A stretch of 64,000 nt of DNA from Paenibacillus ihbetae. Lineage in GTDB: Bacteria; Bacillota; Bacilli; Paenibacillales; Paenibacillaceae. The number at the start of each line of letters is the position of its first letter. The first letter of the stretch is position 1. Below the pieces are notes generated by a model. That model searched no databases and was not told where the DNA came from. It saw only the letters and a list, made by a program, of their open reading frames with translations. Of the stretch, positions 1 to 64,000 are shown piece by piece. The position numbers and the translations under genes are program-made. Location: contig NZ_CP016809.1 of the NCBI RefSeq assembly GCF_002741055.1, positions 5,682,501 to 5,746,500 on the forward strand, written 5' to 3'.

Positions 1-222
1 TATTCCGATTTCGGACTATTCTATCAAGTACCGATGAACTCGGGCATGCTCAACGATACCACAAACGTGATCGATACGTACGTCTACAGAAGTTTGATGA
101 TCATGGGGGATATAGGCATGGCTTCGGCTGCGGGTGTCTACCAATCCATTGTCGGTTTCGTTCTCGTACTGAGTGCAAACTATATTGTTCGTAAATTCAA
201 TAGGGAGAACGCGTTGTTCTAG
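1..222 (+). CDS. Carbohydrate ABC transporter permease, LplB type (3' end only)
   Basis: The reading frame is open from base 1 and ends at 222, so only about 73 C-terminal residues are present. The visible part has the LplB-family ending: a GMLN..TNVIDTYVYR segment, a hydrophobic last membrane helix (VGFVLVLSANYIVRKF) and a short basic tail. Known for the family: inner-membrane permease of binding-protein-dependent import of oligosaccharides or lipo-oligosaccharides. It lies 26 bases before the second permease of the same importer, which supports an operon. The substrate is not shown; the GH43 gene downstream suggests a plant-polysaccharide oligomer. Confidence 0.85.
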   Translation, partial: YSDFGLFYQVPMNSGMLNDTTNVIDTYVYRSLMIMGDIGMASAAGVYQSIVGFVLVLSANYIVRKFNRENALF

Positions 223-248
223 ACCTAGAATAGAGGTGCATTGAAAGT

Positions 249-1139
249 ATGGTATATGAAAGCAAATTGCTGCAGTGGTCCGCCAATGTCATCCTTGGAT
301 TGTTTGCAGCGGCATGTTTGATTCCATTTGCTTTGCTGGTCGTTTCCTCGCTGAGCAGTGAAGCAAGCATTATCCAGAACGGATACTCCTTCTTTCCAAC
401 GGAGTTTAGTCTGGATGCTTATCACTATCTGTGGACGCATGTCGGGGAGCTTGGACGGGCTTATGGCATAACGATTCTCATCACGGCCGTAGGGACGGTG
501 GTCAGTTTGGCGATAAGCTCCATGCTGGCTTATCCGCTATCTCGACACGATATGCCGTTAAAGAGCTTTTGGACGTTTTTCGTTTTCTTTACGATGCTGT
601 TTAACGGCGGGCTGGTTCCAACCTACATGGTGTATACACAGCTCTTCGATATAAAAAATACTCTCTTTGGATTGCTCATCCCTGGACTGCTCATGAACGG
701 GTTTAACGTTCTTCTAGTACGGACCTTCTTCATGACGTCTATACCGTCAGCGTTGATCGAAGCAGCCAGCATAGACGGAGCGAGTGAAATCAAAACATTT
801 TACCGGATCGTGCTTCCGCTGTCCCTTCCGATCATGGCGACCATTGGGCTATTTCAAGCCATCGCGTACTGGAACGACTGGTTTAATGGGCTGATCTATC
901 TAACGGACGCCAGATTGTTTGGTATCCAAACGATTCTTAACAAAATGATGACGGATATCCAGTTCCTGACGAGCAATAGCAACCTTGCCAGTACAGGTGC
1001 AGGGCAGGCCATTATGGAACTGCCAAGCACGACCGTACGCATGGCGATTGCTGCGATAGGGGTATTGCCGATTCTGATCGCGTACCCATTCTTTCAAAAG
1101 TATTTCGTTAGAGGAATCACGATCGGGGCCGTGAAATAA
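249..1139 (+). CDS. Carbohydrate ABC transporter permease, YtcP/LplC type
   Basis: A 296-residue inner-membrane permease of full family length, with about six hydrophobic segments. The cytoplasmic EAA loop, which contacts the ATPase, is visible near residues 174-190 as EAASIDGASEIKTFYRIVLP. The C-terminus ends FFQKYFVRGITIGAVK, the signature ending of YtcP/LplC-type proteins. The ATG at 249 follows a GAGGTG about 10 bases upstream. It pairs with the LplB-type permease just before it; the solute-binding protein is expected upstream of the window, and the ATPase may be a shared MsmK-like protein elsewhere. The GH43 gene begins 35 bases later, so import and hydrolysis of one oligosaccharide is the likely shared job. 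Confidence 0.9.
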   Translation: MVYESKLLQWSANVILGLFAAACLIPFALLVVSSLSSEASIIQNGYSFFPTEFSLDAYHYLWTHVGELGRAYGITILITAVGTVVSLAISSMLAYPLSRHDMPLKSFWTFFVFFTMLFNGGLVPTYMVYTQLFDIKNTLFGLLIPGLLMNGFNVLLVRTFFMTSIPSALIEAASIDGASEIKTFYRIVLPLSLPIMATIGLFQAIAYWNDWFNGLIYLTDARLFGIQTILNKMMTDIQFLTSNSNLASTGAGQAIMELPSTTVRMAIAAIGVLPILIAYPFFQKYFVRGITIGAVK

Positions 1140-1174
1140 TCTCAATGAACGAATAAGGAGGGTATTCTGCTGAA

Positions 1175-2680
1175 ATGAACTACCATAATCCCGTGATTAG
1201 CGGCTTTCATCCAGACCCAAGTATCTGCCGAGTGGGCGAAGATTACTTTCTTGTGACGAGTTCCTTTGAATATTTTCCGGGGGTGCCTCTTTTTCACAGC
1301 AAAGATCTGGTGCATTGGGAGCAAATCGGCCATTGCTTGACACGAATGGAACAATTGGATCTGCATAATGCACGGACTTCTGGAGGAATTTACGCCCCAA
1401 CGATCCGTTTTCACCAAGGCATCTTCTACGTGACGATGACCAACGTGTCGAGCGGAGGAAACTTTTATGTAACCTCGGAGGATCCTTTCGGGGATTGGTC
1501 CAATCCGGTTTATGTAGACCATCCCGGAATTGATCCCGATTTGTTGTTTGATGGGGATGGTGCGGTTTATTATACGACATCTTGGAACCAGGGGATCTAT
1601 CAAAGCCGGATTGACGTGCAAACCGGAAAGAGGCTATCCGACGTCAAGCTCCTGTGGAACGGAACGGGCGGGCAATATCCGGAAGCTCCGCATCTCTATC
1701 GGATCGGGGAGTGGTATTATCTGCTTATTTCCGAAGGAGGCACCGAATACGGACATATGGTTACTGTCGCTAGGAGTCAGCGGCCAGACGGTCCTTACGA
1801 GAGCTGTCCCTACAACCCGATTCTCACTCATCGGAGTCTGTTGAAGCCAATTCAAGCTACGGGCCATGCCGATCTGGTACAGACATCTGATGACAACTGG
1901 TGGGCTGTCTTTCTAGGCATCCGGCCCGTCGGCTACCCCCCTCGCCATCATCTGGGCAGAGAAACGTTTCTGGCACCGGTAACTTGGACAAAGGATGGAT
2001 GGCCGATTATTGGAGAGAACGGCATGATTGATGAAACGATGCCAGCAGGAAGTCTCCGTTTGCAATCCGCGGGGAGCTCCCCTGTAAGAGATGACTTTAT
2101 AGATTTGGAACTCGCACCATATTGGAATTTCCTTCGGTCACCGAATCGGGATCAATGGTCCCTGTCCGTAAAGGAGAGCTGCTTGTCATTAAAGGGATCG
2201 GCGGTATCCTTGAATGAGGGGGGCGCTCCCGCCTTCGTCGGAAGAAAACAACAGCATTTTACGATGAAGGCTTCGGCACAATTGACGTTTACGCCGCATC
2301 AGAACGGCGAGGAAGCAGGATTAACCGTGTTTATGAACGAGCGTTTTCACTATGAGATCGCTCTAACGCGACTCGACGGTCATCGAAAGATCATCTTCCG
2401 CAGAAGGATCGGAAGCTTGTGGAAAATTGAAAACGAGGCTCCCTGGTATGCAGATACAGTTGTGCTTACGATTCGCGCCGACCAAGAGATGTATGCCTTC
2501 GGATTTTCCAGCAGCGGCCAGGATCCGTTTTGGTTCGGGGAAGGCGAATGTGCCATGTTAGCCGCGGAAGTTGCCGGCGGGTTTACTGGAGTACTTATTG
2601 CCATGTATGCTACAGGCAACGGCGTTCCTTCCGCTTCGTGGGCCCACTTTGATTGGTTTGATTATCAAGCCATTCAATAA
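1175..2680 (+). CDS. Glycoside hydrolase family 43 protein (beta-xylosidase / arabinofuranosidase-like)
   Basis: The 501-residue protein has no signal peptide, so it probably acts in the cytosol on imported oligosaccharides. The N-terminal two thirds is a GH43 five-bladed propeller. The expected acidic triad is visible: D14 in the HPDPS motif, D120 in GIDPD, and E170 in QYPEAPHLY as candidate general acid. From about residue 315 a second beta-rich domain follows, like the C-terminal sandwich of XynB-type GH43 enzymes. An AAGGAGGG lies 12 bases before the ATG. It is the last gene of the sugar-uptake operon and converges on the ger operon with only 28 bases between. The family covers several substrates, so the exact sugar is not certain. 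Confidence 0.9.
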   Translation: MNYHNPVISGFHPDPSICRVGEDYFLVTSSFEYFPGVPLFHSKDLVHWEQIGHCLTRMEQLDLHNARTSGGIYAPTIRFHQGIFYVTMTNVSSGGNFYVTSEDPFGDWSNPVYVDHPGIDPDLLFDGDGAVYYTTSWNQGIYQSRIDVQTGKRLSDVKLLWNGTGGQYPEAPHLYRIGEWYYLLISEGGTEYGHMVTVARSQRPDGPYESCPYNPILTHRSLLKPIQATGHADLVQTSDDNWWAVFLGIRPVGYPPRHHLGRETFLAPVTWTKDGWPIIGENGMIDETMPAGSLRLQSAGSSPVRDDFIDLELAPYWNFLRSPNRDQWSLSVKESCLSLKGSAVSLNEGGAPAFVGRKQQHFTMKASAQLTFTPHQNGEEAGLTVFMNERFHYEIALTRLDGHRKIIFRRRIGSLWKIENEAPWYADTVVLTIRADQEMYAFGFSSSGQDPFWFGEGECAMLAAEVAGGFTGVLIAMYATGNGVPSASWAHFDWFDYQAIQ

Positions 2681-2708
2681 ATGTTTTGATCCGTCATTAT
2701 AGACACAT

Positions 2709-3821
2709 TCACAAGTTCTTGAGATTGCCCCGATTTTCGATGACGGTCGTTACGCTCAGCTTGAAATCCAGGTTGGGATAGTACCCGGATCTCCATTCCT
2801 GAAGCTGTTCCCGGGTCAAATGTTTTCTGAAGTATTGCCCCAGGGCTAAGATATCGGCTTGTTCTTTTTGCGTTTTCCGAAACAACTTATTCAGTCGAAG
2901 GGTAAGGAGCTCTTCAAGCTTCTCGTTGATCTGCGCTTCCGTCGGATGTCCCCGGGAATCCAAGATGGTGACTTTCAGCCTGAGATGGCTTCGAAGGTAA
3001 GGCTTCCCGTCCTTTAGCCAGCTTTGATGGGTAAGCCGGTTGCTTGTGATTTGCACGGTTGCGCTATCCATGACCTCGATTTTGCCGAATGCGCTTTTTC
3101 CATAAAAGGCATTAGCCACAAGCGTTTCATCGGTTCCGATTTGGCCTGTCATCCGTCCGTTCTTGATGATGGCCGAGCCTGTGCATTCGATGCTTGTGGA
3201 TACGCCAGAACGAATGATCGGGACGATCACGTCATGCGTATAGGAATGAATGCTTCGAAACAACTGCCATACGCGCGTGTCGGCCAATTGGGGGTTCCAG
3301 CCGGCATTTTTCTCGAAATAATCATAGATGATACTGCCGCTTTGCTCCGATTTCGCTTGCATTTCGGAGAAGAATTGGTCTAGAGGCTGATCACTGATCG
3401 CAAACAGCGTTTTGGCGGAGATATCCCGGGAGCGGTTAAAGGCGGAGATGATGTCCTCCATCCCTCTTCGGGCAATGCGTTTATCTGCAATAACGATCTT
3501 CAAATGGAGCAGATCCACCTGGGTCTCCATATTCATGCTTATGTCATCGATGATTTCATTGATCGTGTCGCCGGTTTCCGAAACGATGCTGACCGAGCTC
3601 GTCTCATTCGTTGCCGGAATGTCCAGGTACACCTTATATTGATTCTCTTCAGTCAGCGAAATGCCCATGATGACCGGGAGCGAGCGATGGTTTATGTCCT
3701 TGTTATCCCAGCAGCCGGCAAGCAGGGGCACCGCTGCAACCAGTAATAGAATGAGCTTGATTGCCTTGCAGGGCTTAGCCGGGCTGTCCATATGCGGGTT
3801 GTTCATCTCCGACTTGTTCAT
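2709..3821 (-). CDS. Spore germination lipoprotein, Ger(x)C family
   Basis: This 370-residue protein has an N-terminal hydrophobic segment ending in the lipobox LLAGC followed by WDNKDI, the hallmark start of GerAC/GerBC proteins. The remainder matches the family in length and ends with FKLSVTTVIENRG. Known role: the C subunit of a GerA-type germinant receptor, a lipoprotein on the outer face of the spore inner membrane. It is the last gene of the downstream ger operon and starts one base after the permease stop. The ATG at 3821 is supported by GGAGG nine bases upstream; the resulting leader has about 15 residues before the basic/hydrophobic segment, which is long for a lipoprotein. Confidence 0.93.
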   Translation of the reverse strand: MNKSEMNNPHMDSPAKPCKAIKLILLLVAAVPLLAGCWDNKDINHRSLPVIMGISLTEENQYKVYLDIPATNETSSVSIVSETGDTINEIIDDISMNMETQVDLLHLKIVIADKRIARRGMEDIISAFNRSRDISAKTLFAISDQPLDQFFSEMQAKSEQSGSIIYDYFEKNAGWNPQLADTRVWQLFRSIHSYTHDVIVPIIRSGVSTSIECTGSAIIKNGRMTGQIGTDETLVANAFYGKSAFGKIEVMDSATVQITSNRLTHQSWLKDGKPYLRSHLRLKVTILDSRGHPTEAQINEKLEELLTLRLNKLFRKTQKEQADILALGQYFRKHLTREQLQEWRSGYYPNLDFKLSVTTVIENRGNLKNL

Positions 3822-3822
3822 A

Positions 3823-4917
3823 TTAAGTAACCTCCGTAGCGCGGCTTGTTTTATGCTTGTGCCGCCATCCGATAATGAACGTGATCAGGGGAACGACCAG
3901 AAATACATACATCCTCAGAGGGATGATCCAGCCCTGAAGCTTCTTAAGAAAATCCCAATTGGGAATGGCCATGGAGATGGCAAACAATCCCGCAGTCAGT
4001 ACAATTAACAGGTAGATATTCGGGATAACCGGAACGGCCCGCTTCGTAAGCGTTAAAAGCACCCATAGCGTGACACCCAGGTACAGGAGCGCAAACGCCA
4101 TCAGGCTCAATAGAAAGAAAATCGTGATCCGGTCAAACAAGAGCCACGTGATATTCACGGTATCGATGGTCATGAGCATAGGGAACTCGTACATTTCCGC
4201 GGTTGCTTGCCCAAAGGTCAGCAGCGGCAAATATACGGATAACAGGAACATGGGCAGGAGGAGGAGGCAGCCCAGCATCATTTTTTTTATGCTGATATGT
4301 ATGGATGCAGGTAACAGTCCCAGAAAAAAGAAGCCGCCTGCATATACGAATAAACTGACAAGAAAATCAGGCTTTATCAAGAACCGGAAGGTCTGCTCGT
4401 GATCAATGATCGGCAGCAAATAATACCAGTCCACGTTTTGAAAGCTGAGGCAGAGGACAAACAAAATGGGAAAAGTAAACAGGATGGCCAAGAGCACCCC
4501 GGTGCGTGCCATACTGGCCATTCCTTGCCAGGCCATAAGAAAGGCAATGCCGATCAATAGCAGCTGGATCGCCCACAGCGGCGTGCTCGATAAAAAGACC
4601 AGGGTCAGCATCTCCGAATACGCTCGCAGCGTGATAATGATTGCTATGCCAAAGTAGACGAAGACGGGAACCAACAACAGCCAAGCGAACAATGCTCCGG
4701 CGCTGCGGAACATATCAATGACGTTCTTCCGGGAAGTCCAGGCGAGCCCCTTTAGATACAGGAAAAGCGCAGCTGCATGGAGCGCATAGCTGATCCCGAT
4801 GCCGATCCAGTGCCCCATATCCATGGCTGTGAACAGATCGGACGGGTAGAGGAAAAAGATTAGCCCCATATGACAAACGACGTATAAGATGGCTGCTTGA
4901 TAACCGCTCTTATCCAT
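3823..4917 (-). CDS. Spore germination permease, GerAB/GerBB family
   Basis: About 364 residues with ten hydrophobic segments, typical of the endospore germination permease family within the APC superfamily. Known role: the B subunit of a Ger receptor, which forms the germinant-binding membrane subunit. An upstream in-frame ATG at 4926 lies directly against the AAAGG and has no spacing; the ATG at 4917, reading MDKSGYQAA, has a normal 8-9 base spacing and is preferred. The start overlaps the end of the GerA-type gene (stop at 4910-4912), which indicates translational coupling. The germinant cannot be deduced from sequence. Confidence 0.9.
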   Translation of the reverse strand: MDKSGYQAAILYVVCHMGLIFFLYPSDLFTAMDMGHWIGIGISYALHAAALFLYLKGLAWTSRKNVIDMFRSAGALFAWLLLVPVFVYFGIAIIITLRAYSEMLTLVFLSSTPLWAIQLLLIGIAFLMAWQGMASMARTGVLLAILFTFPILFVLCLSFQNVDWYYLLPIIDHEQTFRFLIKPDFLVSLFVYAGGFFFLGLLPASIHISIKKMMLGCLLLLPMFLLSVYLPLLTFGQATAEMYEFPMLMTIDTVNITWLLFDRITIFFLLSLMAFALLYLGVTLWVLLTLTKRAVPVIPNIYLLIVLTAGLFAISMAIPNWDFLKKLQGWIIPLRMYVFLVVPLITFIIGWRHKHKTSRATEVT

Positions 4918-6244
4918 TTCGCTCATCCTTTTTATTGAATGCAGGCAGCGATAAGTAAGGAACGCCCATGCTTGTTTGATGACCTAAATAAGCACACACG
5001 ACAACGATTCCTGCAAGAAGCCCCAGCATGCCATAGATGGCGGACAAGATGATCAGCACATATTTAAATACGCGTAAAGTCACCGAGTTCTGAAAGCCGA
5101 CCACCGTTGAGGATGCAATGGTTGTACCGGCCAGAACGATAATCAGCAGATTGCTGACAAGTTTGGCCGATACGGCCGCCTGGCCCAATATGATACCGCC
5201 AACCATCGTTATGGTAGGCCCGACGCTTTTGGGAAGACGGACACTTGCTTCGAGAATGAGCTCCAGAACGATGAGGAGCAAGAGCGTCTCGACAAAGGCA
5301 GGGTAAGGGACATCCTGTCTGCTGTTTGCAATTGATAAGGCCAGTTGAAGCCTCAGAACCTCAGGATTGACGGATACCAGGGCAACATACAGTCCGGGAA
5401 TGATCGTAGCGATCAAGGCGCCAATGATTCTGAGGAGCCGGATCAGGTACATAAAGGGGAGAGCGTAATTATAATCATCCTTCAAACGGAACATATCCAT
5501 GATATGGCTAGGCAAAATAATCGCGAAAGGATAACGGTCAATCATGCATACGATTTTGCCTTGCTGAAGGGAATGGGCTGCATTTTGCGGCAATTCCGTC
5601 ATGTTGAAGCTGGGCAAGAACGACCATGGATTCATTCCCAGCATGTTCCCGAGCTGCTGAATATGATGAACCTCCTGATCCTGCCCCTCCTTGATTTTTG
5701 CTTGAACGGAACGCAATAACCGGGAGTCGACCCGATCCTCCTGATAAATTAAAAATAATGACCTGGGATGATGCTTTCCGACCTTGTACGTTTCTACTTG
5801 CATGGAGGCCCCGGAGCACTGCTTACGCAAAATGCCGATGTTTGTATCGACATCCTCCTGAAAAGCGCTGCTTGCGCCATACAGCGTATTTTCGGTTTCG
5901 GGTGAAGTAACGGAACGGGTGACATTTTTGGGGATCGGCAGGACGGAGCTGCAGGTTCCGGACTTGGGTTCGAATAGGATCAGATTCCCCTTCATGATGT
6001 CAGGGACGATCGCCTCCAGCTTGGGCTCCACAAGCTTGCCCAATATGTTCAGAAGAGCGGCAGGCTGAAGCGAAGCATGGTCCAGGTTCGAGGTTTGGGT
6101 TTGAAGGGATGCGATGCTCTGGGGAAGATCAACCAACGAATCCAAACCGATCATCTGAACTTGGTATTGCAGCAACCGAATATCAACATTGAAATAATCG
6201 GCGTTTCCATCAAAATAGGCAGCCAGCCTTTCTTTAAGCTCCAT
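4910..6244 (-). CDS. Spore germination protein, GerA/GerAA family (divergent)
   Basis: A 444-residue GerAA-type A subunit: a soluble N-terminal region of roughly 240 residues, then a membrane domain with several helices (LRIIGALIATIIPGLYVALVS onward) and a short C-terminal tail. It is somewhat shorter than the 480-500 residues common for the family. The loop that normally reads RGPREGF is replaced by YGASSAFQED before the conserved DTNIGILRKQ, so this subunit is divergent at a normally conserved site. The start at 6244 has GGGGAG ten bases upstream. It is the first gene of the downstream ger operon (A-permease-C). Confidence 0.9.
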   Translation of the reverse strand: MELKERLAAYFDGNADYFNVDIRLLQYQVQMIGLDSLVDLPQSIASLQTQTSNLDHASLQPAALLNILGKLVEPKLEAIVPDIMKGNLILFEPKSGTCSSVLPIPKNVTRSVTSPETENTLYGASSAFQEDVDTNIGILRKQCSGASMQVETYKVGKHHPRSLFLIYQEDRVDSRLLRSVQAKIKEGQDQEVHHIQQLGNMLGMNPWSFLPSFNMTELPQNAAHSLQQGKIVCMIDRYPFAIILPSHIMDMFRLKDDYNYALPFMYLIRLLRIIGALIATIIPGLYVALVSVNPEVLRLQLALSIANSRQDVPYPAFVETLLLLIVLELILEASVRLPKSVGPTITMVGGIILGQAAVSAKLVSNLLIIVLAGTTIASSTVVGFQNSVTLRVFKYVLIILSAIYGMLGLLAGIVVVCAYLGHQTSMGVPYLSLPAFNKKDERNG

Positions 6245-6416
6245 CCCGATATCACTCCCCAGTCCAACGATTCATAGATATCATTTCCATTTCAGCCTTC
6301 GGTTTATGCATTCGTATGATGCGCCAAATCAGTCTCGGGTCAGAAGAGCGATGGGAAAGATTCGAAAAGTGGGGTGAGCGGAGGATTAAAAATCGAAGAG
6401 CGTATATGTAATGCAA

Positions 6417-6451
6417 GAAACCCTGCGCAAGTACAGAAAGTGCAGGGTTTC
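6417..6451 (-). terminator. Hairpin between the two ger operons
   Basis: A 10-bp inverted repeat (GAAACCCTGC, 6417-6426, with GCAGGGTTTC, 6442-6451) lies downstream of the Ger(x)C gene that ends at 6505. On the minus strand it is followed by TTGCATTACAT, not a strong T-run, so termination is plausible but unproven. The rest of 6245-6504 holds no gene that can be supported. Confidence 0.45.
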
Positions 6452-6504
6452 CATGGCCACCGGAGTAAGGAAATTAAATTTTCGCTTCTATTAAATTACC
6501 CGGC

Positions 6505-7644
6505 CTACCGGTTTACATTTTTGCGCTGACCCCAATAACGAAGACTTACATGAACGTCAATCTCACGCAGCGATGCTGGATGCACTACCCGCTTCTCCTT
6601 CCTCAGCTCGTCCCATAGACTGGGATCCGTTCTGCGAAGCTGGAGGCCTAATTGATAGGGGTCGGCATGAATGGCCGCGGTTTTCAGGAACGTATTCTGA
6701 ATTTCCTCCCGGAGCGTAGCCTCGGTTAACCTCCTCATTTCGTCAATCCTCTTTTTCTGATAAATATTCTGCACCATCCCATCAACGTTCAGTTTGATCC
6801 GGTAAAAGACCTCTTTCCCTTCGCGTATAACCTCTATGGCGGATTTCGGATTCTCCAGGTTAATGCTGCCAGCGGCCTTGTTTCCGGACAGTACGACGAG
6901 GGAAGCGCGCGTCTCCGGCGTAGACAGCCAGCGGGCACCGGTAAGATCGGAACGATCCATCCATCCCTTTAGGGTCTGATGCTGGATCAGAAATGCGCCG
7001 TTTACTTCAAGCAGCGGATGCTGCTTTAAATTTTCCGTCCAGTTTTCCGTGGAAATATGGAGGGAGGGAAGAACGACGGTCGCGGCATGTTCACGGTAGA
7101 GCCGGATAAAATTCACGAATTGGATCGGGCGGATAAACGAGAATTGCCGATAGCTCTCCTGCGGCTCATGGAGCAGGGAATGCAGCGGCGACAATTGGAA
7201 AAAAGGCGACACGGTAAACAGATCATCCATCGAGTCCTTGGTTCCGTAAACCCATTTGGTATAGCGGATCTCCTGCGACCGGTTCGTCATATCGAATACT
7301 TGGGACAACCGTTCGGGCGCCAGTACGGCCTCGCTGAGAACCAACGCCGTAACATGTCCCCAGGAAACCCGCTGCTGGCTGGCTGTGTAAAGGTCGATCA
7401 GCGCATCAGAGAGCGTGCCGCCGCTTCCTCTGCCGACCCATATCGGGGCCGTCTCGGTCTGCTTCGTCCCTTCCTGTTTGGCGATCGTCGCAAAATCAAG
7501 CATCTGGACATAAATGATATACTGATCTTCCTTGTAATCGATCCCGAGCGCGGTAATATAATTGATATCCTGAACCTCTTTGTTGTCCCAGCAGCCTGCG
7601 AGCAGCACGGATATGATGAAGAAGAGGCATAGGAGCTTTTTCAT
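6505..7644 (-). CDS. Spore germination lipoprotein, Ger(x)C family
   Basis: A 379-residue GerAC-type lipoprotein. The N-terminus is a compact lipoprotein signal with lipobox LLAGC and then WDNKEVQDINYITALGID, the diagnostic family opening. Known role: C subunit of a GerA-type germinant receptor. It is the third gene of the upstream ger operon; its ATG overlaps the TGA of the GerA-type gene by four bases (ATGA at 7641-7644). The protein ends with basic residues (YWGQRKNVNR). A possible terminator hairpin follows at 6417-6451. Confidence 0.93.
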   Translation of the reverse strand: MKKLLCLFFIISVLLAGCWDNKEVQDINYITALGIDYKEDQYIIYVQMLDFATIAKQEGTKQTETAPIWVGRGSGGTLSDALIDLYTASQQRVSWGHVTALVLSEAVLAPERLSQVFDMTNRSQEIRYTKWVYGTKDSMDDLFTVSPFFQLSPLHSLLHEPQESYRQFSFIRPIQFVNFIRLYREHAATVVLPSLHISTENWTENLKQHPLLEVNGAFLIQHQTLKGWMDRSDLTGARWLSTPETRASLVVLSGNKAAGSINLENPKSAIEVIREGKEVFYRIKLNVDGMVQNIYQKKRIDEMRRLTEATLREEIQNTFLKTAAIHADPYQLGLQLRRTDPSLWDELRKEKRVVHPASLREIDVHVSLRYWGQRKNVNR

Positions 7645-9047
7645 ATCGCCCCGCCTTTCTTCCGTTTTTCCGGCAGTCTCATCAGGTTCCGCACGACCTT
7701 GGATAGCGAGAACGGGGAGAAGGGGGCCAGGAAAGGCTGTCCGAACGGGCGGTGATGCGCCGCATACTGGACGATAAAGAACACCGATATGAAGAAGCCG
7801 AATAATCCGAGAATGGAAGATAAGCCAAGGATGAAGTATCGCATAATCGTCTGCGTGACGACGAAATCCTCGTTGTTATGGGTAGAGCCGGCCACAAAGG
7901 ACAATGCGCCGATCACCGTCATGGTCGGGGAGAAGAAACCGCCCCGAATGGCAGCGTCCCCGATAATGATGCCGGATACGACCGTGATGGTAGAAGCGAT
8001 CGGAGAAGGCATCCGTATGCCGGCTTCCCGAAGCAGCGTTAGCAGAAACAGAATGATCAGCATTTCGAATCCGGTCGGAATCGGAAGGCCGAGCCGGGTA
8101 TTGGCGATCGTAGCCAGGAGCGGGAACGGGATCTGGTCTTGGTGAAAGGACACAACCGTGATATAGAATCCCGGCAGCATGATGGAGATCAGAAAACCCA
8201 GCAGCCGGAGCAGTCTCCAAGGAAACACGTAGTAGTATGGCATTTGGGGATCCTCAGTCGCGAAGAGAAGCTGCATGAGGCTGGCCGGCGCGACCAGTAC
8301 GACCGGACTTCCCTGCATGATGATGATCAACCTGCCGCGCGTCAAGGAATCATAGGCCCGGTCAGGGCGGCCGGTATAATCGAACATCGGCAGCACGCTG
8401 TACCGGTACGGAGATATATGCTCAGCCAGCTCTGCGATGCCGGTAGGCGATTCCCCATTGAACGATTGAAGCTTCTTGGTAACTTCATCCACCGTCTCAG
8501 GGATGACTTTATCTTTGAGATACATGATTCCGATAGAGGTTTTACTCCGGTCACCCAGCTCAAACGCGGTAAAGACGAGATCTGTCGTTTTCATGCGTTT
8601 GCGTATAAGGGCTACATTGGTGTCCAATTCCTCCACGAATCCGTCCTTGGGGCCTTTGATCGAGGTTTCGGAGGAGCTTTCCTCCGGGGATCTTGAAATA
8701 TTATTCGCCGCGCTAAATGAATACAGCTTGTCGCTGCTTGGGAAATAAAGCGCTACGTCCCCTGAAAAAACATGATCTACTAATGCATCCTCATCCGTTA
8801 TGGGATCCAGACAAAGCTCCAATTTCAGCTCGGAGGGATCGAAGGCTTTGTGCTGAGCGCTGCTAGCTTTCCATTTGTTATGGATGACGGGCAGAATGAT
8901 TTTGGAGATCAACGCCGAGTCGCTCATGTAGACGTTATAGATCATTACGGCCCAAGGCAGCTCGGCACCGTCGATAGCAGGGAACGTTGAAATGAGGATA
9001 TCGTCGCAATCGGCAAAACGTTCTTGAAGACTTTGCACGGTGATCAT
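7641..9047 (-). CDS. Spore germination protein, GerA/GerAA family
   Basis: A 468-residue A subunit of a germinant receptor. The canonical signature is present: KGPKDGFVEELDTNVALIRK at about residues 140-160, in contrast to the altered motif in the paralogue at 4910-6244. The membrane region begins near residue 290 (FPWRLLRLLGFLISIMLPGFY) and contains the usual GIIIGDAAIRGGFFSPTM segment. The open frame continues upstream to 9323, but that extension lies inside the permease gene and looks non-coding; the ATG at 9047 overlaps the permease TGA by four bases, so coupling fixes the start. Second gene of the upstream operon. Confidence 0.93.
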   Translation of the reverse strand: MITVQSLQERFADCDDILISTFPAIDGAELPWAVMIYNVYMSDSALISKIILPVIHNKWKASSAQHKAFDPSELKLELCLDPITDEDALVDHVFSGDVALYFPSSDKLYSFSAANNISRSPEESSSETSIKGPKDGFVEELDTNVALIRKRMKTTDLVFTAFELGDRSKTSIGIMYLKDKVIPETVDEVTKKLQSFNGESPTGIAELAEHISPYRYSVLPMFDYTGRPDRAYDSLTRGRLIIIMQGSPVVLVAPASLMQLLFATEDPQMPYYYVFPWRLLRLLGFLISIMLPGFYITVVSFHQDQIPFPLLATIANTRLGLPIPTGFEMLIILFLLTLLREAGIRMPSPIASTITVVSGIIIGDAAIRGGFFSPTMTVIGALSFVAGSTHNNEDFVVTQTIMRYFILGLSSILGLFGFFISVFFIVQYAAHHRPFGQPFLAPFSPFSLSKVVRNLMRLPEKRKKGGAI

Positions 9048-10141
9048 GATGAATGCTCTCCTTTCGCTGTGCTGTGCCGCGGTTGTCTTCGAATCAGGAG
9101 GAACATGAGTATGCTCAATACGGTGAGGTAAATGCTGGAGATCGGCAAGAAATAGTCGGCCATGACATAGTACATCTTCAGATTGCTGATAGGCGATGCG
9201 CAGAGGATGATCATCAGCAAGGAGACCGCCAGTATACCGACGCTTCGCTTCGAAGGCGGCAGCAGCGTCTCGCACAGCAAATAAATCGACAGCGAGATGG
9301 AAATATAGGCTCCGCTCAGCCACTGAAAGATCGACAGAAAGTCGACATGCTCAACGAATTTGCCGAGCTTTACGAGGCGCCACTGCTCATAAGCCGGATA
9401 CCGCTGCAGTTTCATCTCTTCAGGTCCGAATTCTGCAATGCCGCCGATTGTGGGACCGAATGTCAAGAACACAAGCACGGCATGAATGGCAAGCACCGTC
9501 AGGAAACGGGGCTTTTTCTGAAGATGCGGCCTGAGAAACAGGATTAAAATAAACTGCGACAGCCCCCCGAACATGACCGGCAGACCCTCTAGGACCGGGG
9601 TGAAGCCATGCTCAAGAACCGGCATAAGATAGTGGTAGTTCTTCACTTTAAAATTTGCAACGGATACAAATATGCCAAGAAGTACAACGATGGGCAGCAA
9701 TATTCCCGCTGAGATGCCGACCGTGCGTAATCCTTGCCTCGCGGTCACCAAACATAGCAAAACCAGAATCAAGGACGTGGCGACGACGGGGGTCTGAAGC
9801 AAATAAGTGGATTTCGTCCAGTCGATCACTTCTTTCAGCGTATAGAAGGCAAATGCGATGAAATAGAGGGAGGCCATGCTCATGATAAGCACGCGTGCCG
9901 CTTTGCCGCTGCTTTCGTCGATGGCTTGCCGGATCGTCCGGTCTCCGAGCTTCCGAATAATGCCGTAAATCAGAAGCACCCATGGAAGAAACAAAACGCC
10001 GGAAGCAAGAATCGTGATCCAGGCGTCCCGCCCCGATATTTCGATCAGCACCGGAATGATCATGACGTGGTTCGTCAAACCGGCTGTCAGCATCATCATC
10101 ATAAATGCCTGATTCGTTGGAATTCCCCCTGACATGCTCAT
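9044..10141 (-). CDS. Spore germination permease, GerAB/GerBB family
   Basis: A 365-residue, ten-helix endospore germination permease. The first helix contains FMMMMLTAGLTNHVM, and a hydrophilic loop with EEMKLQRYPAYEQWRLV precedes helix eight. It opens the upstream ger operon, so this operon has the order B-A-C while its neighbour has A-B-C. The ATG at 10141 has an AAGGAGGATGAGC leader. Presumed role: germinant binding together with the A subunit in the spore inner membrane. Specificity is unknown. Confidence 0.92.
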   Translation of the reverse strand: MSMSGGIPTNQAFMMMMLTAGLTNHVMIIPVLIEISGRDAWITILASGVLFLPWVLLIYGIIRKLGDRTIRQAIDESSGKAARVLIMSMASLYFIAFAFYTLKEVIDWTKSTYLLQTPVVATSLILVLLCLVTARQGLRTVGISAGILLPIVVLLGIFVSVANFKVKNYHYLMPVLEHGFTPVLEGLPVMFGGLSQFILILFLRPHLQKKPRFLTVLAIHAVLVFLTFGPTIGGIAEFGPEEMKLQRYPAYEQWRLVKLGKFVEHVDFLSIFQWLSGAYISISLSIYLLCETLLPPSKRSVGILAVSLLMIILCASPISNLKMYYVMADYFLPISSIYLTVLSILMFLLIRRQPRHSTAKGEHSS

Positions 10142-10156
10142 CCTCCTTGCCGGCTT

Positions 10157-10185
10157 TTATACGGTTTAGAGTTCTCGGGGAATAC
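10157..10185 (-). promoter_or_regulatory. Candidate forespore (sigma-G-like) promoter of the upstream ger operon
   Basis: On the minus strand GTATT (10181-10185) is followed after 17 bases by CGTATAA (10157-10163), 16 bases before the permease start codon. This partly fits the GMATR-N17/18-CATNNTA pattern of forespore promoters and is in the expected place, since ger operons are generally sigma-G dependent. The match is weak and was made by eye. Confidence 0.3.
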
Positions 10186-10344
10186 CCAAAATATGCGATC
10201 TCATCCAATACGAAGGAACACAACGTCAATCGGCAGGTTCCCTTGAAAGCCATAAATTAGGGCGAGCCCCGGTACATAAAGCCATTCGCATCCCTGCATA
10301 ATAAGGTAAGCTTTTGTAGGATTACAAGATTGGGGGATGCATGC

Positions 10345-11724
10345 GTGAGCAGAGAAAGGAAGTCGAGGAAAAAGGTAGGAACATTGAAATGGTGGCAGCT
10401 ATCCCTCCTGGGCGTAGCGTCGACCATCGGGACAGGCTATTTCCTTGGATCGGCGCTTGGTATCCGGGTTGGCGGGCCGGCGTTTCTAATCTCGATCGTC
10501 ATAGCCGCCTTCGCCACCTATCTCGTATTCGATATGCTGGCGCGAATGACCGCGGATGACCCGCAGCCGGGCTCGTTCCGAACCTATGCAAAGCAGGCTT
10601 ACGGCAGATGGGCTGGATTTTCGACAGGGTGGATGTACTGGTGTGCGGAGGTGCTGATCATGGGGAGTCAAATGACGGCGCTCTCCATTTTTTCGCGCTT
10701 CTGGTTTCCGGACGTCCCGATGTGGATATTCGCTTGCGGCTACGCGGTTCTCGGACTATTTGTCATATGGATCGGCAACAAGGGGTTTGACCGGCTGGAG
10801 AATGTGCTGGCCGTTCTGAAAATTGCCGCGATCGTCATGTTCCTGGTGATTGCCGCAGCGGCATGCTTCGGATGGCTTCACGGGGGAGCAAGGCCTCAGC
10901 TGCCTGCGACGTGGGGGGATTTTTTCGCTGCAGGAGGAAGAGGGCTGTGGGCGTCATTGATCTTTGCTTTCTACGCGTTTGGGGGAATCGAAGTGATGGG
11001 AGTGATGGCCATCCGGTTAAAGAACCCGAAGGAAGCTCCCAAGTCAGGAAAAATCATGATTTTGCTGTTGTCGATCGTCTATATCCTATCCATCGGGCTT
11101 GCCGTCATGATGGTGGCATGGAACCGTTTTTCACCGGCCAAAAGCCCGTTCGTTGTTGCGTTAGGGTCGTATAACCTTCCCTTTATACCGCATGTCTTCA
11201 ACGCGGTGCTGATTATTGCTGGATTTTCGACGATGGTGGCTTCACTGTATGCCGTGACAACGATGCTGGTCACGTTATCCGAAGACCGGGACGCGCCCAA
11301 GGTATTTGCCGTAAAGAAAACCAAGCGGAAAACACCGGTGTTTGCGCTGGGGCTTACGGCAGCCGGTCTTGCCGTATCGATCATACTGTCGCTTCTGATC
11401 CCCGGCAAGATTTACGAGTATCTTACGACTGCCGCCGGTTTAATGCTTCTGTACAACTGGTTCTTCATCCTGGTTACGGCAGGGAAAGTCATCCGGCTCA
11501 CCGTTTGGGGACATGTCAAACGCTTCGCCGGCATGCTAATGATCGCTGCAGGAGTAAGCGGCACCGCATTTCATCCGACGAGCCGTCCGGGACTGTGGAT
11601 CAGCTTCGGCTTTATTATCCTCATCGGCATCGTCGTATTGTTCATGCAGAGGGTTTGGAAGAAATCCGCCCAGGAGTCCAAGAAGCCCGGCAAGCCCAAG
11701 CTGCGTCCGAAGCCTGCCCGTTAG
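10345..11724 (+). CDS. APC-family amino acid permease
   Basis: About 459 residues with twelve hydrophobic segments. The N-terminal GTLKWWQLSLLGVASTIGTGYFLG is the substrate-binding unwound helix 1 motif (STIGTGYF) of amino acid/polyamine/organocation permeases. The C-terminal tail is very basic (KKSAQESKKPGKPKLRPKPAR). The frame can be opened at TTG 10330, but GTG at 10345 has GGGGGA at the proper distance and is preferred. The gene is divergent from the ger operon and converges on the lysE-type gene with a 4-base overlap of stops. Substrate unknown; the family transports GABA, lysine or aromatic amino acids. Confidence 0.88.
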   Translation: MSRERKSRKKVGTLKWWQLSLLGVASTIGTGYFLGSALGIRVGGPAFLISIVIAAFATYLVFDMLARMTADDPQPGSFRTYAKQAYGRWAGFSTGWMYWCAEVLIMGSQMTALSIFSRFWFPDVPMWIFACGYAVLGLFVIWIGNKGFDRLENVLAVLKIAAIVMFLVIAAAACFGWLHGGARPQLPATWGDFFAAGGRGLWASLIFAFYAFGGIEVMGVMAIRLKNPKEAPKSGKIMILLLSIVYILSIGLAVMMVAWNRFSPAKSPFVVALGSYNLPFIPHVFNAVLIIAGFSTMVASLYAVTTMLVTLSEDRDAPKVFAVKKTKRKTPVFALGLTAAGLAVSIILSLLIPGKIYEYLTTAAGLMLLYNWFFILVTAGKVIRLTVWGHVKRFAGMLMIAAGVSGTAFHPTSRPGLWISFGFIILIGIVVLFMQRVWKKSAQESKKPGKPKLRPKPAR

Positions 11725-12356
11725 AACAGCATCGGATACAGCAGCGACACCGCACGAATGCCAAAGTACAAACCGAATACAACCAATGAGAGGCCAGAGA
11801 GCACGGAAATCACCGATATTGCTCTTTGGCTTAAATATTTTCGGAACATGCTGCTGACCATGGCCATGAAGAAATCCCACAGGACGACGCCTGAAATGAC
11901 GGCAATACTGTAGATGAAAAGCTGGCCAGTACCATTGTCGGCCGCCGTCTTGGCCAGAATGGAGCCATAGATGCCGAGCCAGAACAGAATGGTCATCGGA
12001 TTAGAGACGGACATCAGGAATCCGGAGACCAGCGTTTTCATAATCGATTCCCCGCCGCTGGCTGAGCTGACCGTTACCTTTCTTGCATTGATGATGCTTT
12101 CCACGCCTGTATAGATGAGAACGAATGCGCCAAACAGCCACAGGAACGTCTGCATGAAAGGGGTGCTCAGGAAATGAACGACGCCCAAATATACGAGGAT
12201 CATGTACAGGATATCCGCCAGCACGGCACCGATTCCAAACATCCAGGCATGCCAGAACCCTTTTTTGATCCCTTGATCGAGCTGGGCTGCATTAATCGGA
12301 CCGAGCGGCGCAGAGAGCGAAAGTCCCAGAATGATATAGCTGAAAATCATGCTCAT
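11721..12356 (-). CDS. LysE family export transporter
   Basis: A 211-residue membrane protein with six hydrophobic segments. The N-terminal SAPLGPINAAQLDQGIKKG is the LysE/RhtB family motif, and SNPMTILFWLGIYG is the second conserved motif. Known role: proton-driven export of amino acids or related small molecules. The ATG at 12356 follows GAGGAATTTGTTGTC and gives MSMIFSYIILG; a longer frame up to 12449 lacks a ribosome binding site and family similarity. The stop overlaps the end of the convergent amino acid permease. Exported substrate not identifiable. Confidence 0.88.
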   Translation of the reverse strand: MSMIFSYIILGLSLSAPLGPINAAQLDQGIKKGFWHAWMFGIGAVLADILYMILVYLGVVHFLSTPFMQTFLWLFGAFVLIYTGVESIINARKVTVSSASGGESIMKTLVSGFLMSVSNPMTILFWLGIYGSILAKTAADNGTGQLFIYSIAVISGVVLWDFFMAMVSSMFRKYLSQRAISVISVLSGLSLVVFGLYFGIRAVSLLYPMLF

Positions 12357-12623
12357 GACAACAAATTCCTCCTCTATAACGGTTCCCGAATTTTTTGCAC
12401 TGCTTGTACGGAAGATGGCTCGTACCATTCTATTCACGGGAAAGCCCATCTAAGAACATCCAATATAGAAAAAAAGCGTACGAATCCGTCGGCTGCCCTG
12501 AGAACGGGAAGCCGTTATTTTTTTGCCCGTATTTTGATTCGTCGGCCGATTTTGCTAGGATAGTAGTAGCGATGCCTTCGATACCGTAGAGGGATCGAAC
12601 CGGCAGCGAAGAGGAGGGATAAC

Positions 12624-13133
12624 ATGAGCAGGCCTTACCAAATCGTCGTGGTATCGGATACCCATATACCCATGCGGAGCAAGCAGCTCCCGTCTCGGCT
12701 GGTGGAGGACTTGAAGGAAGCGCAGCTTATTTTGCATGCGGGCGACTGGTCGAGCTGGGACGTCTATGAACAGTTCAGCCGCTATGCTCCGGTCGAAGGC
12801 GTGGCCGGCAATACAGACCCGGAGGAGATCATTTCGAAGCTGGGATACCAGAAGATCGTTGAGGTTCTCGGTCATCGGATCGGAATTGTGCATGGACACG
12901 GAAAAGGCGGGACGACGCCAGAGCGCGCCCTGAAGGCATTCGAGGGAAGCGGAGTGGATATGATCGTATTCGGTCACACCCACATTCCTTATATGGAATC
13001 GGTACGGGGCACGCTGCTTTTCAATCCCGGCTCTCCGACCGATAAACGAAGACAGCCTCAATACTCGCACGGCATCATTCGGGCTGCCGAAGGCCGGTTG
13101 GATGCGGGACATGTGTTCTATGACCGTACATAA
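12624..13133 (+). CDS. Metallophosphoesterase, YsnB/YfcE family
   Basis: A 169-residue calcineurin-like phosphodiesterase. All metal-binding blocks are visible in order: D-x-H in VVVSDTHIP (residues 8-16), GDW in LHAGDW, GNTD, the HGHG motif, and GHTH in FGHTHIP, followed by NPGSPTDKRRQ. Members of this group hydrolyse phosphodiesters in vitro with Mn2+ or Ni2+; the physiological substrate is generally unknown. Cytosolic, no signal. The ATG at 12624 follows GAGGAGGG at 6-7 bases. It stands alone, 84 bases before the DUF72 gene on the same strand. Confidence 0.92.
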   Translation: MSRPYQIVVVSDTHIPMRSKQLPSRLVEDLKEAQLILHAGDWSSWDVYEQFSRYAPVEGVAGNTDPEEIISKLGYQKIVEVLGHRIGIVHGHGKGGTTPERALKAFEGSGVDMIVFGHTHIPYMESVRGTLLFNPGSPTDKRRQPQYSHGIIRAAEGRLDAGHVFYDRT

Positions 13134-13217
13134 AGCAGATTCAGTCATATACTGATGGTAAGTGAATCGGTTGCATGCTTTTAATTCCGGAAGCATCGGG
13201 TTAATAAATATGAGTCC

Positions 13218-14153
13218 TTGATGGATACACATGATGCAAGTGAGAGGATGGCTATGGTAAAGGAAGAACAGTTCGAGCGAAGAATCCAGATCGGCCTGTC
13301 CGGCTGGGGAGATCATGACAAGCTGTACGATGATGGAGCGAAGGCCTCCGATCGGCTGGGCATGTACGCACGGCACTTTCCGATCGTGGAGATGGACAAC
13401 TCGTTCTATGCGATACCCTCTCCGGAGCAGATGGACAAATGGGCTCATGCCGTGCCCGCCCATTTCGGATTTATTGTCAAAGCCTATCAAGGCATGACCG
13501 GCCATGCCAGAGGCGGCACCTTGTCGAGATATTCCAACACGAGAAGCATGTTCGACGAGTTCCGGGCTTCGGTAAGGGCCCTTCAAGCCGCCGGCAAGCT
13601 GAGAGCGGTGCTGTTTCAATATCCGCCGTGGTTTGGCTGCGAGCGGAAGCATGTGGACATTTTGAAACGGACGCGTGAATGGATGGAGGATCTGCCGGTT
13701 GCCCTGGAATTTCGCCATCAGACCTGGTTCGCTCCCGAATTCCGGGAGAAGACGCTGGATTTCATGCGAAGCGAGGGGTGGATTCACAGCATTGCCGATG
13801 AGCCCCAGGCCGGAATCGGATCGGTACCGGCTGTCCTTGCCGCAACCCGTCAGGATGCGGTTATGATTCGCATGCATGGCCGCAATGAGAAAGGGTGGCA
13901 AACGGGCGGGCAGCCGAATTGGCGGGAGGTCCGTTATTTGTACAGATACAATGAGGAAGAGCTTGCGCAGTGGAAGGAATCCGTGCTGAAGCTGCTTGAG
14001 GAGACGAGCCAATGCTGGATTATCTTCAATAACAACTCGGGAGGCGATGCATCCGATAATGCGAAGCAGCTCCTTCGCATGTTTGGAATGGACAGCGGAC
14101 CCGAACCGATCAGGCAGATGGATTGGCTGGAAGAGGATATTTTTACTGATTAA
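13218..14153 (+). CDS. DUF72 domain protein (YunF/YecE family)
   Basis: A 311-residue soluble protein. The DUF72 TIM-barrel pattern is clear: IGLSGWGDHDKLY near the start, FPIVEMDNSFYAIPS, a mid-protein VLFQYPPWF, the LEFRH motif, and VMIRMHGRN.GW toward the end, then a WIIFNNNSGGDASDNA C-terminal segment. The biochemical function of the family is not established. The ATG at 13218 has a poor ribosome binding site; GTGAGAGG precedes an internal ATG at 13248 (MAMVKEEQ), so translation may begin there. The genes on either side are unrelated. Confidence 0.85.
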   Translation: MMDTHDASERMAMVKEEQFERRIQIGLSGWGDHDKLYDDGAKASDRLGMYARHFPIVEMDNSFYAIPSPEQMDKWAHAVPAHFGFIVKAYQGMTGHARGGTLSRYSNTRSMFDEFRASVRALQAAGKLRAVLFQYPPWFGCERKHVDILKRTREWMEDLPVALEFRHQTWFAPEFREKTLDFMRSEGWIHSIADEPQAGIGSVPAVLAATRQDAVMIRMHGRNEKGWQTGGQPNWREVRYLYRYNEEELAQWKESVLKLLEETSQCWIIFNNNSGGDASDNAKQLLRMFGMDSGPEPIRQMDWLEEDIFTD

Positions 14154-14286
14154 TGACTTTAAATGTAAACCAAACAGGGAACTGGAAGCCGTTGTCCGAA
14201 ACCGTCATAAAATTGACGCAAATCCATCTGTTTATGAGATCATTATTATATATAAAGGGTATTTTCGGTTCTGCGGTCAAGTGTAT

Positions 14287-14292
14287 TATAAT
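14287..14292 (+). promoter_or_regulatory. Candidate -10 box upstream of odhA
   Basis: TATAAT at 14287-14292 lies 86 bases before the odhA start in an AT-rich leader. A clear -35 is missing at 17-18 bases (TTTCGG / TTCGGT), so activity may depend on an activator. A second -35-like TTGACG occurs further upstream, near 14211. Nothing resembling a catabolite-responsive element was recognised. Confidence 0.4.
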
Positions 14293-14377
14293 GAAATCGT
14301 AAGAAAGTGTTTTGCGAATGTAAAAAATGAAATTCCGTCCATGAACTATCAAAATAATCTGACGGAGGGAGTCAGCG

Positions 14378-17254
14378 ATGAAGACCCTTGACAGTAAGGC
14401 AGTGGGACCATGGCAAAAATATCACGGTCCGAACCTGGGGTACATTCAAGATCAGTACGAGAAGTTTTTGCAAGACCCGCAGTCTGTGGAACCAGGATAC
14501 CGTGAACTGTTCGCCAGCTGGGGACCGCCCCCTGCTTTGGAAAACAATGAAAAGAAAGCGGATTCGCAGGGACAAGGCGTAGGACTTGACCCGCAATTGC
14601 TTAAGAAAAGCGTAGCCGCCGGTAAACTGGTATGGAACATTAGAACATACGGCCATTTGGCCGCCGTCATCGACCCGATCGGAATCGGCGGTGAAACGGA
14701 TACACGACTGCTTCAGCCTGAAAGCTATCAGTTAAGCCAAGCGGATTTGGCGGCCTTGCCTGCCGAGATCGTCTGGGAGGAGGCTCCCGGCGATGTCAAG
14801 AACGGTTGGGATGCCATCCAGCGGCTGCTGAAACTATATACTGGAACCATTGCATATGAATTCAGCCACATTCATGATGAAGAAGAACGGAAATGGCTTA
14901 ACCAACAAGCGGAGTCCGGACGCTTCCCGCTTAACCTGAGCGTCGAAGAGCGTAAGGAGCTCCTGAAGAAGCTGCTGGAGGCCGAGCAATTCGAGGAATT
15001 CCTGCACCGTACCTTCGTTGGTGCAAAGCGCTTCTCGGTCGAAGGGAACGAAGCGCTGGTGCCGCTGCTTGACGAAATCGTCCAGCAATTAGCGGAAGTG
15101 GAGGTCAACTCGATCCTTGTCGGCATGGCGCACCGCGGACGTCTGAACGTGCTTGCGCATATTCTCGGGAAGGATTACACCAAGATCTTCTCCGAGTTCA
15201 TGCATTCGCCGAATAAGCATCTGGTGCCTTCCGAAGGCTCGATGGGCATGAATTACGGCTGGACCGGCGACGTGAAATATCACTTGGGCGCCGATCGTTA
15301 TATGAAGAAGAACGAGGCCCGCGAGGTTCGTATTACGTTAGCCAACAACCCGAGCCACCTGGAATACGTCAATCCGGTCGTTGAAGGGTACACGCGCGCG
15401 GCTCAAGAAACCCGCAGCGAAGCCGGCTATCCGAAGCAGGACGTCAACAAGGCCGTCAGCATTCAGATTCACGGCGACTCTGCGTTCCCGGGCGAGGGAA
15501 TCGTACCGGAGACGCTCAACTTCAACAAGCTGCCTGGCTTCCGTACCGGCGGAACGATTCATATTATCGTCAATAACCGGATCGGCTTTACGACGGAAGG
15601 GAAGGATTCGAGATCCACGCATTACGCCAGCGATCTGGCGAAAGGATATGAAATCCCGATCATTCACGTGAATGCGGACGATCCGGAAGCATGTATCGCT
15701 GCTGCCCGTCTCGCGAGCGATTACCGCAACAAGTTCAAGAAGAGCATTCTGATCGACCTGGTCGGCTACCGCAAGTACGGCCATAACGAGACTGACGATC
15801 CGGAAACGACTCAGCCGCTGATTTACCAGAAGGTGAAGAATCACCCTACGGTCAGCACATTATATATGAAGAAACTGGTGGATAGCCAGGTGCTGTCCCA
15901 AGCGCAGGCGGACGAACTGAAGAACGCAGTGGTCGAAGTGCTGAAAGCTGCTTATGAAACCGTGAAATCGAAGGATTCGGTGGACTCGGTTCTGCTCGGC
16001 ATCAACCCGTCCGACGAGAACTCCAAGAAGGAAACGGCTACGAATGTATCCGCGGAACAGCTTCGTGCGATTAACCGCGAGCTCCTGCAATGGCCGGAAG
16101 GCTTCACGGTATATCCGAAGCTTCAGCGCATCCTGGAGCGCCGCAGCAACGCGCTTGACGAAGGCGGGAAGGTAGACTGGGGCCATGCAGAGACGCTGGC
16201 GTTCGCTACGATTCTTTCAGACGGCAAGCCGATCCGGATTACCGGACAGGATGCTGAGCGCGCAACATTTGCGCACCGGAACCTGGTTCTGCATGATGCC
16301 GCGAATGGAGATACGTTCTGCCCGCTGCACCGTTTGCCGCAGGCAAAGGCATCGTTTGCGATTCACAACAGTCCGCTTACAGAAGCAGCGGTTGTCGGCT
16401 TCGAATACGGCTACAATGTGTATTCGCCGGAGACGATGGTGATTTGGGAAGCGCAATACGGGGACTTCACGAACTGCGCCCAAGTTATCATCGACCAGTT
16501 CATCTCGGCAGGCCGTTCGAAGTGGAGACAGAAATCGAGCCTTGTCATGCTGCTGCCGCATGGATATGAAGGGAACGGTCCTGAGCATTCCAGCGCAAGA
16601 CTCGAGCGCTTCTTGCAGCTGAGCGGGGAAGATAACTGGACGGTGGCTAACCTGACGTCGGCCGCGCAATACTTCCATCTGCTGCGCAAGCAAGCGTCGC
16701 TGACGGAAACGGACGATGCCCGTCCGCTCGTGCTGATGGCTCCGAAGAGCTTGATCCGGAATCCGCGCGTTGCATCGCCGGTTAGCGCATTTAGCGAAGG
16801 CGGCTTCCAGAAGGTGCTGGAGCAGCCTGGTCTCGGACAATCGCCGAAGAAGGTCGAACGCCTCGTGCTGTGCTCGGGGAAAGTGGCGATCGATCTGGAC
16901 GAAGCACTCGACAAGCAGAAGGGCGAAGATCACTCCTGGATTCATATTGCGCGGGTGGAACAGCTGTATCCGTTCCCGAAAGAAGAAATTTCGCGCATTA
17001 TGCAAAAGTTCCCGAATCTCAAGGAAATTCTGTGGGTTCAGGAAGAACCGCAGAATATGGGCTCCTGGAGCTTCATGGAACCAAGAATCCGCGAAATCGC
17101 GCCAAGCGGCGTAGAGGTTCGTTACAACGGACGACCTGAACGGTCCAGCCCGGCCACCGGATATCAGGATGTACACGCATACGAACAACAGACGATCATT
17201 TCGTTTGCCCTTAATCGTAAAACTATAAATCAACAGATCTCATTGGGGAGGTAG
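14378..17254 (+). CDS. odhA: 2-oxoglutarate dehydrogenase E1 component
   Basis: A 958-residue thiamin diphosphate-dependent decarboxylase (EC 1.2.4.2) that feeds the succinyl group to OdhB in the TCA cycle. Family landmarks: N-terminal [18 protein letters not shown] with [22 protein letters not shown] (about residue 250); the ThDP-binding [11 protein letters not shown] and the [11 protein letters not shown] segment; and in the second transketolase half FHLP-type [17 protein letters not shown] and [14 protein letters not shown]. The length agrees with Bacillus OdhA. The leader GGAGGGAGTCAGCG fixes the ATG. odhB follows after 5 bases, so the two are one operon; E3 must be encoded elsewhere. Confidence 0.98.
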
Positions 17255-17259
17255 CGGCT

Positions 17260-18528
17260 GTGAGTGAAATTACTGTACCAGCTATGGGCGAATCCATCAC
17301 CGAAGGAACGATATTCAAATGGCACGTGAAAGAAGGGGACCGCGTCAACATCGGTGACGTTCTGCTCGAGTTAGAAACGGATAAGGTTAATCTGGAAATT
17401 AGCGCGGAGTCTGAAGGCGTTGTGGAAAAAATCCTTCGCCAAGAAGGAGAAAATGTTACGATCGGCGAAGTCATCGGCCAAATCTCTCCACAGGAAGGCG
17501 TTAAGCCAAGCGCACCTGCGCCGCAAGCGGAAGCTCCTGCTGCTCCTCCGGCAGCGGCCCAGCCTGCGCAAGAGGCACCAAAGGCACCAGCGCCTGCACC
17601 GGAAGCCGGTGGAGAAGGCTCGAATTTGACTGCATCGCCGTCCGCACGCAAGCTGGCTCGTGAGCGCGGGATTGACCTGGAACAGGTACAGGGCCGCGAC
17701 CCAATCGGTCGCATTTATCACGATGATGTGAAGAACCATACAGAAGGCAGTAAGCCTGCTGCGCCTGCAAGCAAGCCGTCCACGCCAGCAGCTCCCGCGG
17801 TGCAGGCACCGGCTGCGGAATACGGCAAGCCTGTCGAGCGTACGCGGATGTCTCGCCGCCGTCAGACAATCGCCAATCGCCTGGTCGAGGCGCAGCACAC
17901 GGCTGCAATGCTGACCACCTTCAACGAAGTCGACATGACCGCTATCCTGGATGTGCGTAAGCGCCGCAAGGACGCTTTCAAGGAAAAGCATGACGTTGGA
18001 CTGGGCTTCATGTCGTTCTTTACGAAGGCTGTTGTCGGCGCATTGAAGAAGTTCCCGCTGCTCAATGCGGAAATTGACGGTGACGATATCGTCGTGAAGA
18101 AGTTTTATGATATCGGCATTGCCGTTTCGGCGAAGGAAGGACTCGTCGTTCCTGTCGTTCGTGACGCTGACCGTCTCGGATTCGCCGAGATCGAGAAGGA
18201 AATCGTGAACCTCGCGAACAAGGCACGCAGTAACACCTTGTCGCTGTCCGAGCTGCAAGGCGGAACCTTTACGATTACGAACGGAGGCGTCTTCGGATCG
18301 CTGCTGTCGACACCAATCCTGAATACACCGCAGGTCGGCATCCTGGGTATGCATAAGATCCAGATTCGTCCGGTTGCTATCGATGAGGAGCGTATGGAGA
18401 ATCGTCCGATGATGTACATCGCATTGTCGTATGACCATCGAATCGTCGACGGCGCAGAAGCGGTTCGCTTCTTGGTCACCGTAAAAGAGCTGCTGGAAGA
18501 TCCGGAATCTCTGCTGTTGGAAGGTTAA
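17260..18528 (+). CDS. odhB: 2-oxoglutarate dehydrogenase E2 (dihydrolipoyl succinyltransferase)
   Basis: A 422-residue E2 (EC 2.3.1.61), the core of the OGDH complex. Domains in order: lipoyl domain (residues 1-75) with lipoylated Lys42 in ETDKVNLEI; an Ala/Pro-rich flexible linker; a peripheral-subunit binding domain (about residues 127-163, [15 protein letters not shown]); a second Ala/Pro linker; and the catalytic acyltransferase domain ending [16 protein letters not shown], which holds the HxxxDG active site. The start is GTG at 17260, preceded by GGGGAGGTAGCGGCT. Translated just after odhA. A strong terminator follows at 18560-18589. Confidence 0.98.
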
Positions 18529-18559
18529 TGCCAAGACAGCGACATCCATCAAGAAATAA

Positions 18560-18594
18560 AGGGCCGCATGGGAAAGTCCATGCGGCCCTCTTTT
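18560..18594 (+). terminator. Rho-independent terminator of odhAB
   Basis: A perfect 12-bp stem (AGGGCCGCATGG, 18560-18571, with CCATGCGGCCCT, 18578-18589) with loop GAAAGT is followed by CTTTTA. It lies 31 bases after the odhB stop. Confidence 0.9.
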
Positions 18595-18726
18595 ACGCCT
18601 TATCCGATGATTTGTCCTTCGATGCAGATGGCATGGTACTACTATGGATAGCGATGCCTATTCTACACATTGGCCATTGTCCTTAAATACAGATGATGCT
18701 GCGCTGTGATTCGAAAGCATGCGCCT

Positions 18727-18903
18727 CTACGAGGAGGAACCCTGCTTCTGGTCTTGTCCTTTCGATTCCGTGGTATCGCGAGGATTCCAGTTCTCAGCCT
18801 GAGGCTCGATATCCTGATGCTTCTTCACCTTGTCTCGCTGCTCTTTGGAATCGTTCTCCGTGTACTGGTGATTGCGCACTTCATCGCCGCTAGATGATGT
18901 CAT
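18727..18903 (-). CDS. Small hydrophilic protein, 58 residues, unknown function
   Basis: An open frame of 58 codons on the minus strand begins with ATG at 18903, preceded by a perfect AAGGAGG at 7-8 bases. The product starts MTSSSGDEVRNHQY and ends GQDQKQGSSS. It is almost entirely polar and charged (Asp, Glu, Lys, Gln, Asn, Ser), with no Cys, no hydrophobic segment and one Trp, which suggests a disordered, heat-soluble, stress-type protein. No family is recognised. Good promoter-like elements lie upstream. A frame of similar length on the opposite strand (18706-18897) lacks a ribosome binding site and is less likely. The gene is divergent from the lactonase gene. Confidence 0.7.
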   Translation of the reverse strand: MTSSSGDEVRNHQYTENDSKEQRDKVKKHQDIEPQAENWNPRDTTESKGQDQKQGSSS

Positions 18904-18923
18904 GGGAATACCTCCTTCATACG

Positions 18924-18961
18924 AATATAGTATTACATACCCTGTGTGACAAAAGACAAAC
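18924..18961 (-). promoter_or_regulatory. Promoter region of the 58-residue protein gene (sigma-A and/or sigma-B-like)
   Basis: Two readings overlap on the minus strand. A sigma-A type: TTGTCA (18947-18952), 17-base spacer, TATATT (18924-18929). A general-stress (sigma-B) type: GTTTGT (18956-18961), 13-base spacer, GGGTAT (18937-18942). Both have good spacing. Which is used cannot be told from sequence, and a sigma-B regulon in this organism is not established here. Confidence 0.45.
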
Positions 18962-19066
18962 AGGGAAGAGCCGTTTGCGGAGGAATTTGATTTTCCGCAT
19001 ACTTGACGTTAACATGTTACAGAGACGAATCGCATGAATAACCGATATCGAGAGGAGTTGTCTTCT

Positions 19067-20149
19067 ATGCAACAACAATCACAGCATACATTACTCTTTA
19101 CAGGCGCTTATGCCGAAGCCGATCAGACCGGAATCTGCGTATATGCCGTGGACGAGGCATCCGGAGAGCTTCAGCTGCTGGACGAAGTCTCAGGGATCAA
19201 GAATCCGACATTTCTAAATGTGGATCCGGCAGCCAAGCGGCTGTATGCCATCGGGGAGATATCGGACCAGGGCAATAAAGCAGCCGAGATCGTCACATTC
19301 GGGATTCAACCTGATACCGGCAAGCTGAAAGAATTGAGCCGCGTTCGGAGTGTCAGCAGCTCAACTTGCCATATTCAACGGGACGAGGGGAGTACGTTTC
19401 TGATCGTATCCAGCTTTCACGGGGGACTGATCGGCCTTCACCGGATTAACGAGGACGGTACGGCGGGTGAACTGCTGGATGAGAAGAAGCACGCCGAGCT
19501 TGTCCATGTCCGGGAGGATCAGCAGCCGAGAGCGCATTCCGCCTTTTACAGTCCGGATGGACGATACATATTCGTGCAGGATTTAGGATTGGATAAGATT
19601 ATGACCTATACCTTAGACAGCGAGCAGGGCCAGCTTCGTTTCGTTCGCGAAACCCAGCTTGAGGACGGGGCGGGGCCTCGCCATTTGGCCTTCCATCCGG
19701 GCGGAGCCTATGCATACGTCATTAATGAGTTGAACTCCAGCGTGACGACGCTCCGGTATTCGAGTGAAGACGGCAGTCTGACGCCGCTTGGGACGGTCTC
19801 GACGTTGCCTGCCGATTTCGAAGGGGAAAGCTCCTGCGCCGAAATTGCGGTATCCGGCGACGGCCGGACGGTGTACGGATCGAACCGCGGACATGACAGT
19901 ATCGTGGTATTCACCGTCCACCAGGATAGCGGGCTCCTGAATCCGGTTCAGTATATTTCGACCGAGGGCGGCCACCCGCGGCATTTCAGCCTGCTGCCGG
20001 GCGGGAAGCAGCTGCTGGCGGCCAACCGGGACGGTAATAATCTCGTGCTCTTTACGGTAAATCCGGAGGACGGAAAGCTTGCCTTCACCGGTTATACCGT
20101 ATCCCAATCCAAGCCGGTCTGCGTGAAACCGGCCGTATTTAACGGATAA
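19067..20149 (+). CDS. Lactonase family protein (6-phosphogluconolactonase-like, YkgB type)
   Basis: A 360-residue seven-bladed beta-propeller of the YkgB/Pgl (cyclo-isomerase-like lactonase) family. Typical repeats are seen: FTGAYAEADQTGICVYAVDEASGELQ, the AHSAFYSPDGRYIFVQDLGLDKI block, GPRHLAFHPGGAYAYVINELNSSV, and GHPRHFSLLPGGKQLLAANRDGNNLVLF near the end. Proposed role: hydrolysis of 6-phosphogluconolactone in the pentose phosphate pathway, or of another sugar lactone. The ATG at 19067 (MQQQSQHTL) has GAGAGGAG nine bases upstream; the ATG at 19034 adds 11 residues without a good site. Followed by a strong terminator. Confidence 0.9.
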   Translation: MQQQSQHTLLFTGAYAEADQTGICVYAVDEASGELQLLDEVSGIKNPTFLNVDPAAKRLYAIGEISDQGNKAAEIVTFGIQPDTGKLKELSRVRSVSSSTCHIQRDEGSTFLIVSSFHGGLIGLHRINEDGTAGELLDEKKHAELVHVREDQQPRAHSAFYSPDGRYIFVQDLGLDKIMTYTLDSEQGQLRFVRETQLEDGAGPRHLAFHPGGAYAYVINELNSSVTTLRYSSEDGSLTPLGTVSTLPADFEGESSCAEIAVSGDGRTVYGSNRGHDSIVVFTVHQDSGLLNPVQYISTEGGHPRHFSLLPGGKQLLAANRDGNNLVLFTVNPEDGKLAFTGYTVSQSKPVCVKPAVFNG

Positions 20150-20220
20150 CAGCTGAAATGGTTTGTATTTGTAGTGGATCGCGATTGCTTGAGAAATAAT
20201 CCTTGGAATTGCTTAGAGAA

Positions 20221-20275
20221 GCGCTCTATGCAGGCAATGGACCTAAAGGTTCGTTGCCTTGCAGGGGCGCTTTTT
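20221..20275 (+). terminator. Terminator after the lactonase gene
   Basis: A long imperfect hairpin (GCGCTCTATGCAGGCAA, 20221-20237, against TTGCCTTGCAGGGGCGC, 20254-20270) is followed directly by TTTTT (20271-20275). Confidence 0.85.
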
Positions 20276-20395
20276 CGTGCAGGCAAATCGCTTCGCTGAC
20301 CTTAAGCGGCTCCGCGTTTGGCGTTTGACGGGATTCAGAGCTCGCCTCGATTGGTTATGTAATAACATGAACATGTAATTGAGGAGGGTGTGGCA

Positions 20396-21187
20396 ATGTC
20401 TATGAACCAACAATTGAAAGGGAAGACGGCAATCATTACAGGTGCAGGCTCAGGAATCGGCCGTGCTGCAGCCCTTCTGATGGCGGAGCAGGGAGCGAAC
20501 GTGCTGCTGATCGATATTGACCCTGAACGGGTGGAGAAGGTTCGTAAGCAGATTGAGGCTGCCGGGGGGCAAGCGATAACCGGCAATTGCGATATTTCGA
20601 AAGCGGAGACCCTAAAGGATTGTTTTCAGCAAGCGGTGGAGAAATGGGGCGGCCTCGATATTGTTTTTGCCAACGCCGGCATTAACGGTACGAAAGCTCC
20701 GATTGAGACGATGGAGCTGGACGAGTGGGATACAACGATCAATACGAACCTGAGGGGAACCTTTGCGACGGTGAAATATTCGATTCCTTATTTGAAGGAG
20801 AAGGGCGGCAGCATCATCATTACGAGCTCGATAAACGGCAACCGGGTGTTCACCGGCTTCGGATTTTCCGCCTACAGCACGACCAAGGCAGGGCAGGTGG
20901 CTTTCATGAAGATGGCGGCGCTGGAGCTGGCCCGTTACAAAATCCGCGTGAACGCGATTTGTCCGGGAGCCATTGCAACCAATATCGACTCCAGCACGAT
21001 TGCCAAGCCGGAGCTGGAGGAAGTGACGATTCCGATCGAATACCCGGAAGGGGATCAGCCGCTGGCGAACGGTCCCGGCCAGCCGGAGCAGGTTGCCCGT
21101 CTGGTCGCTTTCCTGGCATCCGACGACGCCTCGCACATTACCGGAACCGAAATTTATATCGATGGAGCCGAGTCTCTGATCCATTGA
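20396..21187 (+). CDS. SDR family oxidoreductase
   Basis: A 263-residue classical short-chain dehydrogenase/reductase. The Rossmann glycine motif TGAGSGIG is at about residues 14-21, then DIDPERV for cofactor selection (an acidic residue at this place favours NAD), NAG at about 88-90, and the active-site Ser with YSTTK. The C-terminus GTEIYIDGAESLIH is typical of FabG-like SDRs. The ATG at 20396 has GAGGAGGG seven bases upstream; the GTG at 20390 overlaps that site. Single gene; the substrate cannot be assigned. A closely related pattern is found in proteins annotated as 3-oxoacyl-ACP reductase. Confidence 0.9.
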   Translation: MSMNQQLKGKTAIITGAGSGIGRAAALLMAEQGANVLLIDIDPERVEKVRKQIEAAGGQAITGNCDISKAETLKDCFQQAVEKWGGLDIVFANAGINGTKAPIETMELDEWDTTINTNLRGTFATVKYSIPYLKEKGGSIIITSSINGNRVFTGFGFSAYSTTKAGQVAFMKMAALELARYKIRVNAICPGAIATNIDSSTIAKPELEEVTIPIEYPEGDQPLANGPGQPEQVARLVAFLASDDASHITGTEIYIDGAESLIH

Positions 21188-21248
21188 TTGGCCGGCTCAA
21201 GCTTAACTTGAGCGCTCGGTCAGCTAGGTGCCCGCACCGCTGGCGGAT

Positions 21249-21296
21249 TTGACAATATGGACTTTATTGTCGCATAATAAATAGATATATTGTCAA
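21249..21296 (+). promoter_or_regulatory. Promoter with triple GACAAT/ATTGTC palindromic elements upstream of the DUF1450 gene
   Basis: TTGACA (21249-21254) with CATAAT 18 bases later forms a sigma-A promoter. It is overlain by three half-sites: GACAATA (21251-21257), TATTGTC (21265-21271) and TATTGTC (21288-21294). The outer arms TTGACAATAT and ATATTGTCAA (21249-21258, 21287-21296) are a perfect 10-bp inverted repeat. This looks like a repressor operator; the regulator is not known. Confidence 0.5.
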
Positions 21297-21316
21297 ATAG
21301 AATAGTGGTGATATCG

Positions 21317-21565
21317 ATGGGAATCGTCATCGTGGAAGTGTGCGACAGCAACTTGATGAGCGCTTTGGAGCTCGAGCACCTGGAGGAGCTGTATCCCGAG
21401 ATCGCCGTGCTGCGTGCAGATTGTATGAACCTGTGCGGGCTATGCAAGCTGCGCCCCTACGCGCTGGTCAATGGCAAGCGTGTATTTGCAGCCACGACGG
21501 AGGAGTGCATCGAGAAGATTAAGGCAGCCATCGAAGCTGAGTTGGCCATCTACAATGAGATTTAA
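21317..21565 (+). CDS. DUF1450 (YuzB-like) small protein
   Basis: An 82-residue protein with the DUF1450 pattern: VEVCDSNL near the N-terminus, then DCMNLCGLCKLRPYALVNGK, giving Cys residues at about 8, 38, 42 and 45 that could bind a metal or Fe-S cluster. Family function is unknown. The ATG at 21317 (MGIVIVEV) follows GTGGTGAT. A TTG nine codons upstream is possible but lies in the operator region. The upstream palindromes suggest regulated expression. It converges on trhO through a shared terminator. Confidence 0.85.
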   Translation: MGIVIVEVCDSNLMSALELEHLEELYPEIAVLRADCMNLCGLCKLRPYALVNGKRVFAATTEECIEKIKAAIEAELAIYNEI

Positions 21566-21602
21566 AGCGTCCTAAGCGATGCTTCGTTATATGATATATT
21601 CA

Positions 21603-21645
21603 AAAAGGGCATGTCGCTCATTCCAAGCGACATGCCCTTTTCTAT
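21603..21645. terminator. Bidirectional terminator between the DUF1450 gene and trhO
   Basis: A perfect 16-bp inverted repeat (21603-21618 and 21626-21641; core GGGCATGTCGCT) with a 7-base loop, with A-rich and T-rich flanks, lies between two convergent genes. Confidence 0.92.
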
Positions 21646-21658
21646 AATATTGGGGACT

Positions 21659-22564
21659 TTAGGAAGCGTGATGGCTTGCAGCAACAATCTCTTCGCACTC
21701 GGCGGAGCAGCAGCTATTGTGAAGCTCTTCGCATTCCTCGCAGCAAATATGCTGCAAATGGCATGCATCGTTATCGCAGTTGATGTAACGGTCCTCCGGC
21801 TTGCCGCAGTGATGGCATTTTCCGACGATGATATCTTCATCGGTGCGGTTGATAGGCACGGAAATGCGCTCATCAAAGACGTAGCATTTGCCGTCGAACA
21901 GCCGGCCTTGAACCTCAGGATCCTTCCCGTACGTTACGATCCCGCCCTCCAGCTGGGCAACATCATGGAATCCTTCCTTCAGCATGAATCCTGTCAGCTT
22001 CTCACAGCGGATGCCGCCGGTGCAGTAAGTCAGGATGATCTTATCCTTATGCTCGGACAGGTTCTCCCGAATCCATTCCGGAAACTCGCGGAACGACTGC
22101 ACATCCGGCCGAATGGCGTTGCGGAAATGGCCGATATCGTATTCGTAATCATTGCGGCCGTCAATGACGATGACATCATCGCGTTGAAGGTACTCGAAAA
22201 ATTCCTTCGGCGACAGGCGCTTGCCGCTGATGACATTCGGATCCAGCTCGTCCTCGACACGGAAGGTCACGAGCTCCTTACGATGACGGACGAACATTTT
22301 TTTGAACGCATGCCCTTCGGAAGGGTCCACCTTAAACACCATATCGGCGAACAGCGGATTGGCGTGCATATCCCGCATATACTGCTCTGTCTGTTCAATC
22401 GTACCGGACACGGTACCGTTGATGCCTTCGGCTGCAACCAGGATGCGGCCCTTGAGGCCCAGCTCCTTGCAGTACTGCAGATGTTCCTCCTTGAAGGCCT
22501 CCGGGTCCGGAATCGGCACGAATTTATAATAAAGCAAAATTTGATATTGCTGTGAATCAGTCAT
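21659..22564 (-). CDS. trhO: tRNA uridine(34) hydroxylase, rhodanese family
   Basis: A 301-residue protein of the YceA/YbfQ group, shown in other bacteria to hydroxylate U34 of tRNAs in an O2-dependent way. N-terminal ferredoxin-like domain ([15 protein letters not shown]), central rhodanese domain with catalytic Cys in [10 protein letters not shown], and [19 protein letters not shown] after it. The C-terminal tail of about 50 residues is rich in Cys ([34 protein letters not shown]), as in Firmicute members, and likely binds zinc. The start at 22564 (MTDSQQYQ) is preceded by ACAGGTGATAAAAC. Monocistronic. Confidence 0.93.
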
Positions 22565-22764
22565 GTTTTATCACCTGTTCTGTTGATAGTGTTAGCCAAA
22601 AGCATACTTATAGAATTGTAGTTGATTTCAGACCACTTAGTCAACTTAAATGTATAGAAAGTTTGCCATGAAATGTGAATTTTAGGGTTTCATGAACGCT
22701 GTAAAGCGGTTATGATGAAGGAGCAGGAATGCGAACACTTTCATTAATTGGAGGCGTGAACAGC

Positions 22765-23403
22765 ATGGTACATATCGAACAAAATGCGCTCGTATTGTTT
22801 CAAGGCGACAGTATTACCGATTGTGGTCGGAATTATGAGGAGCCTAGCAGTTTGGGGCAAGGATATGCACTGATGGCTGCGGCCCGGTTGAGCATGGAGC
22901 AGCCTCATAAGCGTTTACGGTTTGTAAATCGCGGCATCAGCGGAAACCGGGTTGTTGATCTTCGGGGACGATGGGAGGAAGATTGTATACGGCTCGACCC
23001 GACTTGGGTTTCGATTCTCGTCGGCATCAACGAGACGGGGAGGAAATACAGGCGGGGAGAGCCGACTTCAGTTGAGGCTTTTTATGAAGGCTATAGGGAG
23101 CTGCTGTTCCAGACCCGAGAGCATACAGGCGCGAGACTGATTCTTATGGAACCGTTTCTGCTGCCCGTCACGGAGGATAAGAAGGAGTGGCGCGAGGATC
23201 TGGACCCGAAGATTGCGGCGGTGCGGGAGCTGTCGCGGGAGTTTGAGACACTGTATGTGCCGTTGGACGGTATTTTTGCTGCTGCAAGCTCCACGATCGA
23301 GATGACCTACTGGGCTGAAGACGGCGTGCATCCTACCCCAGCGGGCCATGCGCTGATTGCTCAGTCCTGGCTCGCAGCTATTCAGGGACGTTCGGTGCTG
23401 TAA
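22765..23403 (+). CDS. SGNH/GDSL hydrolase
   Basis: A 212-residue esterase/lipase-like protein. Block I is LFQGDSITDCGRN with the nucleophile Ser; block II Gly is in NRGISGNR; block III has GINETGRKYRRGE; and block V reads EDGVHPTPAGH with the Asp-His pair. No signal peptide, so a cytosolic carbohydrate or acetyl esterase role is likely. Two starts are possible: ATG 22765 (MVHIEQNAL, GGAGG ten bases upstream) and ATG 22729 (12 residues longer, AAGGAG close to it). The shorter matches the family N-terminus. Single gene ended by a strong hairpin. Confidence 0.88.
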   Translation: MVHIEQNALVLFQGDSITDCGRNYEEPSSLGQGYALMAAARLSMEQPHKRLRFVNRGISGNRVVDLRGRWEEDCIRLDPTWVSILVGINETGRKYRRGEPTSVEAFYEGYRELLFQTREHTGARLILMEPFLLPVTEDKKEWREDLDPKIAAVRELSREFETLYVPLDGIFAAASSTIEMTYWAEDGVHPTPAGHALIAQSWLAAIQGRSVL

Positions 23404-23445
23404 GGCTGTTTATCCGCTTCATATACAAGGCATTATTGGGAGACA

Positions 23446-23480
23446 ACGTCCCCGGAGAGAGCCCTCCGGGGACGTTTCGT
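23446..23480 (+). terminator. Terminator after the SGNH hydrolase gene
   Basis: A perfect 12-bp stem (ACGTCCCCGGAG, 23446-23457, with CTCCGGGGACGT, 23464-23475) and a 6-base loop. It is followed by a modest T-rich stretch. Confidence 0.85.
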
Positions 23481-23521
23481 TCATTCGACAGGAGATGCTC
23501 CAGAAGTAAAGAAAATCCTGA

Positions 23522-23551
23522 TTGACGAATGTGTTTGGATACCTTTACAAT
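23522..23551 (+). promoter_or_regulatory. Promoter of the COG2984-type ABC importer operon
   Basis: TTGACG (23522-23527) and TACAAT (23546-23551) are separated by 18 bases. The leader to the start codon is about 145 bases and contains a weak hairpin (AAAGCG...CGCTTT, about 23618-23641). No T-box AGGGTGGNACC sequence was found. Confidence 0.6.
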
Positions 23552-23698
23552 GGTTCATAATAGACCGTTGTTCAATTGGTGCGTCCTATTTTTTTACTTT
23601 AATGCTTTTGTCAATAAAAGCGGCGATGCGTTGTCGCTTTGTGTCGAAGCTTAAATGACGAAACGAACGGGTCATTCATGAGAGAGGGGATTCATTAG

Positions 23699-24736
23699 AT
23701 GAAGAGAAAAATGTGGGTATCACTTGCATTGTCGGCAGTGCTCGTGACGGCAGTCGGCTGCGGGGACAAGCCGGAAGGCGGAAGTACGGAGACAGGAAGC
23801 GGCGGCGATGCCGAGAAGAAGTCTTACAGCATCGCGATCTCGCAATATGTAGAGCATCCGTCCCTTGACGCAACGAGGGAAGGAATTCTTGCGGCGCTGA
23901 AGGATGCCGGAATATCGGAAGAGGACAACACGCTGAAGCTTGACTATAACAATGCTCAGAACGATTCAACGAACAATCACACCATCGCTCAGAAGCTGAA
24001 GGATTCGAAAGCCGATTTGGTTGTGGCGATTGCTACGCCATCCGCGCAAGCCGTGGCAAACGAAGTGAAGGAGAAGCCGGTCCTGTTTGCAGCGGTTACC
24101 GACCCGCTGGATGCGAAGCTGGTCAGCGACCTGCAGAAGCCGGGCGGCAACGTTACCGGCGCTTCCGACACGAATCCGGAAGCGACAAAGCAGCTGATGA
24201 ATTTTGTCAGCACCCATTTTCCTAATGTGAAGAAGATTGGTTTGATCATCGATGAAGGGGAAGCGAATGCCGTCGTCATGGCCAAGACAGCCGAAGAGGT
24301 GCTCGCGGAGCATGGGATCGAACTGGTGAAGGCTTCTGTCACCAATACTTCGGAAGTGAAGCAGGCTGCCGAGTCTCTGGTCGGTAAGGTGGATGCATTC
24401 TATATTACGCTCGACAACCGGGTTGTAAGCGGAGTGGACACGATTATTCAAACCGCCCAACAGAATAAAATTCCGTTCTTCTCCAGTGACCGCGACACGG
24501 TGGAGAAGGGGGCTTTTGCTACCGTTGGCTTCAAGTATTATGACCATGGGTATCAGGTTGGTCAGATGGCGGTAGAGATTTTGAAGAACGGCAAGAAGCC
24601 GGCTGACATGGAAATCACGAAGCCTGACAAGCTGGATCTGATTCTCAATGTGAAGGCTGCGGCGGACTACGGCATCGAGGTTACGGACGCCATGAAGCAG
24701 GAAGTCAAAGACCCTGACAACAACATCATTGAGTAA
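23699..24736 (+). CDS. ABC transporter substrate-binding lipoprotein (COG2984 / TrpX-like)
   Basis: A 345-residue lipoprotein: signal MKRKMWVSLALSAVLVTAVG with acceptor Cys21, a Gly/Glu/Ser-rich linker, then a periplasmic-binding-protein type I fold (YSIAISQYVEHPSLDATREGI, AQKLKDSKADLVVAIATPSAQA, VTGASDTNPEATKQL). Relatives in streptococci (TrpX) bind tryptophan or tyrosine; most members are uncharacterised. It is the first gene of a three-gene importer with permease and ATPase directly downstream. The ATG at 23699 follows GAGAGGGG at 8-9 bases. Confidence 0.93.
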   Translation: MKRKMWVSLALSAVLVTAVGCGDKPEGGSTETGSGGDAEKKSYSIAISQYVEHPSLDATREGILAALKDAGISEEDNTLKLDYNNAQNDSTNNHTIAQKLKDSKADLVVAIATPSAQAVANEVKEKPVLFAAVTDPLDAKLVSDLQKPGGNVTGASDTNPEATKQLMNFVSTHFPNVKKIGLIIDEGEANAVVMAKTAEEVLAEHGIELVKASVTNTSEVKQAAESLVGKVDAFYITLDNRVVSGVDTIIQTAQQNKIPFFSSDRDTVEKGAFATVGFKYYDHGYQVGQMAVEILKNGKKPADMEITKPDKLDLILNVKAAADYGIEVTDAMKQEVKDPDNNIIE

Positions 24737-24793
24737 ATGTAAGGCGCGGAGTCTTGAGCCCGCGCCTTCCTTAATCATAAAGGAGGTCAAGAC

Positions 24794-25714
24794 ATGTTGG
24801 AATTCCTGATGAGACTGGACGGTCCGATTGAATTAGGTCTGTTGTATGCGCTGATGGCACTTGGCGTTTATATTACGTTCCGCATTTTGGATTTTCCGGA
24901 TCTTACGGTGGATGGAAGCTTTACCATGGGGGGCGCGATTGCAGCCGTACTGATTATAAACGGCACCAACCCTTGGCTTGCAACGTTGGTTGCGATTGCC
25001 GGCGGGATGGCCGCGGGGGTATGCACAGGACTCCTTCATACGAAGGGCAAGATTAACGGATTGCTGTCCGGGATTATTATGATGATTGCCCTTTATTCCA
25101 TTAACATGCGGATTATGGGCAAGCCGAACATCTCGCTCAGCCAGGAGGATAACGTATTCGGCTCTATCGATCCGATTTATGTCATGCTTGTTATTGTGAT
25201 CATCGTGAAGCTATTGCTGGATGCGTTCTTCCGCACCGATCTCGGTCTTGCCCTGCGGGCAACGGGGGACAACAAACGGATGATCCGCAGCTTCGGCGCG
25301 AACACCGATACAACCACGATTCTCGGGCTCAGCATTTCCAACGGCTTGGTTGCCTTTTCAGGCGCCGTCGTTGCGCAGCAGTCCAGCTTTGCGGATATCA
25401 GCTCAGGGATCGGGATGATCGTGATCGGTCTGGCGTCTGTCATTATCGGTGAAGCGATCCTTGGCAAGGGCTCCGTATTCCGTACGACACTTGCGGTGGT
25501 ATGCGGTTCGATTATTTATCGGATCGTGGTTGCGGCTGCCTATGAAATCCCTTGGCTTGAAGCTTCCGACCTGAAGCTGATTACCGCCGTTATCGTAATT
25601 GTCGCGCTTGTGCTGCCGACCGTGCAGCGGTCGATGAAGCAGCGATCGCAGGCGAAGAAGCGTTCGACCGAGCTGCTGACCGCTCAAGGCAAGTCGGAAG
25701 GAGGTGCCTTTTAA
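24794..25714 (+). CDS. ABC transporter permease (COG4120 / TrpY-like)
   Basis: A 306-residue inner-membrane permease of the branched-chain-amino-acid permease-like fold, with about nine hydrophobic segments. Typical features are ALMALGVYITFRILDFPDLTVDGSFTMGGA near the N-terminus and a cytoplasmic coupling region LRATGDNKRMIRSFGANTDTT. It ends in a basic tail. AAAGGAGGTCAAGAC precedes the ATG at 24794. A short GC-rich inverted segment (24743-24770) between this and the binding-protein gene may modulate relative expression. Its stop shares one base with the start of the ATPase gene. Confidence 0.92.
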   Translation: MLEFLMRLDGPIELGLLYALMALGVYITFRILDFPDLTVDGSFTMGGAIAAVLIINGTNPWLATLVAIAGGMAAGVCTGLLHTKGKINGLLSGIIMMIALYSINMRIMGKPNISLSQEDNVFGSIDPIYVMLVIVIIVKLLLDAFFRTDLGLALRATGDNKRMIRSFGANTDTTTILGLSISNGLVAFSGAVVAQQSSFADISSGIGMIVIGLASVIIGEAILGKGSVFRTTLAVVCGSIIYRIVVAAAYEIPWLEASDLKLITAVIVIVALVLPTVQRSMKQRSQAKKRSTELLTAQGKSEGGAF

Positions 25715-26508
25715 TGCTGCAGATGAATCATGTATCCAAGCTTTTTAACCCTGGAACGGTGGATGAGAAGGTTGCTCTCATGGATGTGAACCTTCATCTG
25801 AAGCCCGGCGATTTCGTTACGGTCATCGGAAGCAACGGTGCAGGCAAATCCACATTAATGAACATCATATCCGGAGTGCTGAGGCCCGATGCGGGCGAGG
25901 TCCGGATTGACGGCAACGACATCGGTCACCTGCCCGAATTCCGCCGCAGCCGCTGGATCGGCCGCGTGTTCCAGGATCCGATGGCAGGCACGGCACCGCA
26001 TATGACGATTGAAGAAAACCTGGCGATGGCATTAAAGCGGGGGAAATCCCGCGGACTTGGGATCGGGGTATCCGCAGCCAAGCGTACGGCGTTCCGTCAG
26101 CATTTGGAACGGCTCGGCATTGGCCTGGAAAATCGACTTCGCGCGAAGGTTGGCATGCTCTCGGGCGGTGAACGCCAAGCACTCAGCCTCCTGATGGCGA
26201 CATTCACGGAGCCGCAGATTCTGCTGCTTGACGAGCATACAGCGGCGCTGGACCCGGCCCGTGCGGAGCTGATCACACGCATTACCGACGAGATCGTCCG
26301 GGATATGAACCTGACGACACTCATGGTGACCCACAATATGGAGCAAGCGATCCGCCTCGGTAATCGACTCATTATGATGGATAAGGGACGAATTATTCTC
26401 GATGTGGACGAGCAGCGCAAGCAATCGCTGACCGTTGAACAGCTGCTCGGCGAGTTCGAGCAGATCAGCGGTCATAAGCTGTCGGATGACCGGCTTGTGC
26501 TGGGTTAA
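25714..26508 (+). CDS. ABC transporter ATP-binding protein (COG1101 / TrpZ-like)
   Basis: A 264-residue ATPase. Walker A is GSNGAGKST (about residues 38-46), the Q-loop VFQDPMAG, signature LSGGERQALSL, Walker B ILLLDEHTAAL with an unusual His after the catalytic Glu, and H-loop MVTHNM. It energises import by the preceding permease. Translation is coupled (TAATG: stop and start share one base). A terminator follows about 55 bases downstream, so the operon is limited to three genes. Confidence 0.94.
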   Translation: MLQMNHVSKLFNPGTVDEKVALMDVNLHLKPGDFVTVIGSNGAGKSTLMNIISGVLRPDAGEVRIDGNDIGHLPEFRRSRWIGRVFQDPMAGTAPHMTIEENLAMALKRGKSRGLGIGVSAAKRTAFRQHLERLGIGLENRLRAKVGMLSGGERQALSLLMATFTEPQILLLDEHTAALDPARAELITRITDEIVRDMNLTTLMVTHNMEQAIRLGNRLIMMDKGRIILDVDEQRKQSLTVEQLLGEFEQISGHKLSDDRLVLG

Positions 26509-26564
26509 TCGTTAAAAAACTTTAACGGCGTTCGGACGACTTCATGAATATTTGATATAGGATG

Positions 26565-26610
26565 CAGGCGTTTTTCGGTCCATACCGGGAAACGCCTGTT
26601 CTCTTTTTTT
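26565..26610 (+). terminator. Terminator after the ABC importer operon
   Basis: Stem CAGGCGTTT (26565-26573) with AAACGCCTG (26590-26598) encloses an inner CGG/CCG pairing and is followed by TTCTCTTTTTTT. Confidence 0.88.
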
Positions 26611-26698
26611 ATTGGGGAAACCTCCAGGAAATACTTGAATCTTTAAATATTTTCTCTTATTTTCGAAACCAAATGTCAAATAATGACGTAAATAAGTA

Positions 26699-26727
26699 TT
26701 GACCGGTGTAATATTAATCAATATGAT
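26699..26727 (+). promoter_or_regulatory. Sigma-A promoter of receptor gene 1, with adjacent GTCA/TGAC inverted repeat
   Basis: TTGACC (26699-26704) and TATGAT (26722-26727) have an optimal 17-base spacer, about 55 bases before the TTG start. Just upstream GTCA (26675-26678) and TGAC (26684-26687) form a small palindrome at about -60, a possible binding site for the receptor or another regulator. The 26509-26698 gap holds only this, the importer terminator and AT-rich sequence. Confidence 0.65.
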
Positions 26728-26782
26728 AGCTATATACAGCAATATCCTAATATTTGGTTGCAACCCCGGAGGTGGTGTTAGC

Positions 26783-28174
26783 TTGGAGAAATTAACCACG
26801 ATTCGCGAACAGTTAGAAGAGCATTTGCGCAAGCATGGGATGACGATAAACCGGTTTGCAGATTTATCGGGGGTGAACAGCGGCACGCTCAGCAACATCC
26901 TGAACGGGAACCGACCAATTTCGATGCAGCAGCTGGACAGGATCACGTCCGGGATGGGACTTCCTGATGGTTATTTCTACGATTTGTACATAGATGAATG
27001 TATTTTTCATGCCACGCCCGATTGGCGGCGCCTGGGCCCCTTCCTTCTTCGCTGTGCCGAGCTGGACAAGCTGGATTGTCTGGACCGTGCGATCCGGATG
27101 ACGATGGATAATGTCGCGTATGCCCCGATGCTGTTCGACATGGCGGAGACCTTGTTTCAAGAAGGGAAGAATGAGGCAGCCGCCATTTTATATCAATGCG
27201 TTGCCGAGAGCGAGAAGTTCCAGCATTCCGAACGGCTGGCTCTTTGCCAGTACCGGCTTTTTATGCTCAGCTTGTCGGAGGACCAGGAGGCGAATCTGCA
27301 AGCGGCCGTGTCTTTTGAGCCGTATATTGATCGGTTGGATGAGGGTTATCAGTTGGATGCTTATGTGAAGTTAATAAATATAAATCTATCTTTAAATCGT
27401 TTGAGCAAAGTTAAGATCTTGGCCGAAAAAATGTTGCAGCTAGCAACGGTTCAGTATAAATATAGCAGATCCTCAAAGATAACAAATAAACAAGGAAAAA
27501 AGAAGCCGATTATCTCCTACATTCTGTACGCATACCTTTCCATTGAAAATTTCTATAGCGAGGAAAGGGACTACGAGAAAGCATTGCACTTCGTATCTCT
27601 ATACGATGATCCGGATTGGGTAGTTGACCCGAATGAAGAGGAACGTGTCATTCTGGTACAGTTTAAGGAATGGGCGGTAGCTAATCGTTACTTATATCAA
27701 CTATTGGCGGGTCATGTTGATGTATTATCTGAATACGTAGAATATATTGCCGAAAGAGAGAGCGAGATATTTACAGCAGTTTGCAATATTATGATTGTTG
27801 CGAACCTATATAAATTAAATGTTGATCATATTCTGGAACGATTTAAGGATTACTTAGTATATAAGGAACAAACGTATTCTGTTGCTAAAGTTAGTAATCA
27901 AGTGACATTAAGTCGTTTTACAAGATTATTATCCGAATTGGGCCTATATTATTTAAACTTGAAAAGATTTGAGAAAGGTATGGAATATATTTTAGAGAGT
28001 CTGAAATATTGTATTGCAATAAATAGCAGTAATGGTATGCTGAGATGTATGGGAATATTTGAGCAATTTCGTCAAAATGCAACAGACGAAGCACAGCAGC
28101 AATATAAAAAATTGGTAAGTGAGGTGCAGAAAATAAATGATAAAAAAATTGGTTTGTCTATTAGCTATTTGTAG
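26783..28174 (+). CDS. HTH + TPR-like peptide receptor/regulator, RRNPP (AimR/AloR-like), copy 1
   Basis: A 463-residue protein. Residues about 5-60 are an XRE-type helix-turn-helix (MTINRFADLSGVNSGTLSNI, then RPISMQQLDRI). The rest is a chain of alpha-helical, TPR-like repeats rich in Leu/Tyr pairs (ESEKFQHSERLALCQYRLF, EERDYEKALHFVSLYDDPDW, YYLNLKRFEKGMEYILESL). This is the architecture of RRNPP quorum-sensing receptors (AimR, PlcR, NprR, and AloR of Paenibacillus). TTG start at 26783, GGAGGTGGTG upstream. Base composition falls from about 62% GC (27001-27060, hand count) to 22% (27361-27420), dividing the gene near codon 192. The 3' end overlaps a propeptide gene. The last residues (INDKKIGLSISYL) differ from those of the paralogues. 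DNA targets unknown. Confidence 0.85.
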   Translation: MEKLTTIREQLEEHLRKHGMTINRFADLSGVNSGTLSNILNGNRPISMQQLDRITSGMGLPDGYFYDLYIDECIFHATPDWRRLGPFLLRCAELDKLDCLDRAIRMTMDNVAYAPMLFDMAETLFQEGKNEAAAILYQCVAESEKFQHSERLALCQYRLFMLSLSEDQEANLQAAVSFEPYIDRLDEGYQLDAYVKLININLSLNRLSKVKILAEKMLQLATVQYKYSRSSKITNKQGKKKPIISYILYAYLSIENFYSEERDYEKALHFVSLYDDPDWVVDPNEEERVILVQFKEWAVANRYLYQLLAGHVDVLSEYVEYIAERESEIFTAVCNIMIVANLYKLNVDHILERFKDYLVYKEQTYSVAKVSNQVTLSRFTRLLSELGLYYLNLKRFEKGMEYILESLKYCIAINSSNGMLRCMGIFEQFRQNATDEAQQQYKKLVSEVQKINDKKIGLSISYL

Positions 28175-28277
28175 CGCCTTGGTTATTACTGTAACCCCTT
28201 CTAGTACATCGTATGCTGATAACAGTGAGATAATGACTCTTCAATCAGGAGGACATGGAAGTGGGGCAGAGTTTTAA
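28137..28277 (+). CDS. Secreted signalling propeptide, 46 residues (AloP/AimP/Phr-like)
   Basis: An open frame of 46 codons starts inside receptor 1 (38-base overlap, different frame) and ends 103 bases beyond it. The product begins MIKKLVCLLAICSALVITV, a textbook Sec signal peptide with two Lys and a hydrophobic core. SYA at 25-27 is a signal peptidase I site. It leaves a 19-residue exported part, DNSEIMTLQSGGHGSGAEF, whose C-terminal GGHGSGAEF is the likely source of the mature peptide. Short size, the overlap with the receptor 3' end, and export followed by processing are features of Phr, AimP and AloP pheromones. GAGGTG lies 11 bases before the ATG. A strong terminator follows six bases after the stop. 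The exact mature form is inferred. Confidence 0.8.
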   Translation: MIKKLVCLLAICSALVITVTPSSTSYADNSEIMTLQSGGHGSGAEF

Positions 28278-28282
28278 GAATT

Positions 28283-28318
28283 AAAAAAAACACTTTCGAT
28301 ATTGAAAGTGTTTTTTTT
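28283..28318 (+). terminator. Strong terminator closing the receptor 1 / propeptide unit
   Basis: A perfect 15-bp inverted repeat made of eight A plus CACTTTC (28283-28297) and GAAAGTG plus eight T (28304-28318), loop GATATT. It separates receptor 1 and its peptide from receptor 2. Confidence 0.95.
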
Positions 28319-28443
28319 ATCGAGTTACTCAGTGAAGTGATCCATTGGTACATAGTTACTTATGAAGTTCATAAAATGGAGTAAAACTTTTTAATTCCAT
28401 CTTTTTACTTTTATTTGGTTAGGCTCTGGGGGGATGTTGTTGC

Positions 28444-29823
28444 TTGAAAACGACAGCCACGATTCGCAGTGAAATCGATAAATTTCTACATCATCATCGT
28501 TTAACTATTAATCAATTTGCAAGGCTTTCAGGAGTGAATAGCGGAACACTCAGCAGTATTCTTAATGGTCATCGCCCTATGTCTATGCAGCAGTTGGATC
28601 GGATTACGCATTGTATGGGGTTGGAAGACGGGCATTTCTACGACATGTATATCGACGAGTTTATATTTCACTTAACACCAGATTGGCGCCGGTTGGGCCC
28701 GCTTCTGCAACGCTGCGCTCAGTTAGATAAGCTTGATTCCCTAGATAAAGCCGCCAGAATAATACTGGATAACGTCTCCTATGCACCCATGTTATTTGAG
28801 TTAGCAGAGTCGTTTTATTATTCAGGAAGAAACGAAGCGTCAATGCTGCTATATGAATGTGTTGCAGAGAGTGAAAAATCACAGCATTCTGAACGCTTGG
28901 CTCTGTGTCAATACCGAATATTCACACTCAAATTAAGTGATGACCAAGAGAAAAACTTACAGGCAGCAGTACAATTTGAACCCTATATAGATAAATTGGA
29001 CGAACGCTATCAACTTGATGCATACAAGAATCTATTAAACACCTATTCGGCATTGCATCGCTGGGAAGATGCTGAGCGTTTAAGCAGGAGAATGAGACAA
29101 GCAGCAAAAATGCTTTACACAGAGAACAGGAATGCATATCAGGTGCTAGATTATCCCAACAAGCCGGTGATTTTTTATATTTTATATTCTTATCTTATGG
29201 AATCCCATACTTACAAAGAGCGAGGGAAATTTGATAAAGCATTGGAATTGATATCGTATTATCAAGATCCAGATTGGGTGGATAATCCCAGTCAAGAAGA
29301 ACTTGTTATAACGGATCAGTTTTCCGAGTGGGCCAAAGCCAATAGGTATTTGTATCGATTGCTGAGTGGACAGCCTGACAGTTTGGACATGTACGTAGAG
29401 TTTATAAGCTCAAATGAAGACGAGATTTTTCATGCTCTGACTCACATCATGGTGGCTGCCAATCGCTATCATCTTCAAGTGGATCATATTTTGGAGCGAT
29501 ACAAGGATTATATCGCTTATAAGCCTCGAAAAAGCAGGATCGGCACCATTGATGAACAAGTAAATATTAATAACTATACCCGCCTCTTAGCTGAGCTAGG
29601 CATTTATTATTTGAATGCTAAACGATACGAAGAGGGCTTAGCTTACATCGTGGATAGTCTGGAGTATTCAATTCGGATTCGCAGCGATAAAGGCATGCTG
29701 AGATGTATGGGGCTGTTCGAGCAATTCCGCCCCTTTGCTTCGCCCGAAATCCAGCAACGCTATCAGAACCTGATTAGCGAAGTTCAAAAATTATCGGTTT
29801 ATGCATGGTTGCCCATGATATAG
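28444..29823 (+). CDS. HTH + TPR-like peptide receptor/regulator, RRNPP (AimR/AloR-like), copy 2
   Basis: A 459-residue paralogue of copy 1. The HTH (LTINQFARLSGVNSGTLSSI, then RPMSMQQLDRI) and the helical repeats (WRRLGPLLQRCAQLDKLDSL, AESEKSQHSERLALCQYRIF, YYLNAKRYEEGLAYIVDSLEY) are conserved. The start is TTG at 28444 with GGGGGG about nine bases upstream. The C-terminus ends VQKLSVYAWLPMI. No signal-peptide-bearing small frame was found overlapping or following the gene in any + frame, so this is a receptor without an adjacent peptide. It may respond to the copy 1 peptide or to one encoded elsewhere. No clear terminator follows. Confidence 0.83.
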   Translation: MKTTATIRSEIDKFLHHHRLTINQFARLSGVNSGTLSSILNGHRPMSMQQLDRITHCMGLEDGHFYDMYIDEFIFHLTPDWRRLGPLLQRCAQLDKLDSLDKAARIILDNVSYAPMLFELAESFYYSGRNEASMLLYECVAESEKSQHSERLALCQYRIFTLKLSDDQEKNLQAAVQFEPYIDKLDERYQLDAYKNLLNTYSALHRWEDAERLSRRMRQAAKMLYTENRNAYQVLDYPNKPVIFYILYSYLMESHTYKERGKFDKALELISYYQDPDWVDNPSQEELVITDQFSEWAKANRYLYRLLSGQPDSLDMYVEFISSNEDEIFHALTHIMVAANRYHLQVDHILERYKDYIAYKPRKSRIGTIDEQVNINNYTRLLAELGIYYLNAKRYEEGLAYIVDSLEYSIRIRSDKGMLRCMGLFEQFRPFASPEIQQRYQNLISEVQKLSVYAWLPMI

Positions 29824-29900
29824 TCTACCAATTCGAAAAGCTATAGGTGGGCAATAGGAATTTAAATTTATTTCAATCAATTCCATGTATAACCTTACTA

Positions 29901-29929
29901 TTGGCCTGGGGTATATTAAATAATAGAAT
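29901..29929 (+). promoter_or_regulatory. Promoter of receptor gene 3
   Basis: TTGGCC (29901-29906) and TAGAAT (29924-29929) are 17 bases apart, 43 bases before the GTG start. The sequence TTACTATTGGC around the -35 recurs upstream of copy 4 near 31874-31886, showing shared ancestry of the two promoter regions. Confidence 0.55.
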
Positions 29930-29972
29930 GTAATTAATGTATATTTTGGGTGGAGCTTGGGGGTGTTGTTGC

Positions 29973-31352
29973 GTGAAATCGACAGCCACGATTCGCGGAG
30001 AGATTGAACGTTTTATTGATGAGCACGGAATGACGATCAACCAGTTTGCCAATGCTACAGGAATAAACAGCGGAACATTAAGCAGCATTATAAATGGTCG
30101 TCGTCCACTATCCATGAAGCAGTTAGACCGGATTACTTCAGTCATGGGATTGGAAGAGGGGCATTTCTATGAACTGTACATCGATGAATGCATTTTTCAC
30201 TCTACGCCGGACTGGCGTCGCTTAGGCCCGTTTCTGTACCGCTGCGCGGAGCTTGATAAATTAGACTGTCTTGATACGGCTGTCCGGATGACGTTGGATA
30301 ACACTACCTATTTGCCAATGCTATATGATCTAGCGGAAACGTTTGTGCAAGAAGCGAAATATAAAGCAGCAATATTGCTCTATGAATGCGTAGCCGAAAG
30401 CGAGAAGTATCAGCATTCCGAACGCTTAGCCTTATGTCAATATAGACTATTTAAACATCGAATTGAGAACAATCAAGAATCAAATGGGCGAGCTGTCGTA
30501 CTCTTTGAACCTTACATAGAACGTTTAAATGAAGCGGATCAGTTGGATGCATATGTACATGTTATCAATGTAAGTCTTCCTCTCGATCGATGGGATAGTA
30601 TACGAAATCTCGCGGAGAGGATGGGGAAAAAGGCCCGTATTCAGTATGATAACGGCAACTATTTGGATACGGATTCGGGTAAACCCAATCAGCCAATCAT
30701 CTTTTATGTACTCTACTATTATTTGGTCTTAGAAAATTATTATGCTCATTTCGAAGATTATGGACGCGCTCTAGAATATGTATCGCTATATGACTTCCCA
30801 GACTGGATCGTTAATCCTTCCGAAGCAGAACGCAAAATTTTAAATCAATTCCACGAGTGGGCCATTGCTAATCGTTATTTGTACAGGCTATTAAGCGGTG
30901 ACCGGGAAGTGCTGCCTGAATACGTTGAGTATATCTCTACAAGAGAGGACGAAATCTTCACAGCGATATGCAATATTGTATTGGCTGCCAACCGTCATAA
31001 ATTAAATATCGATCATGTGATAGAGCGATTTAAGGATTACCTCGTTTATAAATCGCAACGGAACGTTATTGCTCCTGTTAATGAGCAGGTGACCCTTAAC
31101 AACTACACGCGCTTATTGGCTGAGTTAGGCATCTATTACCTGAATGCCAAGCAGTACGATCGTGGGTTAGCCTACATCGTGGACAGTTTCGAGTATGCGA
31201 TTCGGATTCGAAGCGATAAGGGCATGCTAAGATGCATGGGGCTATTTGAGCAGTTCCGTTCATTTGCATCGTCCGAGATCCAGGAGCGCTACCAGGAGTT
31301 AATCACCGAAGTACAAAAGTTATCGGTTTATGCCTGGATGCCGGTCGTATAG
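29973..31352 (+). CDS. HTH + TPR-like peptide receptor/regulator, RRNPP (AimR/AloR-like), copy 3
   Basis: A 459-residue paralogue. HTH: MTINQFANATGINSGTLSSI then RPLSMKQLDRI. Helical repeats as in the other copies, ending YYLNAKQYDRGLAYIVDSFEY, GMLRCMGLFEQFRSF and the tail VQKLSVYAWMPVV. The start is GTG at 29973, in the same position as the TTG of the paralogues; the frame is open 12 codons further upstream but that part is the leader. No propeptide frame follows. A terminator-like hairpin is at 31390-31417, and a gene for a small membrane protein follows. The 3' 240 bases are very similar to those of copy 4 at DNA level. Confidence 0.83.
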   Translation: MKSTATIRGEIERFIDEHGMTINQFANATGINSGTLSSIINGRRPLSMKQLDRITSVMGLEEGHFYELYIDECIFHSTPDWRRLGPFLYRCAELDKLDCLDTAVRMTLDNTTYLPMLYDLAETFVQEAKYKAAILLYECVAESEKYQHSERLALCQYRLFKHRIENNQESNGRAVVLFEPYIERLNEADQLDAYVHVINVSLPLDRWDSIRNLAERMGKKARIQYDNGNYLDTDSGKPNQPIIFYVLYYYLVLENYYAHFEDYGRALEYVSLYDFPDWIVNPSEAERKILNQFHEWAIANRYLYRLLSGDREVLPEYVEYISTREDEIFTAICNIVLAANRHKLNIDHVIERFKDYLVYKSQRNVIAPVNEQVTLNNYTRLLAELGIYYLNAKQYDRGLAYIVDSFEYAIRIRSDKGMLRCMGLFEQFRSFASSEIQERYQELITEVQKLSVYAWMPVV

Positions 31353-31389
31353 TTGGTATGAAGATTTTATATAGAGCATAGACAGAAGG

Positions 31390-31418
31390 CGCAATTCACC
31401 AATTGTGCTGGATTTTTT
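31390..31418 (+). terminator. Terminator after receptor gene 3
   Basis: Stem GCGCAATT (31390-31397) with AATTGTGC (31402-31409; one G-T pair), loop CACC, then TGGATTTTTTT. Confidence 0.75.
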
Positions 31419-31447
31419 TATAGATATGGGATAAAGGGGGGATGATT

Positions 31448-31831
31448 ATGAGGGGCAAAAAGCAGATGCTAACTCTAGCAATTCTCTTTGTTGCAGCTTA
31501 CGTTATATTTGGAGTATGGATTGCTCATGATGCGAAAATTATTCTGGAAAAGGCAATGAGCGGTGACCTTGATTATTCGCATTATATGAACCAAACGGCC
31601 TTCCAAACGATAAATCCAATCGAACGTGGATTGACGGCAAGTCATTTTGAATTCGATAAAGAATTACATGACGTGGGGGTAATTTTACCGCTGCATTTCT
31701 TTTTCATTTCGAAAGTCTTTGTAACTCAGCAATATGAAAATGCTCATTTTGGTTTCAAAGAGCCCGTCCGTTTGGATCTAAAGCTAACTTCGGGGGAATG
31801 GTATGCAGCGAATGTCCACATACAACCTTAA
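31448..31831 (+). CDS. Small membrane-anchored protein, unknown function
   Basis: A 127-residue protein inside the receptor array. Residues 1-9 are basic (MRGKKQM), 8-28 form one hydrophobic helix (LTLAILFVAAYVIFGVW), and about 100 hydrophilic residues follow, ending LTSGEWYAANVHIQP. It looks like an N-anchored extracytoplasmic protein; there is no signal peptidase site after the helix. ATG 31448 has AAAGGGGG seven bases upstream, while ATG 31442 is directly against it. The product is too long and of the wrong shape for a pheromone precursor. No family is recognised. Its position between receptors 3 and 4 suggests that it may be a target or accessory of the system, but this is inference. Confidence 0.65.
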   Translation: MRGKKQMLTLAILFVAAYVIFGVWIAHDAKIILEKAMSGDLDYSHYMNQTAFQTINPIERGLTASHFEFDKELHDVGVILPLHFFFISKVFVTQQYENAHFGFKEPVRLDLKLTSGEWYAANVHIQP

Positions 31832-31949
31832 ATCTTGACGGTACGAAAATCTGCCCAATGAGGCCTCACCTATGTATTACTATTGGCTCCGAATATAAAA
31901 GCAGCGCGTCGGATAACAATGCAATGGTCAGTTTCTGGGGTGTTATGGA

Positions 31950-33293
31950 TTGATATCGACGGCCACGATTCGTGAGCAAATTACACGATATATCGATGAA
32001 CGTGGGATGACGATCAACCAGTTCGCAAGAATATCGGGGATAAACAACGGAACCCTCAGCAACATCCTTAATGGTCGCCGCCCTATATCCATTAAACAAT
32101 TGGATCAAATGACTTTAGCGATGGGATGCAGTGAAGGGCATTTCTATGAAATGTATATCCATGAATATCTATTTCCTTCGAAGCCGGATTGGCGTCGGCT
32201 TGGTCCATTTCTGCACCGCTGTGCCGAATTGAACAAACTCGATTGTTTGGATCTGGCAGCCCGCATGACATTGGACAATACGAGTTATCTTCCTGTGCTT
32301 TTTGAAACAGCGGAAACGTTGTTCGGTGAGGGGAGGTATGAAGCTGCAAAAATGCTCTATGAGTGTGTAGCCGAGAGTGAGAAGTCCCAACATTCTGAAC
32401 GATTGGCTTTTTGTCAATATCGTTTATTTTTAATCAAATTAAGTGCTGATCAAGAGAAAAATTTACAAGCCGCTGTGCATTTTGAATCATTTATCGACAA
32501 ATTAGATGAATGCTATCAGCTCGATGCATATACGAAAATAATTAACAGTTATTTATCCTTGCACCGATGGGAAGAAATTGAACTTTTAAGCAGGAAGATG
32601 AGGCTACTTGCAAAAGTGCTTTATAATTTAAAAAGAAAGTTATATGAAGGGCAGGTCTACCCAAAGAAGCCCATCAGCTTTTATATCTTATATGCGTATC
32701 TTATGGAATCCCATTCGCATAAAGAGCGAGGAAATTATGGTAAAGCATCGGATATAGTATCGTTATATGACAATCCCAGCTGGTTGGTTAACCCTTGCGA
32801 AGAAGAACTCATTATAATTGATCAATTTTCTGAGTGGGCTAAAGCCAATAGATATATGCTCAAACTAATGAGTGGTGAGACTGACATTCTAGATACCTAC
32901 GTAAAATATATATCCGAGCAAAAGGATGAAATATATCATGCTTTAAGTTACATCATGCTGGCTGCGAATCGGCACGATTTTAAAGTGGATCATATCTTGG
33001 AGCGTTTCAAGGAGTTTATTGTATATCAGCCTCAAAAAAATAAACTAGGTAAAATCAGTGAACAAGTTAATCTAAACCGCTACACCCGCCTATTAGCCGA
33101 GCTAGGCATCTATTACTTAAATGCCGAGCAGTACGAGCGCGGGTTAGCCTACATCGTGGACAGTTTTGAATATTCGATTCGGATTCGGAGCGATAAGGGC
33201 ATGCTAAGATGCATGGGGCTATTCGAGCAATTCCGTTCATATGCTTCAGCAGAGATCCAGAAGCGTTATCAGGAGCTAATCCGTGAAGTTTAG
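31950..33293 (+). CDS. HTH + TPR-like peptide receptor/regulator, copy 4, C-terminally truncated by TAG
   Basis: A 447-residue paralogue. HTH: MTINQFARISGINNGTLSNI, then RPISIKQLDQM. The helical repeats are kept through YYLNAEQYERGLAYIVDSFEY and EIQKRYQELIREV. Where copies 2 and 3 continue QKLSVYAWxPxx, this gene has TAG (33291-33293). The following bases still encode KLSVYAWMPVV and then TAA in the same frame, so a CAA/CAG to TAG change removed exactly the last 12 residues (459 expected). The TTG start at 31950 has GGGGTG upstream. It may be a working variant, a decaying gene, or depend on readthrough. No propeptide gene is adjacent. Confidence 0.8.
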   Translation: MISTATIREQITRYIDERGMTINQFARISGINNGTLSNILNGRRPISIKQLDQMTLAMGCSEGHFYEMYIHEYLFPSKPDWRRLGPFLHRCAELNKLDCLDLAARMTLDNTSYLPVLFETAETLFGEGRYEAAKMLYECVAESEKSQHSERLAFCQYRLFLIKLSADQEKNLQAAVHFESFIDKLDECYQLDAYTKIINSYLSLHRWEEIELLSRKMRLLAKVLYNLKRKLYEGQVYPKKPISFYILYAYLMESHSHKERGNYGKASDIVSLYDNPSWLVNPCEEELIIIDQFSEWAKANRYMLKLMSGETDILDTYVKYISEQKDEIYHALSYIMLAANRHDFKVDHILERFKEFIVYQPQKNKLGKISEQVNLNRYTRLLAELGIYYLNAEQYERGLAYIVDSFEYSIRIRSDKGMLRCMGLFEQFRSYASAEIQKRYQELIREV

Positions 33294-33493
33294 AAATTAT
33301 CGGTTTATGCCTGGATGCCGGTCGTCTAACCCGTGTAAAAATGACTTGGAACCATGCTCTTCATTCGTTGTGACAGACGGGCTGCCCATCCGATGGATGC
33401 AGAAGTTTGTGATGATCGGTAGCCGAAAGGAAGGGTTTGTGATAAAATCGGATAAGTTTATTTTTACATATCGTTGGAGTGAGGAGTCTTATC

Positions 33494-34714
33494 ATGTCTA
33501 CTACATCATTGGTCGAAAAGAACTCCGTGTCCTCTGGACGCCGCTGGTTGATTTTTGCAGGCATTATTCTGATTGCAATTAACCTCCGTGCAGCGATCAC
33601 GTCCGTAGGGCCGTTAATCGGCATCATCCGGGATGATACCGGGATTTCGAATACATTGGCCGGCATGCTGACCACGCTGCCGCTGCTGGCATTTGCGCTG
33701 CTGTCTCCGATGGCGCCGGCTATGGCTAGAAAATGGGGATTGGAGACAACCCTGCTCCTGAGCATGGTGCTGCTCATGTTTGGCATCGGAATCCGTTCTT
33801 TATCCTCGCCGGTTACATTGCTGCTCGGCACTGCCTTTCTCGGTATGGCCATAGCGCTGGGGAATGTGCTGCTGCCTAGCCTGGTCAAACGCGATTTCCC
33901 GCGTCAGATCGGATTGATGACCGGTACCTATTCGGCATCCATGAACCTGCTGGCCGCCGTAGCATCCGGGGTCAGCATTCCGCTTGCTACCCAGGCCGGA
34001 CTCGGATGGCAAGGCGCCTTGCTGGTATGGGGAATCCTGGCGGTGATCGCTACAGCGGTGTGGGTCATCGAATGGCGAAGCAGTGACCGGAAGGCAGAGA
34101 TTCGTTCCGAACAGGGGAAAGCACCGAATGTGCTGCGTTCTTCGCTGACTTGGTATGTCACCTTTTTCATGGGATTGCAGTCGTTTACGTTTTATGTCAA
34201 CGTCTCCTGGATGCCGGAAATTTTGCGAAGCCAAGGCATGGATTACAGCGGTGCCGGGTGGATGCTCTCGATTCTTCAGTTCGTCAGCATACCGTTCTCA
34301 TTCATTATTCCGGTACTGGCCGGCCGCAACCCGAATCAGCGCTTGCTGGTCTCGATTTCGGCGATTTGCATGCTGGCGGGGTATCTCGGCTTATTGTTCG
34401 GATTAACGTCGTTGAATGTACTGTGGGTGATTCTGGTCGGCATTTCGGGCGGTGCGAACTTCAGCCTGTCGCTCATGTTTTTTACCCTCCGGACCCGGAC
34501 CGCTCAGGAGGCGGCTGCGCTGTCGGGCGTGGCCCAATCCCTTGGTTATTTGCTAGCAGCGATCGGGCCGATGCTTATCGGTTTCCTGCATGATATAACC
34601 ACAGGCTGGAAGGTTCCGCTTATGATTTTGTCCGCCGTTGTTGTTCTCCTGTTCCTGTTTGGACTGGGTGCAGCCAAGCCGGGATACCTGAAGGTACGGG
34701 GAGAGCAGGAATAG
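33494..34714 (+). CDS. MFS transporter, CynX/NimT (YeaN/YycB-like) family
   Basis: A 406-residue, 12-helix major facilitator protein. The NLRAAITSVGPLIGIIRDDTG segment in the first helix-loop is diagnostic of the cyanate/2-nitroimidazole transporter group, and GTYSASMNLLAA lies in the middle helices. Substrate unknown; relatives export nitroimidazoles or take up cyanate. The ATG at 33494 (MSTTSLVEK) follows GAGGAGTCTTATC; an in-frame GTG at 33479 overlaps that site. The gene is GC-rich like the host background, in contrast to the receptor array, so the array's low-GC block ends between 33293 and 33494. Confidence 0.88.
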   Translation: MSTTSLVEKNSVSSGRRWLIFAGIILIAINLRAAITSVGPLIGIIRDDTGISNTLAGMLTTLPLLAFALLSPMAPAMARKWGLETTLLLSMVLLMFGIGIRSLSSPVTLLLGTAFLGMAIALGNVLLPSLVKRDFPRQIGLMTGTYSASMNLLAAVASGVSIPLATQAGLGWQGALLVWGILAVIATAVWVIEWRSSDRKAEIRSEQGKAPNVLRSSLTWYVTFFMGLQSFTFYVNVSWMPEILRSQGMDYSGAGWMLSILQFVSIPFSFIIPVLAGRNPNQRLLVSISAICMLAGYLGLLFGLTSLNVLWVILVGISGGANFSLSLMFFTLRTRTAQEAAALSGVAQSLGYLLAAIGPMLIGFLHDITTGWKVPLMILSAVVVLLFLFGLGAAKPGYLKVRGEQE

Positions 34715-35366
34715 ACCGGAATCGATTGTAATCGATTGTTTGCTCGGTAATCCAACGTCCACTGCGGGTTGGGAGTTCATATGTTTCGGCGTGACAGATC
34801 GATTCTTCCGTGCACAAGCAAAATGAATGTTCAAGCGTAAGAAGCTTCACAGCACTGCAAGTTCATCTGCTCATAATAATCTTTAGCGTGATGAGGTCAG
34901 CCAGAATTTCTGGCTGGCCTATTTCGTTTATGAGCATCCGAATTTGTTGAAGGTACCACCTCTGAAACTTGCCGCTCCCTAGCTATTTCTTGAACGATTT
35001 ATGGTAAAAAACCTCTGTAACAAGACATTTTCCAGGTCCCTTTTGCACGATTTATCGTATAACTCTGAAACCTGCCGCTCCTAAGCCCGTTTATGCGACC
35101 ATTCTATGGACACAGGGAGAACCTTAAACATGGACCCGCTTTCTCTCCAGGTGAAGACATCCTCCCAGCGAAGAACTCCTCCTCCGGCAATACATTTTAC
35201 ACAGCGTTAACATAAATCTGTAGATGGTTACGACGCATCTGATATATCCTATAGGTTGACCAATAAAAGAGACTGGCATTGAAAGAGCTTTGGCAAACGT
35301 GCTGAGAACGGACAGGACAGTCAAGGCTCTGTGATATGACTGTTGACCAAGGGGAGAGAAGTGGCG
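34715..35366. other. 652-bp intergenic region with an imperfect 51-53 bp tandem repeat
   Basis: No convincing gene was found on either strand. A hairpin GGTCAGCCAG (34895-34904) / CTGGCTGGCC (34910-34919) followed by TATTTCGTTT is the likely terminator for the MFS gene. Next come three imperfect repeats that begin ACCTCTGAAAC, ACCTCTGTAAC and ACTCTGAAACC at 34958, 35011 and 35062. The rest of the region, including the leader of the chromate transporter gene, shows no recognisable structure. Confidence 0.6.
34958..35110. repeat. Three-unit imperfect tandem repeat (51-53 bp)
   Basis: Units run about 34958-35010, 35011-35061 and 35062-35110. Units 1 and 3 share CTCTGAAAC(T/C)TGCCGCTCC, and units 1 and 2 share ACGATTTAT followed by GGTA or CGTA near their ends. 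The degree of divergence suggests an old expansion or a dispersed intergenic element present in neighbouring copies. Confidence 0.55.
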
Positions 35367-36596
35367 ATGAACATGGAGAAGCAGCAGACGGAGAACCGGC
35401 TTGCCTATGACACGCAGCAAGGCCGATGGCGCGCAATACGCGAAACCTGGTGGACCGCGCTCCAGCTTGGATTAACCTCATTCGGAGGTCCGATTGCCCA
35501 TCTTGGCTATTTTCATACGACCTATGTAAGGCAGAAGAAATGGCTGGACGAGAAATCCTATGCAGACCTGGTCGCGCTGGCGCAATTTCTGCCCGGCCCT
35601 GCCAGCAGCCAGGTAGGCATCGGCGTGGGTGTCATGCGTGCCGGAATATGGGGCGGAATCATCGCATGGCTCGGCTTCACGCTCCCATCGGTTGTCATGC
35701 TGATGCTCTTTGCATATTTGATGGAGGCTTTCGATCCGGGCGCGGCAGGCTGGATCCAAGGTCTCAAAATCGTGGCGGTTGCGATTGTCGCACAGGCCGT
35801 GCTCGGAATGGCCGGGAAGCTGGCCTCCGGTCCGATCCGCGCTGCGGTTGCTTTTGCGGCCATGTCTGTTGTGCTGCTCTGGACCTCTCCTGTCGCCCAG
35901 GTAACAGTTATCGCCGCTGCGGGTGCCCTCGGCTGGTGGATCTTCAGGAAGAAGCAAGGGGAGGAAGAGGCGGCACCGAAACAGGCGCGAATACCGATCA
36001 GCCGGAGGGCAGGGCTGGTATGCCTCGGTCTGTTCCTGATCCTGCTGCTCGGCTTGCCTCTCCTGGCCAGCTTGTCCAGCAGCACCGGGATTGCCGTAGT
36101 GGACAGCTTCTATCGTGCCGGATCACTGGTATTCGGCGGCGGTCATGTCGTGCTGCCGCTTCTTGAGAGCGAAACGGTAGCGAACGGATGGATGACTAAA
36201 GAGGAATTTCTGACCGGGTATGGGGCAACGCAGGCGGTTCCGGGACCTCTGTTTACATTTGCGGGTTACCTGGGGATGCTGATTCAAGGCGTGCCTGGAG
36301 GCATTCTGGCGACGCTCGCCATCTTTTTGCCGGGATTTCTGCTCATCGTCGGCGTCATGCCTTTCTGGAACACGATTCGTACCCATGCGAAGCTCCAGGG
36401 AATGCTGACGGGAATGAATGCAGCGGTTGTAGGCATCCTGCTGGCCGCCCTGTACCACCCGATCTGGACATCCTCGATTCACGGATCGATTGAATTTGTC
36501 ATCGGTGCAGGTTTGTTCGCCATGCTGATGTTCTGGAAATGCCCACCTTGGGTGGTCGTGCTCGCCGGTGCGGCAGCCGGGCAACTGCTGTTGTAA
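35367..36596 (+). CDS. chrA: Chromate efflux transporter, CHR family (two-domain)
   Basis: A 409-residue membrane protein with two homologous CHR halves. The first half begins FGGPIAHLGYFHTTYVRQKKWLDEKSYADLVALAQFLPGPASSQV; the second has the matching FGGGHVVLPLLE, then GYGATQAVPGPLFTFAGYLG. These duplicated FGG...PGP motifs define long-chain ChrA proteins, which export chromate. The ATG at 35367 has GGGGAGAGA eight bases upstream; a TTG at 35343 would lengthen it by eight residues. Single gene with a weak hairpin (36653-36680) after it. Confidence 0.93.
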   Translation: MNMEKQQTENRLAYDTQQGRWRAIRETWWTALQLGLTSFGGPIAHLGYFHTTYVRQKKWLDEKSYADLVALAQFLPGPASSQVGIGVGVMRAGIWGGIIAWLGFTLPSVVMLMLFAYLMEAFDPGAAGWIQGLKIVAVAIVAQAVLGMAGKLASGPIRAAVAFAAMSVVLLWTSPVAQVTVIAAAGALGWWIFRKKQGEEEAAPKQARIPISRRAGLVCLGLFLILLLGLPLLASLSSSTGIAVVDSFYRAGSLVFGGGHVVLPLLESETVANGWMTKEEFLTGYGATQAVPGPLFTFAGYLGMLIQGVPGGILATLAIFLPGFLLIVGVMPFWNTIRTHAKLQGMLTGMNAAVVGILLAALYHPIWTSSIHGSIEFVIGAGLFAMLMFWKCPPWVVVLAGAAAGQLLL

Positions 36597-36652
36597 CCCG
36601 AATCGGTCAACGCCGACAATCATACTCCCGGTTCTCATACAGCGGGATACCG

Positions 36653-36684
36653 TAGGCTCTGGATCCTAATCCGGAGCCTATTTG
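36653..36684 (+). terminator. Possible terminator after chrA
   Basis: An 11-bp near-perfect stem (TAGGCTCTGGA, 36653-36663, with TCCGGAGCCTA, 36670-36680) is followed by TTTG only. Confidence 0.5.
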
Positions 36685-36828
36685 CCGTTACAGGAGTAAT
36701 TCTTGCCGGATTGGTTAAATATGTAGGGTGTATCAATAAGAACAAAGAGCCAGCATCTTCCTCAGCAGATTGATGGAAAATGCGAAACAAACCTGAATCC
36801 GGTATAGAAAAGAGTGGGTGTATAAACG

Positions 36829-37761
36829 ATGAACAGCACGGACGTGAAGGATTGTATCATTGTCGGAGGCGGCATTGCGGGATTACAGGCTGCGATCCAG
36901 CTGGGGCGGTATTCCGTCTATTCGGTTGCAGTCATTGACCGAGGAACGGGACGGTCGGTCATCTGCAGGAGCTATCATAATATTCTTGGTTGGCCGAAAG
37001 GCGTGTCCGGCAAGGAGCTTAGGGAGCTTGGCCGAGCGCAGGCCGAATCGTACGGCGTGGATTTTATAGAAAATGACATCCGGAAGGCGAACAGGCTGGA
37101 GGACTATTTTGAATTGACGGGAAAAGACGGGACGGTATACAGGGCGAAGACGCTCCTATTGGCAACCGGATTGTCGGACCGGTTCCCCGACGTTCCGGGA
37201 CTGCTGGAGACGCTGGGCAGTACCGTCTATGTATGTCCGGACTGTGACGGATATGAAATTCAGGACCGGAAGACCGTCGTACTCGGAACGGGCGACCCTG
37301 GGGCCAATATGGCACTTTTGTTATCCGAGCGAACGGGTGATATGACGTACGTCAATCATGAGGGTAAGCCAGCATCCGCAGAGCTTATGCAGCGGATAGC
37401 GGAACGGGGAATATCCTATATCGAGGAGCGCGTGACGGAGGTCAAATGTAAAGGAGATGGGGTAATCTCGTCCATAGAGCTGGCGGACGGGCAATCCATC
37501 CCGGCCGAGCGCGGCTTTATCGCCTTTGGCGGAAACCGGATCCATTCCGATCTGGCAAGGCAGCTTGGGGCCGAGCTGGAGCACAATCAGCATGTCAAGA
37601 CGGATCCGAGGTCCAAGATGACCAATGTCAACTATCTGTGGGCCGCCGGAGATATCGGAGTGCATTCCGAATTGACCACCGTAGCCATGGGAGAAGGGGC
37701 GACGGCGGCGATCTGGATCAATAAGGAGCTTCGAAAAATAGCCGATCCAACTCGAAAATGA
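36829..37761 (+). CDS. NAD(P)/FAD-dependent oxidoreductase, thioredoxin-reductase-like
   Basis: A 310-residue flavoprotein. FAD-binding GGGIAGLQAA (residues 12-21), redox-active pair CPDC (about 138-141, where thioredoxin reductases have CATC), NAD(P)-binding GTGDPGANMA, and the C-terminal FAD motif LWAAGDIG. The length and order match low-Mr thioredoxin reductases and their relatives such as those reducing ferredoxin, bacillithiol or gliotoxin-like dithiols. No thioredoxin gene is adjacent. The partner protein is not known. Possible role: thiol-disulfide reduction. It ends at a shared bidirectional terminator. Confidence 0.88.
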   Translation: MNSTDVKDCIIVGGGIAGLQAAIQLGRYSVYSVAVIDRGTGRSVICRSYHNILGWPKGVSGKELRELGRAQAESYGVDFIENDIRKANRLEDYFELTGKDGTVYRAKTLLLATGLSDRFPDVPGLLETLGSTVYVCPDCDGYEIQDRKTVVLGTGDPGANMALLLSERTGDMTYVNHEGKPASAELMQRIAERGISYIEERVTEVKCKGDGVISSIELADGQSIPAERGFIAFGGNRIHSDLARQLGAELEHNQHVKTDPRSKMTNVNYLWAAGDIGVHSELTTVAMGEGATAAIWINKELRKIADPTRK

Positions 37762-37809
37762 ACATGAAACGAATCGAAGGGTTACCCTGTTTGCAAGTAA
37801 TTTGCCTAT

Positions 37810-37863
37810 AAACCCGCCTCTAGGAGAAGGGATCTTCAACGAGCCCTGCCAAGGGGCGGGTTT
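37810..37863. terminator. Bidirectional terminator between the flavoprotein gene and the YneQ-like gene
   Basis: Arms AAACCCGCC (37810-37818) and GGCGGGTTT (37855-37863) enclose a long loop with further pairing, and lie between convergent genes. Confidence 0.7.
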
Positions 37864-37864
37864 A

Positions 37865-38167
37865 TTAAGTCAAGCCGAAACGGGTGATATGGTCCTCCAG
37901 CTTATATTTTCGCAGCAGCTCCGTTTGCTTCGGGCCGAGTAAGTCGAAATGCGGATAAGGCTGCCGGTCATGAATATATTGGGGGTTCAGCCCGTTGGTC
38001 AAGCACCAGTCCGCAAGCCGCCGGAGGTCCGAGCATCCCACCTTCGTTACGGTATGATACTGAGGGAAGCGCTGATCATACCAGAAATGCGTCAAAAATG
38101 CGATTTCTCCCCGAGACACCTTCTGCTTCCATTGCTGCAATTCTTGTTTGGTGATGCCGAATGCCAT
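37865..38167 (-). CDS. YneQ-like small protein, unknown function
   Basis: A 100-residue soluble protein beginning MAFGITKQELQQWKQKVSRGEIAFLTHFWYD and containing HTVTKVGCSDLRRLADWC and YPHFDLLG. From memory this resembles B. subtilis YneQ; no biochemical function is established. Conserved His, Tyr, Cys and Asp residues could form a small catalytic or binding site. The start at 38167 is supported by its position against the likeness. It is a single gene convergent with the flavoprotein gene. Confidence 0.75.
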   Translation of the reverse strand: MAFGITKQELQQWKQKVSRGEIAFLTHFWYDQRFPQYHTVTKVGCSDLRRLADWCLTNGLNPQYIHDRQPYPHFDLLGPKQTELLRKYKLEDHITRFGLT

Positions 38168-38315
38168 GTTGGTCTCATCCTTGTAAGAGTATTCATGCTT
38201 CCCATTATACCAGCATATACTTCACTGCACCTAATGCATTCTATGCCTGTATCGAACATGATCCGCCGAAACGCGATGCAAGGCTGAATGACGGATGTGA
38301 AGAGGGGGAAGCGCC

Positions 38316-38684
38316 ATGATTCTGGAAACCGCTGTTCTGCAAATCAAGCCGGGGCTGGCTAGTGAATTCGAGAGTGTCTTCCGGACGGCTTCAGCCGTTC
38401 TGTTGACCAAAAAAGGCTATATTGACCATGAGCTTCACAAATGCGTGGAGAATCGGGACGAATATATACTCCTGATCCGTTGGACAGGGATCAAGGACCA
38501 TCTGATCGGCTTCAGAGGCCATCCGGATTACAAGACATGGGTTCAGGCTTTAGAGCCTTATTATGCCGATCCGCCGCAGATTAAGCACTATATTGACATC
38601 CGCGTGGACAGCAGGGAGCAGGCGGAGCAGGAGTTGGCCGAGCTCGCGGAAACCGGCGATGGCCGGACGGCATATGGTCCATAA
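38316..38684 (+). CDS. Antibiotic biosynthesis monooxygenase (ABM) domain protein
   Basis: A 122-residue protein with a dimeric ferredoxin-like ABM fold: ILETAVLQIKPGLASEFESVFRTA, then GYIDHELHKCVENRDEYILLIRWTGIKDHLIGFRGHPDYKTWVQAL. Members include quinol monooxygenases and haem-degrading enzymes, but many are uncharacterised, and the active residues cannot be assigned here. The C-terminal 25 residues are acidic and probably flexible. GAGGGGGAAGCGCC precedes the ATG. Single gene. Confidence 0.85.
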   Translation: MILETAVLQIKPGLASEFESVFRTASAVLLTKKGYIDHELHKCVENRDEYILLIRWTGIKDHLIGFRGHPDYKTWVQALEPYYADPPQIKHYIDIRVDSREQAEQELAELAETGDGRTAYGP

Positions 38685-38799
38685 CATCCCGAGGGTGGAG
38701 CTTATAAGAGCACCTAAGAACTTCGGCTAATTTTACGGCTCGAACAGGAATCAAGGCAGCTGATGACGAACTTTGATGGATATGCTTAAAACATAAGGA

Positions 38800-39780
38800 G
38801 TGATTACCATCATTACCGATTTTGATTCCGTTCGACGCTTAAGAGACGAGATTCGTGACAACGTATCCAAGGTTATTATAGGGAAGGAGCAGCTCATTGA
38901 CAGGCTGTTCATCGCGATGGTGACCGCAGGCCATGTGCTCCTCGAGGATGTTCCGGGCACGGGGAAAACGCTGCTGGCAAAATCCTTATCAAGATCTGTC
39001 GACTGCACATTCAAGCGGGTACAATTTACGCCGGACCTGCTCCCCTCCGATTTGAGCGGCATCTATTTCTATAATCAAAAAATATCTGAATTCGAATTTC
39101 GACCAGGCCCGCTGTTTACGAATATCCTGCTTGCGGATGAGATTAACCGGGCTACGCCCCGCACGCAGGCCAGTCTGCTGGAATGCATGGAGGAGCGCCA
39201 GATCAGCATTGACGGCGTGACGCACGCGCTGCAGGAGCCGTTCCTGGTTATCGCGACCCAAAATCCGCTGGAGCAGCAGGGAACCTTTCCGCTGCCGGAA
39301 GCGCAGTTGGACCGTTTCCTGTTTAAGTTGAGCATGGGATATCCCTCCTCCGAGGAGAGCGTCAATATTCTAAAACGGTTCAAGGAACAGCAGCCGCTGG
39401 AATCGCTGACGGCGGTTGCGGCTTCAAGCAGCTTGATTCAAGCGCGGCAAGTCGTCAGCAAGGTGCACGTGAGCGATGAGCTGTTATCTTATATCGTACA
39501 GCTGGCCGAGCAATCAAGAGCCGACGAAGCCGTAGTCGCAGGCGTAAGCCCAAGGGGCTGCCAGGCACTGCTCAAGGCCGTCCAGGTACAGGCGGTTCTT
39601 GAGGGCAGAGCATTCGTGACGCCGGACGATGTGAAGACACTGGCTGTGCCGGCTTGGGCCCATCGTTTGCAGCTGCGCGGCGGCGTCAGGGGCCGGAGCT
39701 TGACGGAGGCGGCGGAGGATGTCATCAAGCGCCTGCTGACGCAGGTTCCGGTACCGACGGAAGCCGGCATCGCGCCTTAA
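38800..39780 (+). CDS. moxR: MoxR-family AAA+ ATPase
   Basis: A 322-326 residue ATPase: N-terminal VIIGKEQLIDRLFIAM, Walker A EDVPGTGKT, Walker B LLADEINRATPRTQASLLE, sensor 1 ATQNPLEQQGTFPLPEAQLDRFLFK, and a C-terminal helical lid. MoxR proteins act as chaperones for assembly or activation, usually with DUF58 partners. The start is odd. The only standard initiator near the N-terminus is GTG at 38800, but its G is the last base of the AAGGAG ribosome binding site (38795-38800). ATC at 38809 or ATT at 38812 have the correct spacing. First gene of the operon with DUF58, DUF4129 and, further on, pullulanase. Confidence 0.92.
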   Translation: MITIITDFDSVRRLRDEIRDNVSKVIIGKEQLIDRLFIAMVTAGHVLLEDVPGTGKTLLAKSLSRSVDCTFKRVQFTPDLLPSDLSGIYFYNQKISEFEFRPGPLFTNILLADEINRATPRTQASLLECMEERQISIDGVTHALQEPFLVIATQNPLEQQGTFPLPEAQLDRFLFKLSMGYPSSEESVNILKRFKEQQPLESLTAVAASSSLIQARQVVSKVHVSDELLSYIVQLAEQSRADEAVVAGVSPRGCQALLKAVQVQAVLEGRAFVTPDDVKTLAVPAWAHRLQLRGGVRGRSLTEAAEDVIKRLLTQVPVPTEAGIAP

Positions 39781-39792
39781 GGGGGCTCGCGG

Positions 39793-40902
39793 ATGGGAGC
39801 TTACTGGATTTTGCTGATCGCCGCTGTAATCATTTTTTTGCAGGGCATGATCTTCAAGAGAATGGCGCTGAAAAAATTAACCTACAGCCGATCATTCAAG
39901 GCGTCATTCTGCTACGAGGGGGATTCGATCGAGCTGATCGAGACGATCGAAAACCGGAAAGCGCTGCCGGTTCCCTGGCTTAGGGTCGAATCGCAATTCC
40001 GGACAGGCCTGGCCTTTGAGAGCCAGCTGAATCTGAATATCAGCGAAGGCCAGTACAACCAGAATCATAAGAGCTTCTTCAGCCTTCTTCCCTGGACCAA
40101 AATCGTGCGCAGGCACCGCATCACGGCAAAGCAGCGCGGCGTGTACCGGCTTGGAACCGTATCCATGACGACGGGTGATCTGCTGGGGATCCAGTCCGTC
40201 GTGCAGAGCATGACGCTTGCCGGCGGGATTACGGTGTACCCGAGGCCGCTCGACGTCTCGGAGATGGAGCTCCCGGTACGGACATGGATCGGCGAGCTGC
40301 TGGTACGGCGATGGATTATGGAGGATCCGTTCCATATCTCCGGCGTGCGCGAGTACCGCAGCGGCGATCCGATGAAGGACATTCAATGGAAAGCGACTGC
40401 CCGGACGGGCAGCCTTCAGGTATACCGGCGGGATACGACCGCAGATTGCCGCCTTATGATCTACTTGAATATTGAAGATCATGAGGGGATGTGGACCAAG
40501 GTGACGCGGCCGGAGCCGATTGAATACGGGATTCGTCTGGCTGCGGGTATTAGCGCGCACCTGCTCTCGCAGGGCATCGAGGTTGGATTCGGTACGAACG
40601 GAGCCGTGGAGGATGGCGAGGAGCAGGACATGCTTCTCCCTGCAGCCGGCGGCGAAGGCCAGCAGAAATTGATCCTTGAACGGCTTGCGAAGCTTGAGCT
40701 CACCCGGAAGCTGTCGTTCCATGATTATCTTCTGTCCATGCTGGAACGCCAGGAGGAATCGGTGGATATGATCTTGCTCACGACGTATGTAAGTCCCCGG
40801 CTGGAAGCCTTGCTTGAGCGCTTTAGGATGAAAGGCCACTCCGTCGAGGTTACGCTTCTGGAGGACGGGATGATCGTGGCAGGCAAGGAGGTGTCCGCAT
40901 GA
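39793..40902 (+). CDS. DUF58 domain protein
   Basis: A 369-residue protein. One N-terminal transmembrane helix (AYWILLIAAVIIFLQGMIF), a beta-rich middle segment, and the conserved DUF58 core RSGDPMKDIQWKATARTGSLQVYRRD, which is related to a von Willebrand A-like fold. It is the customary partner of MoxR ATPases. Start ATG at 39793, 12 bases after the moxR stop, with GGGGG upstream. Its stop overlaps the next start (ATGA at 40899-40902), so the genes are co-translated. Role inferred: a MoxR-dependent membrane protein acting at the cell envelope. Confidence 0.9.
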   Translation: MGAYWILLIAAVIIFLQGMIFKRMALKKLTYSRSFKASFCYEGDSIELIETIENRKALPVPWLRVESQFRTGLAFESQLNLNISEGQYNQNHKSFFSLLPWTKIVRRHRITAKQRGVYRLGTVSMTTGDLLGIQSVVQSMTLAGGITVYPRPLDVSEMELPVRTWIGELLVRRWIMEDPFHISGVREYRSGDPMKDIQWKATARTGSLQVYRRDTTADCRLMIYLNIEDHEGMWTKVTRPEPIEYGIRLAAGISAHLLSQGIEVGFGTNGAVEDGEEQDMLLPAAGGEGQQKLILERLAKLELTRKLSFHDYLLSMLERQEESVDMILLTTYVSPRLEALLERFRMKGHSVEVTLLEDGMIVAGKEVSA

Positions 40903-42200
40903 GGATCCGCGGATTCGGGATGCTGCAGGCTTTCTTCAACAGCCTGGTGGAGTGCGTGCTTTATTTCCCTGTGCTTTTCATTCCCGCCTATTTTCTGTTC
41001 CCCGATTCGTTAAGATGGCTTTGGCCGGCTGCTGCATTGGGCGCATATCTGATCGGCTATGCCGGCAGCGCCTTGCTTCGCTTGAACCGGCAGTTCAAAG
41101 CAGTGATGTGGGCCGTTATCGTATCCATCGCCCTGGGGAGCTGGCTGTTAGGCGTGGACCTGCTTCTAGCTTATGCGATACCGGTACTATTCACAGCCAG
41201 CTATCGCGGAAGCCGGATGGAGCAGATCAATTGGAGCAGCATGTTCCCCGGAACCTATTACCTGGCCGGCCTGATTCTATACGGCGCAAGCAGCTTCGTG
41301 CTCGCCTTCATGGATTCCTTCCGGGAAGGAATGCCGGTCCTTACTTGGTTCGGAGCAGGCGCGCTGGCGCTTACGCTGCTCATCGTAAATCAGCAGCTGG
41401 TGCTGGACGAGACGCTTCCCGGCAATGACCGGCCCGTGCTGGAGCGCCGCGTGCTGCGATATAACCGCTCATTCATCGTGGTGCTGCTCCTGATCATCGC
41501 AGCGATCGCGTTTCTTCCCCAGCTCCGTCATTGGTTCGAGGAGATGGCCCGAGGGCTGACCGCATGGTTATCGGGGCTGTTCAGCGCAGGAACGGAGACA
41601 CCTCCGGAAACGCCGGCGGCGCCTCAACCGCCGCCTGAGCTCCAGCTGCCCGACAGCGAGCAGAAGGCGCCGAGCCGGTTCATGAAATCGTTGGAGACGG
41701 TGCTGGTATACGGCGTATTTATCGCGATTGGCATCGGCCTTTTGCTGCTTTTTATGAGATTTGGGAAGCAGCTGCCAAAGCTCCTTGGGATCCTCTCCAA
41801 GTGGATGAATCGGATGATGTCCCGGCAAGAGACGCAAGCGTCGCTGGGGTATGAGGATGAGGTCGAGGATATCGAGCATGAACGAGCTGGACAGCGGCTG
41901 CGGCGGGCTCTTGCCAGCGTGCGTTTCTCCAAGAAGGACCGCGGCGAAGAGCGGCATGATCCGAATCGGATCATCCGCCAAATGTACCGAAGGATACTTT
42001 TGCAAAGCATCAGGGAAGGGTATAATTGGAAGGCGGCCTTAACGCCAAGGGAAACGGAGAACGACCTGAAGGACTGGCAGGAACATTCGCAGGAGCGGAT
42101 GCCCAAGACCTTGGTCGAGCTCTACGAGAAAGCCCGTTATGGTAATCGGTCCTTAACGGAAGAAGAGGTACAGCGGCTGCAGAACAGCAGGAAGAGATGA
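40899..42200 (+). CDS. Membrane protein with C-terminal DUF4129-like domain
   Basis: A 433-residue protein. Residues 1-210 contain about six hydrophobic helices, then comes a Pro/Glu/Ala-rich linker (TPPETPAAPQPPPELQL), one more helix (VLVYGVFIAIGIGLLLLFM), and a cytoplasmic basic region ending in a DUF4129-type segment: QMYRRILLQSIREGYNWKAALTPRETENDL and LYEKARYGNRSLTEEEVQ. In comparable moxR operons the third gene usually also carries a transglutaminase domain between such parts; none is visible here. ATGA-coupled to DUF58. The start of the pullulanase gene follows after 12 bases. Confidence 0.8.
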   Translation: MRIRGFGMLQAFFNSLVECVLYFPVLFIPAYFLFPDSLRWLWPAAALGAYLIGYAGSALLRLNRQFKAVMWAVIVSIALGSWLLGVDLLLAYAIPVLFTASYRGSRMEQINWSSMFPGTYYLAGLILYGASSFVLAFMDSFREGMPVLTWFGAGALALTLLIVNQQLVLDETLPGNDRPVLERRVLRYNRSFIVVLLLIIAAIAFLPQLRHWFEEMARGLTAWLSGLFSAGTETPPETPAAPQPPPELQLPDSEQKAPSRFMKSLETVLVYGVFIAIGIGLLLLFMRFGKQLPKLLGILSKWMNRMMSRQETQASLGYEDEVEDIEHERAGQRLRRALASVRFSKKDRGEERHDPNRIIRQMYRRILLQSIREGYNWKAALTPRETENDLKDWQEHSQERMPKTLVELYEKARYGNRSLTEEEVQRLQNSRKR

Positions 42201-42212
42201 GGAGTGAAGAGC

Positions 42213-44165
42213 TTGTCCGTACAGAAAGAAAGCAATGCTGTTATCGATTATGGAGATCCGGCAGTAACCGGAGGCGTATCGGTATTCTCGAAGGAATTTG
42301 ATGAGTTATTTTATTATGACGGTGACGATCTCGGCCTGACCTATCGTCCGCAGGAGAGTCAATTCCGCCTGTGGGCGCCAACGGCGAGCGAGGCCTATGT
42401 GTTAATCTATTCCGATTGGAAAACAACAGAGGCGGACCGTTATGCGATGACCCGCGATGTATCGGGAACATGGCTTCTGCGGGTGAAAGAGGACCTGAAG
42501 GGCCGGTTCTATACCTATCAGGTTCGCATCGGCGAACAATGGAATGAAGCCATTGACCCCTATGCCAAGGCCGTGGGCGTTAACGGCGACCGCGCTTATA
42601 TTCTGGATATGTCGGATACGAATCCGGAGCGCTGGACCGAAGAGAAGCCCAAGCTGGAAAGCGCTGTGGATGCCGTCATTTATGAGCTGCATGTTCGGGA
42701 TTACACGATCCATCCGGACAGCGGTGTTCATCATAAAGGTAAGTTCGCGGGGCTGACCGAGGCGGGTACCAAAGGACCTGATGGAATCCGGACGGGGCTT
42801 GATCACATTGTGGAGCTCGGGGTTACCCATGTGGAGTTGCTTCCCGTATTCGATTATGCAACCGAAAGCGTGGATGAGACGCGGCTTGATGAGCCGCAAT
42901 ATAATTGGGGCTACGATCCGAAAAATTACAATGTACCCGAAGGATCCTATGCGACGGATCCATATGTGCCGGAGGTGCGGATCCGCGAGTTCAAGCAATT
43001 GGTCCAAGCGCTGCATGATCGCGGTCTCCGGGTCATCATGGACGTGGTTTACAACCATGTTTACGACGGTTATTTAATCAATTTCACTAAGCTTGTGCCA
43101 GGTTATTATCTGCGGTACAAGAAGGACGGCAAGTTTTCGAACGGCTCGGGCTGCGGCAATGACACGGCAACCGAGCGGCCGATGATGCGCAAATTCATTG
43201 TGGAATCCGTCCTGCACTGGGTCCGGGAATACCATGTCGACGGCTTCCGCTTTGATCTGATGGGCCTGATGGATGTGGAGACGATGAATGAAATCCGCGG
43301 AGCGCTTGATGAGATCGATCCGTCGATCATCATGATCGGGGAAGGCTGGGTCATGGACACCGAGCTAGCTCCAGAGCTGCGCGCGAATCAGCAGCAGGCC
43401 GTCCGGATGCCGAGAATCGGACATTTCAACGACGGGTTCCGGGATGCGGTCAAGGGCGATATCTTCAAATTTGAATACAAAGGTTTTATTAGCGGCGGAA
43501 CTGGGCTCAAAGAACGGGTGAAGCAGGGAGTTGCCGGCGGCATTTCGTATTCGGACGATATACGCTCGTTCGCGTCCGAGCCGGATCAGAATGTGAATTA
43601 TGTAGAGTGCCACGATAATCACACGCTCTGGGACAAAATCCAGCTCTCCACCGCAGGAGAGAGTGACGAGATTCGCCGGGACATGCACCGGCTGGCATCA
43701 GCCATCACGCTTACCAGCCAAGGCATTCCGTTCATCCATGCCGGTCAGGAATATTACCGGTCCAAAGGCGGGGTCGAGAACAGCTATAATAAGCCGGATG
43801 AGGTCAACCGCCTGGATTGGCGGCAAGCGGCGGAGCATCAGGATGGCGTGAAATATATCCGGCGGCTCATTCAGCTGCGAAAAGAGCATCCGGCATTCCG
43901 ACTGCGGGATGCAGATACGATACGAAAGCATTTACGCTTCGAGGCTTGTCCGGAGCATGCCATCGCCTTCACGCTGCGAGACAACGCCGGCGGCGATCAG
44001 GCCCGGCATCTTTATGTTCTCTATTATGCCGGCCGAAGCGAGGCAACCTTGCGTCTGCCGGAGCTGGGAGAATGGACCGTCCTACTAGGGGAAGAAACGA
44101 TCAAGCAGCTGTCTCCGAAATCCCTGACCGTGGATGGAATCGGGGCTGTTATTCTTTCTTGCTGA
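42213..44165 (+). CDS. pulA: Type I pullulanase (GH13)
   Basis: A 650-residue debranching enzyme (EC 3.2.1.41) that hydrolyses alpha-1,6 bonds in pullulan and glycogen-like glucans. An N-terminal CBM48 segment (YRPQESQFRLWAPTASEAYVLIY) is followed by the YNWGYDP motif that identifies type I pullulanases. GH13 regions: VIMDVVYNHV; GFRFDLMGL with nucleophile D348; IGEGW with acid/base E377; VECHDNH with D468. No signal peptide, so intracellular (AmyX-like). A GTG at 42204 overlaps the GAGGAG; TTG at 42213 has 8-base spacing and is preferred. Probably co-transcribed with moxR-DUF58-DUF4129. Confidence 0.95.
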   Translation: MSVQKESNAVIDYGDPAVTGGVSVFSKEFDELFYYDGDDLGLTYRPQESQFRLWAPTASEAYVLIYSDWKTTEADRYAMTRDVSGTWLLRVKEDLKGRFYTYQVRIGEQWNEAIDPYAKAVGVNGDRAYILDMSDTNPERWTEEKPKLESAVDAVIYELHVRDYTIHPDSGVHHKGKFAGLTEAGTKGPDGIRTGLDHIVELGVTHVELLPVFDYATESVDETRLDEPQYNWGYDPKNYNVPEGSYATDPYVPEVRIREFKQLVQALHDRGLRVIMDVVYNHVYDGYLINFTKLVPGYYLRYKKDGKFSNGSGCGNDTATERPMMRKFIVESVLHWVREYHVDGFRFDLMGLMDVETMNEIRGALDEIDPSIIMIGEGWVMDTELAPELRANQQQAVRMPRIGHFNDGFRDAVKGDIFKFEYKGFISGGTGLKERVKQGVAGGISYSDDIRSFASEPDQNVNYVECHDNHTLWDKIQLSTAGESDEIRRDMHRLASAITLTSQGIPFIHAGQEYYRSKGGVENSYNKPDEVNRLDWRQAAEHQDGVKYIRRLIQLRKEHPAFRLRDADTIRKHLRFEACPEHAIAFTLRDNAGGDQARHLYVLYYAGRSEATLRLPELGEWTVLLGEETIKQLSPKSLTVDGIGAVILSC

Positions 44166-44222
44166 ATGGCCGGCAAAACTTAAGCGAATATTACCAATAA
44201 ATGAGCAATGCCCGATTCTATG

Positions 44223-44253
44223 ATCATCTGATATGCTGAGGATATCAGATGAT
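44223..44253 (+). repeat. Perfect 12-bp inverted repeat in the leader of the SLH-GH18 gene
   Basis: ATCATCTGATAT (44223-44234) and ATATCAGATGAT (44242-44253) are separated by GCTGAGG. Flanking GATTCTAT and ATAGAATC extend the pairing apart from a 3-base insertion. It ends five bases before the GAGGCG ribosome binding site. It could be an operator or an RNA hairpin that sets translation. There is no T-run on the + strand, so termination for pulA is unlikely. Confidence 0.7.
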
Positions 44254-44271
44254 AGAATCGAGGCGTACCAC

Positions 44272-45879
44272 TTGAAGAAATATGTTCTGGCGTTATGTGT
44301 TTTTCTGTTACTAGCAGGCGTGATTCATCCTGTTAAGGTATCGGGACTTGAGGCTCCAAGCCAACCCGCGTTTCATGATATCTCCGGTAGCTACGCAAAG
44401 GAAGCGATTTTGCGATTGGCGAAGCGGGGGATCATTAGCGGGGACGGCAATGGAGCCTTTTTGCCGAAAAATCACATCTCCCGTGCCGAATTCACGGCGA
44501 TGCTGACAAGGCTCCTGAAACTGTCACCCGTGAATAATGACCTCTCAGCGTTCCGGGACGTGCGCCCGGCTGCCTGGTATTACGGCTATATCCATGCCGG
44601 GCTGAACGTATCGATTGTGAAGGGGAGCGGCGCTTATTTCTATCCGAATGCGCAGATTACCCGGCAGGAGGCTGCCGTCATGATGGTCCGAGCGATGAAG
44701 GAGAGCGGTAAAGGCAGCGGGAGCAGCGCCTGGAGATACTCGGACTCGGGTTCCATAGCCGACTGGGCCTGGAGCGCCGTAGGGCGCGCAACGGAAACGG
44801 GCTGGCTGCAGGGCAGCGAAGGCCGGTTCAGGCCGCAGGATCCGATTACCCGTGAGGAGACCGCCATGCTGCTGGACCGCGTTCTGCGTACGGGCAATGT
44901 CCAGTCCGTGCTGGACCGCCAAGAGGGAGCAAGCGTACGCATGGGATGGCTGTATAATGGAACAACAAGCCAATATATCAGCTATGCTAAGCGGGCTGGA
45001 CTGAACGTTCTGGTGCCTCGCTGGTACTACCTGAACAGCTCCGGCAAGCTGTCGGATTATACCGATACGGCGCTGCTGAATTGGGCGCACAAGAACGGCC
45101 GCGAAGTGTGGGCGATGATCGGCAACCGGAGCAATGCCGAGATGACGCATCAAATCCTTGGCAGCCGGGCGCTCCGGCAATCGGTGATCAGCAGCATCGC
45201 CGACAATACCGTGAAGTATAAGCTGGATGGAATCAACATTGATTTTGAGAACGTGATGCCGCAGGATCGCGAGAATCTGACGCTGTTCGTTACGGAATTA
45301 TCAGCTGAAATGAAGCGACTGGGTGCCAAGCTGTCGATTGACGTATCCCCTGATCTGAACTCGGATTGGACGGCGGCATTCGATTATGCGGCACTTGGCA
45401 GGCATTTGGATTATGTCGTGCTGATGAGTTATGACGAGCACTGGGGAGGCTCGCCCAAAGCAGGCTCCGTGTCGTCCCTTCCTTGGTCGGAATCTGCACT
45501 AAAGCGGCTGCTGACCCAGATTCGGGCGAGCCAAGCAATCGTCGCCTTTCCGCTGTATACGAGGGATTGGAAGCTGGCATCCAGCGTCTCCTCCGAGGAC
45601 ATCACCTTGGTGGAGCAGGGGCGGCGAATTCGCAGTCTCCAGGCTCCGATATCGTGGAATGCGGAAGTGGGGCAATATGAAGCAGGATACCGATACGGCG
45701 ACGTTCAGCATCGCATCTGGACGGAAGACGCCCGTTCCTTGTCCGTCAAGCACCTTATGGCTTCGGCTTATCAAGTTGCCGGTTTTGCCTACTGGTATCC
45801 GGGAGCCGAGACAGTTGACGTCTGGAAGGCGATCCCGAACGCCCAGCGTTATGCTTCCTATTCATTCTACATTCAATAA
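44272..45879 (+). CDS. SLH-domain-anchored glycoside hydrolase family 18 protein
   Basis: A 535-residue exported protein. Signal peptide MKKYVLALCVFLLLAGVIHP, three SLH domains (about residues 30-205: FHDISGSYAKEAILRLAKRGIISG; FRDVRPAAWYYGYI; YSDSGSIADWAWSAV) for binding to cell-wall polymers, and then a GH18 catalytic domain (about 215-530). The catalytic motif DGINIDFE has D319, D324 and general acid E326; the DYVVLMSYDEHWGG segment follows. Relatives act as N-acetylglucosaminidases on peptidoglycan or chitin. TTG at 44272 has GAGGCG eight bases upstream; the frame is open to 44233 but that part is the hairpin leader. Confidence 0.92.
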   Translation: MKKYVLALCVFLLLAGVIHPVKVSGLEAPSQPAFHDISGSYAKEAILRLAKRGIISGDGNGAFLPKNHISRAEFTAMLTRLLKLSPVNNDLSAFRDVRPAAWYYGYIHAGLNVSIVKGSGAYFYPNAQITRQEAAVMMVRAMKESGKGSGSSAWRYSDSGSIADWAWSAVGRATETGWLQGSEGRFRPQDPITREETAMLLDRVLRTGNVQSVLDRQEGASVRMGWLYNGTTSQYISYAKRAGLNVLVPRWYYLNSSGKLSDYTDTALLNWAHKNGREVWAMIGNRSNAEMTHQILGSRALRQSVISSIADNTVKYKLDGINIDFENVMPQDRENLTLFVTELSAEMKRLGAKLSIDVSPDLNSDWTAAFDYAALGRHLDYVVLMSYDEHWGGSPKAGSVSSLPWSESALKRLLTQIRASQAIVAFPLYTRDWKLASSVSSEDITLVEQGRRIRSLQAPISWNAEVGQYEAGYRYGDVQHRIWTEDARSLSVKHLMASAYQVAGFAYWYPGAETVDVWKAIPNAQRYASYSFYIQ

Positions 45880-45950
45880 GTGGTCCCGAGACAAACTTGC
45901 GTGATAAACATAGTCATCGAGGTGTACCGGCTATAGTTCACTTCGCGCCA

Positions 45951-45998
45951 AAAGGCTGTATCTTGGCAGGTAAATGCCTGCTTAGATACAGCCTTTTT
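45951..45998. terminator. Terminator after the SLH-GH18 gene
   Basis: Outer arms AAAGGCTGTATC (45951-45962) and GATACAGCCTTT (45985-45996) with an inner GCAGG/CCTGC pairing, then TT. On the minus strand it can also serve the gene ending at 46104. Confidence 0.85.
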
Positions 45999-46103
45999 GA
46001 TGTTTAAACGGATGCTGCTTAGACTATGATTTGATTAGCTTACGATCCGCCGCCATGATGTCGGTCAAAAAGAACAAAACCACGATGCTTTTGTACTTAT
46101 TGA

Positions 46104-46343
46104 CTATTGGCGCTCAGGATTACGGCGTCTCAGACCGGCAAGGCCGGCAAGACCAATCAATCCAAGCCAACCCCAGTCCATATCATTGTCATTGCCTGTA
46201 GCATTTGCGTTATAGCTGTTGGTGTTCACGTTGTTGGTGTTCATATCGTTTGTATTCATGTTGTTATTATTCGCAAAAGCCGGAACCGCAAGCACCATAG
46301 CCAAACTCAATCCGGCCAAGAACGAAGCAATGATCTTCTTCAT
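46104..46343 (-). CDS. WGxxGxxG-CTERM small secreted protein
   Basis: A 79-residue protein: signal peptide MKKIIASFLAGLSLAMVLAVPAFA, a mature part of Asn/Met/Thr repeats (NMNTNDMNTNNVNTNSYN), and a C-terminal WGWLGLIGLAGLAGLRRR. The tripartite ending (WGxxGxxG, hydrophobic helix, Arg cluster) is the WGxxGxxG-CTERM signature found in bacilli and thought to be a membrane or sorting tag. The function is unknown. AAAGGAGTTGTGTCACG precedes the ATG at 46343. The Asn-rich repeats are encoded by near-identical codon blocks and could vary in number by slippage. Confidence 0.88.
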   Translation of the reverse strand: MKKIIASFLAGLSLAMVLAVPAFANNNNMNTNDMNTNNVNTNSYNANATGNDNDMDWGWLGLIGLAGLAGLRRRNPERQ

Positions 46344-46494
46344 CGTGACACAACTCCTTTCCGTTAAGGTGATTTATTTGTAGAGGACAGGTACCAGAAT
46401 TATATTGCCCTTTGTGAGAGGGATTATTCTTTATTAGGCAGCAAAGATAAATTATTTTCCAATGCAGAAAAACACCGGACCCCCTGGAAAGGCA

Positions 46495-46540
46495 CATAAA
46501 AACCCCGGATCAAGCTCGGGCAAGAACGAGCTCCGGGGTA
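46495..46540 (-). terminator. Terminator of the siderophore-binding protein gene
   Basis: On the minus strand ACCCCGGA (46532-46539) pairs with TCCGGGGT (46502-46509), with an inner GAGC/GCTC stem, followed by a T-run (complement of 46497-46503), 46 bases after the stop at 46586. Confidence 0.85.
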
Positions 46541-46585
46541 TGGTTACGATCATTGCATTTTCTTTGTTAGAACGAACAGTCTTCT

Positions 46586-47569
46586 TTATTGGGTCGAACC
46601 GTCGCCAAGGAACCCGGTCTTGAAAATATTCAGCAAATATTCAAGCGTAATCGGATCACTATAGGTGGCGGCCTCGGTATCGATTTCAATGACATGTCCG
46701 TTTGCAACGGCCGGGATGCCCTTCCAAATATCGGTCTTCATGAATGCGGTATCGGCTTGCGAATTTCGGCTAAGTACAATATAATCTCCCGCATAATCCG
46801 AGAGCACCTCTTGCGACAGTGCAAAATAGCCGGGGCCGAGCGCATCCTTTTCGACTTGTTCAGGCATATTCAATCCCATGGCCTGGTACAGGATTTCGGT
46901 GCCACGCGCCCAGTTATTGCCGAATACGTAGAAGTTCTTGGCCGAATCGGTTTCAAACACGGAAACGGTGACGTCATCGCCTTCTTTGGCTTTGATTTCG
47001 CTGCCGATGGCTGCCGCACGGTGCTTGAAATCATCGATCCATGCCTGTGCTTCTTGCTCCTTGTTGAGCAGCTTTCCGATCTCCAGCTGCTGGGACAAGT
47101 AGTCCAGCTTTCCCCAGGTAAAAGCAACGGTGGGAGCGATTTGACTAAGCTTATCGAGATTCTTCATTTCGGTCCCGGCAATAATGAGATCCGGATCCTG
47201 TTCGATAATGGTCTCGAGGTCTTCTTTCGATACGACGGTTACGCCCTCCAACTTGTCCGTGAACAGCGGATTCGCATTCGTCCACTGATCGACGCCGACC
47301 AGCGTTCCATCAAGCGAGAGCACATTTGGCGCATATGTCAACGCGACGATCCGTTGTGGGTGGGCCGGTACTTTAACGGGACCTTTCTCCGATTGGTACG
47401 TAATCGTCCCTTCGGATGGAGCGGCGGCCTTCGTCGTGTCCGCATTTTGACTGCTTTGAGCGTCAGGAGTTGTTGAAGCCGATGAGGCTGGCGTTCCGGA
47501 ACCAGTGCCGCAAGCGCTGAGGATAACGAGAAGCACAACGATAAAGGGGATGAACAGCTTATTCTTCAT
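46586..47569 (-). CDS. Iron-siderophore ABC transporter substrate-binding lipoprotein
   Basis: A 327-residue lipoprotein with signal MKNKLFIPFIVVLLVILSA and acceptor Cys20, a Ser/Ala/Thr-rich linker, and a helical-backbone class III binding fold (GPVKVPAHPQRIVALTYAPNVLSLD; LETIIEQDPDLIIAGTEMKNLDKLSQIAPTVAF; DYIVLSRNSQADTAF). It is of the FhuD/YfiY-like type and likely binds ferric siderophores. A Fur-box sequence lies about 44 bases upstream, which fits iron repression. No permease or ATPase gene is adjacent on either side, so it is an orphan receptor that must use a transporter encoded elsewhere. Confidence 0.92.
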   Translation of the reverse strand: MKNKLFIPFIVVLLVILSACGTGSGTPASSASTTPDAQSSQNADTTKAAAPSEGTITYQSEKGPVKVPAHPQRIVALTYAPNVLSLDGTLVGVDQWTNANPLFTDKLEGVTVVSKEDLETIIEQDPDLIIAGTEMKNLDKLSQIAPTVAFTWGKLDYLSQQLEIGKLLNKEQEAQAWIDDFKHRAAAIGSEIKAKEGDDVTVSVFETDSAKNFYVFGNNWARGTEILYQAMGLNMPEQVEKDALGPGYFALSQEVLSDYAGDYIVLSRNSQADTAFMKTDIWKGIPAVANGHVIEIDTEAATYSDPITLEYLLNIFKTGFLGDGSTQ

Positions 47570-47612
47570 TTCGATTCTCCTTGTATGTAGAATAATGACA
47601 TATGCACTAAAC

Positions 47613-47631
47613 GATAATGATTATCATTTTC
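47613..47631 (-). promoter_or_regulatory. Fur box upstream of the siderophore-binding protein gene
   Basis: GATAATGATTATCATTTTC (19 bases) is nearly identical to the classical Fur consensus GATAATGATAATCATTATC. It lies 44-62 bases before the start codon at 47569 and implies repression by Fe-Fur. Confidence 0.9.
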
Positions 47632-47828
47632 ATATATGAGATACTGTAAAGGATCGTTTGCCGACTGTCAATCCATAATTTTCAGTTAATAAGGATTAAC
47701 AATCATAAATCGAAGTTGAGTTCTCTCTAGTGCGAGGGAACAGCATGTTTACTCTTGCAAAGGGAATTTTCCATGGTACAATAATCGAAACCTATAGGAG
47801 GATTTTACTAAAGGGGGAGTTGGCTGAT

Positions 47829-48284
47829 ATGGGGGGGAATGCAGAGCAGCGATTGGCACAGATGGGGATTGCTTTGCCGGTGGCCAGCGCGCCGGCAGCA
47901 AAATATGCCAATTACGTCATCGTAGACGGAATGATGTATGTGTCTGGGAAAGGTCCTTCGGGTCATCCGAGAGGCAAACTGGGCGTGGACTTTACGACTG
48001 AGCAGGGATATGCGTTCGCCCGTTCCGTCGCCATCGAAGTGCTTGCCGTGTTGAAGGATGCTTTGGGCTCTCTCGATCATGTGAAGCGCGTAGTCAAGGT
48101 CCAAGGGTTTATCCATGCTTCACCGGATTATGAGGAGCATCACAAGGTGCTGAACGGCTTCTCTGATTTAATGGTTGAAGTGTTCGGGGATAACGGAAGC
48201 CATGCGCGATCCGTCTTTGGTGCGATATCCCTAAGGGACCAACTACCGGTGATTGTTGATTCCATGTTTCAGGTGGAGGTCTGA
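47829..48284 (+). CDS. RidA/YjgF family protein
   Basis: A 151-residue protein. The core GIALPVASAPAAKYANYVIVDGMMYVSGKGP, then LDHVKRVVKVQGFIHASPDYEEHHKVLNGFSDLMVEVFG and HARSVFGAISLRDQLPV is the pattern of the YjgF/L-PSP subgroup with a longer N-terminus. True RidA removes reactive enamine/imine intermediates; this subgroup is less well characterised. The ATG at 47829 has AAAGGGGGAG nine bases upstream; the frame is open back to 47730, but that stretch carries the promoter-like region. It starts about 260 bases from the divergent Fur-controlled gene and converges on the hydrolase gene. Confidence 0.88.
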   Translation: MGGNAEQRLAQMGIALPVASAPAAKYANYVIVDGMMYVSGKGPSGHPRGKLGVDFTTEQGYAFARSVAIEVLAVLKDALGSLDHVKRVVKVQGFIHASPDYEEHHKVLNGFSDLMVEVFGDNGSHARSVFGAISLRDQLPVIVDSMFQVEV

Positions 48285-48335
48285 TTGGGACTGCGTCAAA
48301 CTGATGGCATCCCGAGAGCTTAAACCCGGGAGCCG

Positions 48336-49184
48336 TTAATCTTTCATCAGCCAACAGCACATGCGATGAACCGCCGCTTCATGCTGCGGCGGGGGAAAAT
48401 GATGCTTCAGATCCCGGTAGAAATGAGTCTCTACCTGCCGGCCAAGCTCCGCGAGCCTGTCCGCCATTCGATAGCTGTGCCCGATAAGGACCTGCTCGTC
48501 GCGGGTCCCGTGGACGATGAGCACCGGGATCTTAAGCTGCTCCGCGTAATGCAGCGGAGACCTAGCGAGATATCGCTCCGGCACTTTGTTCGGAGAGCCG
48601 CCGATAACCCGTTTCATCATTCGTCTGAGGTCGATCCGTTCTTCATATGTTTGGGCCAGGTCCGATACCCCGCTCCACAGAATGAGCTTCGCAACCACCG
48701 GCGAGATAACCGCTGCTTTGGCGGCATTGATCGCACCGCGGGAGAAGCCGAGCAGATAAATCCGGGCCGGGTCGATCCACGGTATGTCCCGGAGCCAATC
48801 GATTGCGTTTACGACGTCCATCGTATCGGCTCCGCCGAACTCATCCCGCCCCTCGCTGCCTTCGTTTCCGCGATATGCAGGGGCGAAGACCGCGAAGCCG
48901 TGCATGGCGAACTCCTCGACCCACTTCAGACGCACCGCCCCGACGCGGCCGATCCCGCCCCTGCAATAGATCAGGAGAGGAAGCTTCCGGGTTGATCCGT
49001 CAGGATGTTGAAATTCTTTATACGGGCGCCATGAGCAAGCCAATGTGCCTTTGACCGAAACGCCGGGCCGGGTACCGGCAGTGTCAGCCATGGAATGACT
49101 AAGGGCGTGGGGAAGCTGAGGGGGAAGGCCCAGGTACCCCTTAACATGAAGTCCTTCGGAAACGTAATCAATATGATATATCAT
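48336..49184 (-). CDS. Alpha/beta hydrolase (prolyl oligopeptidase-like)
   Basis: A 282-residue hydrolase. Nucleophile elbow GFSRG (Ser at about residue 155), catalytic Asp in HGTRDEQV, and His in DLKHHFPPP. The oxyanion-hole region is RGGIGR after LLIYC. N-terminal MIYHIDYVSEGLHVKGYLGLP is a common opening of the dienelactone hydrolase/S9-like group. Cytosolic. Substrate unknown (peptide or ester). Start ATG at 49184 with AGGTCGATTCATC leader. Convergent with the RidA gene. Confidence 0.88.
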   Translation of the reverse strand: MIYHIDYVSEGLHVKGYLGLPPQLPHALSHSMADTAGTRPGVSVKGTLACSWRPYKEFQHPDGSTRKLPLLIYCRGGIGRVGAVRLKWVEEFAMHGFAVFAPAYRGNEGSEGRDEFGGADTMDVVNAIDWLRDIPWIDPARIYLLGFSRGAINAAKAAVISPVVAKLILWSGVSDLAQTYEERIDLRRMMKRVIGGSPNKVPERYLARSPLHYAEQLKIPVLIVHGTRDEQVLIGHSYRMADRLAELGRQVETHFYRDLKHHFPPPQHEAAVHRMCCWLMKD

Positions 49185-49401
49185 GATGAATCGACCTCCA
49201 GCTGTAACCCGATGGATACGGTTTTTGAAATCTTTTATGCCAATGCTTTTGTTATTTGAAGCCGCGCGCTGTCAACATTCTTGTTAGTATAGTATTTACT
49301 GCAGCAAGAAATCAATATTTTGCGATCCTAATAGCCAGTGGCCGGCATCCGCGAACAAAACCGGTAGAAATCCGCTGGACCCCGGTGGAAACTTTTACAA
49401 T

Positions 49402-49430
49402 TTGCACATTCTCGAATCCTATGCTATATT
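49402..49430 (+). promoter_or_regulatory. Promoter of the tRNA-His gene
   Basis: TTGCAC (49402-49407) and TATATT (49425-49430) with a 17-base spacer, 33 bases before the tRNA. The remaining part of 49185-49401 shows no gene. Confidence 0.7.
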
Positions 49431-49462
49431 AATTATCCGGACAGGTTGTCCTTTCATAAGAT

Positions 49463-49536
49463 GGCGGTCGTGGCGAAGGGGTTAACGCACCGGATTGTGG
49501 CTCCGGCATTCGTGGGTTCAAGTCCCATCGATCGCC
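49463..49536 (+). tRNA. trnH: tRNA-His (GTG anticodon)
   Basis: A full cloverleaf can be drawn. The extra G-1 (49463) pairs with C73 (49536), which is specific to tRNA-His; the acceptor is GCGGTCG (49464-49470) with CGATCGC (49529-49535). The D stem is GCG/CGC, the anticodon stem CCGGA/TCCGG with loop TTGTGGC (anticodon GTG at 49497-49499), and the T arm GTGGG/CCCAT with loop TTCAAGT. CCA is not encoded (CCTTTA follows). Single tRNA, not in a cluster. Confidence 0.96.
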
Positions 49537-49560
49537 CTTTATATTATACATAACCGAGAA

Positions 49561-49590
49561 GAGAGAGCCGTAAGGCTCTCTCTTTTTTTT
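49561..49590 (+). terminator. Terminator of the tRNA-His gene
   Basis: Stem GAGAGAGCC (49561-49569) with GGCTCTCTC (49574-49582), loop GTAA, followed by eight T. Confidence 0.95.
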
Positions 49591-49658
49591 GCATCCCTCC
49601 AGTGCTGTCAGTCCGCATGGAAGATGATATAATGATGGGGAAACCGAGGTGAGTGAAT

Positions 49659-49919
49659 ATGGCTAAAAAGAAACGCAACGTACCCGCTCCGAGTGCTTCT
49701 CAGGCCGACAAGCCGGCAACGTTGAAGGATCTTCTGAACCCCGAGCTGCTTCAGAAATTGAAGGAGACCTCCGAAACGTTGAAGGCCTCGGAGGCTGAGC
49801 GTTTGGAGAAAGAAAGACAGGAGCGCGAGGCCGCCCGCGCAGCGGAGCAGAAGCGCAGGGATAACGATTTTGAGTATTTGCTGGAGAACAGTGATATGGA
49901 CTGGAAACGATACAAATGA
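49659..49919 (+). CDS. DUF3886 (YqkE-like) small protein
   Basis: An 86-residue highly charged protein: MAKKKRNVPAP, then TLKDLLNPELLQKLKETSETLKASEAERLEKERQEREAARAAEQKRRDNDFEYLLENSDMDWKRYK. It forms a long predicted coiled coil/helix (about residues 25-70) and ends with the conserved FEYLLENSDMDWK motif of YqkE-like proteins. Function unknown. ATG at 49659 follows GAGGTGAGTGAAT; a GTG at 49653 is also in frame. Confidence 0.85.
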   Translation: MAKKKRNVPAPSASQADKPATLKDLLNPELLQKLKETSETLKASEAERLEKERQEREAARAAEQKRRDNDFEYLLENSDMDWKRYK

Positions 49920-50065
49920 CAGATGGACGATAGCCGCCCCGTTGTTATGATCTGGAGAACCGAACTTGCCTTTCCCCTTATGCAGCGATGCAGGCTTATC
50001 TTGAAGTAATCCAGAAAGAAAGTTACAATAAGTAAGTAAAATACATGCTTATAGGGGGTAAGACA

Positions 50066-50779
50066 TTGAAGGTTGAGATTTGGTCGGATTTTATGTGTCC
50101 GTTCTGTTATATAGGAAAGCGTCGTTTCGAGAATGCACTGGCATTATTTCCGAATAAGGATCAGGTCGAGGTGGTTTACCGGAGCTTCGAGCTTGATCCT
50201 GGCGCATCGTACGAGCCGGGAGTGTCGATGGATGAATTGCTGGCTTCCAAATACGGGATGAGCATTGAGCAGGCCCGGGCGGCGAACGCCAATGTTACGC
50301 AGCAGGCGGCTAGCGTCGGCCTCACGTATCACATGGACCGGATCATCCCAGCGAATTCCTTTGATGCCCATCGACTGGTTCATTTTGCAAGCCAGCATGG
50401 CAAAATGAAAGAGATGACGGAGCGTTTGTTCTACGCTCATTTTACGGAAGGCAGCAATTTGCAGGACCGCTCCTTGCTCGCCGACCTGGCCGCTGAGGTC
50501 GGATTGAAGCGAGAAGAGGCAGAGGCCGTGCTTGAGGGTGACGCCTACAGCTCTGAAGTGCGCGCTGATGAAGCGGCTGCCAACCAGCTGGGTATTCGCG
50601 GGGTTCCTTTCTTCGTGCTGGGAGGCAAGTACGGCGTATCCGGCGCACAGCCGCTGGAGGTCTTCACGGACGCCCTGGAGAAAGCCTATCGTGAAGCCCA
50701 TCCGCTTGTGATGGTGAACGAGAAGGATGAGGGGATATGTGCCGACGGATCCTGCGATCTGCCTGGCAGCACGAAATAA
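50066..50779 (+). CDS. DsbA family oxidoreductase, FrnE/YwbO type
   Basis: A 237-residue thioredoxin-fold protein with an inserted helical domain. Active-site CPFC in WSDFMCPFCYIGKRRFE near residue 12, the cis-Pro loop GIRGVPFFVLGGKYGVSGAQP, and a C-terminal tail with CADGSCDLPG that could bind metal or form a disulfide. Known relatives are cytosolic thiol oxidoreductases (FrnE, polyketide-related or stress-linked). The TTG at 50066 follows GGGGGTAAGACA; the ATG at 50045 adds seven residues and lies before that site. Single gene. Confidence 0.9.
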   Translation: MKVEIWSDFMCPFCYIGKRRFENALALFPNKDQVEVVYRSFELDPGASYEPGVSMDELLASKYGMSIEQARAANANVTQQAASVGLTYHMDRIIPANSFDAHRLVHFASQHGKMKEMTERLFYAHFTEGSNLQDRSLLADLAAEVGLKREEAEAVLEGDAYSSEVRADEAAANQLGIRGVPFFVLGGKYGVSGAQPLEVFTDALEKAYREAHPLVMVNEKDEGICADGSCDLPGSTK

Positions 50780-50872
50780 ATAGGTGATGATAACAGCCTG
50801 AAGATGCATCGTTCGCATGATCTTCAGGCTGATCTCTTATCACCGTCCTATTACATATCGATGGAGGTTATT

Positions 50873-51679
50873 ATGGACGAACTCCCGACGAAGGAGCTAA
50901 TCATACATATTCAGCGCTCCGAAACAGCGTATATGCACGATCGGATGGATGCCATTGCGAAACGGCCGGGCAATCCGGAGGGCGTCGAGGTGGAACGTTT
51001 CGGGAATGCGTTGTGCATGTACAGCAAAACAATGCCTTGGCTTTCCTTTAACACCGTCAAAGGCATCCAATCGGAAGACATCAGCCATCTTGATGCGATC
51101 ATTGATTTCTATCGGTCGAGGGACCGGAGATTTCAGTTCGAGATCGTGCCTTCCACGGCAAATCAGGAACTTTTGAAGGCGCTTGCGGAACGAGGGTTAT
51201 ACCAGTCAGGGTTTCACAATTCGATGTATATGTATCCGATTAACGTGGAGGAAGAGAGCGATTCGGCTGTTGCGATTCGTCAGGTCGCCGAGAATGAGTT
51301 CGAACGGTATGCCATGATCCATTGCCGCGGAACCGGGCTTCCAGATCAGGGGATCCCGTCCGTGGCCGCAAATAACCGGGTGCTCTCCTCGCGGAAAGGC
51401 TGGAGATTTTATCTTGCCTATGTCCAAGATGAGCCTGCCGCAGCTGGCGTGATGTACATCAATGAGGGCGTTGCCTCTCTTACTTTCGGAGCGACTCTGC
51501 CCGATTATCGCAGGCACGGCCTGCATCGGCTGCTCCTTCGCCATCGGTTCCGGATCGCCCAGCAAGCAGGCTGCGCTTTAGTGGTCGGCCAGTGCGCGTT
51601 CTTGTCGCAAAGCCACCGCAATATGGAAGCGGTCGGCATGCGGCTCGGATATGTGCGGACGACGTGGACGGAAAGGTAG
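50873..51679 (+). CDS. GNAT family N-acetyltransferase
   Basis: A 268-residue protein with an atypical N-terminal half and a C-terminal GNAT fold. The acetyl-CoA pyrophosphate loop corresponds to LPDYRRHGLHRLLLRHRFRIAQQAG, and the following CAFLSQSHRNMEAVGMRLGYVRT is the usual motif-B end. The N-terminal half (FGNALCMYSKTMPWLSFNTVKGI) looks like the degenerate GNAT domain of tandem acetyltransferases. Substrate unknown. The ATG at 50873 has GGAGG six bases upstream. Confidence 0.85.
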   Translation: MDELPTKELIIHIQRSETAYMHDRMDAIAKRPGNPEGVEVERFGNALCMYSKTMPWLSFNTVKGIQSEDISHLDAIIDFYRSRDRRFQFEIVPSTANQELLKALAERGLYQSGFHNSMYMYPINVEEESDSAVAIRQVAENEFERYAMIHCRGTGLPDQGIPSVAANNRVLSSRKGWRFYLAYVQDEPAAAGVMYINEGVASLTFGATLPDYRRHGLHRLLLRHRFRIAQQAGCALVVGQCAFLSQSHRNMEAVGMRLGYVRTTWTER

Positions 51680-51812
51680 GACCCTGGGGGATAGCCACAG
51701 GATAAGACCGACCCTTCTTTCTGACCGACCGGCGGCATAATTTTGCGGGGAGGGTTAGTTTGTTAGTTGGTTCTATGGGTGCAGCCGGTCCGGGAAAGGA
51801 AAAAGATTGAGC

Positions 51813-52409
51813 ATGCAGGACATAAACTTTCGGAATATCGATTTTTTGTATCAGGGAACGGAGAAGCAGAAGCAGGCCGCTGTCGTCATGGAAGACTTGG
51901 GGGTGTTTGCCCATCTTGCGCGTAATGATCCCATTCTCGTTGGCACGGTCCCTATTGGCATCGACATCCCGGGAAGTGATCTCGATATCGCCTGCCACGT
52001 TACGGAGTTCGCTGCATTTGAACAGACCATCCGTCGGAATTTCGGACATCTGCCGGATCTGTCGGTCGTTAGCCGAAACGTAAATGGTGTTGATCGCATC
52101 GTGGTTCGATTCCGCCATAGAGGCTGGATGTTCGAAATATTCGGCCAGCCTGTGCCGACGGAGCAGCAGAACGGATACCGGCATATGGTCGTAGAGTATC
52201 GGCTGCTTCAGCTGATCGGGGGAGCCGGGAGAGAACGGATTATCGCAATGAAGCAAGCGGGAATCAAGACGGAGCCGGCTTTTGCGGAGCTGCTGGGAAT
52301 ACCGGGCGATCCCTATGCGGCGCTGCTGGACATGTATTACTGGCCGGATGACCGGCTAAGCGGATTATATTACAAATTATTAGCGAGGGAGAGGAACGAA
52401 GATGCGTGA
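51813..52409 (+). CDS. DUF4269 protein (nucleotidyltransferase-like fold)
   Basis: A 198-residue protein. The central PILVGTVPIGIDIPGSDLDIACHV has the GS-x10-DxD look of minimal nucleotidyltransferases (SDLDI), and the rest (RGWMFEIFGQPVPTEQQNGYRHMVVEYRLL) fits DUF4269. Catalytic activity is not demonstrated for the family. The frame also opens at TTG 51807; AAGGAAAA suits either start. Its end overlaps the DinB gene start by eight bases, so they are co-translated. Confidence 0.8.
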   Translation: MQDINFRNIDFLYQGTEKQKQAAVVMEDLGVFAHLARNDPILVGTVPIGIDIPGSDLDIACHVTEFAAFEQTIRRNFGHLPDLSVVSRNVNGVDRIVVRFRHRGWMFEIFGQPVPTEQQNGYRHMVVEYRLLQLIGGAGRERIIAMKQAGIKTEPAFAELLGIPGDPYAALLDMYYWPDDRLSGLYYKLLARERNEDA

Positions 52410-52869
52410 GAAGGAGCAGCTGCTTGGGCAATATGGGGAATGGATCGATCGGGTGAAGGAGCTTGCCGAACGGGATGAAACGTTGTGGAGCACACCGGTG
52501 GCGGAAGGCAAGTGGACGGTTCGCGAGGTTGTCTGTCATATTTTCAGATGGGACGAATACTTTTTCACAGAGGCGATTGAGAAAATTGCTCGCGGGGAAG
52601 ATCCGACCTCTGAACACTTGGACTATGACGAGTTTAATGAAAATGCGAGGCATTATGCGAAAGCGTGCACGACCGAGGCGTTGGTCCGCCAGACGATTGC
52701 CGCGCGTGAGCGGCTGATCGAAGCGATCCGGGCCATGCCGGAAAACGTGTACGAGGGGGAATATACGGATAAGGACGGTCATCCGTTTAAGGTGGCGCAG
52801 TTTATGAAGGATTTTATATGGCATGACAACCATCATCTAAGACAGCTGGAGCTGGTAGCGCTCATGTGA
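52402..52869 (+). CDS. DinB-like protein
   Basis: A 155-residue four-helix bundle of the DinB/YfiT group: SPVAEGKWTVREVVCHIFRWDEYFFTEAI with the first metal His, and a C-terminal FIWHDNHHLRQLE with the other His residues of the metal triad. Many such proteins are metal-dependent thiol S-transferases (e.g. bacillithiol transferases). The exact substrate is unknown. The ATG at 52402 overlaps the DUF4269 stop by eight bases and has GAGGAACGAAG upstream. Confidence 0.85.
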   Translation: MREKEQLLGQYGEWIDRVKELAERDETLWSTPVAEGKWTVREVVCHIFRWDEYFFTEAIEKIARGEDPTSEHLDYDEFNENARHYAKACTTEALVRQTIAARERLIEAIRAMPENVYEGEYTDKDGHPFKVAQFMKDFIWHDNHHLRQLELVALM

Positions 52870-52984
52870 GCCGCGAGTGGATTACACAAGCTTCCTACAA
52901 TGCGAGTCAATACTTTCTTTTATAGATTCAGGGTCGTTATTGATTTATACTATAGGCAACTGACGATAGAAATGAGTGAACGCA

Positions 52985-53638
52985 ATGCCGACGGGTTATT
53001 TGGATATCACGTCTTATTTTACGGAGAGCAACCTGGAGTGGTTTCTGGAGCAGTTCAGAGCGCTTGGTCCTTTGCCGGGCATCCTGCTGACCTTCTTGAA
53101 GTCCTTCGTTCCGCCAATGCCGACGATTGTGATTGTAGGGGTGAATGCCGCCGTATACGGGTTGTGGGAAGGGTTCCTGTATTCTTGGATCGGCATGATT
53201 GCAGGCTGCCTGACAACCTTTCTGCTGGTTAGGAAAATATCCGACAGCCGCTTGCTCTCGCGCTGGGCAGCCAAGCCCAAGGTGCAGCGGGGGATGCGTT
53301 GGATTCAGAAGAACGGGTTCAGTTACGTGTTTCTGCTCGGCATTTTACCGGTCGGTCCGTTCGTCGCTGTAAATATCGCCGCAGGACTGGCGAGAATGCA
53401 TATTTTGTCCTACCTGCTGGCTGTTACATTAGGAAAAGGGATTATGGTATTCTGCGTATCCTATATTGGTGCGAACCTGTCGGACATTGCGGCCGAGCCC
53501 TATAAACTCGTTGGCGTTCTGGCCTTTATCGCGCTTTCCTTATGGGGGAGCCGGCGGCTGGAAAGCTATTATTTAAACAGCCATGCGAAGAAAGCGGAGC
53601 AATCGCCCGTTACCGACCTGAATAGCGAAGCACCTTAA
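52985..53638 (+). CDS. TVP38/TMEM64 family membrane protein
   Basis: A 217-residue protein with five to six hydrophobic segments and the VTT-domain core FLKSFVPPMPTIVIVGVNAAVYGLWEGFLYSWIGMIAGCLTTFLLVRK, then LLGILPVGPFVAVNIAAGLARM. Relatives (DedA, YdjX) are implicated in lipid scrambling or proton-coupled transport. The ATG at 52985 (MPTGYLDI) is preferred; GTG at 52976 is in frame. Ends in a disordered polar tail. Converges on cotH across a shared hairpin. Confidence 0.85.
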   Translation: MPTGYLDITSYFTESNLEWFLEQFRALGPLPGILLTFLKSFVPPMPTIVIVGVNAAVYGLWEGFLYSWIGMIAGCLTTFLLVRKISDSRLLSRWAAKPKVQRGMRWIQKNGFSYVFLLGILPVGPFVAVNIAAGLARMHILSYLLAVTLGKGIMVFCVSYIGANLSDIAAEPYKLVGVLAFIALSLWGSRRLESYYLNSHAKKAEQSPVTDLNSEAP

Positions 53639-53750
53639 TGTGGTCATGCCGGTTGGCCGGGGAATGAACGATCGTCATTGCGATATGTTGCGCTGCCTGC
53701 CATTCTAGATTTACTTGGGCGTTTAGCATAAACGGTTATCGGTACGATCA

Positions 53751-53800
53751 CAAACAAGCTCCATTCATTCGTGTCTTGAATGATTGGAGCTTGTTTTGTG
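53751..53800. terminator. Bidirectional terminator between the TVP38 gene and cotH
   Basis: Arms of about 20 bp (53751-53770 and 53778-53798; core CAAGCTCCA / TGGAGCTTG) with one mismatch and loop GTGTCTT, in the gap of two convergent genes. Confidence 0.9.
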
Positions 53801-53815
53801 ATGATATGCTGAGAG

Positions 53816-55732
53816 TTACAGCTTTTTGCGTTTATACAGCGTAACGACAAGACAAGCCGCTATGAGAAGGAGGACGGAGATCCCGGTATAGATCAGCTCT
53901 TGCATATTCCCTTCCTCCTGATCCTGGCTGCGGCTCCAGTCCTGCGGCCCCATGCCCCGGCCGCCCGGCATTCCTCCGCCCATACCGCCGCCGAATTCGC
54001 CAAAGCGATTCGTCGGCTGCTCTTGATTGGCATTCGGCTGCCCGGTTTGAGCGTCGGTGTCCGGAACAGGCGCATCCCCGGGCACCGCTCCTTGGCCAGC
54101 TGCGTCCTCTTGGGACGGTTGCTGGGCTCCTTGCTGCGACCGCTGAGGCAGCTGAGCTTCCTGTTGCGACTGCTGAGGCAGCTGACCTTCCTGTTGGGAT
54201 TGCTGGGACGTTACCAGCGAGGACTCCTGCTGGGCTTCTTGCCGTGATTGCTGCTGCGACAGCTCCGGTGTCTGCTCTCCAGCCGGCGCTTGCGATACGG
54301 GAACGGCGTTCCCGTCATCAGCGGTGCTGCCGGCTGCGAGCATGTTTGCCGCGGTGGTTTCGGCACCGCCGGTGGTCTCCTCGCCGTCTCCCGGCGGCAT
54401 GCCGCCTGCATCGCCCTGACGCATGCCGCCCATCCCTCCGGGCCCCATGCCGCCTCCGCTGCCGCTGCCGTCTCCCGAAGAAGGGAGCGTCCCGTCCAGC
54501 TGCTGCTGGATATTCTCCGATGATTGCTGGACGAAGCTGAGGAGGGCAGGGATGGCTTCTTCGTACTGCTCATACGTATAGAAAGGGCGCGGATCCTGAC
54601 GGACGTGCTCCGAGATTAACGTCTTAAGCTCTTCCACGCGCTTAGCAAACGTTTCTTGCTTGAGATAGCCATCCAGCATGTCCTGAAGGATGGCATGGTA
54701 GCGCTCCTTGTATTCATCCGCCTCCAGGAGCTTCGCAACGAGCGGCCGTTCGGCTAAGGCTCCTTGGGTAGGTTCGTCGATCAGAATATTGGAACCGCCG
54801 AACCCTCCGAAGGCCATGTTGTAATCCCACGGGAGAATGGAGAAGACGCCTTTATTTTCATATAAATAGTAATTTTGTTTGTTCATGCCGAGATAGCTGT
54901 CCATATTCGAAGCGGCCACGTTTAAGGCGATATACTTCAACGCCTGGTCCACATCGAGCACCTGCTCGTAATCTGAGCCGTTATTCAGCTCGTCCAGCAT
55001 GTCGATCAAGGCGTCGTCATTGGAGGATTTGGACTTCATTTCAAGTCCCGTATACGAATCCGGATCCTGGCCGAGCCAGGTCAGATCGCTGCCGGCTCCG
55101 GTCATCACGCCCTTATACAATGCGCCGTATGCATTGCCGAAGTGGCGTTCCAGATATGCATCGCCGATCTGCTCGACGGCAAGGTAGAACCCCCACAGCT
55201 CACCGTTGATATAGACATTGACGTATGAGAAGCCGGGCGTTGGCAGGCCTGCGGAGGCTGCCAGCTCATAGGCGAGGAACTCTCTCATGTACGTGGCGTC
55301 GCTGTAGTTGTTGTTGAGATTGATTTTGCTGATCCCATCCAGCGTCTGATTCACATATTCATCGAAGGACAGCTTGAAGCTATATCGATCGGAGTCGGAA
55401 TTGACCACGCTCCGCAGGCTAAGGTTACCTTTGGTCCGGATGCCGACATGTTCGAACTTCTGCCCGTTATATTCGACCGAAGCCTCTTTATATTCCTCCG
55501 CTTCGGCATTGTCGATCATATCCGCAAAATCCGCTTCATCGATCGTAATCTTCACATCGATAACCTGATCCTTCGGGAACACCGCCGACACGCTTTCCTG
55601 CGCGGCTGCATTTTCATCCTCCGCTTTGTTCGCCTGGCTTGCGCCGGGCGCCAGCCAGTGCTGACAGCCGGACAGGAATAGCATCAGAGCCAGCAAAAGG
55701 GACAGGGGAGCCGCGGCATATTTTGTTTTCAT
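53816..55732 (-). CDS. cotH: CotH-family kinase-like lipoprotein with Q-rich repeat and C-terminal anchor
   Basis: A 638-residue protein: lipoprotein signal with Cys23 (LFLSGCQHW), a CotH domain (about residues 60-400) with ISKINLNNNYSDATYMREFLAYEL and the ILPWDYNMAFGGFGG active-site-like motif, a long low-complexity Gly/Met/Gln region (GSGSGGGMGPGGMGGM, then QQSQQEGQLPQQSQQ-type repeats, about 410-590), and a C-terminal transmembrane helix with KRKKL. CotH proteins are atypical kinases that phosphorylate coat or surface proteins. It is the third gene of the VTC-DUF4956-cotH triad. The second hydrophobic segment at the end is unusual for a lipoprotein. Confidence 0.88.
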   Translation of the reverse strand: MKTKYAAAPLSLLLALMLFLSGCQHWLAPGASQANKAEDENAAAQESVSAVFPKDQVIDVKITIDEADFADMIDNAEAEEYKEASVEYNGQKFEHVGIRTKGNLSLRSVVNSDSDRYSFKLSFDEYVNQTLDGISKINLNNNYSDATYMREFLAYELAASAGLPTPGFSYVNVYINGELWGFYLAVEQIGDAYLERHFGNAYGALYKGVMTGAGSDLTWLGQDPDSYTGLEMKSKSSNDDALIDMLDELNNGSDYEQVLDVDQALKYIALNVAASNMDSYLGMNKQNYYLYENKGVFSILPWDYNMAFGGFGGSNILIDEPTQGALAERPLVAKLLEADEYKERYHAILQDMLDGYLKQETFAKRVEELKTLISEHVRQDPRPFYTYEQYEEAIPALLSFVQQSSENIQQQLDGTLPSSGDGSGSGGGMGPGGMGGMRQGDAGGMPPGDGEETTGGAETTAANMLAAGSTADDGNAVPVSQAPAGEQTPELSQQQSRQEAQQESSLVTSQQSQQEGQLPQQSQQEAQLPQRSQQGAQQPSQEDAAGQGAVPGDAPVPDTDAQTGQPNANQEQPTNRFGEFGGGMGGGMPGGRGMGPQDWSRSQDQEEGNMQELIYTGISVLLLIAACLVVTLYKRKKL

Positions 55733-55750
55733 ATCAAGACACCACCTGTC

Positions 55751-56449
55751 TTAGGATACATAATCGCCGCTGTAGCTGATCAGGACCGCGTTATGGACGC
55801 CGGGGAGCCCGGACAGCTTGTTGACGAATTCGCCTTCGGCATCCTTCAGTCTGACTTCCACCGTCAGCTCGATGTTCCCGTTCGTTACGGTCTTTTGCTT
55901 CAGATTGTAACGCTTCACCGCTTCGGCGATGCGAGTGCGGACCGCCTGCTCGCTCTGCTCGTCCTGACAATGGATGACAAGGAGGTAGGGAGTGTCAACG
56001 GACGCTTTTTTAATGAAGAAGAACAGAATGAGGCCTACGACCACGGAACCGATCGCCGCCAGCGTATAGAATCCGGCGCCGGTTACGATACCGGCAACAG
56101 CTGCCCAGAACAGAAAGATCAAATCGGTCGGGTCTTTGATCGGGGTCCTGAAACGAACGATGGACAGCGCGCCGACCATGCCGAGCGAGAGCACGAGATT
56201 GGAGTTGATGGCGATGATGACAACCGCCGTAATCATGGTCATTCCGATCAGGGACACATTGAAGCTCTTCGAATAGAGCACCCCGCTGAATACCCGTTTA
56301 TACAGCAGATATATAAACAATCCGATGACAAAGGCCATGGCGAGCGTAATCAATATTTTGGCGATGCTGATATCGGATGCGAAGTTCTCCAGGACGGATT
56401 TTTTGATAATATTAGAAAAGTTGGTCGTTTCGTTAGACGTTACATTCAT
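55751..56449 (-). CDS. DUF4956 membrane protein
   Basis: A 232-residue protein with three to four hydrophobic segments in the N-terminal half (ILITLAMAFVIGLFIYLLYK; VSLIGMTMITAVVIIAINSN; LVLSLGMVGALSIVRFRTPIKDPTDLIFLFWAAVAGIVTGAG) and an ACT-like alpha/beta C-terminal domain. SIVRFRTPIKDPTDLIFLFW is the DUF4956 hallmark. It sits between the VTC-domain and CotH genes, a recurrent bacterial arrangement. Starts 4 bases after the VTC stop. Confidence 0.9.
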   Translation of the reverse strand: MNVTSNETTNFSNIIKKSVLENFASDISIAKILITLAMAFVIGLFIYLLYKRVFSGVLYSKSFNVSLIGMTMITAVVIIAINSNLVLSLGMVGALSIVRFRTPIKDPTDLIFLFWAAVAGIVTGAGFYTLAAIGSVVVGLILFFFIKKASVDTPYLLVIHCQDEQSEQAVRTRIAEAVKRYNLKQKTVTNGNIELTVEVRLKDAEGEFVNKLSGLPGVHNAVLISYSGDYVS

Positions 56450-56452
56450 GAA

Positions 56453-57166
56453 TTATTGATCCTCCCAAGCGTTATACTTTAAAAATTTTCGGCATATGAC
56501 ATATTTCGATGCGGACTGCCGCTGAAGTCCCTCCAGCTGCAGGGCGATCTTGATGTAATCCGGTATATACTCGTCATACTTGACTTCAAGAATGATCAGA
56601 TTCTCATCAATAGCCTGAATCGGCAGCAGCTCGCGGTTGAACAGATCGACGGAGTGGAGCCCTGTACGCAGCTCCTTGTCGAACGTGATCCGGACATTAC
56701 CGTTTGCGCATACGTACGGTTCGCGGACATAATCGACGATGACCTTCGGGCGAAGCAGGTTATGCTTCATCTCGTGATAGAGCTCCATCATCAGAGGCTT
56801 GTCCGGCTGGTACAGACATTCGTAATCTCCCGCCATAATCCGGTCCGTCATCTCCCTCGTAAGGGGTTCTTTCAGCTTCGCGATGTAGTCGCGGAACTTT
56901 ATCTTTTTCTCAAAATGGATCACGTCATCCTTCACGTTATAGATGCGGATCCGGTATTTTACGCGGTCCCGGACACCGGCCAGCTTCTCGTGCAGCGCTT
57001 TGTTATTGATATCGTCGAAATACAGGCTTCGGATATGGTATTCTCCGGACGGTCCCGCATGGTTATCGTGACGGATCAAATGGTTCAACCGCTGGCGGAT
57101 GATCCGGTATTGATGCATGTTGACAAAAAACTTCAGTTCATTCCGGTATTTCAATCCTTTCTTCAT
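56453..57166 (-). CDS. VTC-domain (polyphosphate polymerase-like) protein
   Basis: A 237-residue VTC-fold protein: KYRNELKFFVNMHQYRIIRQRL, then YHIRSLYFDDINNKALHEKLAGVRDRVKYRIRIYN and HFEKKIKFRDYIAKLKEPLT, giving the basic tunnel (Arg, Lys) and acidic residues of the polyphosphate polymerase domain. In yeast this domain makes polyphosphate from ATP; the bacterial CotH-linked form is of unknown product. First gene of the triad. Divergent from the two-component system 187 bases away. Confidence 0.88.
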   Translation of the reverse strand: MKKGLKYRNELKFFVNMHQYRIIRQRLNHLIRHDNHAGPSGEYHIRSLYFDDINNKALHEKLAGVRDRVKYRIRIYNVKDDVIHFEKKIKFRDYIAKLKEPLTREMTDRIMAGDYECLYQPDKPLMMELYHEMKHNLLRPKVIVDYVREPYVCANGNVRITFDKELRTGLHSVDLFNRELLPIQAIDENLIILEVKYDEYIPDYIKIALQLEGLQRQSASKYVICRKFLKYNAWEDQ

Positions 57167-57352
57167 GCTTCCACCTCATTTCTGTCAGTTCGCTTATTTG
57201 CTTCTGAAACCATGCTATCAATCGTTTCTGATTTCTGGCTTAAATCCAGCTGAATGTAAACTGAGTGTTTTCGTAATGTAAAGCGTGCTCCATTTGTCGA
57301 ACAGGTATGGTAGGATGAAACTAGAAAATGAAAGAGGATAGGGCGATGTGAA

Positions 57353-58699
57353 ATGCTATACTATGTGGCGGCCTTATGGATCGCGGCAATCGTGCTGCTG
57401 GCGAACCAGCCGCGGCAAGAGGTGAATCGCTGGGCGGCTTTCTTCTTATTCAGCTCAGGCGTAGGCGGCTTAACCGCACTCCTTGAGCCGGACGGCTTTA
57501 TACCGGCTTCGTTTGAGCCGATCATTCAAAGCTTCAATCATACGATGTCGCCATACGGGGTGCTTGTATTTTGTATCGTGTACACCCGGCAGCAGATCGA
57601 TCCTCTCAAGCTGCGGTACTTGAAGCTCGGGCTGCTTCTGCCCCCGCTTGCATCGGTAATCCAAGTCATTCTTTCGCATGAGCATCGGATCGATTTCGGA
57701 CTGCTGCTTGTTTGGACGGCTACGTATTACTTTATTTCCTGCTATTTGTTAATTCGGGCCTATGCTCAAGAAATAAACCCGTACAGACGCAGAAGTCTGC
57801 TGATCACGGCTATGATCATGGTCCCCACGCTGCTGGGTGTAATGCTTCTGATTAATGTCGGCAGCCTGTTATTCCCGGGTTACGATTTCTTTCAATATGT
57901 ATCACTGCTGATTGTTTATTCATTCGGCGTCGGGTTGATCTGCGTGTTCGTTTACGGTGTGCTCGGCATGCGGCTGAAGGTTGAACGGGATCCGATGGAC
58001 CGTACGATGGAAGCAGTTTCGACGGGAACCTCCCTGCTGAACCACACCCTCAAGAATGAAATTGGAAAAATCGCTCTAAGCACGGAAAATGTAAAGCAAA
58101 TGCTGCTCCCAAACCAAGGTGCGGTGCTTACGCAGCTCAGAATCATTACGCAGGCATCGGAGCATCTCCTTGCGATGACGGAACGGATCCAGCAGCAAAC
58201 CAAAGAGCTTGTCCTGAAGGTGCAGCCGATTCGGCTGGATCAACTCATCGAGGAGCTCGTGCAGCGCGAGCAGGAAATGCTGGACAGTCATGGCATCGAG
58301 GTGAAGCTTCACATCCGGCAGCGCCCGTGGCTGCTGATCGATCCGGTTCACGTTACCGAGGCCGCGGGCAATCTGCTGCGAAATGCGGTCGAGGCTGCGC
58401 CCGGGGACGGAGTGATCGAATTGACGGTGGATGCCGGACGGCGAGGCGCGGTGGTGTCCGTCAAGGATTATGGCGACGGCATTCCGGACGGGCTGCAGGC
58501 GCGGGTATTTGAACCTTTTTACAGCACCAAGAAGGATAAACGAAGCAATTACGGACTGGGTCTTTCTTACGCTTACCATGTGATGAAAAAAAGCGGGGGA
58601 TCGATAGGCCTGCAGAGCCGCCAGGGGGAAGGAACCGAGGTGTCCTTGTATTTCCCCCGCCGGGTGTTAATACGACTGGCAGGAAGGGGAGAGGAATGA
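57353..58699 (+). CDS. Sensor histidine kinase
   Basis: A 448-residue kinase. Six to seven hydrophobic helices occupy residues 1-205; the dimerisation helix contains phospho-acceptor His231 in LLNHTLKNEIGKI; the catalytic domain has N-box NLLRNAVEAAP, G1 DYGDGIPDG, F-box FEPFYSTKKDKRSNYGLGLSYAYHVMKKSGG. There is no HAMP or PAS domain. Signal unknown. The ATG at 57353 is preceded by AGGGCGATGTGAA. Overlaps the response regulator gene by four bases (ATGA). Confidence 0.93.
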   Translation: MLYYVAALWIAAIVLLANQPRQEVNRWAAFFLFSSGVGGLTALLEPDGFIPASFEPIIQSFNHTMSPYGVLVFCIVYTRQQIDPLKLRYLKLGLLLPPLASVIQVILSHEHRIDFGLLLVWTATYYFISCYLLIRAYAQEINPYRRRSLLITAMIMVPTLLGVMLLINVGSLLFPGYDFFQYVSLLIVYSFGVGLICVFVYGVLGMRLKVERDPMDRTMEAVSTGTSLLNHTLKNEIGKIALSTENVKQMLLPNQGAVLTQLRIITQASEHLLAMTERIQQQTKELVLKVQPIRLDQLIEELVQREQEMLDSHGIEVKLHIRQRPWLLIDPVHVTEAAGNLLRNAVEAAPGDGVIELTVDAGRRGAVVSVKDYGDGIPDGLQARVFEPFYSTKKDKRSNYGLGLSYAYHVMKKSGGSIGLQSRQGEGTEVSLYFPRRVLIRLAGRGEE

Positions 58700-59328
58700 A
58701 TCCGATACGAATTTTTCTGGTTGAAGACGATCCCGATTGGATTAAGGCAATGACCGTGTTTCTGAACGGACAGGAGGACATGCTGGTGGCGGGTGCGGCC
58801 CAGACGCCCGAGCAGGCTGCGGAGATGGCGCGGGTCCTTTCGTTTGATGTTGTGCTGATGGATATACAGCTTACCCCGGCACAACTGGACGGCATTTACG
58901 CAGCGGCCGACATATTGGAAATCAGGCCGCAGGCAAAAGTGATCATGCTAACCTCCATGGATGACGAGCAGACCATCACGCAGGCTTTTACGGCCGGCGC
59001 CGCGCAATATATCGAAAAGACCAGGTTCAAGGAACTGCCGGCGGCGATCCGGGGCGCCGTGCTGCATGCCGGTCCGATGGAAGCGCTGCTGAAGGAATAT
59101 TCCCGCTTAAAACGGGAGGAGCAGCTGCGAGGCTTAACGCAAGCGGAGCGGGAAGTGTTCGAGCTGATGGAGGAAGGGTACACCCATGCCCAGATTGAGC
59201 ATAAGCTGTTCAAGTCGGAAAGCACATTAAAGAATCAAATTAATAAAATCCTGAAAAAGCTTGGCGTAAAGAGCGGCAAAGAAGCCGTAGAAAAGGTGCG
59301 GCGAAAAGGGATCGTAAAGGACCGTTAG
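58696..59328 (+). CDS. Response regulator, NarL/LuxR-type
   Basis: A 210-residue regulator. Receiver domain with acidic pocket D11-D12, phospho-acceptor D56 (VVLMDIQLTP) and Lys in YIEKTRF. The C-terminal HTH (LTQAEREVFELMEEGYTHAQIEHKLFKSESTLKNQINKILKKLGV) is a LuxR-type helix-turn-helix. Cognate partner of the preceding kinase. Followed by a perfect terminator at 59390-59416. Target genes unknown; the divergent VTC-DUF4956-cotH operon and the genes after 59544 are candidates. Confidence 0.93.
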   Translation: MNPIRIFLVEDDPDWIKAMTVFLNGQEDMLVAGAAQTPEQAAEMARVLSFDVVLMDIQLTPAQLDGIYAAADILEIRPQAKVIMLTSMDDEQTITQAFTAGAAQYIEKTRFKELPAAIRGAVLHAGPMEALLKEYSRLKREEQLRGLTQAEREVFELMEEGYTHAQIEHKLFKSESTLKNQINKILKKLGVKSGKEAVEKVRRKGIVKDR

Positions 59329-59389
59329 GGGTTAGGGCGAACGCCCGGTGCAAGGTATTGAGCCAAAAACATAGCGTATTTATTGTGGG

Positions 59390-59416
59390 GGTACTACGAA
59401 ATGTAGTACCTTTTTT
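59390..59416 (+). terminator. Terminator of the two-component operon
   Basis: Perfect 8-bp stem GGTACTAC (59390-59397) / GTAGTACC (59403-59410), loop GAAAT, then TTTTTT. Confidence 0.9.
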
Positions 59417-59543
59417 GGCTTTGGTTCTATGAAAGTCGGAACTAACCGGATCGCGGAATCGGCTGTATGCTAAATGCAGCAACACCCGGCGAACGAAAAG
59501 TACCGTTACACCGGTAAAATTGCTGGTATGGAGGAATTAGAGC

Positions 59544-60491
59544 ATGAAGAGGAAGCCGATCTATGTAGAAATTGATATCGAGTCAGATCCGGATACGCTG
59601 TGGAAGCATACGCAGCAACCGGAGCTGCATCAGCAGTGGGACCTGCGGTTCTCAAGCATCCATTACTTGCCCAAAGGTGATTCCGAGCTTCAGCGGTTTC
59701 TATATAAGACCCGAATCGGATTCGGTCTTACGATCACCGGAATAGGGGTAACCCATGCGGTTTCGCGGCGGGACGACGGGGAACGGATGTCGGTGCTGCG
59801 TTTTGGCTCGGATCAGAACATATCTTTGATCCGCGAAGGCAGCGGTTACTGGCGGTACCGGGATGGAGGGAGTGGCGTCATAACCTTCTCGACCCAATAT
59901 GATTACAAAACACGATTCGGGTTAATCGGCGCCTGGTTTGACCGGCTGGTGTTTCGTCCGCTGTTCGGGACGGCTACGGCCTGGAGCTTTGACGTGCTGC
60001 GGCTGTGGCTGGAGAGAAGCATTCCGCCTGCCGTTTCGATCCGGCAAACGTGGATTCATGCATGCAGCGTATTGACGCTGGCCATGCTGTGGATCTACGA
60101 GGGATTGGTGCCGAAGCTGCTGTTCCCGGAGGGCGGGGAGCTGGAGATGCTGCAGCATCTCGGCTGGTGGAGCGGTCAGGAACGTGCTGTCCTTGGTATG
60201 CTGGGCGGTTTTGAAATATTGGTGGGCTTGATCAGTCTTACCTTTCATAAGAGCCGGTGGTGGTACAGGCTCCAGTCCGTCCTGCTGGCTGCATTGATGC
60301 TGGGAGCGCTCATCCCCGATCCTGCCTTGCTTAAAGCGCCGTTCAATCCGCTGCTTCTAAGCGGTACGATGCTGGTTCTATGTCTGCTTGCCTCCTGGTC
60401 TTCGACGGATCTGCCGAGTGCATCCCGATGCTTGCGGGAGCCGGTCGCTCGAAGGACAAGTAAAGCCCGGCAGAAGGAGGAGAGGGCATGA
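59544..60491 (+). CDS. SRPBCC-like plus DoxX-like membrane protein
   Basis: A 315-residue protein. The N-terminal ~150 residues resemble a START/SRPBCC lipid-binding fold (PIYVEIDIESDPDTLWKHTQQPELHQQWDLRFSSI). The C-terminal part has four hydrophobic segments of DoxX-like type (WIHACSVLTLAMLWIYEGLVPKLLFP; GGFEILVGLISLTF; LLAALMLGALIP). The ATG at 59544 has GGAGG 8-9 bases upstream (TGGAGGAATTAGAGC). Coupled by ATGA to a DUF4166 gene, a pair often seen together. Function unknown. Confidence 0.8.
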   Translation: MKRKPIYVEIDIESDPDTLWKHTQQPELHQQWDLRFSSIHYLPKGDSELQRFLYKTRIGFGLTITGIGVTHAVSRRDDGERMSVLRFGSDQNISLIREGSGYWRYRDGGSGVITFSTQYDYKTRFGLIGAWFDRLVFRPLFGTATAWSFDVLRLWLERSIPPAVSIRQTWIHACSVLTLAMLWIYEGLVPKLLFPEGGELEMLQHLGWWSGQERAVLGMLGGFEILVGLISLTFHKSRWWYRLQSVLLAALMLGALIPDPALLKAPFNPLLLSGTMLVLCLLASWSSTDLPSASRCLREPVARRTSKARQKEERA

Positions 60492-61165
60492 CATCCATTT
60501 ATGAGCAGGCGCTGGGCCCGGAATTTCGGAAGCTTCATCCCAAAATCCAGGAGAGGTTCGGGTTCGGCAGCAAGGACAAGGTCGCTTCGATCGGCGAAGG
60601 GACCATGGATGAAATTTGGTATGCGCGCTGGGCAAAGCTCCCGCTCCAGATCGGGACGGTGCGTCACATTATGTTCCCGGAACGTGGACTCCATATCCCT
60701 TTCCGGATTGAGAACTACGCCTATTTGGATCGTTACGGACGAGAGACGGTGACCTGGTGCAGAAGCTTTCATTTTCCGTCCGGCATTCGAAGATTTGACG
60801 CGACGATGATTTACAGCCATGAGCGGAACGGCATCGTGGATTATCTGGGGAACAAGCAGCATTTAGCGGTAGACCTTGAGGTGTCGGCGGGCGGCAACGG
60901 CGGAATAAACATTCGCTCCGGGGAGCAGCGGTTTTACGAGGGGTGGCTTGGGTTTCGCTTTCCGGCGGGACTCACGGGAACGGCCGATGTGTGCGAATGG
61001 TATGATGACCGGCATCAAACCTACCGGATTCGGGTGGATGTGCTCAACCCGCTGTTCGGGCCTGTCTTCCGCTATCGCGGAAGCTTCCAGGCCCGATTCC
61101 TATCGACGCGGGACAGCGGTATTCCTTCGCATGTCAAGCCGCTGCGCGAAGAAGCTAGAGTGTAG
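60488..61165 (+). CDS. DUF4166 protein
   Basis: A 225-residue soluble protein with the DUF4166 pattern: IYEQALGPEFRKLHPKIQERFG, later YGRETVTWCRSFHFPSGIRRFDATMIYS, and HLAVDLEVSAGGNGGINIRSG. The function of the family is unknown. The ATG overlaps the previous stop (ATGA at 60488-60491). Its stop overlaps the convergent MFS gene by 11 bases. Confidence 0.85.
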   Translation: MTSIYEQALGPEFRKLHPKIQERFGFGSKDKVASIGEGTMDEIWYARWAKLPLQIGTVRHIMFPERGLHIPFRIENYAYLDRYGRETVTWCRSFHFPSGIRRFDATMIYSHERNGIVDYLGNKQHLAVDLEVSAGGNGGINIRSGEQRFYEGWLGFRFPAGLTGTADVCEWYDDRHQTYRIRVDVLNPLFGPVFRYRGSFQARFLSTRDSGIPSHVKPLREEARV

Positions 61166-62495
61166 CGGCCTCGGCCGCCTTCTTGCTCTTAGGCTCCCGG
61201 AACATGCGGTAGTACAATAACGACGAGAAAACGTAAAGCGTGCCCGTAATGCAGAAGGTGATCGCATATCCCCAATAGCTGCCGTAGGTGGTAACCAAAG
61301 CGGACTGCACCGGGCCCATCGTTGCCCAGCCCATCATGAATGCCGTCTGGGTCACGGAGTTTGCGATTCCACGTTTGTCGTCCGGCACCCGGTCGATCAG
61401 AATGGAGGATTGGATCGGGTTGGCCGCGTTCATCAGTGCCTGACGGAACAGGAATCCGATGGACGCCACGATCAGGATGTTGGTAAAGCCGGTCAGCACC
61501 AGGAAAGGCAGGGACATGACCTGGAAATACACGACGGCCCGAACGGCGCCGACCCGGTTAACCAGCGTAGGCCCGATCAGCATGGATACAATCGTCATCA
61601 CTTGTCCAAGGGAGATCAGAATGCCGACCGCCGAGAGCGATACCGAGAACCGGTTCGTAAAATACAGATTCAGATACGGCACGACGAGGCCCGAGCCCAG
61701 CCCGATCAACAGCTGTGCCAAGGCGAATTGGCCGATGACTTTATAGTCATCGCGTTGTGCTTTCTTGCCGGCACCAGCTGCTGCAGGCTGCAGCGAAGGC
61801 TTGTCTTTCGTGAAGGACGGCTGCTGCTTCGGTACCGTTTCCTGGTCGGGATGGACAGGCTGCGGTTCCTGCGGTTCGAGAGATTCCCGCTTGTCGGTTG
61901 TAAAGAGCAGCGGAACGAAGGCAGCGAAGGTGGCGATGCCCCCGATGAGCAGTGCGAACTTCAAGCTGCCGACTTTGTTCATGCCGAGCGCCTGCAGGGC
62001 ATCGGCCAGAAATCCCCCTCCCATGCTGCCAAGCACCTGGGAAGCAAGCACGAGGGAGGCATGAATGCTGAAGATGCGCATGCGCGCCTGCTTGGGCGTG
62101 TTTTCCGCCAGAAAAGGAATGGCGAGCACCTGGAAGAATGAAGCGAACAATCCGGTGTAAACCGCCAGAGCCATTAAGCTGAATTCGCTTTCAAACAGGG
62201 AACGGGCGATCAATCCTGCTCCGCTGAGCAGCGCGCCGAGCACCAGGATCCGTTTGCGGCTGGTGCGGTCTCCGATCAGCCCGATCGGGATAAACAACAG
62301 TGCGGTAGCCAGGGATTGAACGCTTACGACGGTACCGTTCATGGAATCATTATAGCCGAGGCTTTGTATGTACAGATTGTAGAGCACGCTGAACATGCCT
62401 GTACCGAACTGGTACAGGACATTGGAAAGGAAAAAGAGCTTAATATTACGCGGCCAGGTTCGCAGCTCATTTGCTGACCGTTGTATAATTCCCAT
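61155..62495 (-). CDS. MFS transporter
   Basis: A 446-residue, 12-helix major facilitator with the N-half motif IPIGLIGDRTSRKRILVLGALLSGAGLI (motif A GxxxDRxxRK) and a long charged central loop (QPVHPDQETVPKQQPSF). Substrate unknown; such proteins are often drug or metabolite exporters. ATG at 62495 (MGIIQRSANEL) follows AGGGGGTATCATC; the frame is open to 62525, without a ribosome binding site. Convergent with the DUF4166 gene. Confidence 0.88.
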   Translation of the reverse strand: MGIIQRSANELRTWPRNIKLFFLSNVLYQFGTGMFSVLYNLYIQSLGYNDSMNGTVVSVQSLATALLFIPIGLIGDRTSRKRILVLGALLSGAGLIARSLFESEFSLMALAVYTGLFASFFQVLAIPFLAENTPKQARMRIFSIHASLVLASQVLGSMGGGFLADALQALGMNKVGSLKFALLIGGIATFAAFVPLLFTTDKRESLEPQEPQPVHPDQETVPKQQPSFTKDKPSLQPAAAGAGKKAQRDDYKVIGQFALAQLLIGLGSGLVVPYLNLYFTNRFSVSLSAVGILISLGQVMTIVSMLIGPTLVNRVGAVRAVVYFQVMSLPFLVLTGFTNILIVASIGFLFRQALMNAANPIQSSILIDRVPDDKRGIANSVTQTAFMMGWATMGPVQSALVTTYGSYWGYAITFCITGTLYVFSSLLYYRMFREPKSKKAAEAATL

Positions 62496-62559
62496 GATGA
62501 TACCCCCTAATATTGACAGCAGCAACCTCTATATTTTAGCAGGTTCGCTTCATGGGAGG

Positions 62560-62790
62560 AAGAAAAGATTCCAGGAGAACCCGAAAAGGTCGACCATATT
62601 ATGGGAAAAGTGGGCGGCTCCCAGCTCTTCTGAAGGGAGTCTGAGCCAAAACTCCATAACGCGCCGCTCGGGGTTATTCCGAAATACCGTGTGAAGGCAC
62701 GGGAGAAGGTAAACAAATCCGAAGAAATGGCTTGGTTCCGTTGCCGGCTCGGATCGCTCGAATATCCACAGCTTTGACAGCCACGCTGAT
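62560..62790 (-). pseudogene. Decayed AraC-type regulator C-terminus
   Basis: On the minus strand the pieces CGYSSD and FSRAFTRYFGITPSGA match the second helix-turn-helix of AraC regulators (typically GY..-FSRAFKRxFGxTPSxYR). They are separated by about 15 residues that do not fit, and upstream a frame change is needed to join ISVAVKA to CGYSSD. Downstream MEFWLRLPSEELGAAHFSHN in another frame may be the remnant of an effector domain. No start codon with a ribosome binding site is present. This covers most of the 393-base gap 62496-62888. Confidence 0.4.
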
Positions 62791-62811
62791 TTCACGAGGT
62801 TTTACATATAC

Positions 62812-62841
62812 ATAGACAAAATAACAAAATGTCTATATAAT
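62812..62841 (+). promoter_or_regulatory. Strong promoter with palindromic operator upstream of the DUF2087 gene
   Basis: TAGACA (62813-62818), 17-base spacer, TATAAT (62836-62841). The arms ATAGACA (62812-62818) and TGTCTAT (62830-62836) are a perfect 7-bp inverted repeat spaced by 11 bases that covers -35 to -10, so repression, perhaps autoregulation, is likely. Confidence 0.75.
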
Positions 62842-62888
62842 CAATATGTGATTGTCAGTAGCTCAATATATGAAAAGTGGTGTTAGTA

Positions 62889-63644
62889 TTGGATCATACG
62901 GAACGATTTTGGAATGCTTCGATCGATGAATTGAAACGGGGCTATGTTGAGGAAAAGGCAGGCTTCTTGTGCCTGCTATGCGGCAAAGCAATCGAGAAGG
63001 GGATCATATACCCCGACCATGACAAGCTATATGAGGCTGAACGGTATATGACGGTTCATATTCAGCGTGAGCACGGCTCGGTATTTCAATATTTGTCGGG
63101 CCTGGATAAGAAATTGACCGGGCTGACAGAGCATCAAAACCGGCTGCTGCAGCTGTTCTATCAAGGGAAGAGCGATAAAGAAGTGCAGCAGGAGATGGGG
63201 ATCGGCAGCGCGTCCACGATCCGCAACCACCGATTCGCGTTGAAGGAGAAGGAACGCCAGTCGAAGGTGCTGCTGACCATGATGGAGCTCCTTAAAGAAA
63301 AGGATAATCATGCGCCGGCCATTGTGGAAATTCCGAAGCAAGCCCGAATGGTCGATGACCGCTATAACGTAACGGAGGAGGAACGGCAGGCGATTCTGGC
63401 AAAGGTGTTTCCCAGCGGGACTCAAGGCCCGCTGAAGACTTTCAAGCTTAGGGAGAAGCAGAAGTATGTCGTGCTCCGGGAAATCGCGACGCGCTTTGAG
63501 CCCGGCAGGGTATACACCGAGAACGAGGTTAATGATTTGATCGGGCGCGATAATCCCGATTATGTTACGATCCGCCGTTATCTGGTGGAATACGGCTTTA
63601 TCGACCGCAAGGATGACGGCAGTGAATATTGGCTGATGACTTAA
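62889..63644 (+). CDS. DUF2087 domain transcriptional regulator
   Basis: A 251-residue protein. The N-terminal part has two Cys (FLCLLCGKAI) and His residues that could bind metal. A LuxR-like HTH follows (LTEHQNRLLQLFYQGKSDKEVQQEMGIGSASTIRNHRFALKEK, about residues 80-120), and the C-terminal DUF2087 domain (about 165-250) reads YNVTEEERQAILAKVF, FKLREKQKYVVLREIATRFEPGRVYTENEVND and RYLVEYGFIDRKDDGSEYW. TTG at 62889 is favoured over two GTG codons at 62877 and 62880 that form the ribosome binding region. Probably regulates itself through the palindrome upstream. Confidence 0.82.
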   Translation: MDHTERFWNASIDELKRGYVEEKAGFLCLLCGKAIEKGIIYPDHDKLYEAERYMTVHIQREHGSVFQYLSGLDKKLTGLTEHQNRLLQLFYQGKSDKEVQQEMGIGSASTIRNHRFALKEKERQSKVLLTMMELLKEKDNHAPAIVEIPKQARMVDDRYNVTEEERQAILAKVFPSGTQGPLKTFKLREKQKYVVLREIATRFEPGRVYTENEVNDLIGRDNPDYVTIRRYLVEYGFIDRKDDGSEYWLMT

Positions 63645-63781
63645 CTGTTCACGTAGATGGCAATAAACAGTATCAATGAAGCGCCGAGCAGCTTGTATCG
63701 ACGGTACCGGATACCGCATCGGGAACTGAAGAAGCAGGTTGTTAGAGGCAGTGCAGGAATACAAGAGGAGGCAAGGTAACT

Positions 63782-64000
63782 GTGAACCGTAGAGCGGAAT
63801 TGACGCAGATGTACAAGGAAATCAAGATCATCGCCGGAGTCTATCAAATCCGGAACAAGGTGAACGGGAAAGTGTTTGTCGCGGGTACGCCGAACTTGAA
63901 AACGATAAACGGCAAGCGCTTTGAACTGCAGATGGGAACCAGCTATAATAAAACGCTGCAGCAGGAGTGGAACGAATTCGGCGAGGATGCGTTTGAATTT
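63782..64000 (+). CDS. GIY-YIG nuclease family protein (5' part, cut by the window edge)
   Basis: The first 73 codons of a gene that continues past the window. GTG at 63782 has GAGGAGGC eight bases upstream. The product starts MNRRAELTQMYKEIKIIAG; the GVYQIRNKVNGKVFVAG segment matches the GIY...YIG motif (here GVY and FVAG), followed by NLKTINGKRFEL and YNKTLQQEWNEFGEDAFEF, as in GIY-YIG proteins often found beside DUF2087 regulators. Catalytic Arg and Glu lie beyond or near the cut, so activity cannot be judged. Confidence 0.8.
   Translation, partial: MNRRAELTQMYKEIKIIAGVYQIRNKVNGKVFVAGTPNLKTINGKRFELQMGTSYNKTLQQEWNEFGEDAFEF

Follow-up and report, generated by a model that had tools for sequence, protein, structure and literature searches.

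In the pherotypes of the comQXP, agr and PlcR-PapR systems, the sensor part of the receptor and the signal gene vary together between strains, and in Streptococcus salivarius the paralogues of the pheromone receptor ComR, namely ScuR and SarF, are activated by the ComR pheromone. Like the locus described here, S. salivarius combines a pheromone receptor with peptide-less paralogues in one genome (PMC6703854). Closest to this locus are the Alo systems of Paenibacillus polymyxa, in which, according to the part of the original paper available, a receptor made of a helix-turn-helix (HTH) and a TPR-like domain is followed downstream by a propeptide of 32-50 aa with a signal sequence, the mature form of AloP13 being SHGRGG; aloR18 is an orphan, aloR5 and aloR14 have a degenerate aloP, addition of AloP13 lowers transcription of aloR14, the neighbour of aloR13, and a Spo0E-like gene, which is not obligatory, lies directly downstream in six systems (Voichek et al. 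2020, PMC7425212). Paralogous TPR receptors, some of them peptide-less, are also found in the Rap-Phr family of Bacillus, where orphan Raps are core genes (available part of PMC5199041).

What does the present locus share with these systems, and where does it depart from them? Receptor architecture, propeptide type and the occurrence of peptide-less aloR are common to it and to Alo of P. polymyxa; it differs in that one array unites its sole receptor-peptide pair with three orphans, in a window (the whole stretch of 64,000 nucleotides analysed from the soil bacterium Paenibacillus ihbetae) without a Spo0E-like gene, that the sensor half of the pair seems to be exchangeable together with aloP, as a cassette, and that its orphans have a common tail (compared with the available part of PMC7425212).

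Layout and family membership of the array

The features are as follows.

26699-26727, + strand: R1 promoter-like site, TTGACC-17-TATGAT, with the palindrome ATATTAATCAATAT over spacer and -10
26783-28174, + strand: R1, 463 codons, TTG start; AloR receptor paired with a signal gene
27380-28405, + strand: putative specificity cassette, running from about codon 200 of R1 to its codon 463 and on through aloP, the terminator and the leader to just before R2
28137-28277, + strand: aloP, 46-codon propeptide gene, signal-type N-terminus, C-terminus LQSGGHGSGAEF
28282-28319, + strand: intrinsic terminator after aloP, hairpin plus U run
28444-29823, + strand: R2, 459 codons, TTG start; orphan AloR-type receptor, tail QKLSVYAWLPMI
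29901-29929, + strand: R3 promoter-like site, TTGGCC-17-TAGAAT; the same in P. lactis
29973-31352, + strand: R3, 459 codons, GTG start; orphan AloR-type receptor, tail QKLSVYAWMPVV
31442-31831, + strand: 129-codon ORF between R3 and R4, with an N-terminal hydrophobic segment
31950-33293, + strand: R4, 447 codons, TTG start; orphan AloR-type receptor, tail-less, mosaic
33294-33329, + strand: tail remnant, in frame past the R4 stop by direct reading; corresponds to the conserved orphan tail

The first-pass annotation had described four tandem paralogues of about 459 codons. Tandem and paralogous they are (R2-R4 share 57-60% identity with R1), and the length holds for R2 and R3; R1 is slightly longer, and R4 falls short of 459 codons, the TAG at 33291-33293 standing ahead of its tail codons. 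Starts were picked by homology between the copies, R1 and R3 having longer in-frame alternatives. No further AloR was found in the genome, and the same MFS-type transporter gene follows the array in all ten arrays compared. Rfam models at gathering scores yield one tRNA alone in the window, and thus no T-box ahead of the transporter; the genome has three Spo0E-like genes, the window none. For the 129-codon ORF, no relation to the receptors was detected; relatives occur in 23 of 100 genomes of the genus (its own counted), and none was found in the stretches analysed from the nine other arrays. The earlier reading had overlooked this ORF, as well as the differing histories of the N- and C-parts of R1.

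All four receptors carry a Cro/C1-type HTH above the Pfam cut-off (HTH_3 in R1, 25.3 against a cut-off of 23, in R3, 29.7, and in R4, 33.1; HTH_26 in R2, 23.9 against 22), which bears out the XRE-type domain first annotated and speaks against a Rap identity, as Raps have a three-helix N-terminal domain in its place (available part of PMC5199041). The TPR-like helical body was borne out by AlphaFold models of R1 and R3 (mean pLDDT 89.9 and 90.0), which are nearly all helix and combine the HTH with a TPR-like superhelix. Foldseek places LGN and other TPR proteins first, PlcR (3u3w) 25th and Rap (4gyo) 46th, with poor query-normalised TM-scores (0.14-0.35 among the 50 matches listed); separase and a generic TPR protein top a second structural comparison, and a search of solved structures by sequence gave six weak matches to the N-terminal part (best E 0.021).

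Sequence search returned 1220 homologues at E <= 0.001, and Paenibacillus is the source of nearly all source-named proteins among the 120 matches listed. Nearly full-length relatives are found in P. terrae NRRL B-30644 (L073, L081; 45-47% identity), in whose genome 40 AloR were counted (available part of PMC7425212), and in P. polymyxa ISL-58 (50%); the relation to Paenibacillaceae AloR was judged via these relatives. To the N-terminal HTH, the C-terminal TPR-like domain and this sequence relation, by which an Alo receptor is recognised, R1 adds an ORF in the 32-50 codon range with a hydrophobic N-terminus right downstream. The AimR (arbitrium) membership that had also been proposed fell away: the NCBIfam model NF038310 reaches only 20.5 bits on R2 and 18.5 on R3, against a cut-off of 70, the match being confined to the HTH region, and does not list R1 or R4; no NCBIfam model scores above cut-off for the receptors, and the phage relatives found, in two Brevibacillus phages, come no closer than about 25%. 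A mobile-element origin was likewise rejected, the matches on 34 plasmid records each lying below 60% identity. The locus is of the already known Alo type of Paenibacillus quorum sensing, and not AimR; sequence relatives, architecture, overlapping propeptide and fold agree on the RRNPP and AloR-AloP likeness noticed at first.

aloP and the leader sites

The ATG of aloP precedes the last base of the R1 stop codon by 38 nt, so that the frame overlaps the end of R1, as first described, and its product contains an HG motif. The set scored comprised 102 receptors, from the window and from the relatives retrieved (without L001-L004, L084 and later loci, rows starting past model position 6 and those under 400 aa). 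Of these, 74 are followed by an ORF whose N-terminus is hydrophobic and which has HG near its end, against 1 of 99 control stretches, and the ATG sits at the -38 offset in 60 of the 74. No HG-type ORF was found at R2, R3 or R4 (-80 to +220 nt), the only short frame being one of 28 codons after R2, with a GTG start and no HG motif; the proposed arrangement of one receptor-peptide pair plus three peptide-less receptors has thus held. So has the strong terminator, which folds at -17 kcal/mol (z -6.27, with 0 of 200 shuffles as good); having an A-T rich stem, it was missing from the terminator-like scan and was tested by folding.

Promoter-like and terminator-like sites in the region are at chance level overall (15 found against 20.0 expected, and 7 against 5.1). 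The site before R1 tops the scan at 10/12, tied with one other, and keeps its exact 17 nt spacing in eight of ten arrays (L008 has one extra spacer base, L117 is different); that before R3 resembles the TTGACC-17-TAGCAT type of site by which the first orphan of seven other arrays is preceded. Two operator candidates were rejected. The leader motif TAATATTTGGNTT, scanned with one mismatch allowed, matches the genome 25 times against 38 for its reversed control and is therefore not specific to a regulon, and the spacer palindrome is exact in the array clade and absent from the other AloR upstream stretches scanned, so that it is a local candidate only, not a family-wide operator.

Apparent exchange of the R1 sensor half together with aloP

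Up to residue 199, R1 and its P. lactis counterpart are identical in protein (codons 1-195: 100% aa, dS 0.05-0.10; flanking genes: dS 0.09-0.24). After the break, to codon 455, amino acid identity is 45-65%, about 55% on the whole, three of the four blocks have an undefined (saturated) dS and the remaining one a dS of 1.5, and dN is 0.24-0.57; a one-change-point test sets the break at codon 199-200 (LR 326.5). Inside the receptor the cassette can still be aligned, at about 62% DNA identity; BLAST against P. lactis gave no match for 28175-28404 and high similarity from 28405, just before R2, and the non-coding DNA around aloP is also replaced.

Is such a break peculiar to this pair of species? 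Across the ten arrays, 14 of 45 pairs reach an LR of at least 70 with breaks at codons 143-199, a spread indicating that the border is not one fixed site. In other Alo lineages, the C part is at most 0.70 in 17 of the 249 pairs whose N part is at least 0.88, while the reverse pattern (C above N by more than 0.05) occurs in none of 2701 pairs. The R1 C-part data, from 22 rows among which P0067 is C-terminally disrupted, reject two N-part clades (p-AU 0.0055 and 0.00064), and in the C-part tree the G070 cassette groups with P0056 and P0058, of lactis-type N part (support 94/86, just under the mark). AloP similarity follows the R1 C part (partial r 0.66 for the whole peptide and 0.64 for the last 14 residues; permutation p 0.0008 and 0/5000, resting on ten arrays) and not the N part (-0.04 and -0.15 in the same arrays). 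GC is 0.28-0.39 in the cassette, 0.47-0.56 in the R1 N part and 0.32-0.47 in R2-R4; AT-rich composition sets the cassette apart from the R1 N part, yet R2-R4 are AT-rich too.

By these comparisons, the N- and C-parts of R1 have different histories. Sensor half and signal appear to have been exchanged as one cassette by recombination, and the data suggest a change of signalling dialect in which the pair swaps the sensing half and the signal gene together. As opposed to comQXP, agr and PlcR-PapR, the fixed part here is the receptor's own first 199 residues, the break lying inside one cytoplasmic receptor gene; pherotype-like co-variation of sensor and signal was not found for Alo in the literature searched. 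In R1 the dominant signal is that of recombination within the receptor, unlike in Rap, for which no evidence of divergence through recombination of homologues was found (available part of PMC5199041). The locus had been called expanding and diversifying. On comparative grounds the layout of one pair plus peptide-less receptors is itself old, and the sharpest diversification is that of the R1 sensor half and aloP, not of the orphans; R4 does look locally added.

The orphan receptors

In a tree built without the tail, the orphans form one clade (27 rows, support 100/99) in which 26 of 27 rows bear it; the third receptor of L117 is tail-bearing yet outside the clade. Eight of the last 12 tail columns are invariant in 17 non-redundant rows, which were picked by a loose tail pattern and are hence partly circular, so that the tree without the tail is the independent test. 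Phylogenetically, then, the peptide-less receptors form an old clade that has kept its C-terminal tail and whose lineage clades the C part does not reject (L117 and the L007 fragment left out, lineages of the P rows assigned from the tail-less tree). R2 is 93% identical to its P. lactis orthologue (dN 0.032, dS 0.233). Orphans also recombine, to judge by the patchy dS of R3 against P. lactis (0.2-2.2; change point LR 24.7, N 91%, C 83%), the mosaic R4 and one pair that reaches LR 36.1 at codon 413. R4, whose N part groups with P0037 and C part with R2, looks like a truncated local addition, not seen in P. lactis, its stop lying ahead of 11 codons that match the R2/R3 tail.

Do the orphans follow the pheromone? 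When orthologues are picked on N-part similarity only (29 receptors, of which the fragmentary second receptors of L007 and L117 were dropped), none of 7 orphan pairs shows the swap pattern (N at least 0.88, C at most 0.70), as opposed to 13 of 16 pairs of paired receptors; with N at least 0.80 the figures are 3 of 15 and 20 of 24. The first 12 close orphan pairs had been kept only if more than 75% alike, and the comparison was therefore redone with the N-part choice; this weakened the contrast for distant pairs, for which reason our estimate for the best explanation was lowered and that for its main rival raised. Orphan sensor halves are kept at 91% and 82% between the window and P. lactis, 92% and 92% between lautus and G070, and 93% between G070 and EZ-K15. 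Among 19 orphan pairs from arrays with a swapped R1, sensor halves are 74-93% alike in nine and 56-66% in ten, the latter having N parts of 70-85% and less sure orthology; three diverged pairs have N 83-85% and C 57-59%.

Alternative explanations

It is conceivable that the orphans eavesdrop, R2, R3 (and R4) binding the R1-aloP peptide and spreading one signal to several promoters. They adjoin the only aloP, residues invariant in all four receptors are kept, including N199, N301 and N341 (putative peptide contacts only), the ten diverged pairs of the 19 would fit, and there is precedent in RapB and RapJ, which respond to PhrC, though a 10-fold higher dose is needed (available part of PMC5199041). 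A receptor of a pheromone should, however, change with it, and the close orphan orthologues keep their sensor halves (82-93%) despite different pheromones in their arrays, which makes eavesdropping unlikely, if the best-placed rival. Close orthologues probably do not read the R1-aloP pheromone, distant pairs being less clear, and the comparison suggests that the closest neighbouring receptors of R1 stay largely constant. The ComR paralogues, by contrast, answer the ComR pheromone.

Decay into functionless duplicates would account for the truncated R4 and for the second receptors of L007 and L117, which are broken into fragments; but neither R2 nor R3 is disrupted, their dN/dS in the comparison with P. 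lactis is near 0.14 and 0.11, respectively, and tail and array position are kept across species, so that we consider decay quite improbable. Could the tail be a built-in ligand that fills the receptor's own groove, leaving the orphans in no need of a peptide? The invariant tail columns, the presence of the tail in 35 proteins among the 120 matches listed and the absence of an HG-type signal ORF from all 11 tail receptors scored with their downstream DNA would suit this idea, which is more doubtful still, as residues 453-459, the last seven of the R3 monomer model, fall below pLDDT 50 and a docked tail is not predicted. Rapid positive selection at the peptide groove of R1, without recombination, would agree with a dN of 0.24-0.57 and with the fast evolution common in sensor regions of signal receptors, but is very improbable given that dS jumps at the same point, that non-coding DNA after aloP is replaced as well, and that C-part trees reject N-part clades and unite the G070 cassette with P0056 and P0058.

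A model of the array

The reading that we prefer, with a probability of roughly three in four, is an Alo array in which R1-aloP has an exchangeable sensor-plus-signal cassette and the orphans stand mostly outside pheromone swaps, their functions being those we infer here. R1 would be transcribed together with aloP; by analogy with Alo13, the propeptide would be exported, processed into a short peptide from its C-terminus that contains the HG motif, and re-imported, and would sit in the TPR groove of R1, altering its action on nearby promoters. In evolutionary terms R1 would have two modules. The first, up to about residue 199 (HTH and first helices), is nearly frozen between close species; the second, from residue 200 to the end, would form with aloP a specificity cassette that homologous recombination moves as a whole, allowing a lineage to shift its communication group in one step and keep its DNA-contacting half. 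R2 and R3 would be regulators that have long done without a peptide and have kept their C-terminal tail; since their close orthologues do not track pheromone swaps, they are more likely second-tier regulators, perhaps AloR-controlled, or readers of another, less variable ligand. R4 would be a mosaic copy whose tail was lost to a stop codon. More tentatively, and with odds clearly against it, the locus may be a two-tier device, with cross-species dialect cassettes on a frozen DNA-binding half beside dialect-independent receptors that would use their more constant sensor half and their tail to read an invariant, possibly shared ligand, thereby holding private and common channels in one locus.

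Two aspects are new, neither having been found in the available part of PMC7425212. One is the suggested cassette exchange of the R1 sensor half with aloP, similar breaks recurring between other species; the other is that, by sequence, the orphans are an old clade with a shared tail whose close orthologues are without the swap. If this is true, an intracellular peptide receptor would switch its signal in one recombination step with its DNA-binding half untouched. The arrays would also supply natural pairs of alleles, suited to direct specificity tests, that have the same residues 1-199 but different sensor halves, together with a well-delimited group of orphan receptors in which independence from the pheromone next door is testable.

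Array organization and family placement

The array and the features discussed with it occupy the following window positions.

23699-26508: ABC transporter (substrate-binding protein, permease and ATPase), upstream of the array
26711-26724: palindrome ATATTAATCAATAT, between the -35 and -10 of the R1 promoter-like site
26783-28174, + strand: receptor gene R1
28137-28277: aloP, the 46-codon signal gene, starting 38 nt ahead of the end of the R1 stop codon
28444-29823, + strand: receptor gene R2
29973-31352, + strand: receptor gene R3
31442-31831: 129-codon ORF between R3 and R4, with an N-terminal hydrophobic segment
31950-33293, + strand: receptor gene R4

The first-pass annotation reported four receptors with one peptide pair and called them AimR/AloR-like. 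The observation is real and the family a known one, and the exact receptor-peptide pair was not encountered among the matches listed in the literature searched. R1-R4 are Alo receptors, with relatives at 45-47% identity in P. terrae NRRL B-30644, a placement made without the AloR13 sequence itself among the compared proteins; the AimR half of the label falls, as none of them reaches the cut-off of the AimR model. Voichek et al. (PMC7425212) counted 40 AloR in that strain, and AloR is named as a family in the accessible text of PMC10075063 and PMC9765709. Brevibacillus phage SecTim467 (KT151957.1, 67468-68790) encodes a protein distantly similar to AloR (24.9% identity, 96% coverage).

The putative secreted-peptide frame overlapping R1, and the terminator behind it, had likewise been proposed beforehand and are borne out. 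Of the 102 receptors scored from relatives' loci plus the window, 74 precede an ORF that combines a hydrophobic N-terminus with the HG motif found near the AloP end, in 60 of the 74 at the -38 offset seen in the window, as against 1/99 control stretches with such an ORF; a hairpin with a U run (-17 kcal/mol, z -6.27) lies 3' of aloP. The final R1 residues are encoded within the overlap with the aloP signal sequence. The AloP C-terminus, LQSGGHGSGAEF, is similar to AloP-type ends of relatives and resembles mature AloP13 (SHGRGG) of alo13, as given in the available part of PMC7425212. At four loci or locus pairs of relatives (L008, L009/L118, L087/L115 and L091/L116), aloP lies 166-193 nt past the receptor stop, with no overlap; L009 has, in addition, a short frame of signal type at -35 that may be a remnant, and AloP of L115 (array G070), 166 nt past the receptor stop (seen in L087), contains two SHGAGT-like units, a doubled pheromone in one propeptide.

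An MFS-type gene (33479 in the window) lies downstream of all ten arrays, that is, the window and nine others, and the transporter ATPase (25714) upstream of seven, at about 0.3 kb in the window, about 6.6 kb in L006 and 7.2 kb in L008; none is close by in the available flank of L114 and L115, and the L118 flank is too short to tell. We take the upstream ABC transporter to resemble the TrpX type; no T-box or other Rfam leader was found for it at gathering scores, at which a tRNA gene (49464-49536) is the sole Rfam match in the window. Relatives of the 129-codon ORF occur in 23 of 100 genomes of the genus, its own included; the ORF did not turn up in the examined stretches of the nine other arrays and matches no Pfam or NCBIfam family above cut-off. 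Unlike alo13, which has a Spo0E-like gene, the array is without one, and none occurs within the window.

Promoter-like sites and proposed control

The R1 promoter-like site keeps its exact spacing in 8/10 arrays, and related sites lie 5' of the first orphan (a receptor without a signal gene) in seven arrays and, in the window and P. lactis, 5' of R3 or the corresponding receptor. The palindrome ATATTAATCAATAT is kept in the array clade and absent from other AloR upstream stretches, making it a candidate local operator. In alo13, as described in the accessible part of PMC7425212, a neighbouring promoter is activated by AloR and shut off by the peptide, and added AloP13 also lowers aloR14, which adjoins aloR13 and is without an intact aloP. 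By this precedent, from which we infer every step of the mechanism in this genome, R1 would most likely control promoters within the array, possibly including the one that drives the orphans, and AloP would relieve this control.

Probable exchange of the R1 sensor half together with aloP

Over codons 1-195, R1 and its P. lactis counterpart (L005) encode an identical protein with a dS of 0.05-0.10, at or below that of the flanking genes (0.09-0.24). Residue 200 is the first difference; beyond it, as far as codon 455, 45-65% of residues are shared; dS has no defined value in three blocks and is 1.5 in another, and comes to 0.50 over the last 8 codons compared, in the aloP overlap. When one change point is modelled, it falls at codon 199-200 (likelihood ratio 326.5), inside a helix (187-203) of the predicted structure. 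The BLAST alignment runs across the diverged half up to 28174, finds no match over 28175-28404, and regains high similarity at 28405, 39 bases 5' of R2, so the replaced stretch contains the R1 sensor half, aloP and the terminator, hereafter the cassette.

Nine among the 120 homologues listed, one of them R1 itself (P0033), share the R1 N part (the HTH half, up to about residue 199) at 98-100%, and the C parts (200-390) of the other eight are 51-76% identical to R1. The same pattern recurs across the ten arrays (N/C: lautus-G070 94%/64%, G065-EZ-K15 93%/59%, glucanolyticus-lautus 94%/56%), while pairs sharing an allele keep both halves (lautus-G032 96%/88%, glucanolyticus-solani 86%/79%). Likelihood ratios reach at least 70 in 14/45 array pairs, with breaks at codons 143-199. 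In the wider receptor set, C is at most 70% in 17 of the 249 pairs with N of at least 88%, and C exceeds N by more than 5 points in none of 2701 pairs. The two N-part clades are rejected by C-part data (p-AU 0.0055 and 0.00064); P0056 and P0058, whose N part is of the lactis type, have cassettes that cluster with the G070 one (94/86). Across the ten arrays, AloP similarity tracks the C part (partial r 0.66 and 0.64), with no such link to the N part (-0.04 and -0.15). Together, the breaks, the C-part trees and this correlation make recombination well supported at the sequence level. Allele exchange in Alo appears in no publication among the matches listed, most subscription papers and preprints lying outside the literature covered, nor is it mentioned in the accessible text of PMC10075063 and PMC9765709; for Rap homologues, the available part of PMC5199041 reports no evidence of recombination.

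Orphan receptors

QKLSVYAWxPxV, or a sequence close to it, forms the C-terminus of R2, R3 and the receptors after the pair in the nine other arrays; an HG-type signal ORF accompanies none of the 11 receptors with this tail that were scored. On a tree built without the tail, the orphans fall into a single 27-row clade (100/99), made up of 26 tail-bearing rows plus the truncated R4, and the tail is thus a trait that this clade has inherited; the third receptor of L117 bears it, yet is not placed there. R4 is ended by a TAG where R2 and R3 have a Gln codon, and the in-frame sequence beyond matches the tail. The second receptors of L007 and L117 are orphans in fragments, and in other tandem AloR groups (L075, L076, L079, L027 and L036) members without an HG-type ORF carry different tails, such as SYD[SF]WYWG in L075 and L076. 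Relative to P. lactis, R2 (dN 0.032, dS 0.233) and R3 (dN 0.071, dS 0.667) are under purifying selection. Orphan Raps are described in PMC5199041 as core genes for which a response to PhrC requires a high dose.

Do orphan receptors change along with the pheromone? Because a first comparison displayed only the 12 orphan pairs more than 75% alike, it was repeated with orthologues picked by N part alone (50 reciprocal-best pairs, using 27/29 receptors). Where N is 88% or more, C is no higher than 70% in 0/7 orphan pairs versus 13/16 paired-receptor pairs; where N is 80% or more, this holds for 3/15 versus 20/24. Nineteen orphan pairs derive from arrays with swapped R1 cassettes, and in nine of these the sensor halves retain 74-93% similarity (window-lactis 91% and 82%, lautus-G070 92% and 92%, G070-EZ-K15 93%); the other ten have sensor halves at 56-66% and N parts at 70-85%. 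In orphan C parts, the lactis lineage is a clade (93/95) and the lautus lineage is not rejected (p-AU 0.38). That close orthologues stay as the pheromone changes argues, for close pairs only, against their reading that pheromone. The orphans recombine too: R4 sits with P0037 by its N part and with R2 by its C part (both 100/99), dS of R3 against P. lactis is patchy, and orphan change points reach likelihood ratios of 24.7 and 36.1.

The modular exchange within R1, and its contrast with the closest orphans, is the surprising part, which had escaped the first-pass annotation; such exchange of cassettes would alter signal specificity.
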